Shown: in pieces, positions 1 to 64,000 of the stretch
Position numbering within the stretch: the stretch's first letter is position 1
Layout of the letters: every line of letters begins with the position of its first letter
Source of the DNA: Curvibacter sp. PAE-UM
Lineage (GTDB): Bacteria > Pseudomonadota > Gammaproteobacteria > Burkholderiales > Burkholderiaceae_C
Assembly (NCBI RefSeq): GCF_001432305.1
Contig: NZ_KQ483358.1
Location: 1,310,881-1,374,880 of the forward strand
Direction of reading: 5' to 3'
DNA: 64,000 bases
Position numbers and translations under genes: made by a program
The notes under the pieces: generated by a model
What the model was told of the DNA's origin: nothing
Seen by the model: only the letters and a program-made list of their open reading frames with translations
Databases searched by the model: none

Positions 1-96
1 TTTTCCTGGGCCGCCTTGTACCCGGGCCGTCTTTGCTCAACACTGCGGGATTCAGGATGCGACGCATCCACTACCCATGAACGAGGAGACACTTTG

Positions 97-1020
97 ATGA
101 GCAAGAAGATCGGCTGGATCGGCCTGGGTCGTATGGGCGAGGCGATGGTGACCAAGCTGCTGAAGGCCGGCCACGCCGTCCACGTCTGGAACCGCACCGC
201 CTCCAAGGCCGCCCACCTGGCCGAGTACGGCGCCAAGATCGAAACGAACAAGATCGACCTGGCCAGCTGCGACGTGGTTTTCACCATGGTCTCCACCACC
301 GACGACCTCAAGGAAGTGCTGTTCGGCCCCGGCGGCCTCGTGACGGGCGCCAAGAAACCCCAGGTGGTGGTGGACAGCTCCTCCATCTCGCAGGAGGGTT
401 CGGCCGAGATCCGTGCCCAGCTCGAAGGCATGGGCGTGGGTTATCTCTGCACCCCGGTTTCGGGCAATGCCAAGGTCGCCAAGGCCGGCAAGCTGCTGAC
501 GGTGTCGTCCGGCCCCAAGGCGCTGTACGAGCAGGTCGAGCCCTATCTGCAGGCCATGGCGCGCAAGGTCATGTGGGTGGGCGAGGGCGAACTGGCCCGC
601 ATCTGGAAGATCGCGCACAACACCATGTTCGGCGTGATCATCCAGAACCTGTGCGAGATCACCGTGCTGGCCGAGAAGGCCGGCATTCCGCGCAATGTCT
701 TCCTCGAAAGCATCAACGATTCGGTGCTGGGCTCCATGTACACGCGTTACAAGACGCCGGTGCTGAGCAACCTGAACTTCGACCAGGTGACCTTTACCCC
801 GAAGCTCCTGCTCAAGGACATGGACCTGGGCATGAGCGCGGCCAAGGCCCATGGCGTGCCCATGCCATCGGCGGCCGCCACGCGCGAGTCGATCGCACGC
901 ATGGTGGGCCACGGCCATGACAACGTGGACTTCGCCATCCTGCTGCAGGAGACGGCGAACGACGCCGGTCTGCAGATCAAGCCGCTGAACCTGCAGATCC
1001 CCGACGGCCTGTCGTCCTGA
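97..1020 (+). CDS. NAD(P)-dependent 3-hydroxyisobutyrate-dehydrogenase-like oxidoreductase
   Basis: This 307-residue protein belongs to the beta-hydroxyacid dehydrogenase family, which oxidises 3-hydroxy acids or reduces the matching semialdehydes with NAD(P). The N-terminus shows the dinucleotide-binding signature IGLGRMG at residues 7-13. The substrate-side stretch DSSSISQEGS, the glycine-rich VSGNAKVAKAG and the catalytic-lysine region KIAHNT all follow in family order, and the length is normal. The ATG at 97 is chosen because GAGGAG lies 9 bases upstream; the reading frame stays open to base 16. It stands 8 bases before the amidohydrolase, so the two are probably co-transcribed. A paralogue lies at 5307. 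The substrate is unknown. Confidence 0.85.
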   Translation: MSKKIGWIGLGRMGEAMVTKLLKAGHAVHVWNRTASKAAHLAEYGAKIETNKIDLASCDVVFTMVSTTDDLKEVLFGPGGLVTGAKKPQVVVDSSSISQEGSAEIRAQLEGMGVGYLCTPVSGNAKVAKAGKLLTVSSGPKALYEQVEPYLQAMARKVMWVGEGELARIWKIAHNTMFGVIIQNLCEITVLAEKAGIPRNVFLESINDSVLGSMYTRYKTPVLSNLNFDQVTFTPKLLLKDMDLGMSAAKAHGVPMPSAAATRESIARMVGHGHDNVDFAILLQETANDAGLQIKPLNLQIPDGLSS

Positions 1021-1028
1021 GCGTAGAG

Positions 1029-2378
1029 ATGTCTGCTGTGCGCACCCTGATCCGCGGCGCCACCGTCATCACCATGGACGCGCTGGGTGACCTGCCGCGT
1101 GGCGACGTGCTGGTGACGGGTGACCGCATCACGGAGATTGCACCCACCCTCCACGCCGACGATGCACAGGTGGTGGACGCCACCGGCTGCATCCTCATCC
1201 CCGGCCTGGTCAACGCGCACATGCACACCTGGCAGACCGCACTGCGCGGCCTGGCCGCCAACTGGACGCTGCTGGAGTATTTCAAGAACATGCACGCGGG
1301 CCTGGCCACGGTGTTCGAGCCGCAGGACCTGCACATCGCCACCCTGGTGGGCGCGCTGAACCAGCTCAACTGCGGCACCACCACCCTGGGCGACTGGTGC
1401 CACAACAACAAGACGCCGGCGCACAACGACGCGGCCATCACCGGTTTGCTGGAGTCCGGCATCCGCGCCGCCTTTTTCCATGGCACACCCAAGCCCGATC
1501 CCAAGCCGGGCGAGCGCCCCTTCTGGGAAGTTCCGCACCCGCGTGCCGAGGTCGAGCGCCTGCTGAAAAGCCATCAGGGCAAGGCCCTGCTGAGCGTGCA
1601 CGCCGCCGTGCTGGGCCCGCACTACTCCACGCTGGACGTGGCCCTGCACGATTTCCGCATGGTCCGGGAGTTGGGCATCATCGGCTCCCTGCACCAGGGC
1701 GGTGGCGCAGCGCGCACCCCGGACGGCTGGGAAAAGCTCGAAGCCGAGGGCCTGCTGGGCCCGCAGATCAACATCGTGCACGGCCACGCGCTGAGCGACG
1801 AACAACTGAAGCGCTTCTGCGAACTCGGCATGAGCTTCTCGGCCGCGGCCGAGAACGAGATGACGCAGGGCCACGGCCACCCCATCACCGGCCGCCTGCG
1901 CGCTTACGGCAAGGCCCCCTCGCTGGGCGTGGACCTGGAAAGCGTGCTCAGCGGCGACATGCTGACGCAGGCGCGCGTGGCCCTGGGCATGCAGCGCAGC
2001 CTGGACAACGTGGCCTACCGCGAAGCGCACGGCAGCATTCCCCCCACTTCCACCATCACCACGCGCGAAGCGCTGTCCTGGGTCACGGTGGAAGGCGCCC
2101 GCATGCTGGGCCAGCTCGACCGCATCGGCACACTGGCCGCCGGCAAGCAGGCCGACCTGGTGCTGATCCGCGCCGACGACCTGAACATGCAGCCCGTGCA
2201 CGACCCCGTGAGCACGGTGGTCATGCAGACCACGCTGGCCAATATCGACAGCGTGATGGTGGCCGGGCGCTGGAAGAAGCGCCACGGCAAGCTGGTGGAT
2301 GTGGACCTGGCCCCGAAGCTTGCAGCGCTGCAGGCTTCAGGCCGCAAGATCACGACGGCGTTGGGCTTGTCGCGATAA
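1029..2378 (+). CDS. Amidohydrolase (chlorohydrolase/deaminase type, AtzA/TrzN/SAH-deaminase-like)
   Basis: This 449-residue cytoplasmic metal-dependent hydrolase resembles the cytosine-deaminase / S-adenosylhomocysteine-deaminase / triazine-chlorohydrolase group. Metal-binding motifs are visible in order: VNAHMH with H64 and H66, H222 in GSLHQGG, and H251/H253 in IVHGHALSD. The C-terminal stretch IGTLAAGKQADLVLI is typical of the small beta-sandwich domain of this family. Members remove amino or chloro groups from ring compounds, or open cyclic amides. It sits between a hydroxyacid dehydrogenase and Bug receptors, which suggests catabolism of an imported nitrogen-containing organic compound. 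That role is inferred and the substrate cannot be named. Confidence 0.8.
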   Translation: MSAVRTLIRGATVITMDALGDLPRGDVLVTGDRITEIAPTLHADDAQVVDATGCILIPGLVNAHMHTWQTALRGLAANWTLLEYFKNMHAGLATVFEPQDLHIATLVGALNQLNCGTTTLGDWCHNNKTPAHNDAAITGLLESGIRAAFFHGTPKPDPKPGERPFWEVPHPRAEVERLLKSHQGKALLSVHAAVLGPHYSTLDVALHDFRMVRELGIIGSLHQGGGAARTPDGWEKLEAEGLLGPQINIVHGHALSDEQLKRFCELGMSFSAAAENEMTQGHGHPITGRLRAYGKAPSLGVDLESVLSGDMLTQARVALGMQRSLDNVAYREAHGSIPPTSTITTREALSWVTVEGARMLGQLDRIGTLAAGKQADLVLIRADDLNMQPVHDPVSTVVMQTTLANIDSVMVAGRWKKRHGKLVDVDLAPKLAALQASGRKITTALGLSR

Positions 2379-2455
2379 GCAGAGAAAAGCTGACTACGCC
2401 TGGAGGCCGAGGGCAGCGCAGAGTGTTCGAGTCATAACTATTGAAGGAGACAGAC

Positions 2456-3400
2456 ATGAAACGCGTTCTTATTTCTGCAGCCCTGTTGCTGAGTGCCGGC
2501 CTGGCGCTCGCGCAGGGGTATCCGAGCAAACCGATCCGCATCGTTGTGCCCTTCACGCCTGGCAGTGCCACGGACATCATGGCGCGCATCGTGGGCGAGA
2601 AACTCAGCACGGCCTGGGGCCAGACCGTGATCGTCGAGAACAAGCCCGGGGCAGGCGGCACGGTCGGCTCGGCCTTTGTGGCCAAGAGCGAGCCCGATGG
2701 CTACACCCTGCTGGTGGTGTCCACCGGCCACGTGGTCAACCCGGTGCTCTACCCGGGCCTGAGCTACGACACCGTGGGCGACTTTGCTGGCATCACACCG
2801 CTGGCCTCGCTGCCCAATGTGCTGGTGGTGGGCGCCAACAGCCCGATCAAAAGTGTCTCGGAACTGATCGCCGCCGCCAAGGCCAATCCCGGCAAGCTCA
2901 ACTACGCCTCGGCCGGCACCGGCAGCGCCACGCACGTGAACGCCGAGAAATTCCGCGCCGTCACGGGCCTGCAGGCCACCCACATCCCCTTCAAGGGCAC
3001 ACCCGAGACCATCACCGAGACCGTGGCCGGTCGTGTCGACTTCATGTTCACGCCCGTGCTCTCGTCCATCCCGATGATCCGCGACAACCGCATGCGCGCC
3101 CTGGCGGTCAGCACGGCGCAGCGTTCCTCGGCCCTGCCGGAGGTGCCCACGGTCGCCGAAGCGGCCGTGCCCGGTTTTGTCTTCGACTTCTGGATCGGCC
3201 TGCTGGCGCCGGCCAAGACACCGCGCGACGTGGTCAACAAGCTCAACCAGGAAGTCAACAAGGCCCTGAACCAGCCCGATGTGAAAGAGCGCATGGCCAA
3301 GCTCGGTGGCGAGCCCCTGCCGATGACACCCGAGCGCTTCGATGCCTTCATCCGCGAGGAGCATGCGACCCTGAGCGTCATCATGAAGGGCGCCAAGTAA
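2456..3400 (+). CDS. Bug/TctC-family periplasmic solute receptor
   Basis: This 314-residue protein has a cleavable signal peptide (MKRVLISAALLLSAGLALAQ) followed by the family opening GYPSKPIRIVVPF and a TPGSATDIMAR-type loop. Bug receptors bind carboxylates or amides in the periplasm for tripartite tricarboxylate transporters, or act as sensors. AAGGAG lies just upstream of the ATG. No TctA or TctB membrane partner is encoded nearby. The protein is closely similar to the Bug protein at 4334, so the pair is probably a tandem duplication now separated by an ABC-type binding protein. Confidence 0.9.
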   Translation: MKRVLISAALLLSAGLALAQGYPSKPIRIVVPFTPGSATDIMARIVGEKLSTAWGQTVIVENKPGAGGTVGSAFVAKSEPDGYTLLVVSTGHVVNPVLYPGLSYDTVGDFAGITPLASLPNVLVVGANSPIKSVSELIAAAKANPGKLNYASAGTGSATHVNAEKFRAVTGLQATHIPFKGTPETITETVAGRVDFMFTPVLSSIPMIRDNRMRALAVSTAQRSSALPEVPTVAEAAVPGFVFDFWIGLLAPAKTPRDVVNKLNQEVNKALNQPDVKERMAKLGGEPLPMTPERFDAFIREEHATLSVIMKGAK

Positions 3401-3405
3401 GCCCG

Positions 3406-4317
3406 ATGCAGACCCTGCGCGTCAACATCTTCAACACCTCCAGCAACCTGCCGCTGCTCGCGGCGCAGGAGGCCGGCTGTTTTGCGCGGCGCGGTCTGGC
3501 GCTGGAGATCCAGCACACGCCGAACTCCGATGCGCAACGCAGCGGCCTGGTCGCGGGCAGCTTCGACATTGCCCACGCCGCGGTGGACAACGCCGTGGCC
3601 ATGGTGGAGGCAGGGCAGGACGTGGTCATCGTGCTGGGCGGGGACGCTGGCATGAACGAGTTCATGGTCCGTGAGGAGATCGGCAGCATCGCCGATCTGC
3701 GCGGCAAGGTGCTGGCTGTCGATGCGCCCAACACGGCCTATGCCCTGGTGGCCAAGAAGATCCTCAAGAACCATGGCCTGCTGGAGGGGCGCGACTACAC
3801 CGTGCGCCTGGCCGGCGGCACCGGGCCGCGCGCGGCCGCCATGGTGGCCGACCCGCAGCTGGCCGCCGGCATGATCAACCCGCCTTTTTCCTTCACGGTG
3901 CGCCAGCAGGGCCTCAAGAGCCTGGGCAACCAGTACACCCTGCTGGGGCCTTACCAGGCCACCGGTGCTTTTGTCCTGCGCAGCTGGGCGCAGGCCCACG
4001 CGGATGTCCTGCAGCAGTACCTGGCCGCTTGCATCGAGGGCCATCGTCTGGTGATGGACCCCAGCCACCGTCCACAGATGATCGAGCTGCTGATGCGCAG
4101 CTTCAAGCTTGACAGCGCTGCGGCCAGCGGCACCTACGAGGCGCTGCTCACGCCGGGCGCCGGTCTCGCGCCGGATGCCCGCTTCAACACCGAAGGTTTC
4201 CAGACCGTGCTGGCCATCCGTGCCGAGATGGAAGGCATGTGGGGCGGCACCCCGCCGGCGCCGGCCAGGTACATCGACCTGTCGTATGCCGAACGTGCCA
4301 TCCAGACCATTTCATAA
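3406..4317 (+). CDS. ABC-type substrate-binding protein of the NMT1/THI5/SsuA group, no signal peptide
   Basis: This 303-residue protein has the fold signature of nitrate/sulfonate/thiamine-precursor binding proteins: an early FNTSSNLPLLAAQEAGCF (cofactor-site helix), GSFDIAHAAVDNAVAMVEAG, then DLRGKVLAVDAPNTAYAL. It begins directly with MQTLRVNIF, so no signal peptide or lipobox is visible. No permease or ATPase gene is adjacent. It starts 5 bases after the stop of the preceding Bug gene and is followed 16 bases later by another Bug gene, so it is certainly part of that operon. It may be a cytoplasmic binding protein or enzyme rather than a transporter component. Confidence 0.75.
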   Translation: MQTLRVNIFNTSSNLPLLAAQEAGCFARRGLALEIQHTPNSDAQRSGLVAGSFDIAHAAVDNAVAMVEAGQDVVIVLGGDAGMNEFMVREEIGSIADLRGKVLAVDAPNTAYALVAKKILKNHGLLEGRDYTVRLAGGTGPRAAAMVADPQLAAGMINPPFSFTVRQQGLKSLGNQYTLLGPYQATGAFVLRSWAQAHADVLQQYLAACIEGHRLVMDPSHRPQMIELLMRSFKLDSAAASGTYEALLTPGAGLAPDARFNTEGFQTVLAIRAEMEGMWGGTPPAPARYIDLSYAERAIQTIS

Positions 4318-4333
4318 GCAGAGGAGATCCACC

Positions 4334-5290
4334 ATGAAGCGTTTTGTCCTGAGCGTCCTGTCGGTCCTGGCCCTGGGCTCCGCCCTCGCGCAAGGCTACC
4401 CGGCCAAGCCCATCAAGTTCATCGTGCCCTTCACCGCAGGCAGCGCCACCGACATCGTGGCGCGCAGCGTGGGCGACGCCATGAGCCGCAGCATGGGCCA
4501 GCCCATCGTCATCGAGAACAAGCTCGGTGCCGGCGGCACCATCGCCGCCGCCCAGGTGGCCAAGAGCGAAGCCGACGGCTACACCATCCTCGTGCATTCC
4601 TCGGCGCATGCGCTGAACCCGGCGCTTTACAGTAGCCCCGGTTACGACACGCTCAAGGATCTGACGGGCGTCACCGCCCTGGCTGCCATCCCCAATGTGC
4701 TGGTCGTGCATCCGGCCAAGGGCTGGAAGACCCAGGCCGAGTTGATCGCCGCCGTCAAGGCCAACCCGGCCAAGTTCAACTACGCCTCGGCCGGCATCGG
4801 CAGCGGCACGCACATGAACGCCGAGATCTTCCGCCTGCAGGCCGGCATCGAGGCATTGCACGTCCCCTACAAGGGCACACCCGACGCCATGAACAACGTC
4901 ATCGGCGGCTCCAACGACTGGTTCTTCGCCCCGCTGGCCGCGGCCCTGCCGCTGATCCGCGACAACCGCCTGCAGGCCCTTTCGGTGAGCACCAAGATGC
5001 GCGCCTCCACCCTGCCGGACGTGCCCACCAGCATCGAAGCCGGCCTGCCCGCCTCCGACTACACCCTGTGGGTCGGCATGATCGTTCCTGCGGCTACCCC
5101 GGCGGCCGTGATCAGGAAGCTCAACGAGGAAGCGCTCAAGGCCTTGAACAGCCCCGAGCTGAAAGACCGCATGTCCAAGCTCGGCGCCGACCCCTTCCCT
5201 CTGTCGCCCGAGGCTTTCAACGCCTACATCAAGAGCGAGATGGATGTGGCCGCGCGCATCGTCAAGGCCGCCAACCTGAAAACGCAATGA
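4334..5290 (+). CDS. Bug/TctC-family periplasmic solute receptor
   Basis: This 318-residue protein has the signal peptide MKRFVLSVLSVLALGSALAQ, then GYPAKPIKFIVPFTAGSATD. It is very close in sequence and layout to the Bug protein at 2456, differing mainly in the ligand-facing loops. GAGGAG stands upstream of the ATG. It is flanked by the ABC-type binding protein and a hydroxyacid dehydrogenase, which suggests uptake of the compound that the operon degrades. No transporter membrane subunits are present. Confidence 0.9.
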   Translation: MKRFVLSVLSVLALGSALAQGYPAKPIKFIVPFTAGSATDIVARSVGDAMSRSMGQPIVIENKLGAGGTIAAAQVAKSEADGYTILVHSSAHALNPALYSSPGYDTLKDLTGVTALAAIPNVLVVHPAKGWKTQAELIAAVKANPAKFNYASAGIGSGTHMNAEIFRLQAGIEALHVPYKGTPDAMNNVIGGSNDWFFAPLAAALPLIRDNRLQALSVSTKMRASTLPDVPTSIEAGLPASDYTLWVGMIVPAATPAAVIRKLNEEALKALNSPELKDRMSKLGADPFPLSPEAFNAYIKSEMDVAARIVKAANLKTQ

Positions 5291-5306
5291 AGAGGGAAGG
5301 TCCAAG

Positions 5307-6182
5307 GTGAAGATCCATTTCATAGGCGTCGGCAAGATGGGCCTGCCCATGGCCGGCCACCTGGCGGCTGCCGGGCACACCCTGACGGTCAGCGACCCCT
5401 GCGAGGAGCGCTGCGAGCTGGCGCAGGAGCAGGGGCTGGCCGTGGTCAGCGATGCATCGGCGGCCATCGCAGCAGCCGATGCCGTCTTTTCCTCGCTGCC
5501 GCACGACGCGGCCCTGCGCGCGGTGGCCGCCCAGGTGGCCGCTGCCGCCCGGCCCGGCACTGTCTACGTCGACACCAGCACCGTCTCCCAGCAGGCCTCG
5601 ACCGACGCGGCCCAGGCGCTGGAGGGCAAAGGCCTGGCCTATCTGCGCACCACCGTCTCGGGCAACAACAAGATGGCCGAGGCCGCGCAGCTTACCGTGC
5701 TGGTTTCCGGCCCGCGGGTCGCCTACGACCAGATGCTGCCGCTGCTCAAGGCCCTGGGGCCGAACCACTTCTATCTCGGCGAGGCCGAGCAGGCGCGCCT
5801 GATGAAGCTGGTGGTCAACCTCATGATCGCGCAGACGAGCGCCATGCTGGCCGAGGCCCTGACCCTGGGGCGCAAGGGCGGCCTGGACTGGCAGGCCATG
5901 TGGGAGGTGCTGACCGCCAGCGCCGTGGCCTCGCCCATCGTCAAGGCCAAGTCCGCGCAGCTGAGCCGGCGTGACTTCACGCCCACCTTCACGGTGGAGC
6001 AGATGATCAAGGACCTGGACCTGATCCTGGCCGCCGGCGCCGCCAGCAACGTGCCCCTGATGCAGACCGCCATGACACAGAAGCTCATGCACGCCGCCGT
6101 GGTGCAGGGCAATGGGCTGGACGACTACGCGGCCATCATCAAGGTGCTGGAGCGCGGCGCCGGGCTCAACCCCAAGCTGTAA
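5307..6182 (+). CDS. NAD(P)-dependent 3-hydroxyisobutyrate-dehydrogenase-like oxidoreductase (second copy)
   Basis: This 291-residue member of the beta-hydroxyacid dehydrogenase family shows FIGVGKMGLPMAGHLAAAGH, the dinucleotide-binding site, at the N-terminus. The conserved DTSTVSQQ and VSGNNKMAEA regions and the catalytic-lysine helix MKLVVN follow. The start is GTG at 5307, with a purine-rich AGAGGGAAGG upstream. It shares domain order and several motif variants with the protein at 97 but is clearly diverged, so the two probably act on different intermediates. It is followed by maleylacetate reductase in the same direction. Confidence 0.85.
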   Translation: MKIHFIGVGKMGLPMAGHLAAAGHTLTVSDPCEERCELAQEQGLAVVSDASAAIAAADAVFSSLPHDAALRAVAAQVAAAARPGTVYVDTSTVSQQASTDAAQALEGKGLAYLRTTVSGNNKMAEAAQLTVLVSGPRVAYDQMLPLLKALGPNHFYLGEAEQARLMKLVVNLMIAQTSAMLAEALTLGRKGGLDWQAMWEVLTASAVASPIVKAKSAQLSRRDFTPTFTVEQMIKDLDLILAAGAASNVPLMQTAMTQKLMHAAVVQGNGLDDYAAIIKVLERGAGLNPKL

Positions 6183-6213
6183 TCTGACGCTGTTGATTTC
6201 CCTGGAGAGTTTC

Positions 6214-7275
6214 GTGACCCCATTCGTCTACACCGCCCAGCCCGCGCGCGTCGTCTTCGGCGCGGGGTCTCTCTCGCAGTTGGCCCGGGAGATCGATGCC
6301 CTGGGCTGCAAGCGCGCGCTGGTGCTGTCCACGCCCGAGCAGCGTGCTTCGGCCGAGATGGTGGTGGGCTTGCTGGGCGTGCGTGCCGCCGGCGTGTTCG
6401 ACCGCGCCGTCATGCACGTGCCCATCGAGACCGCGCGTGAGGCGCGTGAAGTGGCGAAGCAGCTGGGCGCGGATTGCGCCGTGGCCATCGGCGGCGGCTC
6501 CACCACCGGCCTGGGCAAGGCCATCGCACTGGACTCGGGCCTGCCCATCCTGGCCATTCCCACCACCTATGCCGGCTCGGAGATGACGCCGATCTACGGC
6601 ATCACCGAAGCGGGGCTCAAGAAAACCGGGCGCGATATCCGCGTATTGCCGCGCACCGTGATCTACGACCCCGAGTTGACGCTGAGCCTGCCCGTACCTT
6701 TAAGCGTGACCAGCGGCATCAACGCCATCGCCCACGCGGCCGAAGGCCTGTATGCGGTGGACAGCAACCCCATCATGGACCTGATGGCCGAGGAGGGCAT
6801 CACGGCCCTGGGCCGTGCCTTGCCAGCCATCGTGAAGAATGCGCGCGACATGGATGCCCGTGCCGATGCGCTGTACGGTGCCTGGCTCTGCGGCACCGTG
6901 CTGGGCCACGTGGGCATGGCGCTGCACCACAAGCTCTGCCACACCCTGGGCGGCAGTTTCAACCTGCCCCACGCTGAGACACACACCATCGTGTTGCCGC
7001 ACGCGCTGGCCTACAACAGCCAGCACGCGCCGCAGGCCATGGCGCGCATCCGGCGTGCGCTCGGTGGCGCCAGTGCGGCGCAGGCGGTGTATGACCTGGC
7101 GAAGAAAAACGGCGCGCCGGTGGCGCTGAAAGACATCGGCATGAAGGCCGGCGATCTCGACAAGGCCTGCGACATCGCCCTGCAGAACCAGTACCCCAAC
7201 CCGCGCCCCCTGGAGCGCACGGCCATCCGCCAGCTCTTCCAGGCCGCCTTTGACGGCGTGCGCCCCGTGGCCTGA
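6214..7275 (+). CDS. Maleylacetate reductase
   Basis: This 353-residue enzyme belongs to the iron-containing alcohol dehydrogenase superfamily, maleylacetate reductase branch. It reduces maleylacetate to 3-oxoadipate with NAD(P)H in the chloroaromatic, resorcinol and hydroxyquinol pathways. Diagnostic stretches are GGGSTTGLGKAIAL, IPTTYAGSEMTPIYG and, near the metal or active site, HHKLCHTLGG and LPHAETHTIVLPHA. The GTG at 6214 is preferred because GGAGAG lies just upstream; the frame is open further upstream. It pairs logically with the intradiol dioxygenases at 21370 and 31185, whose hydroxyquinol product is maleylacetate. Confidence 0.9.
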   Translation: MTPFVYTAQPARVVFGAGSLSQLAREIDALGCKRALVLSTPEQRASAEMVVGLLGVRAAGVFDRAVMHVPIETAREAREVAKQLGADCAVAIGGGSTTGLGKAIALDSGLPILAIPTTYAGSEMTPIYGITEAGLKKTGRDIRVLPRTVIYDPELTLSLPVPLSVTSGINAIAHAAEGLYAVDSNPIMDLMAEEGITALGRALPAIVKNARDMDARADALYGAWLCGTVLGHVGMALHHKLCHTLGGSFNLPHAETHTIVLPHALAYNSQHAPQAMARIRRALGGASAAQAVYDLAKKNGAPVALKDIGMKAGDLDKACDIALQNQYPNPRPLERTAIRQLFQAAFDGVRPVA

Positions 7276-7341
7276 TCCCGGCCCGGGCTGATCTTCCCCG
7301 TAACCCTGCCCCGTCAGGGGGCATCCGGCAAGTAGATTGCA

Positions 7342-7356
7342 CACAATTTAATTGTG
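7342..7356. promoter_or_regulatory. OhrR-type operator upstream of ohrR-ohr
   Basis: The 15-base inverted repeat CACAATTTAATTGTG has perfect 7-base arms around one central T, and its 3' end lies 16 bases before the ohrR ATG. From memory it closely resembles the AT-rich TACAATT/AATTGTA operator bound by OhrR proteins. The position suggests autoregulation of ohrR and peroxide-induced expression of ohr. Confidence 0.75.
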
Positions 7357-7372
7357 ATCAATAATTCAGCCC

Positions 7373-7822
7373 ATGCCAAAACAGAAACTCTCTCCAGACC
7401 AGGCCCTGCAGCTGGACCAGCAGCTCTGCTTTGCGCTGTACTCCGCCTCGCACGCCATGTCCAAGGCCTACAAGCCGCATCTGGACGCGCTGGGCCTGAC
7501 CTACCCGCAGTACGTGGCCATGCTGGTGCTGTGGGAGCGTGACGGGCTGACCGTCTCCGAGATCGGCGAGCGCCTCTTTCTCGACTCCGGCACGCTCACG
7601 CCCCTGCTCAAGCGGCTGGAGAGCGCGGGCTATATCAGCCGCCTGCGCGATGCCGACGACGAGCGGCGTGTGTTGATCCAGCTCACCGCCGCCGGCCGCA
7701 AGCTCAAGGCCAAAGCCGCACCCATTCCCGGCTGCATGCTCGAAGCCGCGCAGTGCTCATTGAACGAACTCACGGCCCTGACCCGCCAGGTCCAGCAGCT
7801 GCGCGACCGCCTGCAAGCCTGA
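7373..7822 (+). CDS. ohrR: OhrR, MarR-family organic hydroperoxide-sensing repressor
   Basis: This 149-residue MarR-type winged-helix regulator has the conserved N-terminal sensing cysteine C19 in [18 protein letters not shown]. The [13 protein letters not shown] helix and a wing region ending [11 protein letters not shown] follow. In the OhrR family, oxidation of this cysteine by organic hydroperoxides releases the repressor from DNA. The gene is directly upstream of ohr in the same direction, and an OhrR-type palindrome lies in front of it. A second cysteine in PIPGCMLEA suggests a two-cysteine type of OhrR. Confidence 0.9.
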
Positions 7823-7850
7823 CTTTTTTACAAACCAACAGGATCTCACC

Positions 7851-8279
7851 ATGACCACCGTCCTCAACAAGGTTCTCTACACCGCCAAGGCCCACACCAC
7901 GGGTGGCCGTGACGGCCGCTCCGTTACCGACGACGGCCTGCTGGACGTCAGGCTGGCACCGCCAAAGGCCCTGGGTGGCGCCGGTGGCGCGACCAACCCC
8001 GAGCAGCTTTTTGCCGCGGGCTACTCGGCCTGTTACCTGAGCGCGCTCAAGCACGTGGCGGGCATGAAGAAGGTGAGCATCCCGGCCGACGCTGCGGTGG
8101 ACGCCGAAGTGGACATCGGTCCCGTCGCCCAGGGTTTCGGCCTGGCCGTGCGCCTGGCCATCAGCCTGCCGGGCCTGGAGCGCGCCGTGGCGCAGGACCT
8201 GATGGAAACCGCCCACCAGGTCTGCCCCTATTCCAACGCCACGCGCGGCAACATCGCCGTGGACCTGCGCCTGATCTGA
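7851..8279 (+). CDS. ohr: Ohr, organic hydroperoxide reductase
   Basis: This 142-residue member of the OsmC/Ohr family reduces organic and fatty-acid hydroperoxides with a two-cysteine thiol mechanism. The catalytic cysteines are C61 in AAGYSACYLSALKH and C125 in HQVCPYSNATRGN. The N-terminal VLYTAKAHTTGGRDG is characteristic of the Ohr rather than the OsmC branch. It lies 28 bases after ohrR, and a strong terminator follows its stop codon. Confidence 0.95.
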   Translation: MTTVLNKVLYTAKAHTTGGRDGRSVTDDGLLDVRLAPPKALGGAGGATNPEQLFAAGYSACYLSALKHVAGMKKVSIPADAAVDAEVDIGPVAQGFGLAVRLAISLPGLERAVAQDLMETAHQVCPYSNATRGNIAVDLRLI

Positions 8280-8286
8280 TGTCATG

Positions 8287-8326
8287 AAAAAAGCCGCCGG
8301 GCTCTAGGGAGCCCGGCGGCTTTTTT
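8287..8326. terminator. Bidirectional rho-independent terminator between ohr and a convergent Bug gene
   Basis: A perfect 12-base stem (GCCGCCGGGCTC pairing with GAGCCCGGCGGC) has a 4-base loop. It is bordered by six A on the left and six T on the right, so it can stop transcription from both sides. Confidence 0.95.
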
Positions 8327-8343
8327 GCGGGTCCGGTTCCTGA

Positions 8344-9336
8344 TCAGCCCGGTTTGATTCCGGCCTTGATCACCACGTCTTTCCAGCGGGCCTGTTCCTT
8401 GGCGACGAAATCACCGTATTCCTTGGGCGTGCCGCCGCCTGGCGTGGCGCTTTCGGCTTCGTGCTTGGTCATGACGTCAGGTGCTTTCATGGCCTTGGCG
8501 CATTCCTGCTGCAGCCGTGTGATGATCGCCTGCGGGGTGCCGGCGCGGGCGTGGATGCCATACCACTGCTCGGTTTCGAAACCCGGATAGAACTCGCTGA
8601 CGGAGGGGACATCCGGCAGCACGGAGATGCGCTTGGGCGAGCCCACGCCGATGCAGCGGATCGCGCCGCTCTTGATGTGCGGCAGCAGCGCGGGCGTACC
8701 CGCCGAGAAGAAATCAACCCGGCCGGCCAGAAAGTCCGTCAGTGCCGGGCCGGTGCCGCGGTAAGGGATGTGGGTCATGAAGATCCCGGTTTTCAGCTTC
8801 AGTGCCTCGACAGCCAGGTGACCTGCACTGGCGTTGCCGGCCGACGCGTAGTTGAGCTGGCCCGGCTTGGATTTGGCGTAGGCCACAAAGGACTTCAGGT
8901 CGGTGACCGGCACGTCCTTGTGCACGCAGAACAGGCTGGGGATGCGGTTGAGCAGGGTGACCGGCACGAAGTCCTTGTTCACGTCGTAGCCGGCATCAGG
9001 GTAGATCAGCGGGTTGACCGCCATCAGGCCGATATGGCTCATGACGATGGTGTAGCCATCGGCCGGGGCGCGCATGAGTTCCTGCATGGCCGGCACACCG
9101 CCGCCGCCGCCCTTGTTGTCGATGACGAAGTTGGCGCCCATCTGCTTGGTGAGTTCCGCAGCGATGCTGCGCGCCACGATGCTGGAGGTGCCGCCGGGTG
9201 CGAAGGGCACGATCCAGCGGATGGGCTTGCTGGGCCAGGCGCTCTGGGCATGTGTTGTCACGCCGGTGGCGGCCAGTCCGGTCGCACCCATCAGCTTCAG
9301 GTAGTCGCGTCGGCTCAGGCCTGTATCTCGGTTCAT
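8344..9336 (-). CDS. Bug/TctC-family receptor with a twin-arginine-like signal
   Basis: This 330-residue periplasmic receptor begins with a long leader containing SRRDYLKLMGATGLAATG. That is a twin-arginine (Tat) type signal, unlike the Sec-type leaders of most Bug proteins in this window. The mature part starts SAWPSKPIRWIVPFAPGG and carries the family motif NYASAGNASAGH. It has no adjacent TctA/B genes. It is convergent with ohr and shares the terminator at 8287-8326. The ligand is unknown. Confidence 0.88.
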   Translation of the reverse strand: MNRDTGLSRRDYLKLMGATGLAATGVTTHAQSAWPSKPIRWIVPFAPGGTSSIVARSIAAELTKQMGANFVIDNKGGGGGVPAMQELMRAPADGYTIVMSHIGLMAVNPLIYPDAGYDVNKDFVPVTLLNRIPSLFCVHKDVPVTDLKSFVAYAKSKPGQLNYASAGNASAGHLAVEALKLKTGIFMTHIPYRGTGPALTDFLAGRVDFFSAGTPALLPHIKSGAIRCIGVGSPKRISVLPDVPSVSEFYPGFETEQWYGIHARAGTPQAIITRLQQECAKAMKAPDVMTKHEAESATPGGGTPKEYGDFVAKEQARWKDVVIKAGIKPG

Positions 9337-9554
9337 GGGTCTCTCTCTTTGATTCGGAAACCTGTTTTATGTCGCAAATCCGCTTGCAGCGCAATCTGTA
9401 TTAGTACCAATACGCCCGGCGCATGAGGCTTGCAACGAGCCCCCGGAGCCATTCCCCGCGGCACCTGCTGTTTTGACTGATGCCGGTATCACGGACAATG
9501 AGAGCTGTGCCCGGCATGCCTGCCGGGCCGGAATGAAGCTGAAAGGGGATGATC

Positions 9555-10031
9555 ATGGCCAAAATTTCGTGGTGTGCGGGCGCGATCTCGCTGCTGTTGC
9601 TGACCGGTTGTACGGTGGACTGGCAGAACCGGCACGCCGCACAGGAGGTTGCCCAGCTGTCCGCTGCGCCCGGCTCGGTCTACCTGGGCTGGCGCGTGTT
9701 CCAGGACAAATGCGCCGCCTGCCATGGGGCGGCTGCCACCGGCACGGCCAACGCCCCCGATCTCTTGCCCCGCGTACGCGCCATGGGCGAGCGCCAGTTC
9801 GTGAGCCTGGTGCTGCAGCGTTATGACCTGAACCAGCCGGCCACGCAGGTCCGCAGCGGGACGGCAGCGGGCGAGGCACAGGTCGAAGTCGTCATGCAGC
9901 GCAAGGACGCACCCCTCAGCATGCCGGCCTGGCAGAGCGAGCCGCGTGTGAACGCGCACATCCTGGACCTGCACGCCTACCTGTCGGCACGCGCCCAGGG
10001 GCGTCAGGGGGCGGAGCGCCCCACGCCCTGA
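9555..10031 (+). CDS. Lipoprotein c-type cytochrome (single heme)
   Basis: This 158-residue protein has a lipoprotein signal ending in the lipobox LLTGC, followed by one heme c site CAACH in DKCAACHGAAATGTAN. LSMPAWQ near the C-terminus is a likely source of the axial methionine. It should be anchored on the periplasmic face of a membrane and carry electrons. An in-frame ATG at 9549 is also possible; 9555 gives better spacing from AAAGGGG. No obvious redox partner is adjacent, and the gene stands alone between two oppositely oriented genes. Confidence 0.75.
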   Translation: MAKISWCAGAISLLLLTGCTVDWQNRHAAQEVAQLSAAPGSVYLGWRVFQDKCAACHGAAATGTANAPDLLPRVRAMGERQFVSLVLQRYDLNQPATQVRSGTAAGEAQVEVVMQRKDAPLSMPAWQSEPRVNAHILDLHAYLSARAQGRQGAERPTP

Positions 10032-10032
10032 G

Positions 10033-10842
10033 TCAGGCCTGTGCCGCCAGGTGCGCGCCCAGCAGCGCGGCGCAATCCTGCGGGTGTGTGCTGATCAGGA
10101 AGTGGCTGGCGCCGGCTACCACGGCGGGCTGGACCTGGGGCAACTGCGCCGCCAGCACCTCCGTGGCCGCCACCATGGCCGGGTTGGCGTATTCGCCACG
10201 CACCAGCAGCACGGGCAGGTCCAGTCGGGCCAGGTCAGCGCCATGCACGTCGTAGCCGAAGGCCGTGTGCCAGTCCAGCACATTGGCGGGGGCCGTCTGG
10301 CGGCAGTAGTCCTGCACCGGTGCGGGCATGGCGGCGAAGGAGCCGGCGCCACCCCAGAAGTCGATGATGCGCGCGGGCGCATCATGCTCGCCCCCGGCCA
10401 CGGCCTGCTCGAAGGCCTCACTCATGCGACGTGTGGCCTGGTGCAGGTCGACGTGCCCATGGTGGTGCAGCAGGGCCAGGGGATTGGCTTCGAACAGGGC
10501 CAGGCTGGCCAACTGGACCCTGCCGCTCAGCGCCGTCGCCAGCGCCACCATGCCGCCGAAAGAGTGGCCGACCAGGTGAATGGGCCCCGGCACGCGCTGT
10601 GCCACCGCCTCCAGCACGCGCAGTTCGTGCGCCATGTCCGCATCACCCGCGCGGCGCGTCTCCGCCGTCTGGCCATAACCGCACAGGCTGGTGGCCACGA
10701 AGCGCCACTGCGGCGGCAGCAGCCGCTGGATGGGTTTCCACGCGGCCGGCGTGCTGTAGGAGCCGGGCACGAAGAGCACGGTGGGGCCGTGGCCAGATTC
10801 GCTGTAGTCGATGCCCGGGGCCGGTGTGCTGCTTGAGGTCAT
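10033..10842 (-). CDS. Alpha/beta hydrolase
   Basis: This 269-residue alpha/beta-hydrolase-fold protein has the oxyanion region VLFVPGSYSTPAAW, the nucleophile elbow GHSFGG and a late catalytic histidine in GASHFLIS. Most members are esterases, lactonases or C-C hydrolases; the specificity cannot be read from sequence. The ATG at 10842 is preferred, though the frame stays open to 10899 with other starts. The stop codon lies 2 bases from the stop of the convergent cytochrome gene. Confidence 0.75.
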   Translation of the reverse strand: MTSSSTPAPGIDYSESGHGPTVLFVPGSYSTPAAWKPIQRLLPPQWRFVATSLCGYGQTAETRRAGDADMAHELRVLEAVAQRVPGPIHLVGHSFGGMVALATALSGRVQLASLALFEANPLALLHHHGHVDLHQATRRMSEAFEQAVAGGEHDAPARIIDFWGGAGSFAAMPAPVQDYCRQTAPANVLDWHTAFGYDVHGADLARLDLPVLLVRGEYANPAMVAATEVLAAQLPQVQPAVVAGASHFLISTHPQDCAALLGAHLAAQA

Positions 10843-11367
10843 GGCGGCGCTTCCAGAAGGTGACGCAGCCATTGTGCGGGGGCGGGGCCTGGGTGCCAAG
10901 TCCTGTGTGGGCTTGTGGGTTCAAGGGGGTTGCTTGCGGCCCTCAGCAGCCAATCGAGCCCGCGCCATGAACGGCCGGAATGCAGCGAATGCGGAAGTTC
11001 ACGAACGGCCGCTTTGCGGCTCCATCTCTTCAAGGTACAGCTCGCGCCGAGCGAGCTTCTTCATCAACGCGTACTTGGTGCTGGCAAAGCTGCATTGGCC
11101 GTGTTGGACCTCGATGCCGCCGCTCTTCTTCAATTATTGTCTATGGTTGCGTGCGGTGTTGCCATCCCGACCCCCGTCACCATCCGTGCCGCACCGCAGT
11201 GGTGAACGCACGGCAGCGTTAAGACGAACTGCGGGAGGTTAAGTGGGCATCCAACTCCGGGGGCGGTGCCAAGTCTTGTGCATAGTGCGATCTGCAGATC
11301 CAAGTCAAGCCGAAAATCGCTGTCAGACTTGGGCAGGGCATACCAATAAGACAGGGAGAACGTCAGC
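10843..11367. other. 525-base gene-poor stretch on the left edge of the accessory insertion
   Basis: No convincing intact gene is present. The stretch contains a short transposase-like remnant on the minus strand and two copies, 16 of 16 bases with one mismatch, of GGTGCCAAGTC(C/T)TGTG at 10892-10907 and 11265-11280. The last part before 11368 is poorer in GC than its neighbours and should hold the promoter of the large gene that follows. Confidence 0.6.
10999..11133 (-). pseudogene. Possible remnant of an IS5-family transposase N-terminus
   Basis: A 44-residue minus-strand open stretch reads ...CSFASTKYALMKKLARRELYLEEME before diverging and stopping. From memory, IS5-type transposases often start with a similar S-F-x-x-x-x-Y-x-x-K-K-x-T-R-R-E-x-F-L-x-E-M pattern followed by a V-P-W segment, which is missing here. 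No start codon context, terminal repeats or remaining transposase is visible. This is a pattern match only. Confidence 0.35.
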
Positions 11368-14300
11368 ATGATCAAGACAGAGATGAGGTCGACACTTGGC
11401 GAAGGCGCCGTGCGGCCTTCGGACGAGGTGAATCGGCTGACGCGCCAGCGGATCCAGCGCTATCTAGACTCGCGCGACGACCCAAGCCTCTACCAGAGCA
11501 CGCGCAACATGTCGCAGATCGTCGCGGACGACTATGGCAACCGTTTCCTGGTCGAACTTATCCAGAATGCCCACGACGCGCACGATGCCTCGCGTACGGA
11601 TGGTGAGATTTCGATCGTGCTGGATGCCAGCGACGGGCTTGGCTGCCTGTATGTCGCCAACCGCGGGGCCGGCTTCATTGGCGAGAACCTCAAGGCGATC
11701 ACCAGCGTCGCGCTCAGCAGCAAGCCGGTGAACGCCGGCGCCGGCAACAAAGGCCTGGGTTTCAGGAGCGTCCTGCAGATTTGCCACTGGCCAGAGATTT
11801 ACTCGGTACAGGGCACAGGGAACGGCACGTTCGACGGCTACTGCTTTCGGTTCGCTCAGCTCGACGACCTGCGCGCCGCGCTGCCGGACGAGTCCCCCGA
11901 GTTCGTCGAGGAGATGGCGCACAACCTGCCGTTCTGGCACTTGCCGATCCCCGTAGAGCCCAGCGCGCGGGTTCAGGCGTTCGCCGAGCAGGGCTTCGCG
12001 ACGGTCATCCGGCTGCCCCTCAAGTCGGCCGATGCCCTGGAGGCCGTGCGGACGCAGTTCCAGGCGTTGCGCGACCTTCGCGTGCCGCTGCAGCTGTTCC
12101 TGGACCGGGTCGGGTCCATAACCCTGGACGACGGGGTGGCTGAGTGGGTCATCTTGGACCGCGCCGTGCAGGACACCTGGTCGCTGCAGCCGCAAGGGCC
12201 CCAGGTCGACGCCCCGATCACGGTCACTAGGCTGCGCCTGGGGACCGAGGAATTCGTGGTCGGCCACTGGGACGTGGACGAGTCGCCGTTCAGGGCCGCG
12301 CTGAAAGCCAGCCTCGACAAGAGCGAGGTGCCGGAGAGCTGGGGGGCGTGGCACGGCGCTGCGCGGATCAGCGTGGCGGTGCCGCTGAGTGCACCGCTGG
12401 AAGCCGGGCGGCTGTACTGCTTTCTGCCCCTCGGGTCGGACGGCAAGGCGCCGGTCGGCGCCTACATCAACGCCAACTTCTATACCAAGATGGATCGGCG
12501 CACAGTCGACGCGTCGATCCGGCTCAACGACTTCTTCATGCGCCGCTCGGTCTGGCTGAGCTGCCAGTTGATCCACTTCCTCGTCGGCAGCGGCTGGCCG
12601 CAGGCGCCTGCGGCGGTGGTGAGCCTGCTGTGCTGGGGTGACGGCTATCTAGACACGCTGAAGCAGGCGATGCTCGAAGGGGGCAAGTCGGTCCTGGAGG
12701 GCAGCTTCCTGCCGGTGCGAGGACCGGCCGAAACGGTCGGCTGGGCATCGCCGCAGCACACCTACAGTTGGACCGCGTCCGCTGAGGCATGCCTGTCGCC
12801 CAAGGCCATTGCCGACGTGGCGGGCGGGCAAGTCCTGGTCGACTCCCTGGCGGCGCATCAGCGCCTGTCGCTGGATGTGCTGTATCAGCGGCTGCGCTTT
12901 CGTGATTTCGCGCCGCCGCCCGCAGTGATCGCCGGCTGGGTGGAAAAGGTCGCTGAGCAGCTTCACGCAGTCAGCGCGCCGCCGGAACGGTGGGCGGCGT
13001 TCTACGACGAGGTCGCCGCGGCCCTGGCGCGCCATCCGGACACGCTGTTTGGGAAGAAGTTCCTGCTCAGCGTCGGGGGCGAGCTCATCGTCAGCGAGTT
13101 GCCCCTGCCCAGCGGCACCAGCGGCCGCGCCCGGCGTGCGGCGGATGTGTACTTCGCACCGGTGCTGGCGGTGGATGCCGAGGTCGATGACGACGACAGC
13201 AGGAGGGCGCTGCCGCTGGAGCAGATGCCGGCCGACCTGGCCAAGGGCTTCGCCTTGCTCAGCCGCGACGTGCCCTGGCTCAAAGATGACGGCGGCCACC
13301 GGCCGGGGCGCTCGTTCTTGCTCGCCGGCAAGTTGGCGCGGGAATACGACACACGCGACGTGCTGCGAACGCTTGCCGGGGTGACGCGGTCGGCTCAGAA
13401 CCTGGCGGTGCGCGTGCAGGCCCTGGAGTGGGCGTTTCGGCTGTGGAGCAGCGGTCGATCGCTGTCGCCCAACGAGACCCGCCTGGCCGCGTTTCACGTG
13501 CCCACCACCGTCGGGTGGATGGGTGCCGACGCCGCGATGTTCGGTGCGGGTTGGGACACGCCGAACGCTAAGAAGCTGCACGCGCTGCTGCGGACGGGGT
13601 CGACAACCTCTGACGACCTGCGGCGTTCGCTGTCGCACTTGTTGCCTGACTTCGCCGAATGGCCGGTGGCCAATGGCATCCAGGCCGACTGGATTGAATT
13701 CCTGACCGCGGCCGGTGTGGTGGACTGCTTGCGGCCCCTCATTGACGACGCCCCAGCGGTCGCCAGCGGCTTCAGGGCGGGCATGCCCGCGGCTGTCGCG
13801 CAGCTGGTGCCTAAGTTCTCCGAGGGCATGCGCGCGCACTGGCGGGCGTTGCTGACGCAGGACTGCGAGCGCATGTACGTCAGCTATGCCTACCGCGCTG
13901 ATCTGAAGGCTTGGCGGCTGCCAGGTCAGTTCGATCACGAGCAGTTTCCGGTCGACTTCCGCCGGGACTACGCCGTGCAGGTGGCTTTGGCGATGCGGGC
14001 ATTGACGGAAGAGCAACTGACGTTCCGCGCTGCGCGCAGCGATGCGCCCGGCAGCACGGATCGGCATGGCCTGTCGACGCCGCTGCTGGCCTTTCTGACC
14101 GGAGCGCCGTGGCTGCCCGTCTCAAGACAGCAATCAGTCATGCGGTTCGTGAAGCCTTCCGAGGCGTGGTACTTCCGGCATGAAGAAGAGCGCCCCCCGC
14201 GATTCGCGGACTTCCTGATACTGCCAGTGGTCGAGGCGCTGGACCCCACGTCGATCGAGCGGCTGCGGGCGCGTGGCGACCTGGGGCTTTTCAACGATAA

Positions 14301-16782
14301 GCGCCATGCCGGTCGTGCCCTTGCGTATCTCTGCGAGGCGGCCACATCCGGGCTTTCGGAGATTCGCGACACCCGCAGGTTCTATGACCTGTTTTCGCGC
14401 CTTTGGCAGGTCGCGCGGGCGGAAAACACCCTGGTCACGGGATCGGTGGTGCCGGTGATCTCGGGCGGCGTGATCGCCACATTGTCCAGCAAGGATGAGG
14501 GTGACGACGAGGGCTTGGGCACTGCTTACTTCGACGACGAGCCAGACGGGCTGAAGAAGCAGCTGCTGAAGGAGGTAGGCAAGCAGGTCTTCGACTTTGT
14601 GCGCGGCGACGCGGATGCAGCCTGGGACTGGGTCAACGCCACCGCGCCCGGCCGGTTCAGTCGAATCTCTGACGAGCCGGCCGATGTCTATGTCGACGGC
14701 ATCCAGTTCGATGACCAGACGCCCAAGCAGTTGTTGACCGAGGCCATTGGTCCGTGGATCGTCGATTTCCTGGTGTGCGTCGCGGAACACAAGGGTGGCG
14801 CGTTTTTTCTGACCACGCAGAACACACTGAACGCGGTGCGCCGCGCCGCGAGCACGTTGTCGGTCGTCATCGGCAGGGAGATCCGGATCGCGCACAGTGA
14901 GCATCGGATGCCGCTGCCCGCGTCGTTGCAAGGCGCGCTGGTGCTGATGCGGCGCGAGGGGGCGGTACTGATCGTCGAGGCCACAGAGTCGCTCACGCTG
15001 GACCTGCTGGCCAAGGGCGCAGGCCAGCTCGCGCTGGCCCTTGGGTCCCGCCCACTGGCCAGCGGCCTGGACGCCGCGCTGCTGCGCCTGGCCGCGACGC
15101 TGCGCGCGGGCGATCTACAGACGCCCGACGATGACATCGTGGCTTCGGCGCTGGGCGTGGAGCCAGCGGCCATCGGGCACACCCGGCGGCTGGTCAGTGG
15201 CGACCTGATGGGCATGCTCAAGTTCGCAATCCCCTTGTCGGCTTGTTGCGCCTCGGTTGAGACGACAGCGAGCCTGCGGGAGCTGAACTCGGAGGACGAG
15301 CCTGCGGATGCTGAACTTCGAGCGGCGCTAGAGGCGCTGGCCACGCGCCTGAATCTCTCCCTGATTCAGCTGGAGGACCAACTGCTCACGGTGCTGGACC
15401 TGCCGGACTTGAAAGAAAAGTTTCGCCTGCCAATCCAGCAGCTGAACACTGCGATCGCTGATCTGGGGGAGCCGTACCTGCCGGTGAGCAACGAGTTCAA
15501 GCACAGGGCCGCGTGGACACGTTACGTGAACCGGCAACAGCCGGCGATCCTGGCGCGCTTGCGCGCCCGTGCCGTGAGTGTGTTCGACCAGCAGCAGCCG
15601 CTGAGCCAATACGTCCAGGCGCGCGACGAGGTGCTGGCGGTCCCGCCGGACGTGGCTTGGTTCACCACGTACGACGAACTGCCCGAGAGCGTGATGGACG
15701 CGCAGATCGCGGGTTGGCTTGACGCCTGCATGGCAGACGCGACCAGCGATCTGCCACTGTCGTCGACCTTGGCCGAAACCCGGACGATGAACGGCGAGCG
15801 GCTGCGCCTGTTCTGGGACGCATTCTCGCCGCTGATGTCGTCGTGGAGCACGGCGCCAGGCACAGCGACCACGCAGGAAGTGCGTCAATGCTGGATGCGG
15901 ACGGACGGGGCGCGCGAAGCGCTGCTTGCGCGAGCGCGCAAGGGTGGGTGGCTGGACTTCCGTGCCCTGGACGACGACAGCATCTCGGCTTGGCTAGGCT
16001 TGGAAGGGGTCTGGCCGGCCGGGCGGCCCGTGAACCGGGATCCTGCCGCCTGGGGGCTGACCACCACCCACATGACCAGCAACGAGGAGCGAGCCAGGGC
16101 AGAGCGCGCGGCGCAGTTGGTTCGTCGCACCCAGGTCGATTTCGCGGGCACAACCATGTCGGCGTTGTCCAATGGGTACGCCGCGATAGCCGCGGCGGTG
16201 GCAGGACAGTCCGCTGCCGCGCCAGGACTGGCCAACGCGGCGGCGCATGAGGCGGCGCTGCAGATCGTGGATCCGTCCCGGTCGGGCGGAGGGTCCGGCA
16301 GCGGAGGCGGCGGGTTCAACCGCTCCAGCGAGGCGAGCATGTCCGACGAGCAGAAGATGGCCGTGGGGCTCATCGGCGAGCTCTGGGCGCGGGAGTGGCT
16401 GCGCCGGCGGCACAAGCTGACCGTCGCGGATGAGAACGTCTGGTTCTCTGGCTACCGTGACACCGTGCTGAACACCGTCGGCGGTTCGGACATCCTGGGC
16501 TATGACTTCAAGGTCGAGACCCCAAGCGTCACGTATTACTACGAGGTCAAGGCCAGCCTCGGGGACCCTCGGCGCTTCGAGATGGGCCCGACCGAAATCT
16601 TCGCGGCCCAGCGCTACCGCGCCGATGGGGACAACCGCTACCGGATCCTGTACATCGCGCATGCCGGCGATCCGGCCCGCATGACCGCGACGCTGCTGCA
16701 CAACCCGTATTCCAACAAAGGTTCGGCGAGGTTCCAAACCGTGGGCAGGGGAAGTGTCACTTACGAGTTCAACGTGTCCTGA
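11368..16782 (+). CDS. Giant sacsin/Hsp90-like ATPase with C-terminal DUF3883 nuclease-like domain (defence candidate)
   Basis: This 1804-residue protein begins with a GHKL/Hsp90-type ATP-binding domain. The N-box appears as LVELIQNAHDAHDA at about residues 60-73, the glycine-rich lid as VANRGAGF, and GNKGLGFRSV follows at about 128-137. This is the arrangement of sacsin-type N-terminal domains. The middle 1400 residues show no motif I recognise. The last 150 residues match the DUF3883 pattern, with a restriction-endonuclease-like core: GSDILGYDFKV followed by YYYEVKAS gives the D...E-x-K series. A flexible serine/glycine linker (SGGGSGSGGGG) precedes it. GGGAGAA lies upstream of the ATG. Proteins with this architecture are often found in defence islands. 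No methylase or other partner is present, so a single-gene system is possible. Confidence 0.8.
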   Translation: MIKTEMRSTLGEGAVRPSDEVNRLTRQRIQRYLDSRDDPSLYQSTRNMSQIVADDYGNRFLVELIQNAHDAHDASRTDGEISIVLDASDGLGCLYVANRGAGFIGENLKAITSVALSSKPVNAGAGNKGLGFRSVLQICHWPEIYSVQGTGNGTFDGYCFRFAQLDDLRAALPDESPEFVEEMAHNLPFWHLPIPVEPSARVQAFAEQGFATVIRLPLKSADALEAVRTQFQALRDLRVPLQLFLDRVGSITLDDGVAEWVILDRAVQDTWSLQPQGPQVDAPITVTRLRLGTEEFVVGHWDVDESPFRAALKASLDKSEVPESWGAWHGAARISVAVPLSAPLEAGRLYCFLPLGSDGKAPVGAYINANFYTKMDRRTVDASIRLNDFFMRRSVWLSCQLIHFLVGSGWPQAPAAVVSLLCWGDGYLDTLKQAMLEGGKSVLEGSFLPVRGPAETVGWASPQHTYSWTASAEACLSPKAIADVAGGQVLVDSLAAHQRLSLDVLYQRLRFRDFAPPPAVIAGWVEKVAEQLHAVSAPPERWAAFYDEVAAALARHPDTLFGKKFLLSVGGELIVSELPLPSGTSGRARRAADVYFAPVLAVDAEVDDDDSRRALPLEQMPADLAKGFALLSRDVPWLKDDGGHRPGRSFLLAGKLAREYDTRDVLRTLAGVTRSAQNLAVRVQALEWAFRLWSSGRSLSPNETRLAAFHVPTTVGWMGADAAMFGAGWDTPNAKKLHALLRTGSTTSDDLRRSLSHLLPDFAEWPVANGIQADWIEFLTAAGVVDCLRPLIDDAPAVASGFRAGMPAAVAQLVPKFSEGMRAHWRALLTQDCERMYVSYAYRADLKAWRLPGQFDHEQFPVDFRRDYAVQVALAMRALTEEQLTFRAARSDAPGSTDRHGLSTPLLAFLTGAPWLPVSRQQSVMRFVKPSEAWYFRHEEERPPRFADFLILPVVEALDPTSIERLRARGDLGLFNDKRHAGRALAYLCEAATSGLSEIRDTRRFYDLFSRLWQVARAENTLVTGSVVPVISGGVIATLSSKDEGDDEGLGTAYFDDEPDGLKKQLLKEVGKQVFDFVRGDADAAWDWVNATAPGRFSRISDEPADVYVDGIQFDDQTPKQLLTEAIGPWIVDFLVCVAEHKGGAFFLTTQNTLNAVRRAASTLSVVIGREIRIAHSEHRMPLPASLQGALVLMRREGAVLIVEATESLTLDLLAKGAGQLALALGSRPLASGLDAALLRLAATLRAGDLQTPDDDIVASALGVEPAAIGHTRRLVSGDLMGMLKFAIPLSACCASVETTASLRELNSEDEPADAELRAALEALATRLNLSLIQLEDQLLTVLDLPDLKEKFRLPIQQLNTAIADLGEPYLPVSNEFKHRAAWTRYVNRQQPAILARLRARAVSVFDQQQPLSQYVQARDEVLAVPPDVAWFTTYDELPESVMDAQIAGWLDACMADATSDLPLSSTLAETRTMNGERLRLFWDAFSPLMSSWSTAPGTATTQEVRQCWMRTDGAREALLARARKGGWLDFRALDDDSISAWLGLEGVWPAGRPVNRDPAAWGLTTTHMTSNEERARAERAAQLVRRTQVDFAGTTMSALSNGYAAIAAAVAGQSAAAPGLANAAAHEAALQIVDPSRSGGGSGSGGGGFNRSSEASMSDEQKMAVGLIGELWAREWLRRRHKLTVADENVWFSGYRDTVLNTVGGSDILGYDFKVETPSVTYYYEVKASLGDPRRFEMGPTEIFAAQRYRADGDNRYRILYIAHAGDPARMTATLLHNPYSNKGSARFQTVGRGSVTYEFNVS

Positions 16783-17039
16783 GATCGTCGGCATGAGCTG
16801 CGAAGCCTCCGCCTAATCCGTCGGTGCACGCCGACTCGCGGGCTGTGCTCGCCTCCACGAGCGGGTGAACTCCAACGTTGACGACCGGTTTCTGTCGTCG
16901 AGTTCAGCAAAGCGAAGGACCGCAACCAGCCTGAAGCGGAAATCCGGCTAGAAACGCCTAACGGCAACTCCTGGCCGTAAGGAACCGTTCGTTGCGCTAT
17001 CCCCCCGAAGACGGCGCAGGGGTAGCGTACGAAGTGGCT

Positions 17040-18005
17040 TTATTCGAGCTGGATGCCCGCGCTCTTGACCACCATGCCCAGGCGCTCGATTTCCGAGGCG
17101 ATGAACCTGTCGAACTCGGCCGGCGTGGTGGGGGCCGGTGTCACGCCCTGGGCGCCGAGATTCTTGACCACTTCGGGGGAACGCAGGATGCGGCCGACTT
17201 CGGCGGAGATCTGCTCCACGACAGGGGTGGGCGTCTTGCCGGGCGCCACCAGGCCGTACCAGTGGTCGTAGACCACGCCGGGCACGAAGTCGGCGATCAC
17301 CGGCACCTCGGGCATGAGCGGCGCACGTTGTGCCGTGCTCACGGCCAGGGGAACGAGCTTGCCGTCCTTGATGAAGGGCAGGGTCAGGCCCAGCGGTGAC
17401 CAGTAGTAGGCCGAGCGGCCGGCCGTGGTGTCCACCAGCGCGTCGGTGGTGCCCTTGTAGGGCACGTGCACGATGTCCAGTTTGGCCATGGCCTTGAACA
17501 TCTCGCCGTTGAAGTGCGTGCCGCTGCCCACACCGGCCGAGGCGAAGTTGAGCTGGCCGGGTTTGGCGCGGACCATGGCCAGCAGCTCGGGCGCGGTCTT
17601 CACGCCCAGCGATGGGGCCACCACCAGCACATTGGGCACGCTGGTGCCGAAGCTCACGCCACGGAAATCCTTCAGCGTGTCGTAGGGCAGCTTCTTGTAC
17701 AGCGTGGGGTTGATGGCGTGCGAGGCCGAGGTGAAGAGCAGGGTGTGGCCGTCAGCGTCGGCCTGGGTGACCAGGCGGCTGCCGATGGTGCCACCCGCGC
17801 CCGGGCGGTTGTCGATGATCACGGGCTGGCCCCAGGCCGCCTGCAGGCCGCGGCCGATCTCGCGCGCGACGATGTCCACCTGGCTGCCGCCCACGAAGGG
17901 CACGACGATGCGGATGGGTTTGCCGGGGAACTTGTCCTGGGCCTGCGCGGGCAGGCCGGCGGCCAGCAGGGCGAGGGTCAACACTTGCACGATTCGTAGC
18001 AGCAT
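17040..18005 (-). CDS. Bug/TctC-family periplasmic solute receptor
   Basis: This 321-residue protein has a Sec signal peptide (LTLALLAAGLPAQAQ) followed by DKFPGKPIRIVVPFVGGSQVD, the Bug-family opening. The conserved NFASAGVGSGTHFNGE loop is present. It lies downstream of the GlcG-like gene in the same direction, 50 bases away, so the two probably share a transcript. No membrane partners are nearby. It marks the right border of the accessory segment carrying the large ATPase/nuclease gene. Confidence 0.9.
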   Translation of the reverse strand: MLLRIVQVLTLALLAAGLPAQAQDKFPGKPIRIVVPFVGGSQVDIVAREIGRGLQAAWGQPVIIDNRPGAGGTIGSRLVTQADADGHTLLFTSASHAINPTLYKKLPYDTLKDFRGVSFGTSVPNVLVVAPSLGVKTAPELLAMVRAKPGQLNFASAGVGSGTHFNGEMFKAMAKLDIVHVPYKGTTDALVDTTAGRSAYYWSPLGLTLPFIKDGKLVPLAVSTAQRAPLMPEVPVIADFVPGVVYDHWYGLVAPGKTPTPVVEQISAEVGRILRSPEVVKNLGAQGVTPAPTTPAEFDRFIASEIERLGMVVKSAGIQLE

Positions 18006-18055
18006 CTGAGTCTCCTTGGTATGGTTTTTATCGAGGGGGGAAATGGGTTCAGGGT

Positions 18056-18520
18056 TCAGGCCAGCGCGGCCAAACCGGCGCGCGCCACCTGGGCGTCCTG
18101 ACTGGAGAGCACACCCGAGACACCGATGCCGCCGACGATCTGCCCGCCCAGCACCAGGGGGAAGCCGCCTTCGAGCGGGGTGATGCCGGGCACGGCCAGA
18201 AAACGCAGGCCTTCGCCGCCGGCGGCGATGCCGTCCTGGAACATCTTGGTGGGGCGGCGGAAGTTCACCGCGGTCAGCGCCTTGCCGGTGGCGATGGACA
18301 GGCTGGAGTGCTGGGTCTGGTCGCGCTTGAGCGCGAGCACCACGTCACCACTCGAATCGGCGATGACGATGGCCACGGGCCAGTGGTTGCGTTCCGCCTC
18401 GGCTTCGGCGGCCTGCAGGATGGCCTTGGCCTGCTTCAGCGTGAGCGGCGGGCCGTAGGGCAGGGGGGCGTCCAGTGCGGGCTGATCAGCCGGGCTCTGC
18501 GGGCCCGTTCCTTGGCTCAT
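18056..18520 (-). CDS. GlcG/HbpS-family protein
   Basis: This 154-residue small protein belongs to the GlcG/HbpS (DUF336) family. The sequence includes LTLKQAKAILQAAEAEA, the central ADSSGDVVLALKRD and the glycine-rich GGFPLVLGGQIVGGIGVSG typical of that fold. Family members occur beside glycolate, diol or aromatic degradation genes, and some bind heme. The biochemical role is poorly defined. It lies between the FAD monooxygenase and a Bug receptor, all on the minus strand. Confidence 0.85.
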   Translation of the reverse strand: MSQGTGPQSPADQPALDAPLPYGPPLTLKQAKAILQAAEAEAERNHWPVAIVIADSSGDVVLALKRDQTQHSSLSIATGKALTAVNFRRPTKMFQDGIAAGGEGLRFLAVPGITPLEGGFPLVLGGQIVGGIGVSGVLSSQDAQVARAGLAALA

Positions 18521-18660
18521 GCGGGGTCTCCTTCTTGAGGTGAAGGGCCATGATAGGAACGATGCGCTCTATCGGGTAATACCGATTTGCGAGAGCCGCT
18601 ATAAGCCTGGCTTATGGGCTGGGCAAGCCATCGCGGCCGTACAGGGCGGCGCTAGAGCCC

Positions 18661-20319
18661 TCAGCGCTGCGCAGTGGCCTGTGCCAGCACGGCTGCCGCC
18701 TGGCTGGTTTCGTGCCCGCGCCAGGCCACGATCTGGTCCGGACGGATCAGCGCCAGCGGTGCTTCATACAGGGCGGCCAGTTCTGCGGCGGCATGTGGCA
18801 CCACCCGCAGGTCCAGGCCCAGGGTCAACGCGGCCTGCTCGAAGGCGCGGGTGTCCGGCGCATCCTCGCCCAGCACCAGCAGCGTCCATTCGAAGTGGAA
18901 GGTGTCGTAGAGCGAGCGCCCGTCCGTCAGCCAGGCATGCGGCGGCCGCCCGCCCGGGCAGGCGCTGGGCACGTAGGTGTTCGGTGCATCGGGTGGCGCA
19001 GACGTGCCGTCCGCCACGATGATGGGGCTGCCGTCGTAACGACCGCCGAAGGTCACGCCCGGGATGTTGAACTCGCGGCGCACGTGGCCGTTCAGGTAGT
19101 CCGAGGCGGCCGATCGTGCCAACGCGCCTTCGGGACTGGCGTCTTCCAGCTCGGGGGCCGCGTCGAACAGGCCGATCGAGTCGGCGAACTGGCGCGCGTA
19201 GCCGGTGTTGCGCACGGCCAGGGGCCGGCGTTCCAGTTCGTAGCTGTCCAGCAAGGCTGCGGGGGCCTGCCGCTTGAGGACGGCGGCCAGTTTCCAGCCC
19301 AGGTTGACGGCGTCTTCGACCGCGGTGTTGTAGCCCAGGCCGCCGGTGGGCGTGAACAGGTGCACCGCATCGCCGCCGAGGAAAATGCGGCCACGCTGGA
19401 AGGACTCGGCCACCAGGGCATGGCCGGCCAGCCAGGTGGCCATGGACAAAATCTCGATTTCGATGTCCTGCCCGTAGGCCAGCGAGAACAGGCGCCGCGC
19501 GTCGGCTTCGGTCAGCGCCTCGGTGGCGGCGTCATCGGCCATCTGGATGTGGAAGGCGAATTCGCTCACACCATCCACCGACATGATGAAGGCGCGCAGC
19601 TGCGGGTTGACCACCACGTACATCCAGGCCCGGTCGTTGGCGTTGCGGGCGTAGAAGTCGGGCGCCTTCAGGTACACCGCGAGCATCTTGCCGCCCATGA
19701 ACTTGCGCTTGAAGCCGGTGTCCCCGCCCCAGGCGATGCCGAGCTGCTTGCGCACGAAGCTGCGCGCGCCGTCGGCGCCCACGAGGTACGTCGCCTGCAC
19801 GGCGACCGGCTCGCCGTCATCGACGGCCTGCACCACGGCCTCGACGTGAGGTCCGGTGTCGGCGAACGACTTCAGCAAGCAGCCGTAGCGCACGTCCACC
19901 GAGGGCAGCCGCTGCACCTGCTCACGCAGCTTCACTTCCACGAATTTCTGCGAGACGCGGTGCGGCAGCTCGGCGGCGCTCCACGAACCGGACATGGCCT
20001 TGATGGCCTGCGGCGCAGCCGCTGCGGTGGGCAGCCGCAGGCGGGCCAGCTCGGTGCCGGCAAAACGGGTGAGGTAGGCGATGTCGGTGGGGTGGTCCGG
20101 CGGCAGGCCCATGCTGCGGATTTCCTGCGCAAAACCCAGGCGCCGGAAATGTTCCATGGTGCGGGCCTGCGTGGCATTGGCCTGCGGGTTGAAGGCAGTG
20201 CCGGGTTTGGGGTCGACCAGCAGGCAGCGGATGTTGCGCCGCCCCAGCTCGTTGGCCAGCATCAGGCCGCAGGGGCCGCCGCCGGCGATGAGCACGTCGG
20301 TTTGCAACACGCTGGTCAT
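18661..20319 (-). CDS. FAD-dependent aromatic monooxygenase (PheA/TfdB/MhpA type)
   Basis: This 552-residue single-component flavoprotein hydroxylase uses NAD(P)H and O2 to hydroxylate a phenolic ring. The N-terminal FAD-binding site is LIAGGGPCGLMLANELGRR. The second FAD motif is GRIFLGGDAVHLFTPTGG followed by LGYNTAVEDAVNLGWKLA. A C-terminal thioredoxin-like tail is consistent with the phenol-hydroxylase/TfdB subgroup. It is next to a LysR gene and an intradiol dioxygenase, so a natural guess is that it forms hydroxyquinol from a resorcinol-like or hydroquinone-like substrate. That specificity is inferred. Confidence 0.85.
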   Translation of the reverse strand: MTSVLQTDVLIAGGGPCGLMLANELGRRNIRCLLVDPKPGTAFNPQANATQARTMEHFRRLGFAQEIRSMGLPPDHPTDIAYLTRFAGTELARLRLPTAAAAPQAIKAMSGSWSAAELPHRVSQKFVEVKLREQVQRLPSVDVRYGCLLKSFADTGPHVEAVVQAVDDGEPVAVQATYLVGADGARSFVRKQLGIAWGGDTGFKRKFMGGKMLAVYLKAPDFYARNANDRAWMYVVVNPQLRAFIMSVDGVSEFAFHIQMADDAATEALTEADARRLFSLAYGQDIEIEILSMATWLAGHALVAESFQRGRIFLGGDAVHLFTPTGGLGYNTAVEDAVNLGWKLAAVLKRQAPAALLDSYELERRPLAVRNTGYARQFADSIGLFDAAPELEDASPEGALARSAASDYLNGHVRREFNIPGVTFGGRYDGSPIIVADGTSAPPDAPNTYVPSACPGGRPPHAWLTDGRSLYDTFHFEWTLLVLGEDAPDTRAFEQAALTLGLDLRVVPHAAAELAALYEAPLALIRPDQIVAWRGHETSQAAAVLAQATAQR

Positions 20320-20323
20320 GCGT

Positions 20324-21253
20324 TCAATTGACGCCGAAGCGCCCGGTCCATTTCTGCTCGTAGCTCATCTTGATGAAATGCTCGGCCATGAAGTCGATGA
20401 AGGTGCGGACCTTGGCCGAGAGGTGCTTGCGGCTGGGATAGGCCAGGTTCACGGTCAGGCGCGGCAGGTCCCACTCGTCCAGCACGGGCACCAGGCGGCC
20501 GGCCACCATGTCGTCGTAGACGATGTAGGTGGGCTGCACCAGGATGCCCATGCCGTCGAGCGCGGCGGCGCGCAGGATCTGGCCGTCGTTCGATTCGAGC
20601 AGGCCCTTGACGTGCAAGGCCGTGGTCTGGCCATCGCGCGTGAAGCGCAGTTCGCCGGGGTTGTTGGCGTAGGTGTAGATCAGCAGCTTGTGCTGCGCCA
20701 GCTCTTCCAGCGTCCTGGGCCGGCCGTGGCGGGCCAGGTAGCGCGGGGCGGCAACCAGGATGCGGCGCGTCTGCGCCAGGCGGCGCACGGTGATGTTGGA
20801 GTCGGGTTCGAACTCGCGCGTGCGGATGGCCACGTCGATGTTGTTGTCGATGATGTCCAGGTAGCGGTTGGCGGCCTCCACGTGCACGGTGACGTTGGGG
20901 TAGCGCTCGGTGTAGGCGCGCAGCAGCGGCGCGATGTGCTGCATGGAGAAGGACAGCGAGGCGCTGATGCGCAGCATGCCCGTGGGGTTGAGCGTGTGCG
21001 CGTTCACCACGTCCTCGGCATCCTTCAGGTCCGCCAGCAGGGTCTTGGCGCGGCTGAAGAACTCCTGGCCGGTATCGGTCAGGAAAAGACGGCGGGTGTT
21101 GCGTTCCACCAGGCGCGCGCCCAGCCGGTCTTCCAGCGCCTGCAGGTGGCGGCTGGCGGCGGCGTTCGAGAGGCCCAGCGCCTCGGCGGCACGGCTCAGG
21201 CTGCCGGTTTCGGCCACCTGGACGAACAGCTCTATTTCGGCAAAACGGTCCAA
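20324..21253 (-). CDS. LysR-family transcriptional regulator
   Basis: This 309-residue protein has an N-terminal winged helix (FVQVAETGSLSRAAEALGLS, then AASRHLQALEDRLG) and a C-terminal effector-binding domain of normal length. It is divergent from the intradiol dioxygenase at 21370, with about 115 bases between them, and lies 4 bases upstream of the FAD monooxygenase. It therefore most likely controls both in response to a pathway intermediate. The subgroup without an obvious aromatic CatR/BenM signature prevents naming the inducer. Confidence 0.88.
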   Translation of the reverse strand: MDRFAEIELFVQVAETGSLSRAAEALGLSNAAASRHLQALEDRLGARLVERNTRRLFLTDTGQEFFSRAKTLLADLKDAEDVVNAHTLNPTGMLRISASLSFSMQHIAPLLRAYTERYPNVTVHVEAANRYLDIIDNNIDVAIRTREFEPDSNITVRRLAQTRRILVAAPRYLARHGRPRTLEELAQHKLLIYTYANNPGELRFTRDGQTTALHVKGLLESNDGQILRAAALDGMGILVQPTYIVYDDMVAGRLVPVLDEWDLPRLTVNLAYPSRKHLSAKVRTFIDFMAEHFIKMSYEQKWTGRFGVN

Positions 21254-21369
21254 ACCGGTCTCCAGTTTTTTCGCTGCGCGGAAAAGTCATTTGCGGCAGC
21301 GCTCTTTCCCAAATTGTCGCGGACTTTTACATTTGCTCAGCTAGCAAGAACCCGCAGGAGACATCCGGT

Positions 21370-22200
21370 ATGCGCAACCTCAACGAGGACACCATCACCC
21401 AGGCCGTGATCGAACGTTTTTCCAGGACGCCCGATCCGCGACTCAAGGAGATCATGACCAGTCTGGTGCAGCACTTGCACGCCTTCGCGCGCGAGGTGCG
21501 GCTGACCGAGGAGGAATGGTTCAAGGGCATCCAGTACCTGACCGATACCGGGCACATGTGCAGCGCCACGCGCCAGGAGTTCATCCTCCTGTCCGACACC
21601 CTGGGCCTGTCCATGCTGACCGTGGCCATGAACAACGACAAGCCGGCCGGCTGCACCGAGCCCACGGTCTTCGGCCCCTTCTTCCTGGAGCAGGCCCCCG
21701 AGTACCAGCTGGGCGATGACGTGGCCAACGGCGCCAAGGGCGAGCCCTGCCTGGTGAGCGGCACGGTCAAGGGCCTGGGCGGCGAGCCGATTCCGAACGC
21801 GCTGATCAACGTCTGGCAGGCCGACGCCGACGGCAACTACGACGTGCAGTACGAACACCTGGCGCATCCGCAGGCGCGCGGCATCCTGCATGCCGATGCG
21901 CAGGGGCGTTTCCATTTCAAGACCATCCTGGCCGAGGCCTACCCGATTCCCAGCGACGGGCCGGTCGGCGCCATGCTCAAGGCCACCAAGAATCATCCCT
22001 GGCGGCCGGCGCACCTGCATTTCATGATCGAGGCGCCGGGCTACGAGCGCCTGATCACCCACGTGTTTCGCGACCATGACCAGTACCTCGACTCCGACGT
22101 CGTGTTCGGTGTGCGCTCCACGCTGATCGCGGACTGGGTCAAGGAAGCCGACGGCACCTACAGCCTGAAATACGACTTCGTGCTGAATCCGGAAAAATGA
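21370..22200 (+). CDS. Intradiol ring-cleavage dioxygenase, hydroxyquinol 1,2-dioxygenase-like
   Basis: This 276-residue non-heme Fe(III) dioxygenase cleaves a catechol-type ring between its hydroxyls. The N-terminal helical dimerisation domain covers about residues 1-90. Iron ligands are visible as Y157 in GNYDVQY, Y191 in AYPIPSDGPVG, and H215/H217 in RPAHLHFM. The PTVFGPFF segment fits the hydroxyquinol dioxygenase subgroup, whose product is maleylacetate. A maleylacetate reductase is encoded at 6214. It is preceded by CAGGAGAC and followed by a TRAP transporter in the same direction, which probably imports the aromatic substrate or a relative. Confidence 0.88.
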   Translation: MRNLNEDTITQAVIERFSRTPDPRLKEIMTSLVQHLHAFAREVRLTEEEWFKGIQYLTDTGHMCSATRQEFILLSDTLGLSMLTVAMNNDKPAGCTEPTVFGPFFLEQAPEYQLGDDVANGAKGEPCLVSGTVKGLGGEPIPNALINVWQADADGNYDVQYEHLAHPQARGILHADAQGRFHFKTILAEAYPIPSDGPVGAMLKATKNHPWRPAHLHFMIEAPGYERLITHVFRDHDQYLDSDVVFGVRSTLIADWVKEADGTYSLKYDFVLNPEK

Positions 22201-22260
22201 GTTCTGCGAGAGAGAGAAGAACCCGAGAGTGTGAAACCACCCAACCCGAAGGAGACAAGC

Positions 22261-23352
22261 ATGAAGAAGCGATTGATGATCCACGGCGCCTTGTGTGCCA
22301 CCCTGGCTGCCGCAGTGATGCTGCCGGCCCAGGCCGACCAGACGTTCAAGCTGACGATTGCGTCCAGCCATCCGACGACCCTGCCCTGGGTCGGCTTGAT
22401 GAGCACATTGTTCGTGCCCGAGGTCAACAAGCGCGTGGCGGCGCTGGGCAAGGGCTACAAGATCGAGTGGCGCGAGGCCTATGGCGGCCAGCTCTACAAG
22501 ATGAACGCCACGCTCACCAGCGTCGAGCAGGGCGTGGCCGACATCGGCTGGGTTTTCCACAGCCTGGAAGCGGCCAAGATGCCGCTGAGCCAGTTCGGCT
22601 CCGTCACACCATTCACTACCGACGATGTCCGCATCATCCTGAATGTGGCCAACGAGATGAACGAAAAAGTCCCGGCGCTGCAGAAGGAGTGGGACAAGAA
22701 CAACCTGGTGTTCCTTGGCGCCAGCGCGGTCGATACCTACCATCTGTTCACGAAGCACCCGATTGCCACCTATGCCGACCTCAAGGGCAGAAAAATATCA
22801 GCCCCCGGTTCCGTGGGCCTGTGGCTCAAGGGGTCGGGCGCGGTGGCCGTGGACGGCTCGCTGACGAGTTACTACACCGACATCCAGAGTGGCGTGAGCG
22901 AGGGGACCATTTCGATTTCGACCGGCATCCTGCCCAACAAGATCTACGAGGTGGCGCCCTATATCACCACGGTCAACATCGGTGCCCTGTACAACGGGGG
23001 CATGGCGATGAACAAGGACAGCTATGGCAAGCTGCCGCCCGAAGTCCAGAAGATCGTCAAGGAGGTCGGCAAGGAGTATTCCAAGGCCTTGGGTGAGACG
23101 CTGATGCAGCGCTACGAAGGGGCGCTCAAGACCATGGTGGAGCGCGGTGCCACACAGAATCCGCCGGTGCGCGTGACCGGTCTGAACGCCGGTGAGCGCG
23201 AGAAATGGGTCAAGACCATGCCCAATCTGGCAGCCGAATGGGCCAAGGCCAATGCGTCCAAGGGGCCGGCAGGGGACGTGGTCAAGGCCTATATGGAAGC
23301 CTTGCGTAAACAAGGTGTCAAGCCGGTCCGCGACTGGGACAAGGAACTCTGA
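22261..23352 (+). CDS. TRAP transporter substrate-binding protein DctP
   Basis: This 363-residue periplasmic receptor of a tripartite ATP-independent transporter has the signal peptide MKKRLMIHGALCATLAAAV, with processing near PAQADQ. The family core includes LKGRKISAPGS and the helix around GVSEGTISISTGILPNK. GAAGGAGAC precedes the ATG; an upstream in-frame GTG at 22231 is less likely. It is followed by the two membrane subunits. A hairpin lies between this gene and dctQ, a common arrangement that keeps receptor levels higher than membrane-protein levels. Confidence 0.9.
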   Translation: MKKRLMIHGALCATLAAAVMLPAQADQTFKLTIASSHPTTLPWVGLMSTLFVPEVNKRVAALGKGYKIEWREAYGGQLYKMNATLTSVEQGVADIGWVFHSLEAAKMPLSQFGSVTPFTTDDVRIILNVANEMNEKVPALQKEWDKNNLVFLGASAVDTYHLFTKHPIATYADLKGRKISAPGSVGLWLKGSGAVAVDGSLTSYYTDIQSGVSEGTISISTGILPNKIYEVAPYITTVNIGALYNGGMAMNKDSYGKLPPEVQKIVKEVGKEYSKALGETLMQRYEGALKTMVERGATQNPPVRVTGLNAGEREKWVKTMPNLAAEWAKANASKGPAGDVVKAYMEALRKQGVKPVRDWDKEL

Positions 23353-23381
23353 GCCCTGCCCTTTCTGCCGCTTGTCATATC

Positions 23382-23408
23382 CGCCACCGCCCGAACCGGG
23401 TGGTGGCG
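23382..23408 (+). other. Intercistronic hairpin between dctP and dctQ
   Basis: CGCCACC pairs with GGTGGCG around a 13-base loop that itself contains CCCG/CGGG. There is no T-tract, so RNA processing or stabilisation of the dctP message is more likely than termination. Confidence 0.5.
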
Positions 23409-23423
23409 TGAAGGAACCATCCC

Positions 23424-24029
23424 ATGAGTTATGAAGCCAACACGGACCTGGAGTCCGGGTCGTCGGCTGGCGCGCCTCACAGCTGGTTCGGCCGGCTGAT
23501 CGACAGCCTCAATGCCGCCGGCTCGGTGGTGATTGCGGTCGTCATGCTGCTGATGTGCGCCGACGTCCTGCTGCGCAACCTGCTCAATCGACCGCTGGAT
23601 GGCGTGGCCGAGCTGGTGGCCACCAGCATCATCGTCATCGTGTTCCTGCAATTGCCCTCGACCCTGCGGCACGGCCGCATGTCGCGGGCTGACCTGTTCA
23701 TCGATCCCTTTGTCCAGACGCGCCCCAGGGCCGGCAAGCGGCTGCGGGCCCTGTTTTCTCTGGCAGGCGTTTTTGCCTGTGCCGTGATCGCGTATGCCAG
23801 CTGGCCCATGCTGGCTCGCGCATGGCGTGACAACGAGTTCCTGGGGATTGAAGGCATGTTTTCCTTTCCGATCTGGCCCATGCGGCTGGTGGTCTGCATC
23901 GGCGCAGCGCTGGCCGCGATCCAGTACGCGCTGCTGATGTGGCAGGACTTTTCGGAATCGCGGCTTGAGCCGCCGGGCCGCCCCCAGGGCGAACGCCTCG
24001 AAGCACAAGGCGGAGGCCCGCATGACTGA
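23424..24029 (+). CDS. TRAP transporter small membrane subunit DctQ
   Basis: This 201-residue protein has four hydrophobic segments starting near residue 30 (AAGSVVIAVVMLLMCADVLL), with the RNLLNRPLDGVAEL stretch common in DctQ subunits. It links the periplasmic receptor to the large DctM permease. Its stop overlaps the start of dctM by 8 bases, showing translational coupling. Confidence 0.88.
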   Translation: MSYEANTDLESGSSAGAPHSWFGRLIDSLNAAGSVVIAVVMLLMCADVLLRNLLNRPLDGVAELVATSIIVIVFLQLPSTLRHGRMSRADLFIDPFVQTRPRAGKRLRALFSLAGVFACAVIAYASWPMLARAWRDNEFLGIEGMFSFPIWPMRLVVCIGAALAAIQYALLMWQDFSESRLEPPGRPQGERLEAQGGGPHD

Positions 24030-25341
24030 CCTGCATATCGGCGCGCTGGCCATCGTGCTGATGCTGGCCGGCATCTACTTTGGCATGCACATCGGCGTGG
24101 CACTGATCGTCACGTCCTTCCTGAGCGTCTGGCTCGTCAAGAGCCCGGAAGTCGCGGCACGTTTTGTGGCGGCTGCGGCCAACGACGCCATCCGCGACTA
24201 CCTGTTCGGCGTCATTCCGCTCTTCGTGCTCATGGGCATGCTGGTGAGTGTGAGCGGGGTGGGGCGCGACACCTTCGACGTGTTCCAGTGGCTGACACGG
24301 CGCATCCGCGGCGGTTTGGGCCTGGCCACGGTGGGCGCCAATGCGGTGTTCGCCGCCATCACCGGCATTTCCATCGCCTCGGCCTCGGTCTTCACCAAGG
24401 TGGCCGTGCCCGAGATGATCCGCCACGGCTACACGCCGCGCTTTGCCGTGGGTGTGGTGGCGGGGTCCTCGGTGCTGGGCATGCTGATCCCGCCCTCGCT
24501 GCTGATGATCATCTACGGCGTGCTGGCCGAGGAATCGGTGGGCCGCATGTTCATCGCCGGTGTGATCCCCGGCATCGTGTTGGCCACGGGTTTTGCCATT
24601 CTGATCGTCGGCATGGCCTATCTGCGCCCGGCCATGATCCTGGTACCGGGCCAGACCGCGGCCCAGGTGGACGAGCCGCAGGAAACGCCGGGGAGCGCGG
24701 CCATCAAGTTCATCCCCATCCTGCTCCTCATCACTCTGGTGCTGGGCGGCCTGTACGGCGGGCTGTTCACCCCCACCGAGGCCGGGGCCATGGGGGCTGC
24801 CGGGGCACTGGTGATCGCCCTGGTGCGCCGCCGCCTGGATTGGCCCAAGCTGTGGAAGGTCCTGACCGAGACGGGTTACGTCTCGGTCTCGGTGCTGTTC
24901 CTCATCATCGCCGCTTCGCTCTACAGCCGCATGCTGGCGCTGACCGGCATGCCGGCGGCCGTGACCGAGGGCATCACGCACCTGGGGCTGGGGTCCTGGG
25001 GCTTTCTGGCGGCCTATGTGGCCATCGTCATCGCGCTGGGCTGCATCATCGACTCGGTCTCCATCATGCTCATCATGCTGCCCATCGTGCTGCCGATCGC
25101 GCGCGCCTTCGGCATGGACATCGTCTGGTTCGGTGTGGTCACCGTGGTGGCGGTGGAGATCGGCCTGCTGACGCCGCCCTTCGGCGTCTCGGTCTACACC
25201 GTGAAGTCGGCGCTCAACGACTCACGCATCACGATACGCGACATCTTCGCCGGAGCCTTCCCTTTCGTGCTGATGATGGTTGCCGTGCTGGTGCTGCTGG
25301 TGGTGTTCCCCAAGCTGTCCACCTGGCTGGCCTATTTGTAA
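24022..25341 (+). CDS. TRAP transporter large permease DctM
   Basis: This 439-residue multi-spanning permease has the DctM signatures IPLFVLMGMLVSVSGV, the PPSLLMIIYGVLAEESVG loop and a second repeat with TPPFGVSVYTVKSAL. It is the Na+-coupled or H+-coupled channel subunit of the TRAP system encoded by the three preceding and overlapping genes. It is followed by four small genes in the same direction, consistent with one long operon starting at 21370. Confidence 0.9.
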   Translation: MTDLHIGALAIVLMLAGIYFGMHIGVALIVTSFLSVWLVKSPEVAARFVAAAANDAIRDYLFGVIPLFVLMGMLVSVSGVGRDTFDVFQWLTRRIRGGLGLATVGANAVFAAITGISIASASVFTKVAVPEMIRHGYTPRFAVGVVAGSSVLGMLIPPSLLMIIYGVLAEESVGRMFIAGVIPGIVLATGFAILIVGMAYLRPAMILVPGQTAAQVDEPQETPGSAAIKFIPILLLITLVLGGLYGGLFTPTEAGAMGAAGALVIALVRRRLDWPKLWKVLTETGYVSVSVLFLIIAASLYSRMLALTGMPAAVTEGITHLGLGSWGFLAAYVAIVIALGCIIDSVSIMLIMLPIVLPIARAFGMDIVWFGVVTVVAVEIGLLTPPFGVSVYTVKSALNDSRITIRDIFAGAFPFVLMMVAVLVLLVVFPKLSTWLAYL

Positions 25342-25353
25342 GGAGAGTCTGAA

Positions 25354-25659
25354 ATGCTGTTTGCCTTCATCCTGATCGACAAGCCCGACCACGGCGACAT
25401 GCGCCAGCGCGTGCGCCCCGTGCACAAGGACTACCTGGCCGCCGTGGCCGACCGTATGGCCTTTGCCGGACCCTTCACGCACGACGACGGCAAGACCATG
25501 CTGGGCAGCCTGCTGGTGATCGATTTCCCCAGCCGCGATGCGGCGCACGCCTGGCTGGCCGAGGAGCCTTTCACGAAAGCCGGGCTCTACGCCAGCACCA
25601 CCATCCACGCCTTCTTGAACCTGTGGCCGCAGAAGGCCGGTTTCCCGCCCGCCGCATGA
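25354..25659 (+). CDS. YciI-family protein
   Basis: This 101-residue ferredoxin-like-fold protein is related to YciI and muconolactone-isomerase-like enzymes. It contains RPVHKDYLAAVADRMAFAGP and the pattern GSLLVIDFPSRDAAHAWL. Such proteins sit in aromatic operons as presumed isomerases, dehalogenase-like enzymes or lactone-processing enzymes, and the role is unproven. It lies 12 bases after dctM. Confidence 0.8.
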   Translation: MLFAFILIDKPDHGDMRQRVRPVHKDYLAAVADRMAFAGPFTHDDGKTMLGSLLVIDFPSRDAAHAWLAEEPFTKAGLYASTTIHAFLNLWPQKAGFPPAA

Positions 25660-25672
25660 TCGGAGCCGGTTT

Positions 25673-25975
25673 GTGATCAAGCACATCGTGATGTGGAACG
25701 TGCGCGGCGACACGCCGGCCGAGAAGGCGCAAGGCATCGCCCGCCTGCAGCGCAGCTTCGAGAGCCTGCGCGGCCGCATTCCGGGCCTGCTGCACCTGGA
25801 GATCGGCGTGGACAGCAGCCGCATCGACTACGCCTGCGACGTGGTGCTGTACTCGGAGTTCGAGAGCCAGGCCGCGCTCGACGCCTATGGCTCACACCCC
25901 GAGCATTTGCGTGTGAAGAACGAGGTGGCCGACTTGCGTATCGCGCGCCACCAGGTGGACTACGTCGCGCCCTGA
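25673..25975 (+). CDS. Dabb-domain (stress-responsive alpha/beta barrel) protein
   Basis: This 100-residue dimeric alpha-beta barrel protein begins MIKHIVMWNV and has the typical IPGLLHLEIGVD and YGSHPEHLRVKNEV motifs. The start is GTG at 25673, 13 bases after the YciI stop. Dabb proteins act on small aromatic or lactone substrates in several pathways, but no activity can be assigned here. Confidence 0.8.
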   Translation: MIKHIVMWNVRGDTPAEKAQGIARLQRSFESLRGRIPGLLHLEIGVDSSRIDYACDVVLYSEFESQAALDAYGSHPEHLRVKNEVADLRIARHQVDYVAP

Positions 25976-26006
25976 ATTTTTTCTTTTTGATTCCCGAGGA
26001 ACGACC

Positions 26007-26624
26007 ATGAGCAACTCTTTCAACGATGAACTGCTGATCCGCCAGATGGTGGAGCGCTGGGCCGTGTGGCGCGATGCCGGCGACTGGGAGCGCTTCGCCA
26101 CCGTCTGGCACCCCGAAGGCGTGATGATGGCCACCTGGTTCCAGGGGCCGTTTGCCGAGTTCATCCGCGTCACGAAGGAGGGCTGGGCCAAGGGTGTGAG
26201 CATCCTGCACTTCCTGGGCGGTTCGGCCGTCGAGGTCGCAGGGGACCGTGCCATCGCCCAGACCAAGATGACGATCTCGCAGCGCGGCATGGTCGAGGGC
26301 GAGAGCGGTCCCGTCCTCTGCGATGTGGTCTGCACCGGCCGCTTCTACGACTTCGTGACGAAGCACAACGGTGCATGGAAGCTGATCCACCGCCAGCCCA
26401 TCTACGAGAAGGACCGCATCGACCCGGTGGACTCCACGGCCGTGCTCAAGCTGGACCAGCAGGCCCTGGCCGGTTTCCCCGAAGGCTACCGGCACCTGGC
26501 CTACATCCAGACCCGCATCGGCTACACCGTCAAGATGGACATGCCCATGCTCAAGGGGCCGGTGGTCGAGGAGCTTTACAAGCGTGGCGCGCGATGGCTG
26601 GCGGGCGGCCCCCTCGAACGTTGA
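26007..26624 (+). CDS. NTF2/SnoaL-like protein, putative isomerase, dehydratase or hydroxylase accessory
   Basis: This 205-residue protein has an N-terminal NTF2-like cone: ELLIRQMVERWAVWRDAGDW, then FATVWHPEGVMMATWF, and a late GAWKLIHRQPIYEKD. It is longer than simple SnoaL domains by about 60 C-terminal residues (PEGYRHLAYIQTRIGY...). Homologous folds include ring-hydroxylating dioxygenase small subunits and dehydratases. It sits in the TRAP/dioxygenase operon. The function is unknown. Confidence 0.7.
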   Translation: MSNSFNDELLIRQMVERWAVWRDAGDWERFATVWHPEGVMMATWFQGPFAEFIRVTKEGWAKGVSILHFLGGSAVEVAGDRAIAQTKMTISQRGMVEGESGPVLCDVVCTGRFYDFVTKHNGAWKLIHRQPIYEKDRIDPVDSTAVLKLDQQALAGFPEGYRHLAYIQTRIGYTVKMDMPMLKGPVVEELYKRGARWLAGGPLER

Positions 26625-26664
26625 ACGATTTTCGATCCGTATCACCCCCAACGAGGAGACAGAC

Positions 26665-27669
26665 ATGAGCGAGATCCAGCCCCCCATCCACCTGAAGCGC
26701 CGCGATATCGTGCGTGCCCTGCCGGCGGCGGCCCTGCTGGGCCTCACGCCCCTGGCCTGGGCGCAGGGCGCCTACCCGAACCGCGCCTTGCGCGTGATCG
26801 TGCCGCAGCCGCCGGGCGGCGGTTTCGACTTCGTGGCGCGCCAGCTGGCCGAACGTCTGTCCAAACAGATCGGGCAGGGCGTCGTGGTGGAGAACAAGAC
26901 GGGCTCGGGTACGCTGGTGGGCACCGAAGCCGCGGCCCAGGCCGCGCCCGACGGCTACACCCTGCTGATGGGTTCGGTCTCCAACATCGCGCTCAATATG
27001 GGCCTGTACGAGAAGCTGTCCTACGACAGCCTGCGCGACTTCGAGCCTGTGGGCCTGGCCGTGAGCTACAGCTACACGCTCACCGCACGCCAGGATCTGC
27101 CCCTGAATACGCTCAAGGACGTGGTGGCCTATGCCAAGGCCAACCCGGGCAAGCTCACCTATGCCTCGGCCGGCAACGGCTCGGGCCAGCACGTGCTGGC
27201 CGCCGCACTCTGGCACCTGGCCGGCGTGAACGTGGTGCACGTCCCTTACCGCGGCGCCCAGGCGGCCTATATGGACATGCTGGGTGGTCGCGTGGACCTG
27301 TTCTTTGACCTGTCGTCCACCGCACGCGCGCAGATCGAGGGCGGCAAGATCAAGCCGCTGGCGCTGTCCGGGGCGGAGCGCAACCCCATGCACCCGGACG
27401 TGCCCACCATCACCGAGAGCGGCGTGGCCCAGCTCGACCTGGAGTCCTGGTTCGGTTACTTCGTGCCAAGCAAGACACCCGCCGACGTGCAGGAGCGCCT
27501 GCGCAGCGAACTCGCCAAGGTGATCGCGCAGCCCGAACTGCAGGAGACCTTCCGCAAGGCCGGTGGCAAGCCGCTGGCCCTGAACACCGAGCAGACGCGT
27601 GCGCTGGTGAAGCGCGACGTGGAGCGCTGGACCAGGCTGGTGCGCGAGATCGGCATCAAGGCTGGTTAG
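26665..27669 (+). CDS. Bug/TctC-family periplasmic solute receptor
   Basis: This 334-residue receptor has a leader with KRRDIVRALPAAALLGLTPLA, so a twin-arginine signal is possible. The mature start is GAYPNRALRVIVPQPPGG. The conserved YASAGNGSGQH and VPYRGAQAAY motifs are present. GAGGAGACAGAC precedes the ATG. It ends the dioxygenase/TRAP operon, which thereby encodes two unrelated kinds of solute receptor. Confidence 0.9.
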   Translation: MSEIQPPIHLKRRDIVRALPAAALLGLTPLAWAQGAYPNRALRVIVPQPPGGGFDFVARQLAERLSKQIGQGVVVENKTGSGTLVGTEAAAQAAPDGYTLLMGSVSNIALNMGLYEKLSYDSLRDFEPVGLAVSYSYTLTARQDLPLNTLKDVVAYAKANPGKLTYASAGNGSGQHVLAAALWHLAGVNVVHVPYRGAQAAYMDMLGGRVDLFFDLSSTARAQIEGGKIKPLALSGAERNPMHPDVPTITESGVAQLDLESWFGYFVPSKTPADVQERLRSELAKVIAQPELQETFRKAGGKPLALNTEQTRALVKRDVERWTRLVREIGIKAG

Positions 27670-27772
27670 GTTTGCACTTGAAAAATGAGTGCAAGCAGGC
27701 TCTAAACCCCCAACCCGGCGTCGTTTGCAGCGACGCCGGATAATTCTTTTTTCCGACTGAAACACCCTCACC

Positions 27773-28357
27773 ATGAAAATCGACCAAGCCGCCCTCGACC
27801 AGCTCTTCTTCAATGCCCGCACGGCCAACGGCTTTCTCGACAAGCCGGTGCCGCTGGCCCTGCTGCAGGAAGCCTATGACATCGCCAGGATGGCGCCGAC
27901 CTCCATGAACACCCAGCCCACGCGTTATGTGTTCCTGAACTCGCCCGAAGCCCGCGCACGCCTCAAGCCGGCGCTGAGCCCCGGCAACCTGGACAAGACC
28001 ATGGCCGCCCCGGTGACCGTGATCGTGGCCACCGACACCAGGTTCTACGAGCACATGCCGCAGGTCTGGCACGGTGCCGGTGCCAAGGAGAACTTCGAGG
28101 GCAATGCCACCCTGGCCACCAACACGGCTACCCGCAACGGCACGCTGGGGGGCGCCTACTTCATCATCGCCGCGCGCGCCGTGGGCCTGGACTGCGGTCC
28201 CATGAGCGGCTTCGACATCGCCAAGGTGAACGCCGAGTTCTTCCCCGATGGTCGCTACGCCACCAACTTCCTGATCAACCTGGGTTTTGCCGACCACAGC
28301 AAGGAATTCAAGCGCAATCCGCGTCTGTCCTTCGAGCAAGCTTGTACCGTGCTCTGA
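27773..28357 (+). CDS. Nitroreductase-family protein, RutE-like (malonic semialdehyde reductase)
   Basis: This 194-residue flavoprotein matches the RutE/HadB branch of nitroreductases: ARTANGFLDKPVP, RMAPTSMNTQPTRYVFL and the C-terminal NLGFADHSKEFKRNPRLSF. RutE reduces malonic semialdehyde to 3-hydroxypropionate in pyrimidine breakdown. No other rut genes are present, but the hydroxyacid dehydrogenase family members in the first part of the window act on related semialdehydes. The stop codon lies inside a perfect hairpin. Confidence 0.8.
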   Translation: MKIDQAALDQLFFNARTANGFLDKPVPLALLQEAYDIARMAPTSMNTQPTRYVFLNSPEARARLKPALSPGNLDKTMAAPVTVIVATDTRFYEHMPQVWHGAGAKENFEGNATLATNTATRNGTLGGAYFIIAARAVGLDCGPMSGFDIAKVNAEFFPDGRYATNFLINLGFADHSKEFKRNPRLSFEQACTVL

Positions 28358-28466
28358 GCACGGTACAAGCCTTAGGGCTGCACTGACGCTCACCCCTCCC
28401 CTTCCAGGGGAGGGGGCGGCTACACTTGGGACATGCTGTTTGACCCTCCCTGCCAGGGAGGGTTTT
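28340..28466 (+). terminator. Three consecutive hairpins after the rutE-like gene
   Basis: The first hairpin is GCTTGTACCGTGCT (28340-28353) pairing with 28357-28370, and it holds the TGA stop codon at its apex. The second is CCCCTCCCCT (28394-28403) pairing with AGGGGAGGGG (28407-28416). The third is ACCCTCCCT (28443-28451) pairing with AGGGAGGGT (28455-28463), followed by TTTT, which makes it the best terminator candidate. Confidence 0.7.
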
Positions 28467-28485
28467 CATTTCTGCTGGCCGCACC

Positions 28486-29241
28486 GTGAACTTCCTGCCC
28501 ATCACCGATCCCTACTTCTATCTTGTGTCGGTGCCGGCCGTGCTGCTGCTGGGCGTCAGCAAGAGCGGTTTTGGTGCGGGCTTCGGTTCGCTGGCGGTGC
28601 CGCTGATGGCACTGACCGTCACGGTGCCCCAGGCCGCGGCCATCCTGATGCCGGTGCTGCTGCTCATCGATCTCTTCGGGATCACCGCCCTGCGCAAGGA
28701 CTTCGACAAGGCCCTGCTCAAGTTCATGATTCCCTTCGGCCTGCTGGGCACGCTGATCGGCGCCTTGCTCTTCAAGCTGTTGGCGGCCCCGGTCGTGGCC
28801 GGCGTTGTGGGCGTGCTCACGCTGCTATTCCTGGCCCAGCGCCTGCTGTTTCCGCCGCACGCCGACAGCGTGCCGCCGCCGCGCTGGTTGGGTGGCGTGC
28901 TGGTCACCGCGGGTGGTTTCACGAGTTTTGTGGCCCATGCGGGCGGCCCGCCCATCACCGCCTACGTGCTGCCGCTCAAACTGAGCCCGCTGGTCTTTGC
29001 GGCCACGCTGTCCTGGTTCTTCTTTTTCATCAACCTGGCCAAATGGGCGCCGTATGCCTGGCTGGGCCTGCTGGACTGGCGCAACCTGGCCACCTCCATC
29101 ATGTTGCTGCCGCTGGCGCCGGTGGGGGTATGGATCGGCGTGCGCATGGCGCGGCGCATCGATCCCAAGCTGTTCTACCGGCTGATCTATCTGGGGCTGC
29201 TGCTGACCGGCACCAAGCTGGTCTGGGACGCCTTCCACTGA
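28486..29241 (+). CDS. TauE/SafE-family sulfite/organosulfonate exporter
   Basis: This 251-residue integral membrane protein has about eight hydrophobic helices. It shows the family repeat around GVSKSGFGAGFGSLAVPLMAL and the second repeat TAGGFTSFVAHAGGPPITAY. Members export sulfite, sulfonates or related anions. The start is GTG at 28486. It is separated from the upstream operon by hairpins, so it probably has its own promoter. Confidence 0.85.
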   Translation: MNFLPITDPYFYLVSVPAVLLLGVSKSGFGAGFGSLAVPLMALTVTVPQAAAILMPVLLLIDLFGITALRKDFDKALLKFMIPFGLLGTLIGALLFKLLAAPVVAGVVGVLTLLFLAQRLLFPPHADSVPPPRWLGGVLVTAGGFTSFVAHAGGPPITAYVLPLKLSPLVFAATLSWFFFFINLAKWAPYAWLGLLDWRNLATSIMLLPLAPVGVWIGVRMARRIDPKLFYRLIYLGLLLTGTKLVWDAFH

Positions 29242-29244
29242 AGG

Positions 29245-31083
29245 TCAAGGATTTTTCGCCTCGGCCTGGCTGCGCTCGCGTTCGGCGCGCTCCTGCGCCA
29301 TCTGCTCTTCCAGCTGCTGCCGCCCCTGCTTCACCACGGCGATCAGCTGCTGGCGGTCCTTGTAATGCGGGTGCATCTTCTCGAACAGCTCCAGGTTGTG
29401 CTGGCGGAAGCGCCAGGCGAAGGCGCGCGCCTGCTCGTGGGTATGGCCCAGCAGTTCCAGCACGCTGCGTGCGCTGCGCAGGCTGGACTCGAAGAGTTCG
29501 CGCTGCACGAGCTGCACGCCGCGTTCGCGCAGTTCGTGCCAGTGCGTCACGTCGCGCGCACGCGCCACGATCTGCAGGCCGGGGAAATGCTCTCGCACCA
29601 GGTCCACGATCTTGAGCGACTGCTCCTTGTCGTCCACCGCCACCACCAGCACCCGGGCGCTGGCGGCGCCGGCGATGCGCAGCAGGTCCAGGCGCGTGGC
29701 GTCGCCGTAGTGCACACGGTAGCCGAAGCTGCGCGCTGCCTCGATCATGTCGGCGTCGTGGTCCAGCACCGTGCTGGGGATGCCCTGGGCCAGCATGACA
29801 CGCGCCACGATCTGGCCGTAACGGCCGAAACCGGCGATCAGCACCGGCGCCTCCTGCGGTTCCGAGATTTCGTCCGGCTTGGCGCCACCGGCCGCGGCCA
29901 GGCGCGGCGCCAGCAGCTTGTCCACGGCCACCAGCAAGAGGGGGCTGAGCAGCATGGACAGGGCCACCGCGCCGATCAGCAGCGAGGTCGTCTGCGCGCT
30001 CATCACGCCCGCGCCAAAGGCCGTCTGGAACACCACGAAGGCAAACTCGCCACCCTGCGCCAGCAGCAGCGTGATGACCGGGCGCTCCTGCAGCGGCACC
30101 TGCATGAAACGCAGCATGGCCAGGATCAGCACGAGCTTGATGACCATGAAACCGGCCAGCAGCGCCAGCATCAGCCCGGGTGAGGCGCGCAGCACCGAGA
30201 GGTCGATGCTCATGCCCACGGCGATGAAAAACAGGCCCAGCAGCAGGCCCTTGAAGGGTTCGATGTCGGTTTCCAGCTCGCGCCGGTATTCGCTCTCGGC
30301 CAGCAGCACACCGGCCAGGAAGGCGCCCAGGCCCATGGACAGGCCCACCTGCTGCATCAGCCCGGCGATACCCACCACCAGCAGCAGGGCGGCGGCCGTG
30401 AAGATCTCGGGCGTGCGGCTGCGCGCGATCCAGCGCAGCAGGGGGCGCAGCAGCAGGCGGCCGCCGAGCACGATGGCCCCGATGACGCCCACGATCTTCA
30501 GCAACTCGCCCCAGCGGAAGTCGCCATTGGACTGGCCCGGCTCGGCGCCCAGCAGGGGCAGCAGCGCCAGGATGGGGATGGCCGCCACGTCCTGGAACAG
30601 CAGGATGGAAAAACCGGCCTGGCCGCCCGGCGTGGGCAGCAGATTGCGCTCGCCCATGACCTGCAGGGCGATGGCGGTGGAGGACAGTGCCAGGCCCAGG
30701 GCGGCCACCAGCGGCGTCTTCCAGCCGCCCAGCTGGGTGGGGAAGAACAGGCCCAGCGCATAGAGCCCCAGGAAGAGGGCGGCGGCGCAGGCCAGCACCT
30801 GGGCGCTGCCCCAGCCGAAGATGGGCCGGCGCAGGCTCCAGAGCCGGCGCGGCTCCAGCTCCAGCCCGATCAGGAAGAGCATGAGCACCACGCCGAACTC
30901 GGCGAAATGCAGCACGTCCTGCACCTCGCTGACCAGGCCCAGGCCCCAGGGGCCGATGATCAGGCCGGCCCCGAGGTAGCCGATGATGGCGCCCAGACCC
31001 AGGTATTTGCTCAAGGGCACAGCGATCACGGCCGCACAGAGGTAGATGAAGGTGTGGCTGAGCCAGCTGGGGGCGTGTTCCAT
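29245..31083 (-). CDS. Monovalent cation:proton antiporter, KefB/KefC-like, with RCK domain
   Basis: This 612-residue CPA2-family protein has an N-terminal membrane domain of about 12 helices (LGLGAIIGYLGAGLIIGPWG, MLFLIGLELEPRRLW, FSILLFQDVAAIPIL). A cytosolic TrkA-N/RCK domain follows from about residue 413 (VLIAGFGRYGQIVARVML). The family exports K+ in exchange for protons, in Escherichia coli under glutathione-adduct control. A charged C-terminal tail rich in Q/E/R ends the protein. No KefF/KefG ancillary gene is adjacent. It is convergent with the TauE/SafE gene, with 3 bases between the stops. Confidence 0.88.
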   Translation of the reverse strand: MEHAPSWLSHTFIYLCAAVIAVPLSKYLGLGAIIGYLGAGLIIGPWGLGLVSEVQDVLHFAEFGVVLMLFLIGLELEPRRLWSLRRPIFGWGSAQVLACAAALFLGLYALGLFFPTQLGGWKTPLVAALGLALSSTAIALQVMGERNLLPTPGGQAGFSILLFQDVAAIPILALLPLLGAEPGQSNGDFRWGELLKIVGVIGAIVLGGRLLLRPLLRWIARSRTPEIFTAAALLLVVGIAGLMQQVGLSMGLGAFLAGVLLAESEYRRELETDIEPFKGLLLGLFFIAVGMSIDLSVLRASPGLMLALLAGFMVIKLVLILAMLRFMQVPLQERPVITLLLAQGGEFAFVVFQTAFGAGVMSAQTTSLLIGAVALSMLLSPLLLVAVDKLLAPRLAAAGGAKPDEISEPQEAPVLIAGFGRYGQIVARVMLAQGIPSTVLDHDADMIEAARSFGYRVHYGDATRLDLLRIAGAASARVLVVAVDDKEQSLKIVDLVREHFPGLQIVARARDVTHWHELRERGVQLVQRELFESSLRSARSVLELLGHTHEQARAFAWRFRQHNLELFEKMHPHYKDRQQLIAVVKQGRQQLEEQMAQERAERERSQAEAKNP

Positions 31084-31184
31084 GGTGTGCCTTGGGCCGA
31101 AGGAAACAGGGTGGGCAGGCCTTACGCTAGCACAGGGGCAGACGTGTCATCGATTAGCATCAAGAAACCCCAGAGGAGGCAGAC

Positions 31185-32042
31185 ATGCGCAACATCAACA
31201 AGGACAACATCACCGCATCGGTGACGCAGACTTTCGAGAAAATCGACGATGCGCGCCTGCGTTATCTGATCGAGCGGCTGGTGAGTCATGTGCACGGTTA
31301 TGCCAGGGAAACCGGGCTGAGCCATGCCGAATGGCAGGCAGCGCTGGCTTTCCTGCTGCGTTCGGGCGAGATCAGCAGCCCCTCGCGCAGCGAGTTCACG
31401 CTGCTGTCGGACGTGCTGGGCCTGTCCTCCCTGGTCGACCTGCTGGCCTCCAGGCCCGGGGCGACCGAAGGCAGCGTGCTCGGCCCCTTCCATACCCGTG
31501 GTTCACCCTGGATGGAGAGTGGCGCCAACCTGGTCAAGGACAATCCGGGCCGGCCGGTGCTGCTGCGCGGCCGCGTGACCGACACGCAGGGCCAGCCGAT
31601 TGCCAGTGCGACGGTGGACTTCTGGCAGAACGCCGACAACGGCCTGTACTGGCAGATCGACACCACGCAGCCGCAGGACAACCTGCGCTGCCAGATCAAG
31701 GTGCTGGCCGATGGCAGCTTCGAGCTGCTCACCATCCAACCCACGCCCTATAAGGTGCCGACCGATGGACCGGTCGGGGATCTGCTGCGCGTGGCGCATC
31801 GCGATGCCTGGCGTCCGGCGCATTTCCATGTCATCGTGGAAGCACCAGGCTACCGCACGCTGGTGACCGAGCTGTTCAACCAGGCCGATCCCTACGTGAG
31901 CCAGGATGCCGTGTTCGGCGTGCGCGAGTCGCTGGTGATGGACTTCAAGCCCGAGAGCGACCCCGCCGTGTTGGCGAAGTACCAGCTCTCCGGCAGCTAC
32001 CAGGTGGTGGACTTCCCGGTGACGCTGGCCGCCACGGCTTAG
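31185..32042 (+). CDS. Intradiol ring-cleavage dioxygenase (second copy)
   Basis: This 285-residue Fe(III) intradiol dioxygenase is homologous to the protein at 21370 and starts almost identically (MRNINKDNIT against MRNLNEDTIT). Iron ligands are Y155 in NGLYWQ, Y189 in PTPYKVPTDGPVG, and H213/H215 in RPAHFHVI. GAGGAGGCAGAC precedes the ATG. The sequence has diverged around the substrate pocket, and the segment after the active-site tyrosine has no GNYD motif. A different catechol specificity is therefore likely. Confidence 0.85.
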   Translation: MRNINKDNITASVTQTFEKIDDARLRYLIERLVSHVHGYARETGLSHAEWQAALAFLLRSGEISSPSRSEFTLLSDVLGLSSLVDLLASRPGATEGSVLGPFHTRGSPWMESGANLVKDNPGRPVLLRGRVTDTQGQPIASATVDFWQNADNGLYWQIDTTQPQDNLRCQIKVLADGSFELLTIQPTPYKVPTDGPVGDLLRVAHRDAWRPAHFHVIVEAPGYRTLVTELFNQADPYVSQDAVFGVRESLVMDFKPESDPAVLAKYQLSGSYQVVDFPVTLAATA

Positions 32043-32058
32043 CGGCCTTCACCCGGGC

Positions 32059-32928
32059 TCACTCGTCGGCGATCGGGTTCGACAGGATGCCGATGCCCTC
32101 GATCTCGATCTCGCAGATATCACCCGGCGCCATCCAGACCGGCGGCGTGCGCGCATAACCCACGCCGGCCGGGGTGCCGGTGATGATCACGTCGCCCGGC
32201 TCCAGGGTCATGCACTCGGTGATGATGCACAGCGATTCGACCACGTCCCAGAGGAAATCTTTTGTGTTGGCATCCTGCATGACCTTGCCGTTCAGGCGCG
32301 ACTGGATGCGCAGGCCGGCGGCGCCGGGCGGCAGCTCATCCGGTGTCACCAGCCAGGGGCCGAAGGGGCCGCTGCCGTCGAAGTTCTTGCCGATGGTCCA
32401 CTGGTTGGTCTTGCGCTGGTAGTCACGGATGCTGCCGTCGTTGAAGCAGGAATAACCCGCCACACATTCCAGGGCGTTCGCCTTGGTGAGGTGACGTGCC
32501 TTCTTGCCGACGACGACGGCGAGTTCGGCTTCGTAGTCCAGCTTGGTGGAAGCCCTGGGCCGGATGATGGGCTCCTGGTGGCCGGTCATGGAGGTGGCTC
32601 CGCGCATGAAGAAGCTCGGGTACTCGGGGCGGGCATGCCCGCCTTCCTTGGCGTGGTCGGCGTAGTTGAGCCCGAGGCAGACGATCTTGCCGGGGCGCGG
32701 CACCACGGGCAGGAAACGCACGCCGGCCATGGGCCTGACGGCGGCAGCGGGCGCCTGGGCTGCGGCCTGGCGGGCGGCTTCCAGGCCGCCGGGCTGGGCG
32801 ATCAGGGCGCCCATGTCAGTCGGCAGGCCGGGTGCGGCCACGGACAGGTCGATGAATTCCTGGGCACCGGCGCTTTTGAGCACGCCGATGCGGGCCTGGC
32901 CTTGCGCCGCGAAACTGAACAATCTCAT
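32059..32928 (-). CDS. Fumarylacetoacetate hydrolase (FAH)-family protein
   Basis: This 289-residue protein has the FAH-family catalytic core: KIVCLGLNYADHAKE, the metal-binding stretch LDYEAELAVVVGKKAR and the C-terminal LEPGDVIITGTPAGVG. Family members hydrolyse or decarboxylate 2-oxo diacids or acylpyruvates in aromatic degradation. The ATG at 32928 gives a compact protein starting MRLFSFAAQG; the frame continues upstream without support. It is convergent with the second intradiol dioxygenase and lies 46 bases downstream of a Bug gene on the same strand. Confidence 0.87.
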   Translation of the reverse strand: MRLFSFAAQGQARIGVLKSAGAQEFIDLSVAAPGLPTDMGALIAQPGGLEAARQAAAQAPAAAVRPMAGVRFLPVVPRPGKIVCLGLNYADHAKEGGHARPEYPSFFMRGATSMTGHQEPIIRPRASTKLDYEAELAVVVGKKARHLTKANALECVAGYSCFNDGSIRDYQRKTNQWTIGKNFDGSGPFGPWLVTPDELPPGAAGLRIQSRLNGKVMQDANTKDFLWDVVESLCIITECMTLEPGDVIITGTPAGVGYARTPPVWMAPGDICEIEIEGIGILSNPIADE

Positions 32929-32974
32929 GGGGGTCTTCCTCTGGGGATGGAATGAAAATTTCCTGCTGCCGACT

Positions 32975-33958
32975 TTATTCCACCTTGGCTCCCGTGCTCT
33001 TGACCACACCCGCCCATTTGTCGACTTCAGCACGCAGGAAGCTGCCGAACTCGGTCGAGCTGTTGCGGGTCGACTCCATGCCCAGGCTGACGAATTTTTC
33101 CTTCGACTCCGGCAGTTCCATGGCCTTGTTGATCTCGGCATTGATGCGGTCCACCAGGGCCTGCGGCGTACCAGCCGGCAGGAAGAAACCGACCCAGGTG
33201 TAGTCGTCGAAGTCGGCATAACCGAATTCGGTGACCGAGGGCACATCAGGCAGCAGGGCCGAGCGTTTGGCGCTGGTGACGGCAATGGCGCGCACCTTGC
33301 CGGCCTTGATCTGCGGCACGGCCGGCGGCATGGAGGTGGACGACATGGGGGCGTGGCCGGCCACCACGGCGGCGATGGCCTGGGCCGGCTGGTAGGGCAC
33401 GTGGGTGATGTCCACCTTGGCAGCGGTCTTGAGTCGCTCGATCGAGAGATGGGTGGTGGTGCCGATGCCGGAGGAGGCGTAGCTCAGCTTTTCCCTGCGC
33501 GCCAGCTCGATCAACTCCTTCAGGTCCTTCGCCGGCGTGGCGGGGTGGACGGTGATGATGTTGGGCGTGCGCGGGCCGAGCGCCAGCGGCACGAAGTCCT
33601 TCAGGGCGTCGTAGCCGGCGTTGGGGTAGAGCGAGGGATTGACGGCATAGGCCACGCTGTGCACCAGGATCGTGTAGCCGTCGGGGGCCGCGCGCTTGAC
33701 CTGGCCGGTGGCGATGTTGCCGCCAGCCCCGGGCTTGTTTTCCACGGTGAAAGTCCCGCCCGTGGTCTCGCCGAGTTTTTGCGCCACCACGCGCGCAATG
33801 ACATCGGTGAAGGCGCCAGGCCCGAAGCCGACGGTGATGGTCACGGGCCTGGCCTTGGGCCAGTCGGCCTGGGCGGATGCGGGGCCTGCAGCCAGCAGGC
33901 AGAAACTGCCCAGCAGCAAGCCCATGCCTTGCAGCGCATACCTGTACCTGAGTGCCAT
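32975..33958 (-). CDS. Bug/TctC-family periplasmic solute receptor
   Basis: This 327-residue receptor has a signal peptide (GMGLLLGSFCLLAAGPASAQ), then ADWPKARPVTITVGFGPGAF, an unusual variant of the Bug opening. YASSGIGTTTHLSIE and VPYQPAQAIAAV follow the family pattern. It is co-directional with and just upstream of the FAH-family gene, so the pair is probably one operon. Confidence 0.88.
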   Translation of the reverse strand: MALRYRYALQGMGLLLGSFCLLAAGPASAQADWPKARPVTITVGFGPGAFTDVIARVVAQKLGETTGGTFTVENKPGAGGNIATGQVKRAAPDGYTILVHSVAYAVNPSLYPNAGYDALKDFVPLALGPRTPNIITVHPATPAKDLKELIELARREKLSYASSGIGTTTHLSIERLKTAAKVDITHVPYQPAQAIAAVVAGHAPMSSTSMPPAVPQIKAGKVRAIAVTSAKRSALLPDVPSVTEFGYADFDDYTWVGFFLPAGTPQALVDRINAEINKAMELPESKEKFVSLGMESTRNSSTEFGSFLRAEVDKWAGVVKSTGAKVE

Positions 33959-34145
33959 GGTTTGTCTCCGGTGGGTGGGCGGTCGCCGTGACCTGAATTT
34001 CACGCGGACCATCTTATCGGTCGGAGTGGCCCAGCGGATGGATGCCTAGGGTTAGTCCTGAGAGGCAGAGCCTGCCGCAGGCGCCGGCTTCGGGCCCGCT
34101 TGCATGGGCTAATATGGCACCGGGTCAGACTACAAGGAGCGCGTG

Positions 34146-34760
34146 ATGCCGGTCGTCGTGGTTGCCAATCCCAAGGGGGGGGTCGGAAAGTCCACCCTCT
34201 CCACCAATATTGCGGGTTATTACGCCAGCAAGGGCCACAGCGTGATGCTGGGCGACGCCGATCGCCAGCAGTCCTCGCGGCTGTGGCTGGGCCTGAGGCC
34301 GGCCACGGCGCGACCGATCGTGAGCTGGGACGTGGGCGAGGACAAGCTGGCCAAGCTGCCCAAGGGAACCACCCATGTGGTGCTCGATACCCCGGCCGGG
34401 CTGGAGGGCGGGCGCATGAAGGACGTGCTGCGCCATGCCGACAAGGTCATCGTGCCGTTGCAGCCCAGCGTGTTCGACATCTTCGCCACCCGTGCCTTCC
34501 TGGACCAGATCAAGGCCAACTACCATGCAGGCATGCAGGTCGGCATCGTCGGCATGCGGGTGGACGGGCGCACCATTTCGGCCGACAAGCTGCGCGCCTT
34601 CGTTGACGCGCTGGGCGTGCCGGTGCTGGCCTATCTGCGCGACACGCAGAACTACATCCACCTCGCGGCCCATGGCCTGACCCTGTTCGACGTGGCGCCC
34701 AGCCGCGTGGAGAAGGACCTGGATCAGTGGCAGGGCCTGTGCCGCTGGCTGGACGCCTGA
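34146..34760 (+). CDS. Orphan ParA/MinD-family ATPase
   Basis: This 204-residue P-loop ATPase has the deviant Walker A NPKGGVGKSTLS at residues 7-18, the Walker A' region MLGDADRQQSS and the Walker B VLDTPAGLEGG. Such short ParA-like proteins position plasmids, chemoreceptors or other complexes. No parB or parS site is adjacent, and the next genes are unrelated housekeeping genes. AAGGAG precedes it; an in-frame GTG at 34143 is possible. Confidence 0.85.
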   Translation: MPVVVVANPKGGVGKSTLSTNIAGYYASKGHSVMLGDADRQQSSRLWLGLRPATARPIVSWDVGEDKLAKLPKGTTHVVLDTPAGLEGGRMKDVLRHADKVIVPLQPSVFDIFATRAFLDQIKANYHAGMQVGIVGMRVDGRTISADKLRAFVDALGVPVLAYLRDTQNYIHLAAHGLTLFDVAPSRVEKDLDQWQGLCRWLDA

Positions 34761-34823
34761 AATCTCCGGATGGGTCGCCGGCTTGACAGCCGGTCGGCCC
34801 GGCAGGCCGCTACATTCGGTGGC

Positions 34824-35279
34824 ATGAAAACCTTCCAGTCCCTCAAGGAGTTTCCCGCGCTGGTGGGCCAGGAGGTCGCAGTCAGCGACTGGCTCACCAT
34901 CACGCAGGAGCAGGTCAACCAGTTCGCCCAGGCCACGGGCGATCACCAGTGGATCCACGTCGATGTCGAAAAGGCCAAGGCCGGGCCCTTCGGCGGGCCG
35001 ATCGCGCACGGTTTCCTCACGCTGTCCCTGCTACCGAGGTTCTTCGAAAGCACCATGGAGATCGTCGAGTCGCGCATGGGGGTGAACTACGGCCTCAACC
35101 GCGTGCGTTTCATGGCGCCGGTACCCGTGGGCAGCCGCCTGCGCGCGCGCATGAAACTGCTGGCCTGCGAGCCGATCGACAACAACGGCCTGCAGATGAA
35201 CTGGGAAGTGACCATCGAGCGTGAAGGCGCGGCCAAGCCGGTCTGCGTGGCCGAGTCGATTGCGCGGCGTTATCCCTGA
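34824..35279 (+). CDS. MaoC-family (R)-specific enoyl-CoA hydratase-like dehydratase
   Basis: This 151-residue hot-dog-fold protein carries the MaoC hydratase signature: QFAQATGDHQWIHVD with the catalytic D/H pair, then GPFGGPIAHGFLTLSLLP. Members hydrate short enoyl-CoAs or supply monomers for polyhydroxyalkanoate. The gene stands alone, 63 bases after the ParA-like gene. Confidence 0.88.
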   Translation: MKTFQSLKEFPALVGQEVAVSDWLTITQEQVNQFAQATGDHQWIHVDVEKAKAGPFGGPIAHGFLTLSLLPRFFESTMEIVESRMGVNYGLNRVRFMAPVPVGSRLRARMKLLACEPIDNNGLQMNWEVTIEREGAAKPVCVAESIARRYP

Positions 35280-35285
35280 GACGGC

Positions 35286-35753
35286 TTACTCCGCCGCAAA
35301 TCCGTTCTGCCGCCAGGCCTCGAAGACGGTTACCGCCACCGCGTTGGAGAGGTTGAGGCTGCGCTGACCCGCCCGCATGGGCAGCCTGAGCTGCTGTGCC
35401 GGCGCGAAGGCGGCACGCACACCGTCGGGCAGGCCGCTGGTTTCCGAACCGAAGACCAACCAGTCCCCGGGCTGGAAGGTCACGTCGTGGACAAAGCGCG
35501 TGCCACGCGTGGTGAGTGCAAACATCCGATCTGGCCGCGGCTGCTCGTCGGCCAGGAAGGCGTCCCAGCTCGCATGGCGGTGCAGTTCGGCGTATTCGTG
35601 ATAGTCCAGGCCGGCGCGGCGCATCAGCCGGTCTTCCATGGAAAAGCCCAAGGGCTCGATCAGGTGCAGGGTGCAGCCCGTGTTGGCGCTCAGGCGGATG
35701 ACGTTGCCTGTGTTGGGCGGGATCTCGGGGTGGACCAGGACGATGTGGAACAT
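35286..35753 (-). CDS. trmL: tRNA (cytidine(34)-2'-O)-methyltransferase TrmL
   Basis: This 155-residue SPOUT-family methyltransferase methylates the wobble ribose of tRNA-Leu. It begins MFHIVLVHPEIPPNTGNVIR, with the conserved RLSANTGC. The C-terminal knot carries FGSETSGLP and RSLNLSNAVAVTVFE, which bind S-adenosylmethionine. The size is typical of TrmL. The ATG at 35753 is the family start. Confidence 0.93.
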   Translation of the reverse strand: MFHIVLVHPEIPPNTGNVIRLSANTGCTLHLIEPLGFSMEDRLMRRAGLDYHEYAELHRHASWDAFLADEQPRPDRMFALTTRGTRFVHDVTFQPGDWLVFGSETSGLPDGVRAAFAPAQQLRLPMRAGQRSLNLSNAVAVTVFEAWRQNGFAAE

Positions 35754-35833
35754 CCCTCCATTCTCCCTTGCGTTGGACTGGTAAATCGCTGATGTCTTCC
35801 TAGAATGAAGTGTCATCCCACTGGAGACGAGCC

Positions 35834-36220
35834 ATGAAATCCCTGGAACAGCTGCACAAAGACTTCGGCGCTTTTTTTCCGACGGGCCATATGGTGGTGG
35901 CGTTTCAGCAGCCGCAGGACGCGCATCAGGTCGTGCACGAGCTGGAAGCGTTGGGCCGGGTGGAGGCCCTGGAGCTGTCGCCGCAGGAGATGGCGGATTT
36001 CGCCGAGAAGAATCTGCATGAGGCGGGCTTCATCGCGAACCTGGGGAGCAGCCTGACGACCGTGCAGTCCTTTCTGGATGCCGCCCGGGCCGGGGCGACG
36101 TTCCTGATCCTGCCGACGCCGGACAGCCAGACGGCCGAACATGTGTCCCAGGCCATTCACCACGTGCCGTTTGTCCTGGCCGAGCGCTACCACCGCCTGG
36201 TCATCGAAACCGTGCACTAG
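35834..36220 (+). CDS. Hypothetical protein of 128 residues
   Basis: This is a soluble protein with no signal peptide or membrane segment. The first half has alternating motifs such as FPTGHMVVAFQQPQDAHQVV; the second contains an ATFLILPTPDSQTAEHV strand-helix. I do not recognise the family. The layout (beta strands separated by helices, histidine-rich) looks like a ferredoxin-like or CBS-like small domain, but this is a guess. A clear GGAGACGAGCC lies upstream of the ATG. Confidence 0.65.
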   Translation: MKSLEQLHKDFGAFFPTGHMVVAFQQPQDAHQVVHELEALGRVEALELSPQEMADFAEKNLHEAGFIANLGSSLTTVQSFLDAARAGATFLILPTPDSQTAEHVSQAIHHVPFVLAERYHRLVIETVH

Positions 36221-36227
36221 GGCCTGC

Positions 36228-36986
36228 TCACTCGGTTCTGGCCAGCACGAGGCCCGTGATGTGCGCCGCTCCGGCGGCCCGCAGGGCCTGTGCGGCCGTA
36301 TGGAGCGAGGCTCCGCTGGTCATCACGTCGTCGATCAGCAGGATGCGTCGTTCCCGCAGCCGCGCTGCCTGACCGGCGGCCACCCCGAAAGCACCCTGCA
36401 CATTGCGCAGACGGGCGGCGCGCGGCAGGGTGCTTTGCGCCGGTGTGTCATGCAACCGCAGCAGTACATCGGTTCGGGTCTTGTCTGGCGCCAGATGGCG
36501 GGCCAGTTCCAGCGCCTGGTTGAAACCTCGCTGGCGCAGCCGTTCGGACGACAGCGGCATGGGCAGCACCAGATCCGCGGCGTCCAACGCCGGTTCGGCC
36601 CAGGGTGTGCTGCGCATCAGCAGGGCCAGTGCCTGCGACCAGCCCGGGCTGGCGCCGAACTTGTAGCGGGCGATCAGGCCGCTCCAGGGGTATTCATAAG
36701 CCACAGCGGCCAAACAGAGGTCCAGGGGCGGGGTTTGCTTGATGCATGCGCCGCAGCGTTCCACGCCGTGCGGCACCGGCAGGGCGCAGCTGCGGCAGCG
36801 CGGACGGGGCTGGGCAAAGCGCGCCACGCAGGCTTCGCACAGGGCTTGTGCCGGCCAGGCGTGGCAGACCGCGCACTGGCTGGGCAGGGCGGTGGTCAGC
36901 CGGTCGAGCAGGGCGTGGAACAGGGGCACTTGCGGGCGGGGCCAATGCAGGCGAGGGGAATCAATATACTCGCCAGCTTCGCTCAT
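36228..36986 (-). CDS. comF: ComF-family amidophosphoribosyltransferase-like protein
   Basis: This 252-residue protein has an N-terminal zinc-ribbon-like region with four CxxC pairs (CAVC, CEAC, CRSC, CGAC). A phosphoribosyltransferase domain follows, with LPMPLSSERLRQRGFNQA and the PRPP loop ILLIDDVMTSGAS. ComF proteins act in DNA uptake for natural transformation in some bacteria and are widely conserved. The ATG at 36986 would overlap the start codon of the divergent methyltransferase by 2 bases, so an internal start (for example a GTG near 36925) is possible. Confidence 0.88.
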   Translation of the reverse strand: MSEAGEYIDSPRLHWPRPQVPLFHALLDRLTTALPSQCAVCHAWPAQALCEACVARFAQPRPRCRSCALPVPHGVERCGACIKQTPPLDLCLAAVAYEYPWSGLIARYKFGASPGWSQALALLMRSTPWAEPALDAADLVLPMPLSSERLRQRGFNQALELARHLAPDKTRTDVLLRLHDTPAQSTLPRAARLRNVQGAFGVAAGQAARLRERRILLIDDVMTSGASLHTAAQALRAAGAAHITGLVLARTE

Positions 36987-37872
36987 GACCGACCACCGTC
37001 CCCCCACCATCGATCCGGCCGCCGCCGCACGCTGGGCACAGCGGCCGCAAACCGCTTCCGCCTGGCTGCACGAGGAGGTGGCGCGTCGCATGGAGCAGCG
37101 GCTGGACTGGATCGTGCGCCAGCCGCAGCGCTGGCTGCACTGGGAGCCGGTGCGCGGCGGCTTGCAGGCGCAGGCCCTGTTGGCGCGTCGTTATACCGGC
37201 GCACAGGCGCTGGTCAGCGCAGCCCTTGCGCAGGAAAAATCGTTGGCCCTGCGCGTGGCGGCCCGGCCCTGGTGGCACCCGGCGCGCTGGCGTGAGGCGC
37301 TTGGCCCGGCGCCCGCAGCGGCGCCGGCCGAACTGCTCTGGGCCAATATGTCGCTGCACATGGCGGCCGATCCGCAGGCCCTGATCCAGCACTGGCACGA
37401 GGCGCTGGCGGTCGATGGCTTCCTGATGTTTTCCTGCTTCGGCCCCGACACCCTGCGCGAGTTGCGCACGCTGTACCAGTCGCTGGGCTGGCCGGCGCCG
37501 GCGCATGAGTTCACCGACATGCATGACTGGGGCGACATGCTGGTGGCGGCGGGTTTTGCCGAGCCGGTGATGGACATGGAGCGTATCGAACTGACCTTCG
37601 AGACGCCGCAGCGCCTGCTGCAGGAGTTGCGCGAGCTCGGCCGCAACCTTCACCCGGCACGGCCGGCTGGCTTGCGCGGGCGTGCCTGGCGTGATCAATT
37701 GCATGCGGCCTTGCGCCAGCTGGCCGATCCAGTGCACGAGGGGCGGCTCAAGCTGACGTTCGAGATCATCTATGGCCACGCCTTCAGGCCGCAGCGGCGT
37801 CTGGCGGTGGCCGCCGAGACCACGCTCAGCCTGGACGAGATGCGCGCCACGCTGCGTCGCCAACGCCCTTGA
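36985..37872 (+). CDS. BioC-like SAM-dependent methyltransferase
   Basis: This 295-residue protein resembles malonyl-acyl-carrier-protein O-methyltransferase (BioC) of Burkholderiales. Features are WLHEEVARRMEQRLDWI, LLWANMSLHMAADP and FLMFSCFGPDTLRELRTLY. The usual glycine-rich SAM motif I is not obvious, and the region that should hold it is degenerate (GGLQAQALLARRYTGAQALV). BioC starts biotin synthesis by disguising a malonyl thioester as a methyl ester. Other bio genes are not nearby, so the assignment is moderate. Confidence 0.65.
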   Translation: MTDHRPPTIDPAAAARWAQRPQTASAWLHEEVARRMEQRLDWIVRQPQRWLHWEPVRGGLQAQALLARRYTGAQALVSAALAQEKSLALRVAARPWWHPARWREALGPAPAAAPAELLWANMSLHMAADPQALIQHWHEALAVDGFLMFSCFGPDTLRELRTLYQSLGWPAPAHEFTDMHDWGDMLVAAGFAEPVMDMERIELTFETPQRLLQELRELGRNLHPARPAGLRGRAWRDQLHAALRQLADPVHEGRLKLTFEIIYGHAFRPQRRLAVAAETTLSLDEMRATLRRQRP

Positions 37873-37935
37873 GAGTGGCGTCAATCCTAGGGTCAACCCG
37901 TATATCAGCCGGGCAGAGGCCCAAAAGTGCTGGGC

Positions 37936-37967
37936 TACAATAAGCGCTTGCTGAATTTCGAAATTCA
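37936..37967 (+). promoter_or_regulatory. Putative promoter -10 and operator-like palindrome upstream of coxB
   Basis: TACAAT at 37936-37941, in the context GGGCTACAAT common before Burkholderiales genes, can serve as a -10 element. Eleven bases after it lies the perfect 16-base palindrome TGAATTTCGAAATTCA at 37952-37967. A symmetric site at the start point is a typical operator position. The binding protein is unknown. Confidence 0.5.
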
Positions 37968-38077
37968 ACGGCGGCTTGCTGCCTGCCACCCTGAGCGGGG
38001 CTGGCGCATCGGTCACAAGCCGCATGTGGGCGAGTCTGGGCAGTCCTAGATTAATTTAAGACATTGAAGAAGTGAAC

Positions 38078-39256
38078 ATGATGAAGAGCATTTCTAATAA
38101 ATTGGCTTCACTGCTGCTCATGGCTGGCGCTTGGGCCGGTTCGGTGGCCTTCACCGCAGCCCGGGCTGTCAATGACCTGCCCGGTGGCCCGGCGGTCAAC
38201 CAGCTCAACCTGCATCCCCCCGTGACCCAGATTGCCCGGGACGTGCACTGGCTGCACTGGTTCATGCTGATCCTCTGCGTGGTCATCTTCGTGGCGGTGT
38301 TCGGCGTGATGTTCTATTCGATCTTCAAGCACCGCAAGTCGGTCGGGCACAAACCCGCCGCCTTCCATGAGTCGGTGGCCGTGGAAATCGCCTGGACCGT
38401 GGTCCCCTTCATCATCGTGATCCTGATGGCCCTGCCGGCCACCAAGACCGTGGTGGCCATGAAGGACACCAGCAATGCCGAACTGACCATCAAGGCCACC
38501 GGCTACCAGTGGAAGTGGGGCTACGACTACCTCAAGGGCGAAGGCGAGGGCATCGGCTTCCTCTCCACCCTGGACAGTTCGCACCGCGCCATGTCCGAGT
38601 CCGGCAAGCCGACGCCCACCGATGACTATCTGCTCAAGGTCGACAATCCCCTGGTCGTGCCGGTGGACAAGAAGGTCCGCATCATCACCACGGCCAACGA
38701 CGTGATCCATGCCTGGATGGTGCCGGCTTTCGGCGTCAAGCAGGACGCCATCCCCGGCTTCGTGCGTGACACCTGGTTCCGCGCCGAGAAGATCGGTGAC
38801 TACTACGGCCAGTGCGCCGAGCTGTGCGGCAAGGAGCACGCCTACATGCCGATCCACGTGAAGGTGGTGTCCGCCGAGGACTACACCAAGTGGGTCGAAG
38901 GCCAGAAGAAGGCCATGGCCGCCAAGGCCGATGATCCGGCCAAGGTCTGGGCGCTGGGTGAACTGGTCCAGCGCGGCGAGAAGGTCTATGCCGCCAACTG
39001 CGCCGTGTGCCACCAGGCCAATGGCAAGGGCGCCGGCCCGTTCAAGCCGCTGGATGGCGCCGCCGTTGTGCTGGACGCCGACAAGGGCAAGCAGATTTCC
39101 GTGCTGCTGAACGGCCAGAACAAGGGTGCCATGCCGGCCTGGAAACAGCTGAGCGACACCGAAATCGCCGCCGTCATCACCTACACCAAGAACAGCTGGT
39201 CCAACAAGACCGGCCAACTGGTGCAGCCGGCTGATATCAAGACGGCCCGCAAATAA
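38078..39256 (+). CDS. coxB: Cytochrome c oxidase subunit II with fused C-terminal cytochrome c domain
   Basis: This 392-residue subunit II of an aa3-type oxidase has a signal/leader segment and then two transmembrane helices (WLHWFMLILCVVIFVAVFGV and the TVVPFIIVILMALP helix). The periplasmic CuA domain carries CAELCGKEHAYM, which supplies both cysteines, the glutamate, the histidine and the methionine. After about residue 300 a heme c site CAVCH and a late GAMPAW (methionine ligand) show a fused cytochrome c, as in caa3 enzymes. GAAGAAG precedes the ATG; GTG at 38072 is an alternative. It is the first gene of the oxidase operon. Confidence 0.95.
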   Translation: MMKSISNKLASLLLMAGAWAGSVAFTAARAVNDLPGGPAVNQLNLHPPVTQIARDVHWLHWFMLILCVVIFVAVFGVMFYSIFKHRKSVGHKPAAFHESVAVEIAWTVVPFIIVILMALPATKTVVAMKDTSNAELTIKATGYQWKWGYDYLKGEGEGIGFLSTLDSSHRAMSESGKPTPTDDYLLKVDNPLVVPVDKKVRIITTANDVIHAWMVPAFGVKQDAIPGFVRDTWFRAEKIGDYYGQCAELCGKEHAYMPIHVKVVSAEDYTKWVEGQKKAMAAKADDPAKVWALGELVQRGEKVYAANCAVCHQANGKGAGPFKPLDGAAVVLDADKGKQISVLLNGQNKGAMPAWKQLSDTEIAAVITYTKNSWSNKTGQLVQPADIKTARK

Positions 39257-39297
39257 ACAGTCGTCAAACGCATAGAAGTATTGAGAAGGAAATCAGG

Positions 39298-40911
39298 ATG
39301 AGTGCCGTTCTAGACCATCACGATCACGCCCATGACGACCACCACGCCCCCTCCGGCTGGCGGCGCTGGGTCTTTGCGACCAACCACAAGGACATCGGTA
39401 CCCTGTACCTGCTGTTCGCGTTCACGATGCTGATGCTCGGCGGCGTGCTCGCCCTGCTGATCCGCGCTGAACTCTTCCAGCCCGGCCTGCAACTGGTGAA
39501 TCCCGAGCTGTTCAACCAGCTGACCACCATGCACGGTGTGATCATGGTCTTCGGTGCCATCATGCCGGCCTTCGTGGGTTTCGCGAACTGGATGATCCCG
39601 CTGCAGATCGGCGCGGCCGACATGGCCTTTGCCCGCATGAACAACTTCAGCTTCTGGCTGCTGATCCCCGCGGGCCTGCTGGTGGTGATGTCCTTCTTCA
39701 TGCCCGGTGGCGCCCCCGCTGCCGGCTGGACCTTCTATGCCCCGCTGACGCTGCAGATGGGTCCCTCGATGGACGCCGGCATTTTTGCCCTGCACATGAT
39801 GGGCGCCTCGTCCATCATGGGCTCGATCAACATCATCGTGACCATCCTGAACATGCGCGCTCCCGGCATGACGCTGATGAAGATGCCCATGTTCTCCTGG
39901 ACCTGGCTGATCACGGCCTATCTGCTGATCGCCGTCATGCCCGTGCTGGCCGGCGCCATCACCATGACGCTGACCGACCGTCACTTCGGCACGTCCTTCT
40001 TCAACCCCGCCGGCGGCGGTGACCCGGTGATGTTCCAGCACATCTTCTGGTTCTTCGGCCACCCCGAGGTGTACATCATGATCTTGCCGGCCTTCGGCAT
40101 CATCAGCCAGGTCGTGCCGGCCTTTGCCCGCAAGAAGCTGTTCGGCTACGCCTCCATGGTGTACGCCACGGCCTCCATCGCCATCCTGTCCTTCATCGTT
40201 TGGGCGCACCACATGTTCACCACCGGCATGCCGGTGACGGGCCAGCTGTACTTCATGTACGCCACCATGCTGATCGCCGTGCCCACCGCCGTGAAGATCT
40301 TCAACTGGATCGCCACCATGTGGCGCGGTGCGATGACCTTCGAGACCCCCATGCTGTGGTCCATCGGCTTCATCTTCGTGTTCACCATGGGCGGCTTCAC
40401 CGGCCTGATCCCGGCCGTGGCACCCATCGACATCCAGATCCAGGACACCTATTACATCGTGGCCCACTTCCACTACGTGCTGGTGGCGGGTTCGCTGTTC
40501 GCCATGTTCGCGGGCCTGTACTACTGGCTGCCCAAGTGGACCGGTGTGATGTACAGCGAAACCCGTGGCAAGCTGCACTTCTGGTGGTCGATGATTGCGT
40601 TCAACATCACCTTCTTCCCGATGCACTTCCTGGGTCTGGCCGGCATGCCGCGTCGCTACGCCGACTACCCCATGCAGTTCGCGGACTTCAATGCGATTGC
40701 CTCCGTGGGCGCCTTCGCCTTCGGTCTGGCCCAGGTCTACTTCTTCTTCGCTGTCGTGCTGCCCGCCATGCGCGGCCAGGGCGAGAAGGCGCCGCAGAAA
40801 CCCTGGGATGGCGCGGAAGGCCTGGAGTGGGAACTGGCCTCGCCGGTCCCCTACCATTCCTTCGCACATCCCCCGAAGCTGGACGCCACGGCGACCAAGA
40901 TCATCGGCTGA
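39298..40911 (+). CDS. coxA: Cytochrome c oxidase subunit I (aa3 type)
   Basis: This 537-residue catalytic subunit is the proton-pumping O2 reductase, with about 12 transmembrane helices. The active-site motif FWFFGHPEVYIMILPAFG places a CuB histidine at residue 255 and the cross-linked tyrosine at 259. The CuB histidine pair is in WAHHMFTTGM, and the heme ligands of helix X lie in VAHFHYVLVAGS. The intact tyrosine contrasts with the second subunit I at 49275, where it is a glutamine. It follows coxB by 41 bases. Confidence 0.97.
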   Translation: MSAVLDHHDHAHDDHHAPSGWRRWVFATNHKDIGTLYLLFAFTMLMLGGVLALLIRAELFQPGLQLVNPELFNQLTTMHGVIMVFGAIMPAFVGFANWMIPLQIGAADMAFARMNNFSFWLLIPAGLLVVMSFFMPGGAPAAGWTFYAPLTLQMGPSMDAGIFALHMMGASSIMGSINIIVTILNMRAPGMTLMKMPMFSWTWLITAYLLIAVMPVLAGAITMTLTDRHFGTSFFNPAGGGDPVMFQHIFWFFGHPEVYIMILPAFGIISQVVPAFARKKLFGYASMVYATASIAILSFIVWAHHMFTTGMPVTGQLYFMYATMLIAVPTAVKIFNWIATMWRGAMTFETPMLWSIGFIFVFTMGGFTGLIPAVAPIDIQIQDTYYIVAHFHYVLVAGSLFAMFAGLYYWLPKWTGVMYSETRGKLHFWWSMIAFNITFFPMHFLGLAGMPRRYADYPMQFADFNAIASVGAFAFGLAQVYFFFAVVLPAMRGQGEKAPQKPWDGAEGLEWELASPVPYHSFAHPPKLDATATKIIG

Positions 40912-40934
40912 GCAACGCCCGGAAAGCCTGAGCC

Positions 40935-41048
40935 ATGACGACACCCGAGCAAAAGAAAGCCAACTTCCGCATGGGGCTGGTCCTGGCCACCATCGCGCTG
41001 GTTTTCTTCTTCGGCGTGATTGCCAAGTACTTCCTGTTGGGCAAGTAA
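40935..41048 (+). CDS. Cytochrome oxidase small assembly protein (37 residues)
   Basis: The sequence MTTPEQKKANFRMG leads into one transmembrane helix ending AKYFLLGK. Tiny single-helix proteins at this position between coxA and ctaG are common in Betaproteobacteria and are annotated as small oxidase assembly proteins. The stop is 10 bases before the ctaG start. Confidence 0.75.
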   Translation: MTTPEQKKANFRMGLVLATIALVFFFGVIAKYFLLGK

Positions 41049-41058
41049 CGAAGCGACC

Positions 41059-41649
41059 ATGAATCTGCGACGCGAAAACGTCAAGATGGTGAGCAAGCTG
41101 GCGATCGTGGTCGTCGGCATGTTCGGCTTCGGCTATGCCCTGGTGCCCATCTACAAGCACATCTGCGAAGCCCTGGGCATCAACATCCTGGCGGTGGGCG
41201 AGCAGCGCGACGGCCGTTTCGGCAGCGCGCCGGGCAACACGCAGGTGGACATGAGCCGCACCATCACGGTGGAGTTCGATGCCAACGTGCGCGGTCCCTG
41301 GAGCTTCCGGCCGGCGGCGCGTTCGCTGCAGGTGCATCCGGGCGAGATGGCCACCGTCATGTACGAATTCGAGAACGTGCAGGACCGTCGCATGGCGGCG
41401 CAGGCCATCCCGAGTTATGCCCCGCGCCAGGCGGCAGCGCACTTCAACAAGCTGGAGTGCTTCTGCTTCAACGAGTACACGCTGGAGCCGGGCGAGAAGA
41501 AGCAATGGCCGGTGGTGTTCGTGATCGATCCCAAGCTGTCGAAGGACGTCACGACCATCACGCTGTCCTACACCTTCTTCGAGGTGGGCAGCAAGACGCC
41601 GCCGGCACCGACGGCCCGTCTCGCAGCCCCGGCAGGAGCAGGCGCATGA
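41059..41649 (+). CDS. ctaG: Cytochrome c oxidase assembly protein CtaG (Cox11)
   Basis: This 196-residue copper chaperone delivers Cu to the CuB site of subunit I. It has an N-terminal membrane helix (MVSKLAIVVVGMFGFGYALV) followed by a periplasmic immunoglobulin-like domain carrying the copper motif ECFCFNEY. The gene stands between the small protein and the DUF2970 gene and overlaps the latter by 4 bases. Confidence 0.95.
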   Translation: MNLRRENVKMVSKLAIVVVGMFGFGYALVPIYKHICEALGINILAVGEQRDGRFGSAPGNTQVDMSRTITVEFDANVRGPWSFRPAARSLQVHPGEMATVMYEFENVQDRRMAAQAIPSYAPRQAAAHFNKLECFCFNEYTLEPGEKKQWPVVFVIDPKLSKDVTTITLSYTFFEVGSKTPPAPTARLAAPAGAGA

Positions 41650-41861
41650 ACGCACCCCTCGACACCAGGCCGGCCAAAGCGTCGATCGGGCAGACCATCA
41701 AGGCGGTGGCCTGGTCGTTTCTGGGCATCCGTCGGAGCAGTGAATTTCAGGCCGATGTCGGCCGGCTCAACCCCCTGCACATCATCCTGGTGGGTGTTGT
41801 TGGCGCTGTCATATTTATTTTGAGTTTGATCGCACTGGTGAACTGGGTGGTCGCCAAATAA
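41646..41861 (+). CDS. DUF2970 small membrane protein
   Basis: This 71-residue protein has a short soluble start (IGQTIKAVAWSFLGIRRSSE) and one C-terminal transmembrane helix. It matches the DUF2970 proteins found between ctaG and coxC in Burkholderiales. It is presumed to help oxidase assembly, but no function is proven. Its ATG overlaps the ctaG stop (ATGA). Confidence 0.85.
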   Translation: MNAPLDTRPAKASIGQTIKAVAWSFLGIRRSSEFQADVGRLNPLHIILVGVVGAVIFILSLIALVNWVVAK

Positions 41862-41916
41862 GGCGAGCCCCGGCACACTGAAAAAATTGAAGAGAACCGG
41901 AAGGAATGGAGCAAAC

Positions 41917-42798
41917 ATGAGTTCGACTACACACGGCGGCACCCCGTACTACTTCGTGCCCGGACCGTCCCGCCATCCCGTGATGGCAGCAATCGGCCTG
42001 TTCTTGGTCTTCTTTGGCGCTGCCGAGTGGATGAACGGCGCCGGCTGGGGCAAGTACAGCCTGATCGCCGGCTTGGTCTGGTGGCTGTTTGTGCTGTCCC
42101 AGTGGTTCCGTGACGCCATCGCCGAAAGCGAAGGCGGCCAGTACGGCCACAAGATCGACATCTCCTACCGCTGGAGCATGACCTGGTTCATCTTCTCTGA
42201 AGTGATGTTCTTCGGCGCCTTCTTCACAGCCCTGTGGTGGGCCCGCGCCCACTCGGTGCCGGCGCTGGGCAGCTTGGACAACGCGCTGCTGTGGCCTGAC
42301 TTCAAGGCCGTGTGGCCCAGCGTCGTGGCTGGTGCCACCGCCTCGCCGGCCGGCATTGTCGAGCCCTTCCAGACCATGGGCCCGTTCTGGCTGCCCACGA
42401 TCAACACCGCCCTGCTGCTGAGCTCCGGCGTCACGCTGACCATTGCCCACCACGCCCTGCGTGACGGCAACCGCGGCAAGACCATCGCTTTCATGTGGAT
42501 CACCGTGCTGCTGGGCCTGACCTTCCTGTTCGTACAGGGTTACGAATATGCCCACGCCTACAGCGACCTGAACCTCAAGCTCACGTCCGGCGTCTATGGC
42601 TCCACCTTCTTCATGCTGACCGGCTTCCACGGCTTCCACGTGTTCGTCGGCATGCTGATGCTGCTCTTCATCACCCTGCGCCTGCAGAAGGGCCACTTCA
42701 CGGCCGAGCGTCACTTTGGTTTCGAAGGCGCCGCCTGGTACTGGCACTTCGTGGACGTGGTGTGGCTGGGTCTCTACATCCTCGTCTACTGGATGTAA
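41917..42798 (+). CDS. coxC: Cytochrome c oxidase subunit III
   Basis: This 293-residue subunit has seven transmembrane helices and no metal. Conserved elements are YFVPGPSRHPVMAAIGL, FIFSEVMFFGAFF with the key glutamate, and the C-terminal WYWHFVDVVWLGLYILVYWM. It completes the three core subunits. A large imperfect palindrome and a terminator lie just after it. Confidence 0.96.
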   Translation: MSSTTHGGTPYYFVPGPSRHPVMAAIGLFLVFFGAAEWMNGAGWGKYSLIAGLVWWLFVLSQWFRDAIAESEGGQYGHKIDISYRWSMTWFIFSEVMFFGAFFTALWWARAHSVPALGSLDNALLWPDFKAVWPSVVAGATASPAGIVEPFQTMGPFWLPTINTALLLSSGVTLTIAHHALRDGNRGKTIAFMWITVLLGLTFLFVQGYEYAHAYSDLNLKLTSGVYGSTFFMLTGFHGFHVFVGMLMLLFITLRLQKGHFTAERHFGFEGAAWYWHFVDVVWLGLYILVYWM

Positions 42799-42814
42799 TC
42801 GGGGCGGCTACTGC

Positions 42815-42914
42815 GCGGGCTTGATCCGTCGTTGCGCGGGGCCCGTCGGAAGATCCTCACGTACCTCAAGGTACGCTCCGGTCTTCCGCCACCCGCGCCT
42901 AGGCTGAAGCCCGC
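42815..42914 (+). repeat. 100-base imperfect palindrome after coxC (REP-like element)
   Basis: Three nested pairs share nearly one centre: GCGGGCTT (42815) with AAGCCCGC (42907), GGAAGA (42848) with TCTTCC (42882), and CGTACCT (42860) with AGGTACG (42869) around CA. The transcript would form a long stem. It looks like a dispersed intergenic repeat rather than a simple terminator, because the real terminator follows it. Confidence 0.55.
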
Positions 42915-42945
42915 TCGCTACGCCGCCAGGCGTGGGCGAGCCGAT

Positions 42946-42980
42946 AAAAACAAAAGCCGCTCGCAGCGGCTTTTGTTTTT
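42946..42980. terminator. Bidirectional terminator between coxC and the convergent DUF2909 gene
   Basis: AAAAACAAAAGCCGCT (42946-42961) pairs with 42965-42980 around the loop CGC. The stem ends in A and T tracts on the two sides. Confidence 0.95.
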
Positions 42981-42998
42981 GTTAGAGGTGAACTCTTT

Positions 42999-43220
42999 TT
43001 ACTTGCCGGCCTGGATGCCGGTGGGCTGGATGTAGCCCAGCTTCCAGGCGATCAGGATGCAGACGAAGACCAGGATGGAGAAGCCCACGCGCAAGGCGAG
43101 GGCGCGTGCCATGTTGCTGGTCTTGGGCTTGCCGTTGCGGCCGTCGTTCATCATGAAGAACAGGGCCGAGCCGAGGCTGGCGAGGATGGCGAGGAAGGCA
43201 AGGGCGACAAGGTATTTCAT
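42999..43220 (-). CDS. DUF2909 twin transmembrane protein
   Basis: This 73-residue protein has two membrane helices (FLAILASLGSALFFMM and ALRVGFSILVFVCILIAW) separated by a short polar loop. It matches the twin-helix DUF2909 proteins encoded in oxidase operons of Proteobacteria. It is the only gene of the block on the minus strand, divergent from SURF1 by 15 bases. The role is unknown. Confidence 0.82.
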   Translation of the reverse strand: MKYLVALAFLAILASLGSALFFMMNDGRNGKPKTSNMARALALRVGFSILVFVCILIAWKLGYIQPTGIQAGK

Positions 43221-43235
43221 GAACGGGATTATCGC

Positions 43236-43955
43236 GTGAGTGCAGGTTTCCGCTTCTGGCTGGTGACGCTGGCCGCGCTGCTGGCGCTGGTCGCCACGGC
43301 CGCGCTGGGGCGCTGGCAGCTCGGGCGTGCCGCGCAGAAAGAGGCGCTACAGGCAGCGATCGAGGCGCGTGGCAGCCTGCCGGCGATCGACGCCATGAGC
43401 CTGGCGGCAGCCGTGGACACCGAAACCCTGCTGCACCGGCGCATCGAAGCCGTGGGCCACTGGGTGGGCGAGCGCACGGTGTTCCTGGACAACCGGCCGC
43501 TGAACGGGCGGGCCGGTTTCTACGTCGTCACGCCGCTGCGCCTGCAGGGCAGCGATACCGTGCTGCTGGTGCAGCGCGGCTGGGTGCCGCGCAACTTCGA
43601 GGATCGCGCGCGGGTGCCGACGATCGCCACGCCGGCGGGTCTGGTGCAGGTGCACGGGCGCATAGCCCCTGCGCCCTCCAAGCTCTATGAGATGGGGGCT
43701 CCGGAGACGGGGCCGATCCGGCAAAATCTCGACTTGACGCAGTTTCGTGCCGAGACGGGACTGGCCCTGGCGCCGGTATCACTCCAGCAGACCGCTGGCG
43801 CTGGCGATGGACTCGCGCGCGACTGGCCGAAGATCGGCAGCGGCGTCGAGAAGCACTATGGCTACGCCTTTCAATGGTTCGGGCTCAGCGCCCTGATAAC
43901 AGTTCTTTATGTCTGGTTCCAAATTGTCAGAAGATTCAAACGCCCGTCGCGCTGA
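43236..43955 (+). CDS. SURF1-family cytochrome oxidase assembly protein
   Basis: This 239-residue protein has two membrane helices, one at each end: FRFWLVTLAALLALVATAAL and ALITVLYVWFQIV. The central periplasmic domain shows RRIEAVGHWVGERTVFLDNR and LVQRGWVPRNF. SURF1 helps insert heme a into subunit I. The start is GTG at 43236. It overlaps the next gene by 47 bases. Confidence 0.9.
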   Translation: MSAGFRFWLVTLAALLALVATAALGRWQLGRAAQKEALQAAIEARGSLPAIDAMSLAAAVDTETLLHRRIEAVGHWVGERTVFLDNRPLNGRAGFYVVTPLRLQGSDTVLLVQRGWVPRNFEDRARVPTIATPAGLVQVHGRIAPAPSKLYEMGAPETGPIRQNLDLTQFRAETGLALAPVSLQQTAGAGDGLARDWPKIGSGVEKHYGYAFQWFGLSALITVLYVWFQIVRRFKRPSR

Positions 43956-44631
43956 AGGCGCGACCGATCATGCCCTGGGGCTGACGGTGCACAGCCTGCC
44001 CGAACCGGGCCAGGCCCTGGCCGAAGACGCGCGGCGCACCCGCGCCGGCCGCTGGAAGCTGCTGGCGCTGTTCCTCGTCACTGCCGCGCCGGTGGTCGCC
44101 TCCTATTTCACCTATTACGTCATCCGCCCCGAAGGGCGGCGCAACTTCGGCGAGCTCGTCGAGCCCCAGCGTCCGCTGCCCGAGGTGCTGGGCCTGGACC
44201 TCGATGGCAGGACCCACAAGCTCCCGGAGCTCAAGGGACAGTGGCTGCTGGTCAGCGTGGGTAGCGGCCATTGCGGCGAGGCCTGCGTGCAGCAGCTCTA
44301 CTTCCAGCGCCAGCTGCGCGAAAGCCTGGGCAAGGAAAAGGAGCGTCTGGACCGCGTCTGGCTGATCAGCGACACGCTGCCCGTGGCTGCGCCACTGCTG
44401 CCCGGCCTGCAGGAGGCGACGGTGCTGCGTGTGCCGGCGGACGAACTGGCACGCTGGCTGGCACCGGCCAGTGGCCATGACATCGGCGAGCACCTGTACC
44501 TGGTGGATCCTCTGGGCAACTGGATGATGCGCTTCCCGGCCAACATGGACATCGCGGGAGCGGCCAAGGCCAAGCGCGACCTGGAGCGCCTGCTGCGTGC
44601 ATCCAGTTCCTGGGACAAGGCGGGGCGCTAA
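43909..44631 (+). CDS. SCO-like/thioredoxin-fold oxidase-associated membrane protein
   Basis: This 240-residue protein has an N-terminal soluble segment, one transmembrane helix (WKLLALFLVTAAPVVASYFTYY) and a periplasmic thioredoxin-like domain with HCGEACVQQLYFQRQLRESL. The C-x3-C pair resembles the copper site of SCO proteins but is C-G-E-A-C and lacks the following proline. It is conserved at this position in Burkholderiales oxidase operons, and a copper or redox role in assembly is inferred. Confidence 0.75.
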   Translation: MSGSKLSEDSNARRAEGATDHALGLTVHSLPEPGQALAEDARRTRAGRWKLLALFLVTAAPVVASYFTYYVIRPEGRRNFGELVEPQRPLPEVLGLDLDGRTHKLPELKGQWLLVSVGSGHCGEACVQQLYFQRQLRESLGKEKERLDRVWLISDTLPVAAPLLPGLQEATVLRVPADELARWLAPASGHDIGEHLYLVDPLGNWMMRFPANMDIAGAAKAKRDLERLLRASSSWDKAGR

Positions 44632-44635
44632 AGCC

Positions 44636-45805
44636 ATGGATGCCCCCGCACTCTACGATCTCGCGCCCGCCCTGCGCCTCATGCTCATGGGCCTGGTGCT
44701 GGCCGGCGGACCTCTGGCCTGGATCTGGCTGCGCCAGCGCCAGGCTTCGACCATGCGCCGGCTGCAGGCCCTGACCGTGCTCACGCTCTTCCTCACCTTC
44801 GACCTGGTGCTGTTCGGCTCCTTCACCCGCCTCACCGACTCGGGGCTGGGTTGCCCGGACTGGCCCGGCTGCTACGGCAATGCCAGCCCGGTCGGTGCGC
44901 ATGTTGAAATCTCTGCCGCGCAGCAGGCCATGCCCACCGGTCCGGTCACGCATGGCAAGGCCTGGGTCGAGATGATCCACCGTTACCTCGCCACCGGCGT
45001 CGGCGTGCTCATCCTGGTGCTGGCCGCCGTCAGCTGGCGCGAGCATGTGCGCCGCCAGCGTGGCGCTGCCGATGCACTGAGCCCCTGGTGGGCCACGCTC
45101 ACCCTGGTCTGGGTCTGCGTGCAGGGGGCCTTCGGTGCACTGACCGTCACCATGAAACTGTTTCCGGCCATCGTCACGCTGCACCTGCTGGGCGGTCTGC
45201 TGCTGCTGGCCCTGCTGTGCCTGCAGGCCGTGCGCTACGCGCAGATGCATGACACCGCCGCTACCCTTGCGTTGCCGTCGGGGCTGCGCGCCCTGCTGTG
45301 GTGGGGCCTGGGCCTGCTGACGCTGCAGATCGCGCTGGGCGGCTGGGTCAGTACCAACTACGCCGTGCTGGCCTGTACCGAGTTCCCGGCTTGCCAGGGC
45401 AGCTGGTGGCCCGGGATGGATTTCGTCCAGGGCTTCGAGCTCTGGCGCGAACTGGGTCTGACGGGCGACGGCCAGCACATCAGCTTTGCCGCGCTCACCG
45501 CCATCCATTACGTGCATCGCCTGGCCGCGTATGTGGTGATGGCCGCGCTCGCCCTGCTGGCCTGGCGCCTGCGTGGCCTGCCGCAGTGGCGTAGTCCGGC
45601 ACGCTGGCTGGCGGCACTGCTGGTCCTGCAATTCCTCACCGGCCTGAGCAACGTCGTGCTCGACTGGCCGCTGCTGGCGGCTGTGCTGCACACAGGAGGC
45701 GCCGCCGGCCTGGTCGTGCTGCTGACCTGGAGCCTGGCCAGCAGCCGGCGCAGGGACCCGCAGTCCGGCACCTCTTCTGTTCCCGTTTCGAGTCCTGCCG
45801 CATGA
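44636..45805 (+). CDS. ctaA: Heme A synthase (CtaA/COX15)
   Basis: This 389-residue protein has eight transmembrane helices in two four-helix repeats and converts heme O to heme A. Heme-ligating histidines lie in [10 protein letters not shown] and LHLLGG of the first repeat, and in [10 protein letters not shown] and LHTGGAAGL of the second. [19 protein letters not shown] is the family signature. It overlaps ctaB by 4 bases. A shorter paralogue is encoded at 47389. Confidence 0.93.
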
Positions 45806-46698
45806 GTGCCCCCACCCTCGTTTCCACGCTCTCCGTGTTCAGCCAGTTCTATGCGCTGACCAAGCCGCGTGTCGTCCAGCTCATCGTCTTCTGCGCCCTC
45901 ATCGGCATGGTGCTGGCCGTGCCCGGCCTGCCGCGCTGGCCGGAATTGCGCCTGATGCTCATCGCCTGCATCGGCATCTGGCTGGTGGCGGGTGCGGCTG
46001 CGGCCTTCAACTGCATCGTCGAGAAGGGCATCGACGCCAAGATGAAACGCACGGCCTGGCGTCCTACGGCCAAGGGCGAACTCAGTGATGTGCAGACCCT
46101 GCTGTTCTCGGCCGTGCTCTGCGCTGCTGGCTCTGTGCTGCTGTACGTCTGGGTCAACCCGCTGACCATGTGGCTGACCTTCGCCACCTTCGTCGGGTAT
46201 GCCGTGGTCTACACCGTCATCCTCAAGCCGCTGACGCCACAGAACATCGTGATCGGCGGCGCCTCTGGCGCCATGCCGCCGGTGCTGGGCTGGGCGGCCA
46301 TGACCAACGACGTCGGCCCCGAGGCCCTGATCCTCTTCCTCATCATCTTCCTGTGGACACCGCCGCACTTCTGGGCGCTGGCGCTGTACCGCGTGGAGGA
46401 CTACCGCAAGTCCGGCCTGCCCATGCTGCCGGTCACGCACGGCAACGAGTTCACGCGCCTGCAGATCCTGCTCTACACCCTGGTCCTGTTCGCAGCCTGC
46501 CTGATGCCCGTGGTCTACGGCATGAGTTCCTGGCTCTACCTGGCGGTGGCCGTGGTCCTGAGCATCGGCTTCTTCCTTTATGCCTTCAAGCTCTGGCGCA
46601 ACTACTCGGACGAGCTGGCGCGCAAGACCTTTCGTTTCTCGCTGATCCACCTCAGCGTGCTCTTCGCAGCCCTGCTGCTCGACCATTACCTGCTGTGA
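45802..46698 (+). CDS. ctaB: Protoheme IX farnesyltransferase (heme O synthase)
   Basis: This 298-residue UbiA-family membrane prenyltransferase adds a farnesyl group to heme B. It has nine hydrophobic helices. The first aspartate-rich motif is in [19 protein letters not shown], and [19 protein letters not shown] carries the second. It precedes the sco gene and follows ctaA with translational overlap. A second copy lies at 50986. Confidence 0.95.
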
Positions 46699-46705
46699 GC
46701 CCTTC

Positions 46706-47314
46706 ATGAAGACACGCAACGCACTCCATTCCATCGCGGCCGGCCTTCTCGCCGCTGCGGCCCTGCTGCTCGGCGGCTGTTCCGACAACAGCAAACCCGG
46801 CTTCAGCGCGATCGACTTGACCGGAGCTGATTACGCCAAGGATTTCGCGCTGACCGACCACAACGGACGGGCGCGCACGCTCAAGGATTTCCAGGGCAAG
46901 ATCGTGGTGGTGTTCTTCGGCTACACGCAGTGCCCCGATGTCTGCCCCACTTCCCTGACCGAACTGGTCGCGGTGAAGAAGCTGCTGGGGGCGGATGGCG
47001 ACAAGCTCCAGGGCCTGTTCGTCACCATTGATCCCGCGCGCGATACCCCGGAGGTGATGAAGAGCTATATGGCCAACTTCGACCCGACCTTCCTCGCCCT
47101 GTACGCCGATTCCGCCGAGAAGCTGGCCGCGCTGGCCAAGGACTACAAGGTCTATTACAAGAAGGTCGATGGCAAGACCCCTACCAGCTACACCATGGAC
47201 CACTCGGCTGGCATGTACATCTACGACACGCAGGGCCGGCTGCGTTTGTATTCGCGCTACGGCAGCGGAGCCGGGGCGCTGGCTGCGGACGTCAAGCTGC
47301 TGCTGTCCAGATAA
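46706..47314 (+). CDS. SCO1/SenC copper chaperone, lipoprotein
   Basis: This 202-residue thioredoxin-fold protein delivers copper to the CuA site of subunit II. It has a lipobox ending LLGGC, the copper motif FFGYTQCPDVCPTS and a later histidine ligand in DHSAGMYIYD. It is anchored to the outer face of the inner membrane. It is the last gene of the aa3 oxidase block and is followed by a terminator. Confidence 0.93.
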   Translation: MKTRNALHSIAAGLLAAAALLLGGCSDNSKPGFSAIDLTGADYAKDFALTDHNGRARTLKDFQGKIVVVFFGYTQCPDVCPTSLTELVAVKKLLGADGDKLQGLFVTIDPARDTPEVMKSYMANFDPTFLALYADSAEKLAALAKDYKVYYKKVDGKTPTSYTMDHSAGMYIYDTQGRLRLYSRYGSGAGALAADVKLLLSR

Positions 47315-47334
47315 GACGCGCCGATCGCGTGGAG

Positions 47335-47358
47335 AGCCCGCCGCGTGCGGGCTTTTTT
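47335..47358 (+). terminator. Rho-independent terminator after the aa3 oxidase operon
   Basis: AGCCCGC (47335-47341) pairs with GCGGGCT (47347-47353) and is followed by a run of six T. Confidence 0.92.
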
Positions 47359-47388
47359 CATGGCCCGTACGCCAGGCATGCTGCTGGC

Positions 47389-48300
47389 TCAGGGCAGAGC
47401 CAGCAGACTCGCCACCAGCAGGGCGGCGAGCAGGTTGTGCGCCAGGGCCGCAGCCAAGGGCAGGCCAGCCACCACCAGCAGGACACCGAGCCCCAGCTGC
47501 AGGGCGATCAGGACCAGCAGAACGATGCCGGTGCGTCGCTGGCGGCTGTCGAGCAGCCGCCAGGCCGTGACCGTGACCAGTACCACGGTGATCAGGCCCA
47601 TCAACCGGTGCAGCAGGTGCACGAGAGCGCCTTGCGGGTTGACGGGCCAGGCCGACGGGTCGGCGAGGGGGACATGCCAGGGATTCAGGGCGTTCCAGGA
47701 GAAGGGCGTGGGAAGAGCGCAGGCGAACAGGTCCGGGCAGCTGAGTCCGGCCAGCCCGCTGCTGACCAGGCCGCCCAGCACCACCTGGACCACGACGGCG
47801 GCGCTGGCCGCATGGCGCCAGCGACGGCCCCCGGCCGGCGGGCTGCCGGTGCCTTGACGAACGCCGGAAAAAGCCATGCGCGCGCACAAGGCGAAAAGCA
47901 GGAACCCGCCCATCAGATTGCCCAGCGCAATGGCCGGGATCTTGGCGCCGGCCGTCCAGCGCCCCAGGACCGCGAGAAACAGGGTCACGACCAGGGCACA
48001 GACCGCTGTCCAGCGCTGCTCCCAGGGGTCGGGCTTGCGTGTGAAACCACCCATGAGCAAGAGCAGCAGCAAAGGCAGGAGCGCAACGGCCAGCAGGCGA
48101 TGCAGCAGGCGCAGGACGTCGATGGTTGCCGATGGCGTGGCCGGCAGAGCCTGTCCGTAGCACTGGGGCCAGGGCGCGCAGCCGAGCCCGGCCGCCGACA
48201 GGCGGATGTAGGCACTGATGCCGACGATGGAAAAAACGAGCAGGGCACAGATCAATGCTGTGCGCTGCAGCAAAACAGTCCGGGGGTGGTCTGGGTTCAT
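47389..48300 (-). CDS. Second heme A synthase-like protein (CtaA/COX15)
   Basis: This 303-residue membrane protein has eight helices and the CtaA layout. YIRLSAAGLGCAPWPQCYG matches the family signature. Histidines lie in LRLLHRLLAV, VHLLHRLMGL and LAHNLLAALL; the expected first-repeat partner histidine is replaced in ALGNLMGG. It is about 85 residues shorter than the ctaA product at 44636. It is divergent from the second oxidase/NOR-type cluster and shares its 208-base promoter region, so it probably serves that enzyme. Confidence 0.82.
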   Translation of the reverse strand: MNPDHPRTVLLQRTALICALLVFSIVGISAYIRLSAAGLGCAPWPQCYGQALPATPSATIDVLRLLHRLLAVALLPLLLLLLMGGFTRKPDPWEQRWTAVCALVVTLFLAVLGRWTAGAKIPAIALGNLMGGFLLFALCARMAFSGVRQGTGSPPAGGRRWRHAASAAVVVQVVLGGLVSSGLAGLSCPDLFACALPTPFSWNALNPWHVPLADPSAWPVNPQGALVHLLHRLMGLITVVLVTVTAWRLLDSRQRRTGIVLLVLIALQLGLGVLLVVAGLPLAAALAHNLLAALLVASLLALP

Positions 48301-48508
48301 GGTGCGATCGATGGAGTGTTGTATATAAGATATATATAAGATACAGATTAATAAATCTTTCCAGTCAAATTGTCTCTGGGATGGCTTAAAAGATGTATTT
48401 GATTTGCGGTATATCAAGAAAAAATTGAGGACTCAACAACATACTGAAATTGTCGGACATCAAGTCTGGCTTGCCTACACCGTGAGTCACTCAGTGAAAG
48501 GGTTTGCG
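48301..48508. promoter_or_regulatory. AT-rich divergent promoter region with a degenerate FNR/NNR-type box
   Basis: This short region between the second ctaA and the NOR-type cluster is strikingly AT-rich for this genome, including TATATAAGATATATATAAG. TTGCGGTATATCAA at 48404-48417 has the layout of an FNR/DNR/NnrR site (TTGAT-N4-ATCAA): a perfect right half and a 3-of-5 left half. It lies 91 bases upstream of the first ATG. Confidence 0.45.
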
Positions 48509-48664
48509 ATGAACGAGACACACGACGAGAACGAACGCGTTCCCCTGATGCAGCAGCTGCTGGACAACCCGTTCCTGCTGCTGTTCCTTGGCGTCATGGT
48601 TCCGATGGTGGTCTACACCTTGTGGGGTGTGATTGACATTCTGACCGTGCCGCTTGCCAAGTAA
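48509..48664 (+). CDS. Small single-helix membrane protein (51 residues)
   Basis: It begins MNETHDENERVPLMQQLLDN and ends in one transmembrane helix followed by TVPLAK. AAAGGG precedes the ATG. Small one-helix subunits or assembly proteins often accompany heme-copper enzymes. It is the first gene of the second cluster and has no counterpart in the aa3 operon by sequence. The function is unknown. Confidence 0.75.
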   Translation: MNETHDENERVPLMQQLLDNPFLLLFLGVMVPMVVYTLWGVIDILTVPLAK

Positions 48665-48722
48665 GGCCGAAGCAAAACAAGAAAACTGGCCCCCCGGGGC
48701 CCAACCTGAAAAGGAGCTCAAC

Positions 48723-49262
48723 ATGAGCGCTATCCTGCCCCCGGCAGAGCGACTGTGGTGGAAGCATCCACTCGATCGCGTTGAAGGAACCTGGATTGTC
48801 ATTGCACTGATCTGGTGTCTCATCATGTTTGCCATGATGGTGGGATGGCACATCTGGGGCAAACAGAACCTGTCCACTGAGACCTACAAAACCACGCCGG
48901 ATCTGTTCATGCAGAAAACCCAGGCGGTGGTCGACAAGTACACGGTTCGCACGGAGACTGCAGACAAGATCCCGGTCGTTGCACCGCCTCCCGGCAGCGA
49001 CGTCTACCTGATCGCCCGGCTCTGGAGCTTCTGGCCCATCATTGAGCTCGAGAAGGACAAGACCTACCGTCTGCACCTGACCTCGCTGGACTACAACCAC
49101 GGCTTTTCACTGCAACCGGCCAACATCAACATCCAGGTGGTGCCCGGTTATGAGCACGTCGTGACCGTGACGCCCAACCAGTCCGGGACCTACTCCGTCG
49201 TCTGCAATGAGTACTGCGGCATCGGCCATCACCAGATGGTCGGGCGCATCTATGTGAAATAG
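48723..49262 (+). CDS. CuA-containing subunit II of an sNOR-type heme-copper enzyme (NorS-like)
   Basis: This 179-residue protein has one N-terminal transmembrane helix (TWIVIALIWCLIMFAMMVGW) and a cupredoxin domain. The CuA site is complete: a histidine in LDYNHGFSL and CNEYCGIGHHQM supply the two cysteines, glutamate, histidine and methionine. It is much shorter than coxB, has only one membrane helix and has no fused cytochrome c. CuA subunits take electrons from soluble cytochrome c. It is 12 bases before its catalytic subunit. The order subunit II, subunit I, SCO matches the norSY-senC arrangement described in ammonia-oxidising bacteria (recalled, not checked). Confidence 0.88.
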   Translation: MSAILPPAERLWWKHPLDRVEGTWIVIALIWCLIMFAMMVGWHIWGKQNLSTETYKTTPDLFMQKTQAVVDKYTVRTETADKIPVVAPPPGSDVYLIARLWSFWPIIELEKDKTYRLHLTSLDYNHGFSLQPANINIQVVPGYEHVVTVTPNQSGTYSVVCNEYCGIGHHQMVGRIYVK

Positions 49263-49274
49263 AGGAGCCATAAC

Positions 49275-50975
49275 ATGTCCAACGCAACGACGTATCGCAC
49301 CTGCCCGCGCTCCGGTCTGCAGTTCGAGGCGCAAGCCGAAAAACTGATGATTGCCAATGCCTTTATCGCCGTCGTCTTCCTGCTGATCGGCGGCATCTTG
49401 GCCATTGGCGTGGTGCTCACCCGCTGGCCGGCCGTGCACTGGCTGGAGGCCGACACCTTCTACCAGGTCCTCACCGCCCACGGCATCGACATGCTGATCT
49501 TCTGGATCATCTTCTTCGAAGTGGCGGTCCTGTATTTCTGCTCATCCACGCTCTTGCGCTGTCGGATCGCTACACCCCGATGGGCCTGGGCGGCGTTTGT
49601 GCTCATGCTGGTGGGTGCGATCATGAACAACGTGGCCGTGTTCCAGGGCGGCTCCAGCGTCATGATGACGTCCTATGTACCGATGATGGCGGCCCCGTCC
49701 TTCTACCTGGGCCTGATCCTGTTCGCGGTGGGCGCCCTGATTGCCTGCTTCGTGTTCCTGGGCACCCTGGTGATCGCCAAGCGCGAGAAGACCTACCAGG
49801 GCTCGGTGCCTCTGGTCACCTTCGGCGCCATCACGGCCTGCATCATCGCTGTGTTCACCATCACCTCCGGTGCCATCATCCTGATCCCGACCTTCCTGAT
49901 GTCGGTGGGGCTGATCAGCAACGTCGATCCCCTGGTCTACCGGACCATCTGGTGGGCCTTCGGCCACTCCTCGCAGCAGATCAACGTGGCGGCACACATC
50001 TCCATCTGGTATGCGGTGGCGGCCATTGCCTTCGGCGCCAAGCCCATGTCGGAGCGGGTGAGCCGCGGTGCCTTCCTGCTTTACATCCTTTTCCTCCAGC
50101 TGGCCAGTGCGCACCACCTGTTGGCCGACCCCGGCGTCAGCACGGCCTGGAAAGTGGTCAACACCAGCTACTTCATGTACTTCGCGGTGCTGGCCTCCAT
50201 GATCCACGGCCTGACGATCCCCGGTGCCATCGAGGTCGCGCAGCGCGAGAAGGGTTACAACAAGGGCCTGTTCGAGTGGTTGCGCAAGGCACCCTGGGGC
50301 AATCCGGTGTTCTCGGGGGTGTTCATCTCCTTGATCGGCTTCGGCTTCCTCGGTGGCATCTCGGGCGTGATGATGGGCACCGAGCAGCTCAACATGATCA
50401 TCCACAACACCATCTACGTGCCGGGACACTTCCACGCCACGGTGGTGGTGGGTACGACGCTGTCCTTCATGGCCCTGACCTATTTCCTGATCCCCGTGCT
50501 GTTCAGGCGCGAGATGATCAACCCGGGCCTGGCCAAACTGCAGCCCTATCTGTTCGGCCTGTCCATGTACTTCTTCTGCCTGGTGATGATGGGCGCGGGT
50601 ACCCTGGGCGTGTCGCGCCGTCACTGGGACATGGCCTTCCAGGGCGCCGCACTGGCCTATGAGTGGCCGGGGGCTGCCTACCTGATGATGGGCCTGGTCG
50701 GCATTGCCGGTGTGGCTGCCATCGTCGGCGGGGCTCTCTACATCTACATCACGGTGGGTTCCCTGCTGTGGGGCAAGCGGCTGGATTCGGGACGGCAAAG
50801 CGCCCAGACCACGCCCGTGCCTCCCACGCCGGTGGGCAAGGTGGTGCAGACCTACGGCTCGGCCGGCTTCGCCGCACCCGGCACCTTCGTGCTGGCCATG
50901 GTGTTCCTGGTGGCCTTCGTGCTGTACTACTTCATCAACTGGAAGTACCTCTCGCAGGTCTGGGGTTTGAGCTGA
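49275..50975 (+). CDS. Heme-copper subunit I lacking the active-site tyrosine, sNOR-type nitric oxide reductase (NorY-like)
   Basis: This 566-residue integral membrane protein has about 12-13 helices. All six metal-binding histidines are in place: H69 in TAHGIDMLIF, H231 in FGHSSQQINV, H280/H281 in SAHHLLADP, and H385/H387 in PGHFHATVVVG. The position four residues after H231, which is the cross-linked tyrosine of O2 reductases (Y259 in this genome's coxA), is Q235. Loss of that tyrosine is the hallmark of nitric oxide reductases in this superfamily. The CuA subunit upstream distinguishes it from cytochrome c and quinol NORs, and no norD or norQ is present. The most likely activity is 2 NO to N2O at the membrane with electrons from cytochrome c. 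Confidence 0.82.
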   Translation: MSNATTYRTCPRSGLQFEAQAEKLMIANAFIAVVFLLIGGILAIGVVLTRWPAVHWLEADTFYQVLTAHGIDMLIFWIIFFEVAVLYFCSSTLLRCRIATPRWAWAAFVLMLVGAIMNNVAVFQGGSSVMMTSYVPMMAAPSFYLGLILFAVGALIACFVFLGTLVIAKREKTYQGSVPLVTFGAITACIIAVFTITSGAIILIPTFLMSVGLISNVDPLVYRTIWWAFGHSSQQINVAAHISIWYAVAAIAFGAKPMSERVSRGAFLLYILFLQLASAHHLLADPGVSTAWKVVNTSYFMYFAVLASMIHGLTIPGAIEVAQREKGYNKGLFEWLRKAPWGNPVFSGVFISLIGFGFLGGISGVMMGTEQLNMIIHNTIYVPGHFHATVVVGTTLSFMALTYFLIPVLFRREMINPGLAKLQPYLFGLSMYFFCLVMMGAGTLGVSRRHWDMAFQGAALAYEWPGAAYLMMGLVGIAGVAAIVGGALYIYITVGSLLWGKRLDSGRQSAQTTPVPPTPVGKVVQTYGSAGFAAPGTFVLAMVFLVAFVLYYFINWKYLSQVWGLS

Positions 50976-50985
50976 GGAGCTTGCC

Positions 50986-51882
50986 ATGGGCACCGCTGCT
51001 GCAACGATCCATCCCTCAGCTTCCAGCCGCGTGCGGCTGGTGCTGGGTGTCTTCAAGCTGCGTATCGGAGTGATGATCATGATCACCGCGCTGGCGGGCC
51101 TGGCCGTCACGCCGGGTCCGTCGCTCAGCGCCGTCCAGTGGCTGGTGCTGGCGTTCTCCGTGCTGCTGTCCTCGGCCAGTGCCGGCGCCTTCAACCAGTA
51201 CTACGAGTACGAAAGCGACCGGCGCATGGCGCGCACGCGCAACCGCGCCTTCGCCACCGGCGCCTTGCAGCCCACGCCGGCCTGGCTGGGGGTGATCGGC
51301 GCCTTGCTGGCCGGCTCGGTCGTGGCGACGTGGACCGTGGTCAACGGCGTCTCGGCGCTGTTCGTGTTCCTGGGTGCCTTCTTCTATGCCGTGGTCTACA
51401 CGGTCTGGCTCAAGCGGCGCAGCTGGCTCAACATCGTGATCGGCGGCCTGGCCGGCAGCTTTGCCGTGCTTGCGGGGGCCGCCGCGGTGGACCCGTCCAT
51501 CGGGCCGCTGGGCCTGCTGCTGGCGCTGGTGCTCTTCCTGTGGACGCCGCCGCACTTCTGGAGCCTGGCCATCGCCAATCAGAAGGACTATGCGGACGCC
51601 GGCGTGCCGATGCTGCCGGTCGTGGTCGGGCCCGAGCGCGCGGCCCGTGTGGTGTTTGCCAGCACGGTGCTCCTGGTGGTGGCCTCGCTGCTGCCGGCCT
51701 GGTTTGGTGCGGGTCCGGTCTACCTGGCCGGGGCCGTGGTCGGCGGCGCTTTTTTCATCGTCAAGGCCCGGCGCTTGGCCAGCCATCCGAGCCGCGCCAC
51801 GGCCATGGGCTCGTTCTTCGGTTCGCTGGTCCAGCTGGGTTTGCTGCTCCTGGCAGCGGGGATCGATGGTCTGATCAGGTAG
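50986..51882 (+). CDS. Protoheme IX farnesyltransferase (heme O synthase), second copy
   Basis: This 298-residue UbiA-family enzyme contains NQYYEYESDRRMARTRNR, the prenyl-diphosphate-binding motif, and [20 protein letters not shown]. It is clearly diverged from ctaB at 45802. It lies 10 bases after the NOR-type subunit I and 9 bases before a SCO gene, so the cluster supplies its own heme maturation. Its presence suggests that the enzyme uses heme O or heme A rather than only heme B. Confidence 0.92.
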   Translation: MGTAAATIHPSASSRVRLVLGVFKLRIGVMIMITALAGLAVTPGPSLSAVQWLVLAFSVLLSSASAGAFNQYYEYESDRRMARTRNRAFATGALQPTPAWLGVIGALLAGSVVATWTVVNGVSALFVFLGAFFYAVVYTVWLKRRSWLNIVIGGLAGSFAVLAGAAAVDPSIGPLGLLLALVLFLWTPPHFWSLAIANQKDYADAGVPMLPVVVGPERAARVVFASTVLLVVASLLPAWFGAGPVYLAGAVVGGAFFIVKARRLASHPSRATAMGSFFGSLVQLGLLLLAAGIDGLIR

Positions 51883-51891
51883 GGGGCGAGC

Positions 51892-52722
51892 ATGCGGGTG
51901 CTGTCTACCGTGCGCGCGGGTCTGCTGCTGACGTTCATAGTCGGCACGCTGGGGATGCCCGCGGCGGCGGCGTCCACGCCGGCCGAAAGCGTGCTGGACC
52001 GCGCCGAGGCCATCCGCATCAGCCAGGCCGTCATCGGCCAGCAGCCGGCCAACTTCACCTTGCTGGACCGGCGCGGCAAGCCGGTGCGCCTGAGCGACTA
52101 CCGGGGCAAGCCCCTGCTGGTGAGCTTCATCTATACCGGCTGCTTCCAGGTCTGTCCCACCACGACCCGCATGCTGCACGAGGCGGTCCAGGACCTGGGC
52201 CGGCTGGTCGGTTTTGACAAGTTCAATGTTGTGAGCATCGGCTTCAACCAGCCCTTCGATGCACCCGAGGCCATGCGCGCTTTTGCGACGCAGAACGGCA
52301 TCGCTGCCTCGAACTGGGAGTTTCTCAGCCCGCACCGTTCCATCGTCGAGCCGCTGACGCGCGACTTCGGCTTCAGCTACGTGGCCAATGCGGCCGGCTT
52401 CGACCATGTTCTCTCGGTCACGCTGCTCGACGGGGAAGGGCGGATCTACAGCCAGATCTACGGCGACAGCCTGACGCCCAACCAGCTGGGCGAACCCATG
52501 CGCGAGCTCATGCGCGGCGCGCCCCTGCCGCCCACGCTGAACCTGGACGACCTGATCGAGCGGGTCAAGATCCTGTGCACCGTCTACGACCCCAAGACCG
52601 GCCAGTACCGCTACGACTATGGCCTGTTCATGGAACTCGCCGGCGGAACGATGTTCTTCCTCTTCATGTTCGGGTACCTGGGGCGTGAATGGCTGCAGCA
52701 GCGGCGCAGCAGGCGACTATGA
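51892..52722 (+). CDS. SCO1/SenC-family copper chaperone with C-terminal membrane anchor
   Basis: This 276-residue protein has a signal peptide or N-terminal helix, a thioredoxin fold with the copper motif YTGCFQVCPTT (C-x3-C-P) and a histidine ligand in GFDHVLSVT. Unlike the lipoprotein SCO at 46706 it ends in a transmembrane helix (LAGGTMFFLFMFGYLG). It should metallate the CuA site of the subunit II at 48723. Its stop overlaps the next start (ATGA). Confidence 0.9.
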   Translation: MRVLSTVRAGLLLTFIVGTLGMPAAAASTPAESVLDRAEAIRISQAVIGQQPANFTLLDRRGKPVRLSDYRGKPLLVSFIYTGCFQVCPTTTRMLHEAVQDLGRLVGFDKFNVVSIGFNQPFDAPEAMRAFATQNGIAASNWEFLSPHRSIVEPLTRDFGFSYVANAAGFDHVLSVTLLDGEGRIYSQIYGDSLTPNQLGEPMRELMRGAPLPPTLNLDDLIERVKILCTVYDPKTGQYRYDYGLFMELAGGTMFFLFMFGYLGREWLQQRRSRRL

Positions 52723-54263
52723 CTGCCGCAGTCGTCTCCGATGGCTACGGCCGTCGCACGTTTCAGCGCCTGGAGCACTGGTTCGACCGCCCCCTGGGCG
52801 CCGATCTCAATCCCTTGCGTCACCTGGGCTCGCTGGGCTTCCTGTTCTTCTGGCTGATCGCCGCCAGCGGCATCTACCTCTATGCCGTGCTGGACACCTC
52901 GGCCACCGGGGCCTACCCGTCCATCGACCAGCTCTCGCGCGAGCAGTGGTACCTGGGCGGGGTGCTGCGCAGCCTGCACCGATATGCCTGCGACGGCTTC
53001 ATCCTCGTGATGGTGGCGCACCTGTTGCGCGAGTGGATGTTCGGTCGCTACGGCGGCTTCCGGCGCTACTCCTGGCTGACGGGTGTGCCACTGCTGCCTT
53101 TTGTCTTTGCCTGCGCCATCGGTGGCTTCTGGCTGAACTGGGATGCGCTGGGGCAGTTCTCGGCCCAGGCCACGGCCGAATGGCTGGACGGCCTGCCGGT
53201 CTTCGCCTCGCCGCTGACGCGCAACTTCCTCAGCGCCGCCACGGTGAGCGACCGCCTGTTCTCGCTTTTCGTCTTCATCCACCTGGGCCTGCCCCTGCTG
53301 CTGCTATTTGCGCTCTGGTTCCACATCCAGCGCATCAGCCTGGCCGAAGTGTTCCCGCCGCGCGCGCTGGCCTGGGGCACGGTCGCCACCCTGCTGGTGC
53401 TGTCGCTACTCAAGCCGGTGCTCAGCCATGCGCCGGCCGACCTTGCGATGGCACCGACGCAGCTCGCGCTGGACTGGATCGTGCTCTTCGTGCATCCGCT
53501 GATGTACCTCACCTCGGCCGGCTTCGTCTGGGGTCTGGTCGCCGCGCTGCTGCTGCTGCTGACGCTGCTGCCCTGGCTGTTACGCCAGGCGCGTGCACCC
53601 GTGGCCGTTGTCGCGCCGGATTACTGCAACGGCTGCCGACGCTGCCTGGCCGACTGCCCCTATGCCGCCATCACCATGGCGCCGCACCCCCTGCGCCATC
53701 AGGCCGGGCGTGAGATCGCGGTGGTCGACGCCGACCTGTGCGCCGCCTGCGGCATCTGCGTCGGTTCCTGCCCTTCCTCCACCCCGTTTCGCAGCATCGC
53801 GGAATTGACGACCGGCATCGACCTGCCCCAGTCGCCCATCAGCGAGCTGCGCCGACAACTCCACAGCGGCCTGGCGGCTCTGCAGACACCGCACAAACTC
53901 GTGGTGTTCGGCTGCGACCACGGGGCCGACGTCCAGGCGCTGCGGGCCCCCGGCGTGCTGGCCTTCAGCATGGTCTGCACCGGCGTGCTGCCGCCTTCTT
54001 TCGTGGAGTACGCACTGCGCGATGGCGCCACGGGGGTGCTGGTGACGGGCTGCCACGCCGGCAGCTGCGAATTCAGGCTAGGGCAGTTATGGACCGCAGA
54101 GCGACTCCAGGGTTTGCGTGAACCGCATCTGCGCGCTTCCGTGCCACGGGAGTGCATCGCCACCACCTGGGCCGACCGGGGCGAAGAAGTCCTGCTGGCG
54201 CAGGCCCTGGACACACTGCGACAACAACCCACCCGGCCCGATGAGCCCGCACCACTACGCTGA
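52719..54263 (+). CDS. Fusion: di-heme cytochrome b, two [4Fe-4S] clusters, MvhD-like domain
   Basis: This 514-residue protein joins three redox modules. Residues 1-290 form a cytochrome b/b6-type membrane domain with histidine pairs H87/H101 and H188/H202, the 13-residue spacing of bis-heme cytochrome b. Residues 303-351 carry two [4Fe-4S] motifs (C303, 306, 309, 313 and C341, 344, 347, 351). Residues 393-500 resemble the small iron-sulfur subunit MvhD/FrhD of hydrogenase-heterodisulfide reductase complexes: KLVVFGCDHGAD, VCTGVLPPSFVEYAL and TGCHAGSCEFRLG. MvhD passes electrons into heterodisulfide reductase, so this protein could link the quinone pool to an iron-sulfur partner. I know no characterised protein of this architecture. 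Confidence 0.82.
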   Translation: MTAAVVSDGYGRRTFQRLEHWFDRPLGADLNPLRHLGSLGFLFFWLIAASGIYLYAVLDTSATGAYPSIDQLSREQWYLGGVLRSLHRYACDGFILVMVAHLLREWMFGRYGGFRRYSWLTGVPLLPFVFACAIGGFWLNWDALGQFSAQATAEWLDGLPVFASPLTRNFLSAATVSDRLFSLFVFIHLGLPLLLLFALWFHIQRISLAEVFPPRALAWGTVATLLVLSLLKPVLSHAPADLAMAPTQLALDWIVLFVHPLMYLTSAGFVWGLVAALLLLLTLLPWLLRQARAPVAVVAPDYCNGCRRCLADCPYAAITMAPHPLRHQAGREIAVVDADLCAACGICVGSCPSSTPFRSIAELTTGIDLPQSPISELRRQLHSGLAALQTPHKLVVFGCDHGADVQALRAPGVLAFSMVCTGVLPPSFVEYALRDGATGVLVTGCHAGSCEFRLGQLWTAERLQGLREPHLRASVPRECIATTWADRGEEVLLAQALDTLRQQPTRPDEPAPLR

Positions 54264-54273
54264 GCCGATCCAC

Positions 54274-54795
54274 ATGGACACCGACAAGACAACGCTGAAC
54301 CTCGGTCGACTGCTGGTACAAGCCATCTTCTTCGGGCTGTTCGGCCTGGTGATCGGGGTCTTTTCCCATTGGCCCGTCTACCAGGTCCTGGCGCCCGGGC
54401 GCGCCGTCGTCAAGTTGAGCTTCACCCACCATGGCAAACCGGTGTCCGAGTGCCGGCAGGTCAGCGTGGCCGAGCTGGCCAAGCTGCCGCCCAATATGCG
54501 GGCGCCGGTGCAGTGCCCGCGCGAGCGTTCACCCGTCAGGGTGGAGGTCGATGTGGACGGGCAGACGGTGTACCAGCACGTGGCCAGACCTTCGGGTCTG
54601 TCCAAGGACGGCGCCTCGTCGGTGTACCAGCGCATCGAACTGGCCGCCGGCCCGCATGAGATCGCCGTGCGCATGAACGACGACGCACGCCAGACGGGCT
54701 ACACCCACACGCGTACCGGTTCCGTCGCACTCAGGCCGGCGCAGATACTGGTCATCGATTTTGATCCCGAGGCCGGGGGAGTCACCTTCAAATGA
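54274..54795 (+). CDS. Membrane-anchored periplasmic protein of unknown function
   Basis: This 173-residue protein has one N-terminal transmembrane helix (LVQAIFFGLFGLVIGVF) followed by a periplasmic beta-rich domain. Two cysteines (SECRQVS and APVQCPRE) are 29 residues apart and could form a disulfide. I do not recognise the family. The topology is like FixH-type accessory proteins of oxidases. An in-frame ATG at 54241 is possible. It overlaps the next gene by 4 bases and lies 10 bases after the cytochrome b-MvhD fusion, so all are co-translated. Confidence 0.65.
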   Translation: MDTDKTTLNLGRLLVQAIFFGLFGLVIGVFSHWPVYQVLAPGRAVVKLSFTHHGKPVSECRQVSVAELAKLPPNMRAPVQCPRERSPVRVEVDVDGQTVYQHVARPSGLSKDGASSVYQRIELAAGPHEIAVRMNDDARQTGYTHTRTGSVALRPAQILVIDFDPEAGGVTFK

Positions 54796-56237
54796 ACACG
54801 ACCACACAAGACAGCGTGCATCGCAAGCCGGCCATCGCCACGCCGGCAACGGTCAGGGGTTTCGATTACGTCCTGCCGGTCCCCACCGATGAACGCCAGC
54901 GCCTGGCCCGGGGCTGGCTGTGGCTGGGCCTGCTGGCCCTGATCGGCTCGGGGGTGTTCTCCATCCTGCTGGTCCTGGCGCGCACCCCCGGCGTGAACCG
55001 CCTGCTGCCGGGCGTCGATTTCTTCCGCATCGCGCTGGTCGTGCACGTCGATCTCTCGGTCCTCGTCTGGTTCGTGGCAGTGGCCGGCCTGCTGTGGAGC
55101 ATCAATGGCGCACGCGCGGGCCTGCGCTGGGGCTGGGGCGCCCTGGCGCTGGCCGGTGCCGGCACCACCTTGATGAGCCTGGCGGCCTTCATCGCGCCGG
55201 GTGTAGCCATCATGGCCAACTACATCCCCATGCTCGACAGCCCGCTGTTCATCACCGGCACGCTGGTGCTGGGCTCGGGCGTGCTGCTGCTGGTGCTGCG
55301 CGCCATGCTGGGCGCGCCCAAGGTCGGGCTGCAGATCGACGGCGCCGGCGCCTTGCACTTCGGCATCAACGCCGCCGCGGTCGCCACCGCCGTGGCCCTG
55401 ATGGCCTTCGTGTGGTCTTACGTCGTGCTGCCGCAGGACCTGGTGGGCAAGGCGTATTACGAGATCCTGTTCTGGGGCGGCGGCCACGCCCTGCAGTTCA
55501 CCTGGACCTTGCTGATGCTGGTCGGCTGGCTGTGGCTCGCCAGCATCTGCGGCGCCCGTCTGCCCATCTCGCCCCGGCTCACGGTGCTGATGTTCGTGCT
55601 GGCACTGGCCAGCGTCTTCGTCACGCCCTACGCCTACCTGGCCCATGACGTGGCCACCGTCGAGCATCGCAACCTGCACACCTGGGCCATGCGCCTGGGC
55701 GGCGGCATCGCCATCGCACCGATCGCGCTGGCCGTCATCACGGGTCTGTGGTCCGCCCGCGGGGGCGACGCCAGCACCCGGCCGTTGCGGGCTGCGCTCG
55801 TCAGTTCAATGGCGCTGTTCGCCGCCGGCGGCTTGATCGGCGCCATGATCAACGGCAGCAACGTCAAGATTCCGGCGCACTACCACGGCTGCATCGTCGG
55901 CGTGACGCTGGCCTTCATGGGCCTGGTCTACCACCTGCTGCCGCGGCTGGGCTACGGCGCGGTGCGCGGCCGGATGGCGACGCTGCAGCCTTATCTCTAC
56001 GGCGCCGGGCAATTGCTGCACATCATCGGCCTGGTCTGGTCCGGTGGGTATGGCGTGCAGCGCAAGGTGGCCGGCAGCGAGCAGGTGCTGCGCAGCACGG
56101 CCGAGGTCTTCGGCATGGGGCTCATGGGGCTGGGGGGGCTGGTGGCCATCATCGGCGGCCTGCTGTTCGTGCTCGTGGTCATCCGGGCCATGCGGCAGCC
56201 GGCCGGGGCCACCGGTAGCGGGACGGTCACGCCATGA
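54792..56237 (+). CDS. Highly divergent heme-copper oxidase/NOR-type subunit I
   Basis: This 481-residue protein has about 12 membrane helices in the layout of cbb3-like or NOR-like subunit I. Candidate ligands are H85 in VVHVDLSVLVWF (low-spin heme), H232 in WGGGHALQFTW (CuB) and H363/H365 in PAHYHGCIVG (both hemes). The usual adjacent histidine pair of helix VII is absent. The equivalent region reads LAHDVATVEHRNLH, with H285-D286. The position four residues after H232 is F236, so no tyrosine is available there. O2 reduction of the normal kind is therefore unlikely. NO reductase, an unusual metal site or a structural role are possible. Confidence 0.75.
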   Translation: MNTTTQDSVHRKPAIATPATVRGFDYVLPVPTDERQRLARGWLWLGLLALIGSGVFSILLVLARTPGVNRLLPGVDFFRIALVVHVDLSVLVWFVAVAGLLWSINGARAGLRWGWGALALAGAGTTLMSLAAFIAPGVAIMANYIPMLDSPLFITGTLVLGSGVLLLVLRAMLGAPKVGLQIDGAGALHFGINAAAVATAVALMAFVWSYVVLPQDLVGKAYYEILFWGGGHALQFTWTLLMLVGWLWLASICGARLPISPRLTVLMFVLALASVFVTPYAYLAHDVATVEHRNLHTWAMRLGGGIAIAPIALAVITGLWSARGGDASTRPLRAALVSSMALFAAGGLIGAMINGSNVKIPAHYHGCIVGVTLAFMGLVYHLLPRLGYGAVRGRMATLQPYLYGAGQLLHIIGLVWSGGYGVQRKVAGSEQVLRSTAEVFGMGLMGLGGLVAIIGGLLFVLVVIRAMRQPAGATGSGTVTP

Positions 56238-58126
56238 TCCGTCTGCTCCAGGCTGCGCTGCAATGGCTGTTTCTGCGGCTGGAGGCGCTGTTCAATGCGG
56301 CCTTCGGCGTGGCGCTCAATCCGCTCTACCACCTCGGGGCCATCAGCTTCTTCCTGTTCTGGGTCATCGCCGCCACCGGCCTCTACCTCTACGCCTTCTT
56401 CGAGACCGGCGTGGCCGGTGCCTACGCCTCGGTCGAGTCCATCACGCACGGGCAGTGGTACCTTGGAGGCATCCTGCGCAGCACGCACCGTTACGCTTCC
56501 GACGCCTTCGTGGTGACTATGCTGCTGCACATGGTGCGCTACTTCGCGTTCAACCGTTACCGCAGCTTTCGCTGGTTCTCCTGGGTGACCGGGGTGGCGC
56601 TGATCTGGCTGGTCTATGTCTCGGGCATCAATGGTTACATGCTGCCCTGGGACAAGCTGGCGCAGTTTGTCATCGTGGCCACCTTCGAGTGGCTGGACTG
56701 GCTGCCCAGCTTCGGCGGCACCCTGATGCGCAACTTCATCTACCCCAGCAGCGTCAACGACCGCTTCTTCTCGCTGCTGGCCTTCATGCACATCGGCATA
56801 CCGCTGCTGGTGCTGCTGCTGATGTGGATCCACGTGCAGCGCGTGCCCAAGGCCGCCACGACGCCGCCGCGACCCATGGTCATCGGCATCCTGCTGACCC
56901 TGCTGGTGATGTCACTGATCGTCCCGGTGCTCAGCCAGGGCGGTGCGACGGATCTGAGTGTTGCCGTGACGACGCTGAAGCTGGACTGGTTCTACCTGCC
57001 GCTGTTTCCCCTGCTGAACGAGCAGAACCTGGGCTGGATCTGGGGCGGGGTGCTGGGCTTCACGGGCTTGATCACGGTGCTGCCCTGGCTGCCACCGTGG
57101 CGCCAGCGCAAGGCGGTGGGCGAATTCCACCTGACGATTGCCGGCGAGCCCAAGGTGGTCAATGTGCGCGCCGGCGAAACCCTGCTGGACGCCGGCCTGC
57201 GCGACGGCCTGTCACTGCCCTATGAGTGCCGCAACGGCGGCTGTGGCGTGTGCCTGTGCACGGTGGTGCACGGCAGTGTCGACCACGGCCTGTACCAGCG
57301 CGCGGCGCTGAGCGACGAGATGCGCGACCAGGGCAAGACCCTGATGTGCTGCGCCACGCCCTTGTCCGATCTGGAAATTGAAGTGGAGCAGATCGCGGCC
57401 CGTTCGGTGAGCGAAGCGCGTGAGTACCTGGGACGCGTGGAAACGATCGAGCGGCTCAGCCCGCAGGTGATCCTGCTGCGCCTGTCCTTGCCCGCGGGCG
57501 AGTCCATCGCCTTCACGGCGGGCCAGTACATCAACTTCGTGCTGGACGACGGCCAGCGCCGCGCGTTCTCGTTTGCCAATCCGCCGCAGACGCAGGCCTT
57601 GATCGAGCTGCATGTGCGGCTGATTCCCGGTGGCCGTTTCACGAGCCATGTGTTTCATGCGCTCAAGGTCGGCGACAGCCTGCGCTTCGAAGGACCCCAC
57701 GGCCACTTCGTGCTGCAACCCGGCACCGCACCCATCATTTTCGTGGCGGGGGCCACGGGTTTCGCGCCCATCAAGAGCATCGTCGAGGATGCGTTCCTGC
57801 GCGGCATTGAGCGCCCGATGTGGCTGTACTGGGGCGTGCGCGAGCCGGCGGATCTGTACATGAAGGAACTGGCCGAGGCCTGGCAGCGCGCGCATCCGGA
57901 CTTCCATTTCGTGCCGGTGCTGTCCGAGGCCTCACCGGGGGATGCCTGGTCCGGCCGGCGCGGCCTGGTGCACGAGGCCATCCTGCAGGATTTCCCCGAT
58001 CTGGCCGGCCATGAGGTCTATGTCTGCGGCTCGGCCAGGATGGTCGAATCAGCGATCCCGGCTTTCCTCGCCCAGGGGCTGAGCGACGACGCCTGTTTCT
58101 CGGACGCCTTCCTGCCCGCGCGCTGA
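56234..58126 (+). CDS. Fusion: di-heme cytochrome b, [2Fe-2S] ferredoxin, FAD/NAD(P) reductase
   Basis: Residues 1-290 of this 630-residue protein form a cytochrome b domain with heme histidines H85/H99 and H186/H200. They are homologous to the start of the 52719 protein. Residues 295-385 are a plant-type ferredoxin with C332, C337, C340 and C372 (YECRNGGCGVCLC). Residues 400-630 are a ferredoxin-NADP reductase-like module: RRAFSFANPP for FAD, then FVAGATGFAPIKSI and VYVCGSARMV for NAD(P). It should exchange electrons between quinol and NAD(P)H. A similar cytochrome b/b6-flavin fusion was proposed for Accumulibacter (recalled). Its ATG overlaps the preceding stop. Confidence 0.85.
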   Translation: MIRLLQAALQWLFLRLEALFNAAFGVALNPLYHLGAISFFLFWVIAATGLYLYAFFETGVAGAYASVESITHGQWYLGGILRSTHRYASDAFVVTMLLHMVRYFAFNRYRSFRWFSWVTGVALIWLVYVSGINGYMLPWDKLAQFVIVATFEWLDWLPSFGGTLMRNFIYPSSVNDRFFSLLAFMHIGIPLLVLLLMWIHVQRVPKAATTPPRPMVIGILLTLLVMSLIVPVLSQGGATDLSVAVTTLKLDWFYLPLFPLLNEQNLGWIWGGVLGFTGLITVLPWLPPWRQRKAVGEFHLTIAGEPKVVNVRAGETLLDAGLRDGLSLPYECRNGGCGVCLCTVVHGSVDHGLYQRAALSDEMRDQGKTLMCCATPLSDLEIEVEQIAARSVSEAREYLGRVETIERLSPQVILLRLSLPAGESIAFTAGQYINFVLDDGQRRAFSFANPPQTQALIELHVRLIPGGRFTSHVFHALKVGDSLRFEGPHGHFVLQPGTAPIIFVAGATGFAPIKSIVEDAFLRGIERPMWLYWGVREPADLYMKELAEAWQRAHPDFHFVPVLSEASPGDAWSGRRGLVHEAILQDFPDLAGHEVYVCGSARMVESAIPAFLAQGLSDDACFSDAFLPAR

Positions 58127-58138
58127 ATCAGGCCCCAT

Positions 58139-59509
58139 CTACTTCTGCAGTGCGTCCGGCGCGGGCCCGTCCAGTGCAAACACGACCTCGACCTGCGCCA
58201 GCGCCACACGCCGCAGTTCACGCAGCGTGCGGGTGTCCAGCAGGCGGATTTCTGTTTGCGTGGCCAGCACCGCCTGCCGCCCGCCCGCCGCGAAGCTGAC
58301 CGGCAGCCAGCGCCGGTCGGGCTCGCGCAGCGTCGCGATGACCCGCCAGTCGTCCTTGTCCACCAGCACCAGCGTATCCGACGGCGTGGCCTCGGTGGCG
58401 TGCAACCAGAGCTGTGGGGTGGCCGGGTGGCTGCGCACGGCGTCAACCCCGCGCAGCGCCACCAGGGTTTCGGGGTGCAGCGTCCAGCCCCTGGTCTCGA
58501 TCAGCACGACCCGGCCTTCGGGACCGGTGGGCAAGGCCAGCCAGGGCCGGGTGCCCGAGGTGAAGACCACGCCGGCCCCGGCCATTGGATATCCCGTCAG
58601 CGTGCGGGTGGTGATGCGCCGGCGTATGTCCAGGTTGATGATCTCCAGCTCCGTGCCGGAACGCGCATCCTGTCCTGGCGGACCCGGCGCCGCGATGGCC
58701 AGCAGGTGGCGCAGGGGGGCATCGGTCAGTACCACGCGCAAAGGCTGTGACAGTGGGGTACGACGCACACCTAGAAAGCCTGCCGTGGCGATGGCCTCGC
58801 CCATGCGGTAGTCATGCACCAGCCCGTCATGGATCGGCTCGGCCGCAGGGTCGTAGGACAGTTCCCACAGTTCGGGCAGCGTGTCGAAAGCCACCACGAA
58901 GCTCCTGCGCGCCTGTGCAAGCCAGACGCCCGAGACCGCGGAATCGGCGCCGCCCGTGAGGGCCGAGGTCCGGTAGCTGCGCACGACGTTCAGCTGGGCG
59001 TCCAGCAACACCAGGCTGTGGGGCTGCGCGTGGCCGGCCAGCAGCCAGCGCCCGTCGGCCGACAGGACCAGGCCGCTCAAGGCCAGGCCGGTGCGTGTAC
59101 CGAGCGCCTGGCCGAAATGTTGCAGGTCCAGCCGCAGCACCCAGCCGCCGGCTGCGGCGGCATAGACGTAACGCCCCTGCGGGGACCGCACCGGCGTGCC
59201 TTCCAGCGCGTGCGGCAGCTGGCAGCGCCCCAGGACGGCAAGTGTGCTGCCATCCAGCAGCAGCAACTCGCGTCCGGCGTCTCGCACGGCCAGGACCAGG
59301 TCGGTCGTGGCCAGGCCGGTTGTGCGGTTGTCGCTGGCCGTACAAGCCGGTACCTCCAGGCGCGGGGGTTGCTTATCGGTTTCGCGCCCTGCGTCCTGGG
59401 CGCTGGTGCCCCAAGGCGACAACAGCAGGACGAAAAACAAAAATGGGGCCCACCGCAGGGGGCCCCATCGTCGTTCTGCAAGGTGGCGGCAGTCCGCCGG
59501 ATCGGTCAC
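58139..59509 (-). CDS. NirF-like cytochrome d1-domain beta-propeller protein
   Basis: This 456-residue exported protein has a hydrophobic leader (WAPFLFFVLLLSPWGTSA). A beta-propeller of the cytochrome d1 heme-domain type follows, with repeated blades such as LLLLDGSTLAVLGRC, VLSADGRWLLAGHAQ and LVLVDKDDWRVIATL. It has no heme c site, which separates it from NirN and NirS and favours NirF, a periplasmic factor for d1 heme synthesis. The sequence is divergent and longer than typical NirF. The start is GTG, overlapping the nirM stop. The stop is 12 bases from the stop of the convergent cluster. Confidence 0.6.
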   Translation of the reverse strand: MTDPADCRHLAERRWGPLRWAPFLFFVLLLSPWGTSAQDAGRETDKQPPRLEVPACTASDNRTTGLATTDLVLAVRDAGRELLLLDGSTLAVLGRCQLPHALEGTPVRSPQGRYVYAAAAGGWVLRLDLQHFGQALGTRTGLALSGLVLSADGRWLLAGHAQPHSLVLLDAQLNVVRSYRTSALTGGADSAVSGVWLAQARRSFVVAFDTLPELWELSYDPAAEPIHDGLVHDYRMGEAIATAGFLGVRRTPLSQPLRVVLTDAPLRHLLAIAAPGPPGQDARSGTELEIINLDIRRRITTRTLTGYPMAGAGVVFTSGTRPWLALPTGPEGRVVLIETRGWTLHPETLVALRGVDAVRSHPATPQLWLHATEATPSDTLVLVDKDDWRVIATLREPDRRWLPVSFAAGGRQAVLATQTEIRLLDTRTLRELRRVALAQVEVVFALDGPAPDALQK

Positions 59510-59811
59510 GACTTCAGGATGAACGCGATCGCTGCCGTCAGGTCAGCGTCGTTGATCTTGTCGGGGCCATTCGGTGCCATGGGGATGGGGCCAAAGTTTC
59601 CGGAGCCGCCCTTGCGGACCTTCTCCATCAGCTTGGTCGTGACGTCCTGGCCCTTGTACTTGGCGGCGATGTCCTTGAAGGACGGGCCGATCATTTTCTT
59701 GTCCTTGGCATGGCAGGCCATGCAGCCCGCCTTGTTCATGGCTTCTTCGGGGGGAGCCGCCTGCGCGCTGAAAGCAAGCGCGAGAGCCGGCAGGATAAAG
59801 AGGCATTTCAT
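59506..59811 (-). CDS. nirM: Cytochrome c551/c8-type electron donor (NirM-like)
   Basis: This 101-residue protein is a small soluble periplasmic class I cytochrome c. It has the signal peptide MKCLFILPALALAFSAQAA, the heme site C30-M-A-C33-H34 and the methionine ligand M78 in GPIPMAPN. The pattern GCMACHAKDKKMIGPSFKDIA is very close to Pseudomonas cytochrome c551, the donor to nitrite reductase NirS. It lies directly downstream of nirS and overlaps the NirF-like gene. Confidence 0.88.
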   Translation of the reverse strand: MKCLFILPALALAFSAQAAPPEEAMNKAGCMACHAKDKKMIGPSFKDIAAKYKGQDVTTKLMEKVRKGGSGNFGPIPMAPNGPDKINDADLTAAIAFILKS

Positions 59812-59847
59812 GTGCGTGACTCCTGAAACAGTGGTCTTCGACGCGTG

Positions 59848-59876
59848 CAGATGCCGCCCGCTGCGGGCGGCATCTG
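59848..59876 (-). other. Perfect hairpin between nirS and nirM
   Basis: CAGATGCCGCCCGC pairs with GCGGGCGGCATCTG around a single T, with no T-run after it on the minus strand. It lies just after the nirS stop and could protect the nirS message or reduce read-through into nirM. Confidence 0.6.
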
Positions 59877-59886
59877 CCGGGTGCCG

Positions 59887-61909
<2,023 letters not shown>

Positions 61910-64000
61910 ATGAAAAGAGCCTTCATGCCCGCTGTCTTCACGTCTGATGCCGGAGGATTCATCTGCAAGGGGGTGCTCGCGACCATGGGGATGGTGGTGA
62001 TGGTGCCAGCACAGGCACAACAGGACGGCGTCGTAGCCACCCTGAAGGAGATTGTGGTGAGCGGCTCGCGTGGTGAGCAGGCGCGTGAGGAGTTGGCGCT
62101 GGTCACGGACGTGGTTGACGCGCCGGCCCTTGAAGCGAGGCAGATCAACGACATCAAGGACCTCGCGGCCGACATGCCCAATGTCTCGGTCCGCCATGCG
62201 CCGGCCCGCTTTTCCGTGACCGGTGCGGGCAATCCGATCGGGCGTGATGGAAACGTGGGCTTCACCATCCGCGGCCTGGGCGGCAACCGGGTGCTCATGC
62301 TGGTCGACGGCATCCGTCTGCCCCGCAGCTACGTCAATGGCAGCAATGCTTTCGGTCGCGACGCGCTGGCGCTGGACCTGATCAAGCGGGTGGAACTGGT
62401 GCGGGGACCGAGTTCGGTGCTGTACGGATCGGACGGCCTGGCCGGCCTGGTCAACTTCATCACCCACGAACCCTCGGATTTTCTGCTCGCCGCGAATGGC
62501 GAACCCAGGAACCTGGGGGGGCGCGTGGCGCTGGGCTGGAGTGGCGACGACGACACCTACAAGGCCACGGCGACGCTGGCCGGCCGGGCCAGCGACACCT
62601 TGCAGTGGATGTTCACCGGCACCAGCTACACGGGCGAGGGCTTGAACAATATGGGTAGCAATGATGCGGCCAGCACCGACCGCACGCGTCCCAACCCGCA
62701 GAACACCAGCGGGGACTCCGTATTGATGAAGCTGGTGGCCAGGCCTGACGGGCGCCAGAAGCACGTCCTCACGGCCGAGCACGTGGGCAAGCAGTCCGAT
62801 GTCGAGCTGCTGTCCAGCCGGGCCAAGCCGCCCCTGGTGGCGTCTTCGGTCGTGGGTGAGAATGCGCGCCAGAATTTTTCGCGTGACCGCTTCACCTGGG
62901 ACGCGCGCTACAACCTGAGCGAGGCCTGGGCCGATCTGCTGCAGACGGTGCTGAGCTTCCAGAATGCCGACGCACAGGACAACGGGCGCACCGTGCGCAA
63001 CGACGGCGGTGTGCGCCGGCGTGACACGCGCTACAGCGAGCGCACCTGGCAGCTGGGTGTGCAGGCCGGCAAGACCACGCCCGTGTCGTCCGATTGGACG
63101 CAGCGGCTCACCTATGGCGTGGACTACGTCAGCAGCGACGTGACCAGCTGGTTCGGCGGTTATGACCCGGCGCCCCTGACCGCCTACGTGCCGAAGAAGT
63201 ATTTTCCCGACACACGCGACACCAGCGTCGGTGTGTATGCGCAGAGTGAACTCGCCAGCGAGCGCTGGCGTGTCACACCCGGTCTGCGCTTTGAAAGTTT
63301 TGCGCTGGACGTGATTAGCCAGGCTGGTTATGCCCCGCCGGCCAGTGCGCCGGGCATCTCCCTCTCGGGAACGCATACCTCGCCCAAGCTCGGGGCCTTG
63401 TACCGCGTCGACGGCCAATGGTCGGTCTTTGGCAACTACGCCACCGGCTTCAAGGCGCCCAATGCCTGGCAGCTCAACGGCTATTTCGATCCGCAGCCCG
63501 GCATCAATGCGCGTTTGCTGCCCAACCCCAACCTCAAGCCCGAGACCAGCCAGCACTACGAGCTGGGCGTGCGCACGAGTTCCGAGCGCCTGACCACGGA
63601 GTTCGCCGTCTTCACCGGCAATTACAACCAGCTCATCGTGGACAAGAAGCTGCTCTCAGGCAGCGGCACCGCACTCGATCCCTATGTCTACCAGACGGTC
63701 AACATCGACAACGCCATCATCTGGGGCTTCGAGTTCCGCGGGCGCATGGACTGGGGACGGGTGGGGCCAGGGCGCGTGTCGACGCCCTTTGCGCTGGCCC
63801 ATGCACGCGGGCAGGACACCGGTACCGGACGTCCGCTGAACTCCATCGACCCTGCCATGTTCACCGCGGGCATGCACTACGACACGGCCCCGTGGACCGT
63901 TCGGCTGGACATGCAATACCGCTCCGCCAAGACGGCCGGCGACATCGATCCCACGGCGGGGGTCCGGGTCGGCGGCACCCAGGTCACCGACGTGCCCGCG
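61910..64000 (+). CDS. TonB-dependent heme/hemoglobin-type outer-membrane receptor (partial)
   Basis: About 697 residues are present and the reading frame runs off the window. A signal-like leader ends near VPAQAQ. The plug domain follows with GFTIRGLGGNRVLMLVDGIR and RVELVRGPSSVLYGSDG. The barrel contains the heme-receptor motifs FKAPNAWQL (a FRAP-like variant) and NPNLKPETS (the NPNL motif). Such receptors import heme with TonB energy. It is divergent from nirS and shares the intergenic FNR-type box. The d1, b, c and possibly a hemes of this locus would make heme or iron supply relevant. Confidence 0.88.
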   Translation, partial: MKRAFMPAVFTSDAGGFICKGVLATMGMVVMVPAQAQQDGVVATLKEIVVSGSRGEQAREELALVTDVVDAPALEARQINDIKDLAADMPNVSVRHAPARFSVTGAGNPIGRDGNVGFTIRGLGGNRVLMLVDGIRLPRSYVNGSNAFGRDALALDLIKRVELVRGPSSVLYGSDGLAGLVNFITHEPSDFLLAANGEPRNLGGRVALGWSGDDDTYKATATLAGRASDTLQWMFTGTSYTGEGLNNMGSNDAASTDRTRPNPQNTSGDSVLMKLVARPDGRQKHVLTAEHVGKQSDVELLSSRAKPPLVASSVVGENARQNFSRDRFTWDARYNLSEAWADLLQTVLSFQNADAQDNGRTVRNDGGVRRRDTRYSERTWQLGVQAGKTTPVSSDWTQRLTYGVDYVSSDVTSWFGGYDPAPLTAYVPKKYFPDTRDTSVGVYAQSELASERWRVTPGLRFESFALDVISQAGYAPPASAPGISLSGTHTSPKLGALYRVDGQWSVFGNYATGFKAPNAWQLNGYFDPQPGINARLLPNPNLKPETSQHYELGVRTSSERLTTEFAVFTGNYNQLIVDKKLLSGSGTALDPYVYQTVNIDNAIIWGFEFRGRMDWGRVGPGRVSTPFALAHARGQDTGTGRPLNSIDPAMFTAGMHYDTAPWTVRLDMQYRSAKTAGDIDPTAGVRVGGTQVTDVPA

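Follow-up and report, generated by a model that had tools for sequence, protein, structure and literature searches.

The gene at positions 52719–54263 of the window (the whole stretch of 64,000 nucleotides of DNA that was analysed) encodes a cytochrome b fused to two [4Fe–4S] clusters and an FlpD domain, in a membrane protein whose iron–sulfur parts are similar to ones of methanogens. Because this gene nearly always accompanies the gene of a predicted nitric oxide (NO) reductase of the eNOR type, the fusion is probably part of the electron supply or of the assembly of an overlooked route to nitrous oxide (N2O), a greenhouse gas. The single domains are known; their combination and the link to eNOR look new. 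The genes lie in the following order, with those of NirS, a c-type cytochrome and a NirF-like protein oriented opposite to the fusion cluster:

48509–48664, plus strand: small single-TM protein, first of the cluster (position conserved)
48723–49262, plus strand: cupredoxin subunit II with a complete CuA motif (PF00116; H149, C184, C188, H192 and M195 in 42/42)
49275–50975, plus strand: HCO1, predicted eNOR-type heme–copper subunit I (PF00115; Gln235 and six heme/CuB His in 42/42)
50986–51882, plus strand: heme o synthase-like protein, CtaB/CyoE (from synteny; the Defluviimonas gene at the same place is annotated cyoE)
51892–52722, plus strand: SCO family protein (PF02630)
52719–54263, plus strand: cytochrome b–2×[4Fe–4S]–FlpD fusion protein (514 residues; PF00033, Fer4, PF02662)
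54274–54795, plus strand: FixH-like single-TM protein with a periplasmic domain and the Cys pair 62/83 (from size and position)
54792–56237, plus strand: HCO2, heme–copper-oxidase-fold protein (PF00115)
56234–58126, plus strand: paralogous cytochrome b fused to [2Fe–2S], FAD and NAD domains (PF00033, PF00111, PF00970, PF00175)
58139–59509, minus strand: cytochrome d1-domain protein, NirF-like (PF02239, E 6.7e-26)
59506–59811, minus strand: c-type cytochrome (PF00034)
59887–61722, minus strand: cytochrome cd1 nitrite reductase NirS (PF02239, E 2.5e-150)

Architecture of the fusion protein

The fusion is a single intact chain, its frame uninterrupted through 514/514 codons; the ATG overlaps the stop codon of the upstream Sco gene, and the longest open reading frame begins at 52689, 30 bases 5' of 52719. 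The cytochrome b domain (PF00033, residues 29–204, Pfam E 3.6e-17) carries the heme histidine pairs H87/H101 and H188/H202, with 13 residues between the members of each pair, and these align with histidines of the bc1 cytochrome b of the same genome. A ferredoxin-type dicluster follows, with Fer4 models (Pfam) within residues 295–354 and cysteines at 303/306/309/313 and 341/344/347/351. The FlpD domain (PF02662, residues 411–500, Pfam E 3.3e-12; 46.9 bits, with the cut-off at 22.3) completes the chain, and its part of the protein contains cysteines 399/420/445/450, presumably the cysteine set of a [2Fe–2S] cluster. All four heme histidines, all eight ferredoxin cysteines and all four cysteines of the FlpD part are invariant in 56/56 distinct full-length sequences, the window's included. 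This invariance of four His and twelve Cys rules out an artefact of frame or assembly, and the earlier note on this DNA, which had described one 514-residue chain with a di-heme cytochrome b, eight ferredoxin cysteines and an MvhD-like C-terminus, proves right on each of these points.

The FlpD part is similar in sequence to subunit D of F420-non-reducing hydrogenases, with five solved chains matched (E 7.7e-11 to 2.7e-6), and C420, C445 and C450 line up with cysteines of these chains; as C399 sits N-terminal of the FlpD match, we only infer its equivalence to an MvhD cysteine. Residues 293–502 are collinear with the C-terminus of HdrA2 (positions 569–766 of 777; 75.6 bits, the HdrA2 cut-off being 1100). 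The AlphaFold model of the fusion has a mean pLDDT of 71.7 (moderate confidence) and served for helix limits and fold only. The 50 Foldseek matches listed for it are all of bc1/b6 type and include no MvhD chain, so that the likeness to MvhD rests on sequence. Loops B–C and D–E and the segment behind helix F contain 1.9–3.0 Lys plus Arg per 10 residues, against 0.3–0.4 in the remaining loops (56 sequences); under the positive-inside rule this distribution supports a cytosolic location of the Fe–S/FlpD tail.

The earlier note had suggested that the fusion could exchange electrons between quinone and a low-potential carrier. In one form of this, electrons would run towards the cytosol, from a quinol-oxidising cytochrome b to a low-potential cytosolic carrier, by means of the membrane potential or of bifurcation against a high-potential acceptor. 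The domain itself speaks for this, since in archaea and acetogens MvhD domains take part in the low-potential chemistry linked to HdrA. Further support comes from the Sporomusa Hdr/MetVF complex, of which MvhD is the assumed membrane linker (excerpt of PMC9430772), and from an unusual cytochrome b/b6 of Accumulibacter, which is inferred to allow anaerobic succinate oxidation (work cited in an excerpt of PMC9041414). However, the expected setting was not seen in the genome: its 13 partial matches to HdrA2 all fall below the cut-off, the longest covering about 200 of 777 positions, and the fusion gene is its one FlpD gene. HdrA-type bifurcation was rejected on the first of these grounds. Moreover, the cytochrome b C-terminal (Qo) family has no Pfam match in the fusion and Rieske none among the 10 window proteins scanned with Pfam, and nothing connects the production of a low-potential carrier with an NO reductase. 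We therefore consider flow in this direction decidedly unlikely.

The predicted eNOR and the other proteins of the cluster

The earlier note had placed the fusion close to NO and nitrite reductase genes, and NirS and an NO-reductase-type gene do lie close by. The fusion gene shares an operon with the genes of HCO1, the heme o synthase-like protein, Sco, the FixH-like protein, HCO2 and the paralogous cytochrome b. In HCO1, Gln235 occupies the position of the oxidase tyrosine and the six heme/CuB histidines are kept in 42/42 distinct sequences. Replacement of the active-site Tyr by Gln is the signature of eNOR in the available part of PMC8756737, and HCO1 is accordingly predicted to be an NO reductase of this type; the earlier note had mentioned neither this signature nor the lack of the CuB histidine pair in the second HCO-like gene. 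eNOR occurs in Proteobacteria, and annotation often gives its genes the wrong name of cytochrome c oxidase (excerpts of PMC8756737); it is also present in Gallionellaceae (excerpt of PMC10734462). Subunit II has an open reading frame that runs from 48654, the start at 48723 having been chosen by alignment.

The genome encodes four PF00115 heme–copper oxidase (HCO) genes, CtaD, a cbb3-like gene (judged by eye), eNOR and HCO2, which makes eNOR the sole heme–copper NO-reductase candidate seen beside NirS. The NosZ model searched, TIGR04246, has no match over cut-off in the genome; its only match falls in subunit II, on the CuA domain. With NirS present and no TIGR04246 match over cut-off, the organism would be a predicted source of N2O. 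No NsrR-type box was found in the window with up to three mismatches allowed.

HCO2 retains heme His85/363/365 together with the CuB ligand His232 and Gln235 in 33/33 sequences and, in the alignments of these 33, has no His–His pair at the CuB position. His292, which falls in the stretch where the pair is missing, is present in 28/33, so that a changed metal site is possible. The best Foldseek matches of HCO2 are ba3 and cbb3 oxidases.

The FixH-like gene adjoins the fusion in 57/59 distinct loci (51 by script and six by coordinates); in the other two, L011 and L084, the contig ends inside the fusion. The window protein matched no Pfam family and owes its name to size and position only, and its start was set by alignment. 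Cys 62 and Cys 83 are each present in 50/52 sequences, the f39 sequences L078 and L081 having neither.

The second cytochrome b fusion (56234–58126), also absent from the earlier note, is 49% identical to residues 14–288 of the FlpD-type fusion. In a tree with the genome's own bc1 cytochrome b as outgroup, 31/31 NAD(P)H-type sequences form a single clade (support 1.0), which joins part of the FlpD-type sequences (supports 0.91–0.97); which of the two types arose first is not secure, because the deepest FlpD node has a support of 0.25. The NAD(P)H-reductase tail of the paralogue suggests that the cytosolic tail is an exchangeable electron-transfer unit. Matches of the paralogue class occur in 34/35 fusion-bearing genomes of the family sample and in none of its genomes without the fusion (E ≤ 1e-60), and in the phylum sample in G000 and G366 only. 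Four f39 genomes have two FlpD-type copies in tandem.

Co-occurrence of the fusion with eNOR

The fusion was sampled by profile or tblastn searches in Pseudomonadota genomes and in plasmids, the profile searches scoring the best three (phylum sample) and best five (family sample) candidates per genome. In the phylum sample, the fusion (E ≤ 1e-60) was detected in 34/398 genomes and eNOR (E ≤ 1e-120) in 30/398: 29 genomes have both, one has eNOR only, five have the fusion only and 363 have neither, so that the two occur together in 29 of the 35 genomes having either. In the family sample the identical 35/299 genomes carry both (fusion at E ≤ 1e-60). The contig of the one eNOR-only genome (G069) stops 34 bases past sco, at the expected start of the fusion gene; in three of the fusion-only genomes (G121, G227 and G278) the contig breaks off at the expected place of eNOR or ahead of it, and in the other two (G137 and G145) contig breaks do not account for its absence. 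An effect of chance or of a single lineage was rejected, as the gene sets agree across genomes of ten family labels; the Fisher values ignore relatedness and are not to be read as probabilities. This near-strict co-occurrence makes the link to NO reduction firmer than the earlier note could know.

A scan of genome contigs with a degenerate pattern returned 18 loci: 17 with the fusion, which is incomplete in L011 and L017, and one with no more than a weak, short match; one carrier, at locus L014, is Yanghanlia caeni LG-2. Among 59 fusion loci, which are those fetched rather than a random draw, eNOR is present in 44 and eNOR or NirS in 52. Since neither fusion nor eNOR was seen in the other four members listed for the window's genus, the cluster has a patchy distribution and may be mobile. 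Over 42 loci, mirror-tree correlations (r of 0.76 for eNOR/FlpD and 0.89 for FlpD/FixH-like) were calculated with no control and carry little weight.

HCO2-like genes occur in 58/398 genomes, including 29 of the 30 with eNOR. They are linked to eNOR, yet not exclusive to eNOR genomes; HCO2 was rejected as a strict eNOR marker, 29/58 of the genomes with HCO2-like genes being without eNOR.

Among 72,556 plasmid records, the sole match to the fusion is on a plasmid of Defluviimonas sp. SAOS-178_SWC, where it is labelled 'cytochrome b N-terminal domain-containing protein' and the cluster is present without HCO2 and without the paralogue. Twelve plasmid records carry eNOR (E ≤ 1e-100), this being the one with the fusion; Thermus and Thermomicrobium plasmids have eNOR-type genes with no fusion on the same plasmid.

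On the Defluviimonas plasmid, a hemerythrin gene comes after the fusion/FixH-like pair. Together with the general reactivity of hemes and Fe–S clusters towards NO, this gene would fit a fusion that acts as an NO or redox sensor, or as an NO-detoxifying side path, and travels with eNOR outside the main electron path. Such a role is very improbable: no signalling output domain appears among the matches listed (the best 25 of 51 in one search), and the strictly kept bis-histidine hemes and full sets of cluster ligands are what electron transfer would call for.

Five long-contig genomes (G034, G045, G065, G073 and G085) have the fusion/FixH-like pair apart from eNOR. In these, sco stays with eNOR in 5/5 and ctaB in 3/5, and the distance from the pair to nirS is at most about 7 kb. 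This arrangement bears on a possible role in maturation, in which the fusion, like CcoG (FixG) in the assembly of cbb3 oxidase, would bring electrons from the cytosol to the other side of the membrane for the reduction of Cu(II), of cysteines of the Sco or FixH-like proteins, or of heme during the assembly of eNOR and its CuA subunit. The overlap of the fusion start with the Sco stop, the nearby heme o synthase gene and the single-TM partner with its periplasmic Cys pair all fit such a role, as do the strict co-occurrence with a single enzyme and the absence of the fusion from the Thermus plasmids; in the fragmented assemblies G121 and G145, moreover, sco or ctaB adjoins the pair. On the other hand, neither CcoG/FixG, which is absent from the 17 Pfam matches of the fusion at E ≤ 0.1, nor FixH is among the families matched. 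The five long-contig genomes keep sco by eNOR and the pair near nirS, and the NirS protein contains no copper. Maturation also leaves the NAD(P)H-reductase paralogue and HCO2 unexplained. We keep this role, the main rival to electron entry, as possible, though rather unlikely, because of the CuA site, the plasmid eNOR genes without the fusion and the presence of maturation genes in its cluster.

Proposed electron entry and comparison with known systems

The reading that we favour, tentatively and at somewhat less than even chances, is that the fusion is the cytosol-facing subunit for electron entry or exchange of a respiratory module around the Pseudomonadota eNOR. A reduced cytosolic carrier (ferredoxin or a reduced flavoprotein) would dock on FlpD, and electrons would pass from the FlpD [2Fe–2S] cluster through the two [4Fe–4S] clusters to heme bH and heme bL, and from there to the quinone pool or to a membrane or periplasmic partner feeding eNOR. 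For such a partner the FixH-like protein is a candidate, as is HCO2 in many lineages. The paralogue would play the same role in the window's family, with NAD(P)H as input. NO from NirS would then be reduced to N2O by eNOR.

The strongest indirect argument for electron entry is the paralogue, in which the cytochrome b is joined to an NAD(P)H-reductase tail and the cytosolic input thus looks exchanged. The redox ligands invariant in 56/56 sequences, the cytosolic tail predicted for the fusion and the near-strict co-inheritance with eNOR favour the same reading. So do the HCO2 heme histidines (33/33), the HCO2-like gene in 29/30 eNOR genomes and the position of the fusion/FixH-like pair near nirS, away from eNOR and sco, in five genomes. 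Against it, subunit II has a CuA site, so that cytochrome c could feed eNOR without the fusion, and the adjoining ctaB and sco are maturation genes. The Thermus and Thermomicrobium plasmids with eNOR and no fusion, the fusion-only genomes G137 and G145, and the HCO2-like genes in 29/398 genomes without eNOR also count against electron entry.

A more far-reaching arrangement, which we regard as unlikely, would be a new membrane electron hub in which the paired cytochrome b subunits, the FixH-like protein and an HCO2 heme wire feed low-potential electrons to eNOR, bypassing complex III. Its cytosolic inputs would be exchangeable, FlpD/ferredoxin on one cytochrome b and NAD(P)H–FAD on the other, and the two cytochrome b subunits might form a heterodimer in the way that the halves of a bc complex do.

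If the link to eNOR is real, the fusion marks those Pseudomonadota that produce N2O by eNOR and is a new meeting point of cytosolic reducing power and NO respiration; the way in which eNOR is fed then becomes testable, as does the question whether it conserves energy. The cytochrome b–FlpD fusion is undescribed among the literature matches listed, a mention in Murali et al. 2024 (PNAS) or Garcia Martin 2006 being possible. It is likewise undescribed in the available parts of PMC8756737, PMC6446978, PMC12569097, PMC9041414, PMC10734462, PMC7694296 and PMC9430772, the first of which describes the Chloroflexi eNOR neighbourhood with no mention of the fusion in that part.

With the MvhD/VhuD/FlpD proteins (PF02662) the fusion shares a homologous domain in which C420, C445 and C450 align with their cysteines; unlike them, it has this domain on a membrane cytochrome b, and no match to HdrA2 in its genome reaches the cut-off. 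Its tail, the ferredoxin part plus FlpD, runs collinear to the HdrA2 C-terminus, but the fusion has a cytochrome b in place of the HdrA core and scores far below the HdrA2 cut-off. The di-heme domain with its four histidines is that of the cytochrome b6/bc1 family (PF00033), from which the fusion differs in the Fe–S/FlpD tail and in having no match to the C-terminal Qo family. CcoG/FixG and CcoH/FixH, from the HCO cluster of the cbb3 oxidase, combine two [4Fe–4S] sites with a periplasmic protein that has a single TM segment. The fusion/FixH-like pair shares this cluster count, type of partner and genetic setting; in contrast to CcoG/FixG, the fusion has no match to that family and has a di-heme cytochrome b and FlpD in addition. 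The cytochrome b/b6 of Accumulibacter (Garcia Martin 2006), reportedly a protein with fused domains, is possibly like the sister gene 56234–58126. It differs in the role proposed for it, which is in anaerobic succinate oxidation and not in NO reduction (excerpt of PMC9041414). With eNOR, as defined in the available part of PMC8756737, the cluster shares the defining Gln, which is present in the neighbouring HCO1.

The HCO-fold protein and the second cytochrome b fusion

54792-56237, + strand: HCO2, one of a family of HCO-fold proteins
56234-58126: second cytochrome b fusion, with [2Fe-2S], FAD and NAD domains

The family to which HCO2 belongs lacks the CuB His-His pair and conserves the heme His; comparison of HCO2 itself with the NCBIfam models returned no match at E ≤ 0.01. 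Relatives were found in 58 of the 398 genomes of the Pseudomonadota sample, half of these genomes being without eNOR, the heme-copper NO reductase type to which HCO1 is assigned. At one locus (L073), the relative adjoins ABC-transporter genes. The second cytochrome b fusion is a paralogue of the cytochrome b-FlpD fusion, and a match in its score class is present in nearly all genomes of the family sample that carry the latter (34/35).

The fusion pair in other genomes

54274-54795: FixH-like protein

The FixH-like protein and its homologues contain a Cys pair. Both cysteines are missing from two sequences of the f39 family (L078 and L081), a joint absence which suggests that the pair forms a disulfide.

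The cytochrome b-FlpD gene is duplicated in tandem in small f39 genomes (L078, L081, L082 and L084), and the tandem copies fall into separate clades in a tree built with a wrong outgroup. In several genomes (L067, L072, L073 and L077), a molybdopterin-oxidoreductase/NrfD-like/ferredoxin gene set, called by eye from translations alone, lies close to the fusion pair.

The nirS upstream region and plasmid-borne eNOR-type genes

61798-61811: TTGATGTTGGTCAA, an FNR/DNR-like box in the upstream region of nirS (cytochrome cd1 nitrite reductase)

The chance expectation for this box is 0.34 matches in the window.

For Thermus thermophilus NAR1, absence of an NO reductase (norCBH) is reported (PMC7694296). 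The eNOR-type gene of TTHNAR1 nevertheless has a gene annotated as nitrite reductase nearby. On two T. thermophilus plasmids (L131 and L133), the eNOR-type genes keep the Gln signature, with the last heme His replaced by Lys (HFK) in both sequences checked.
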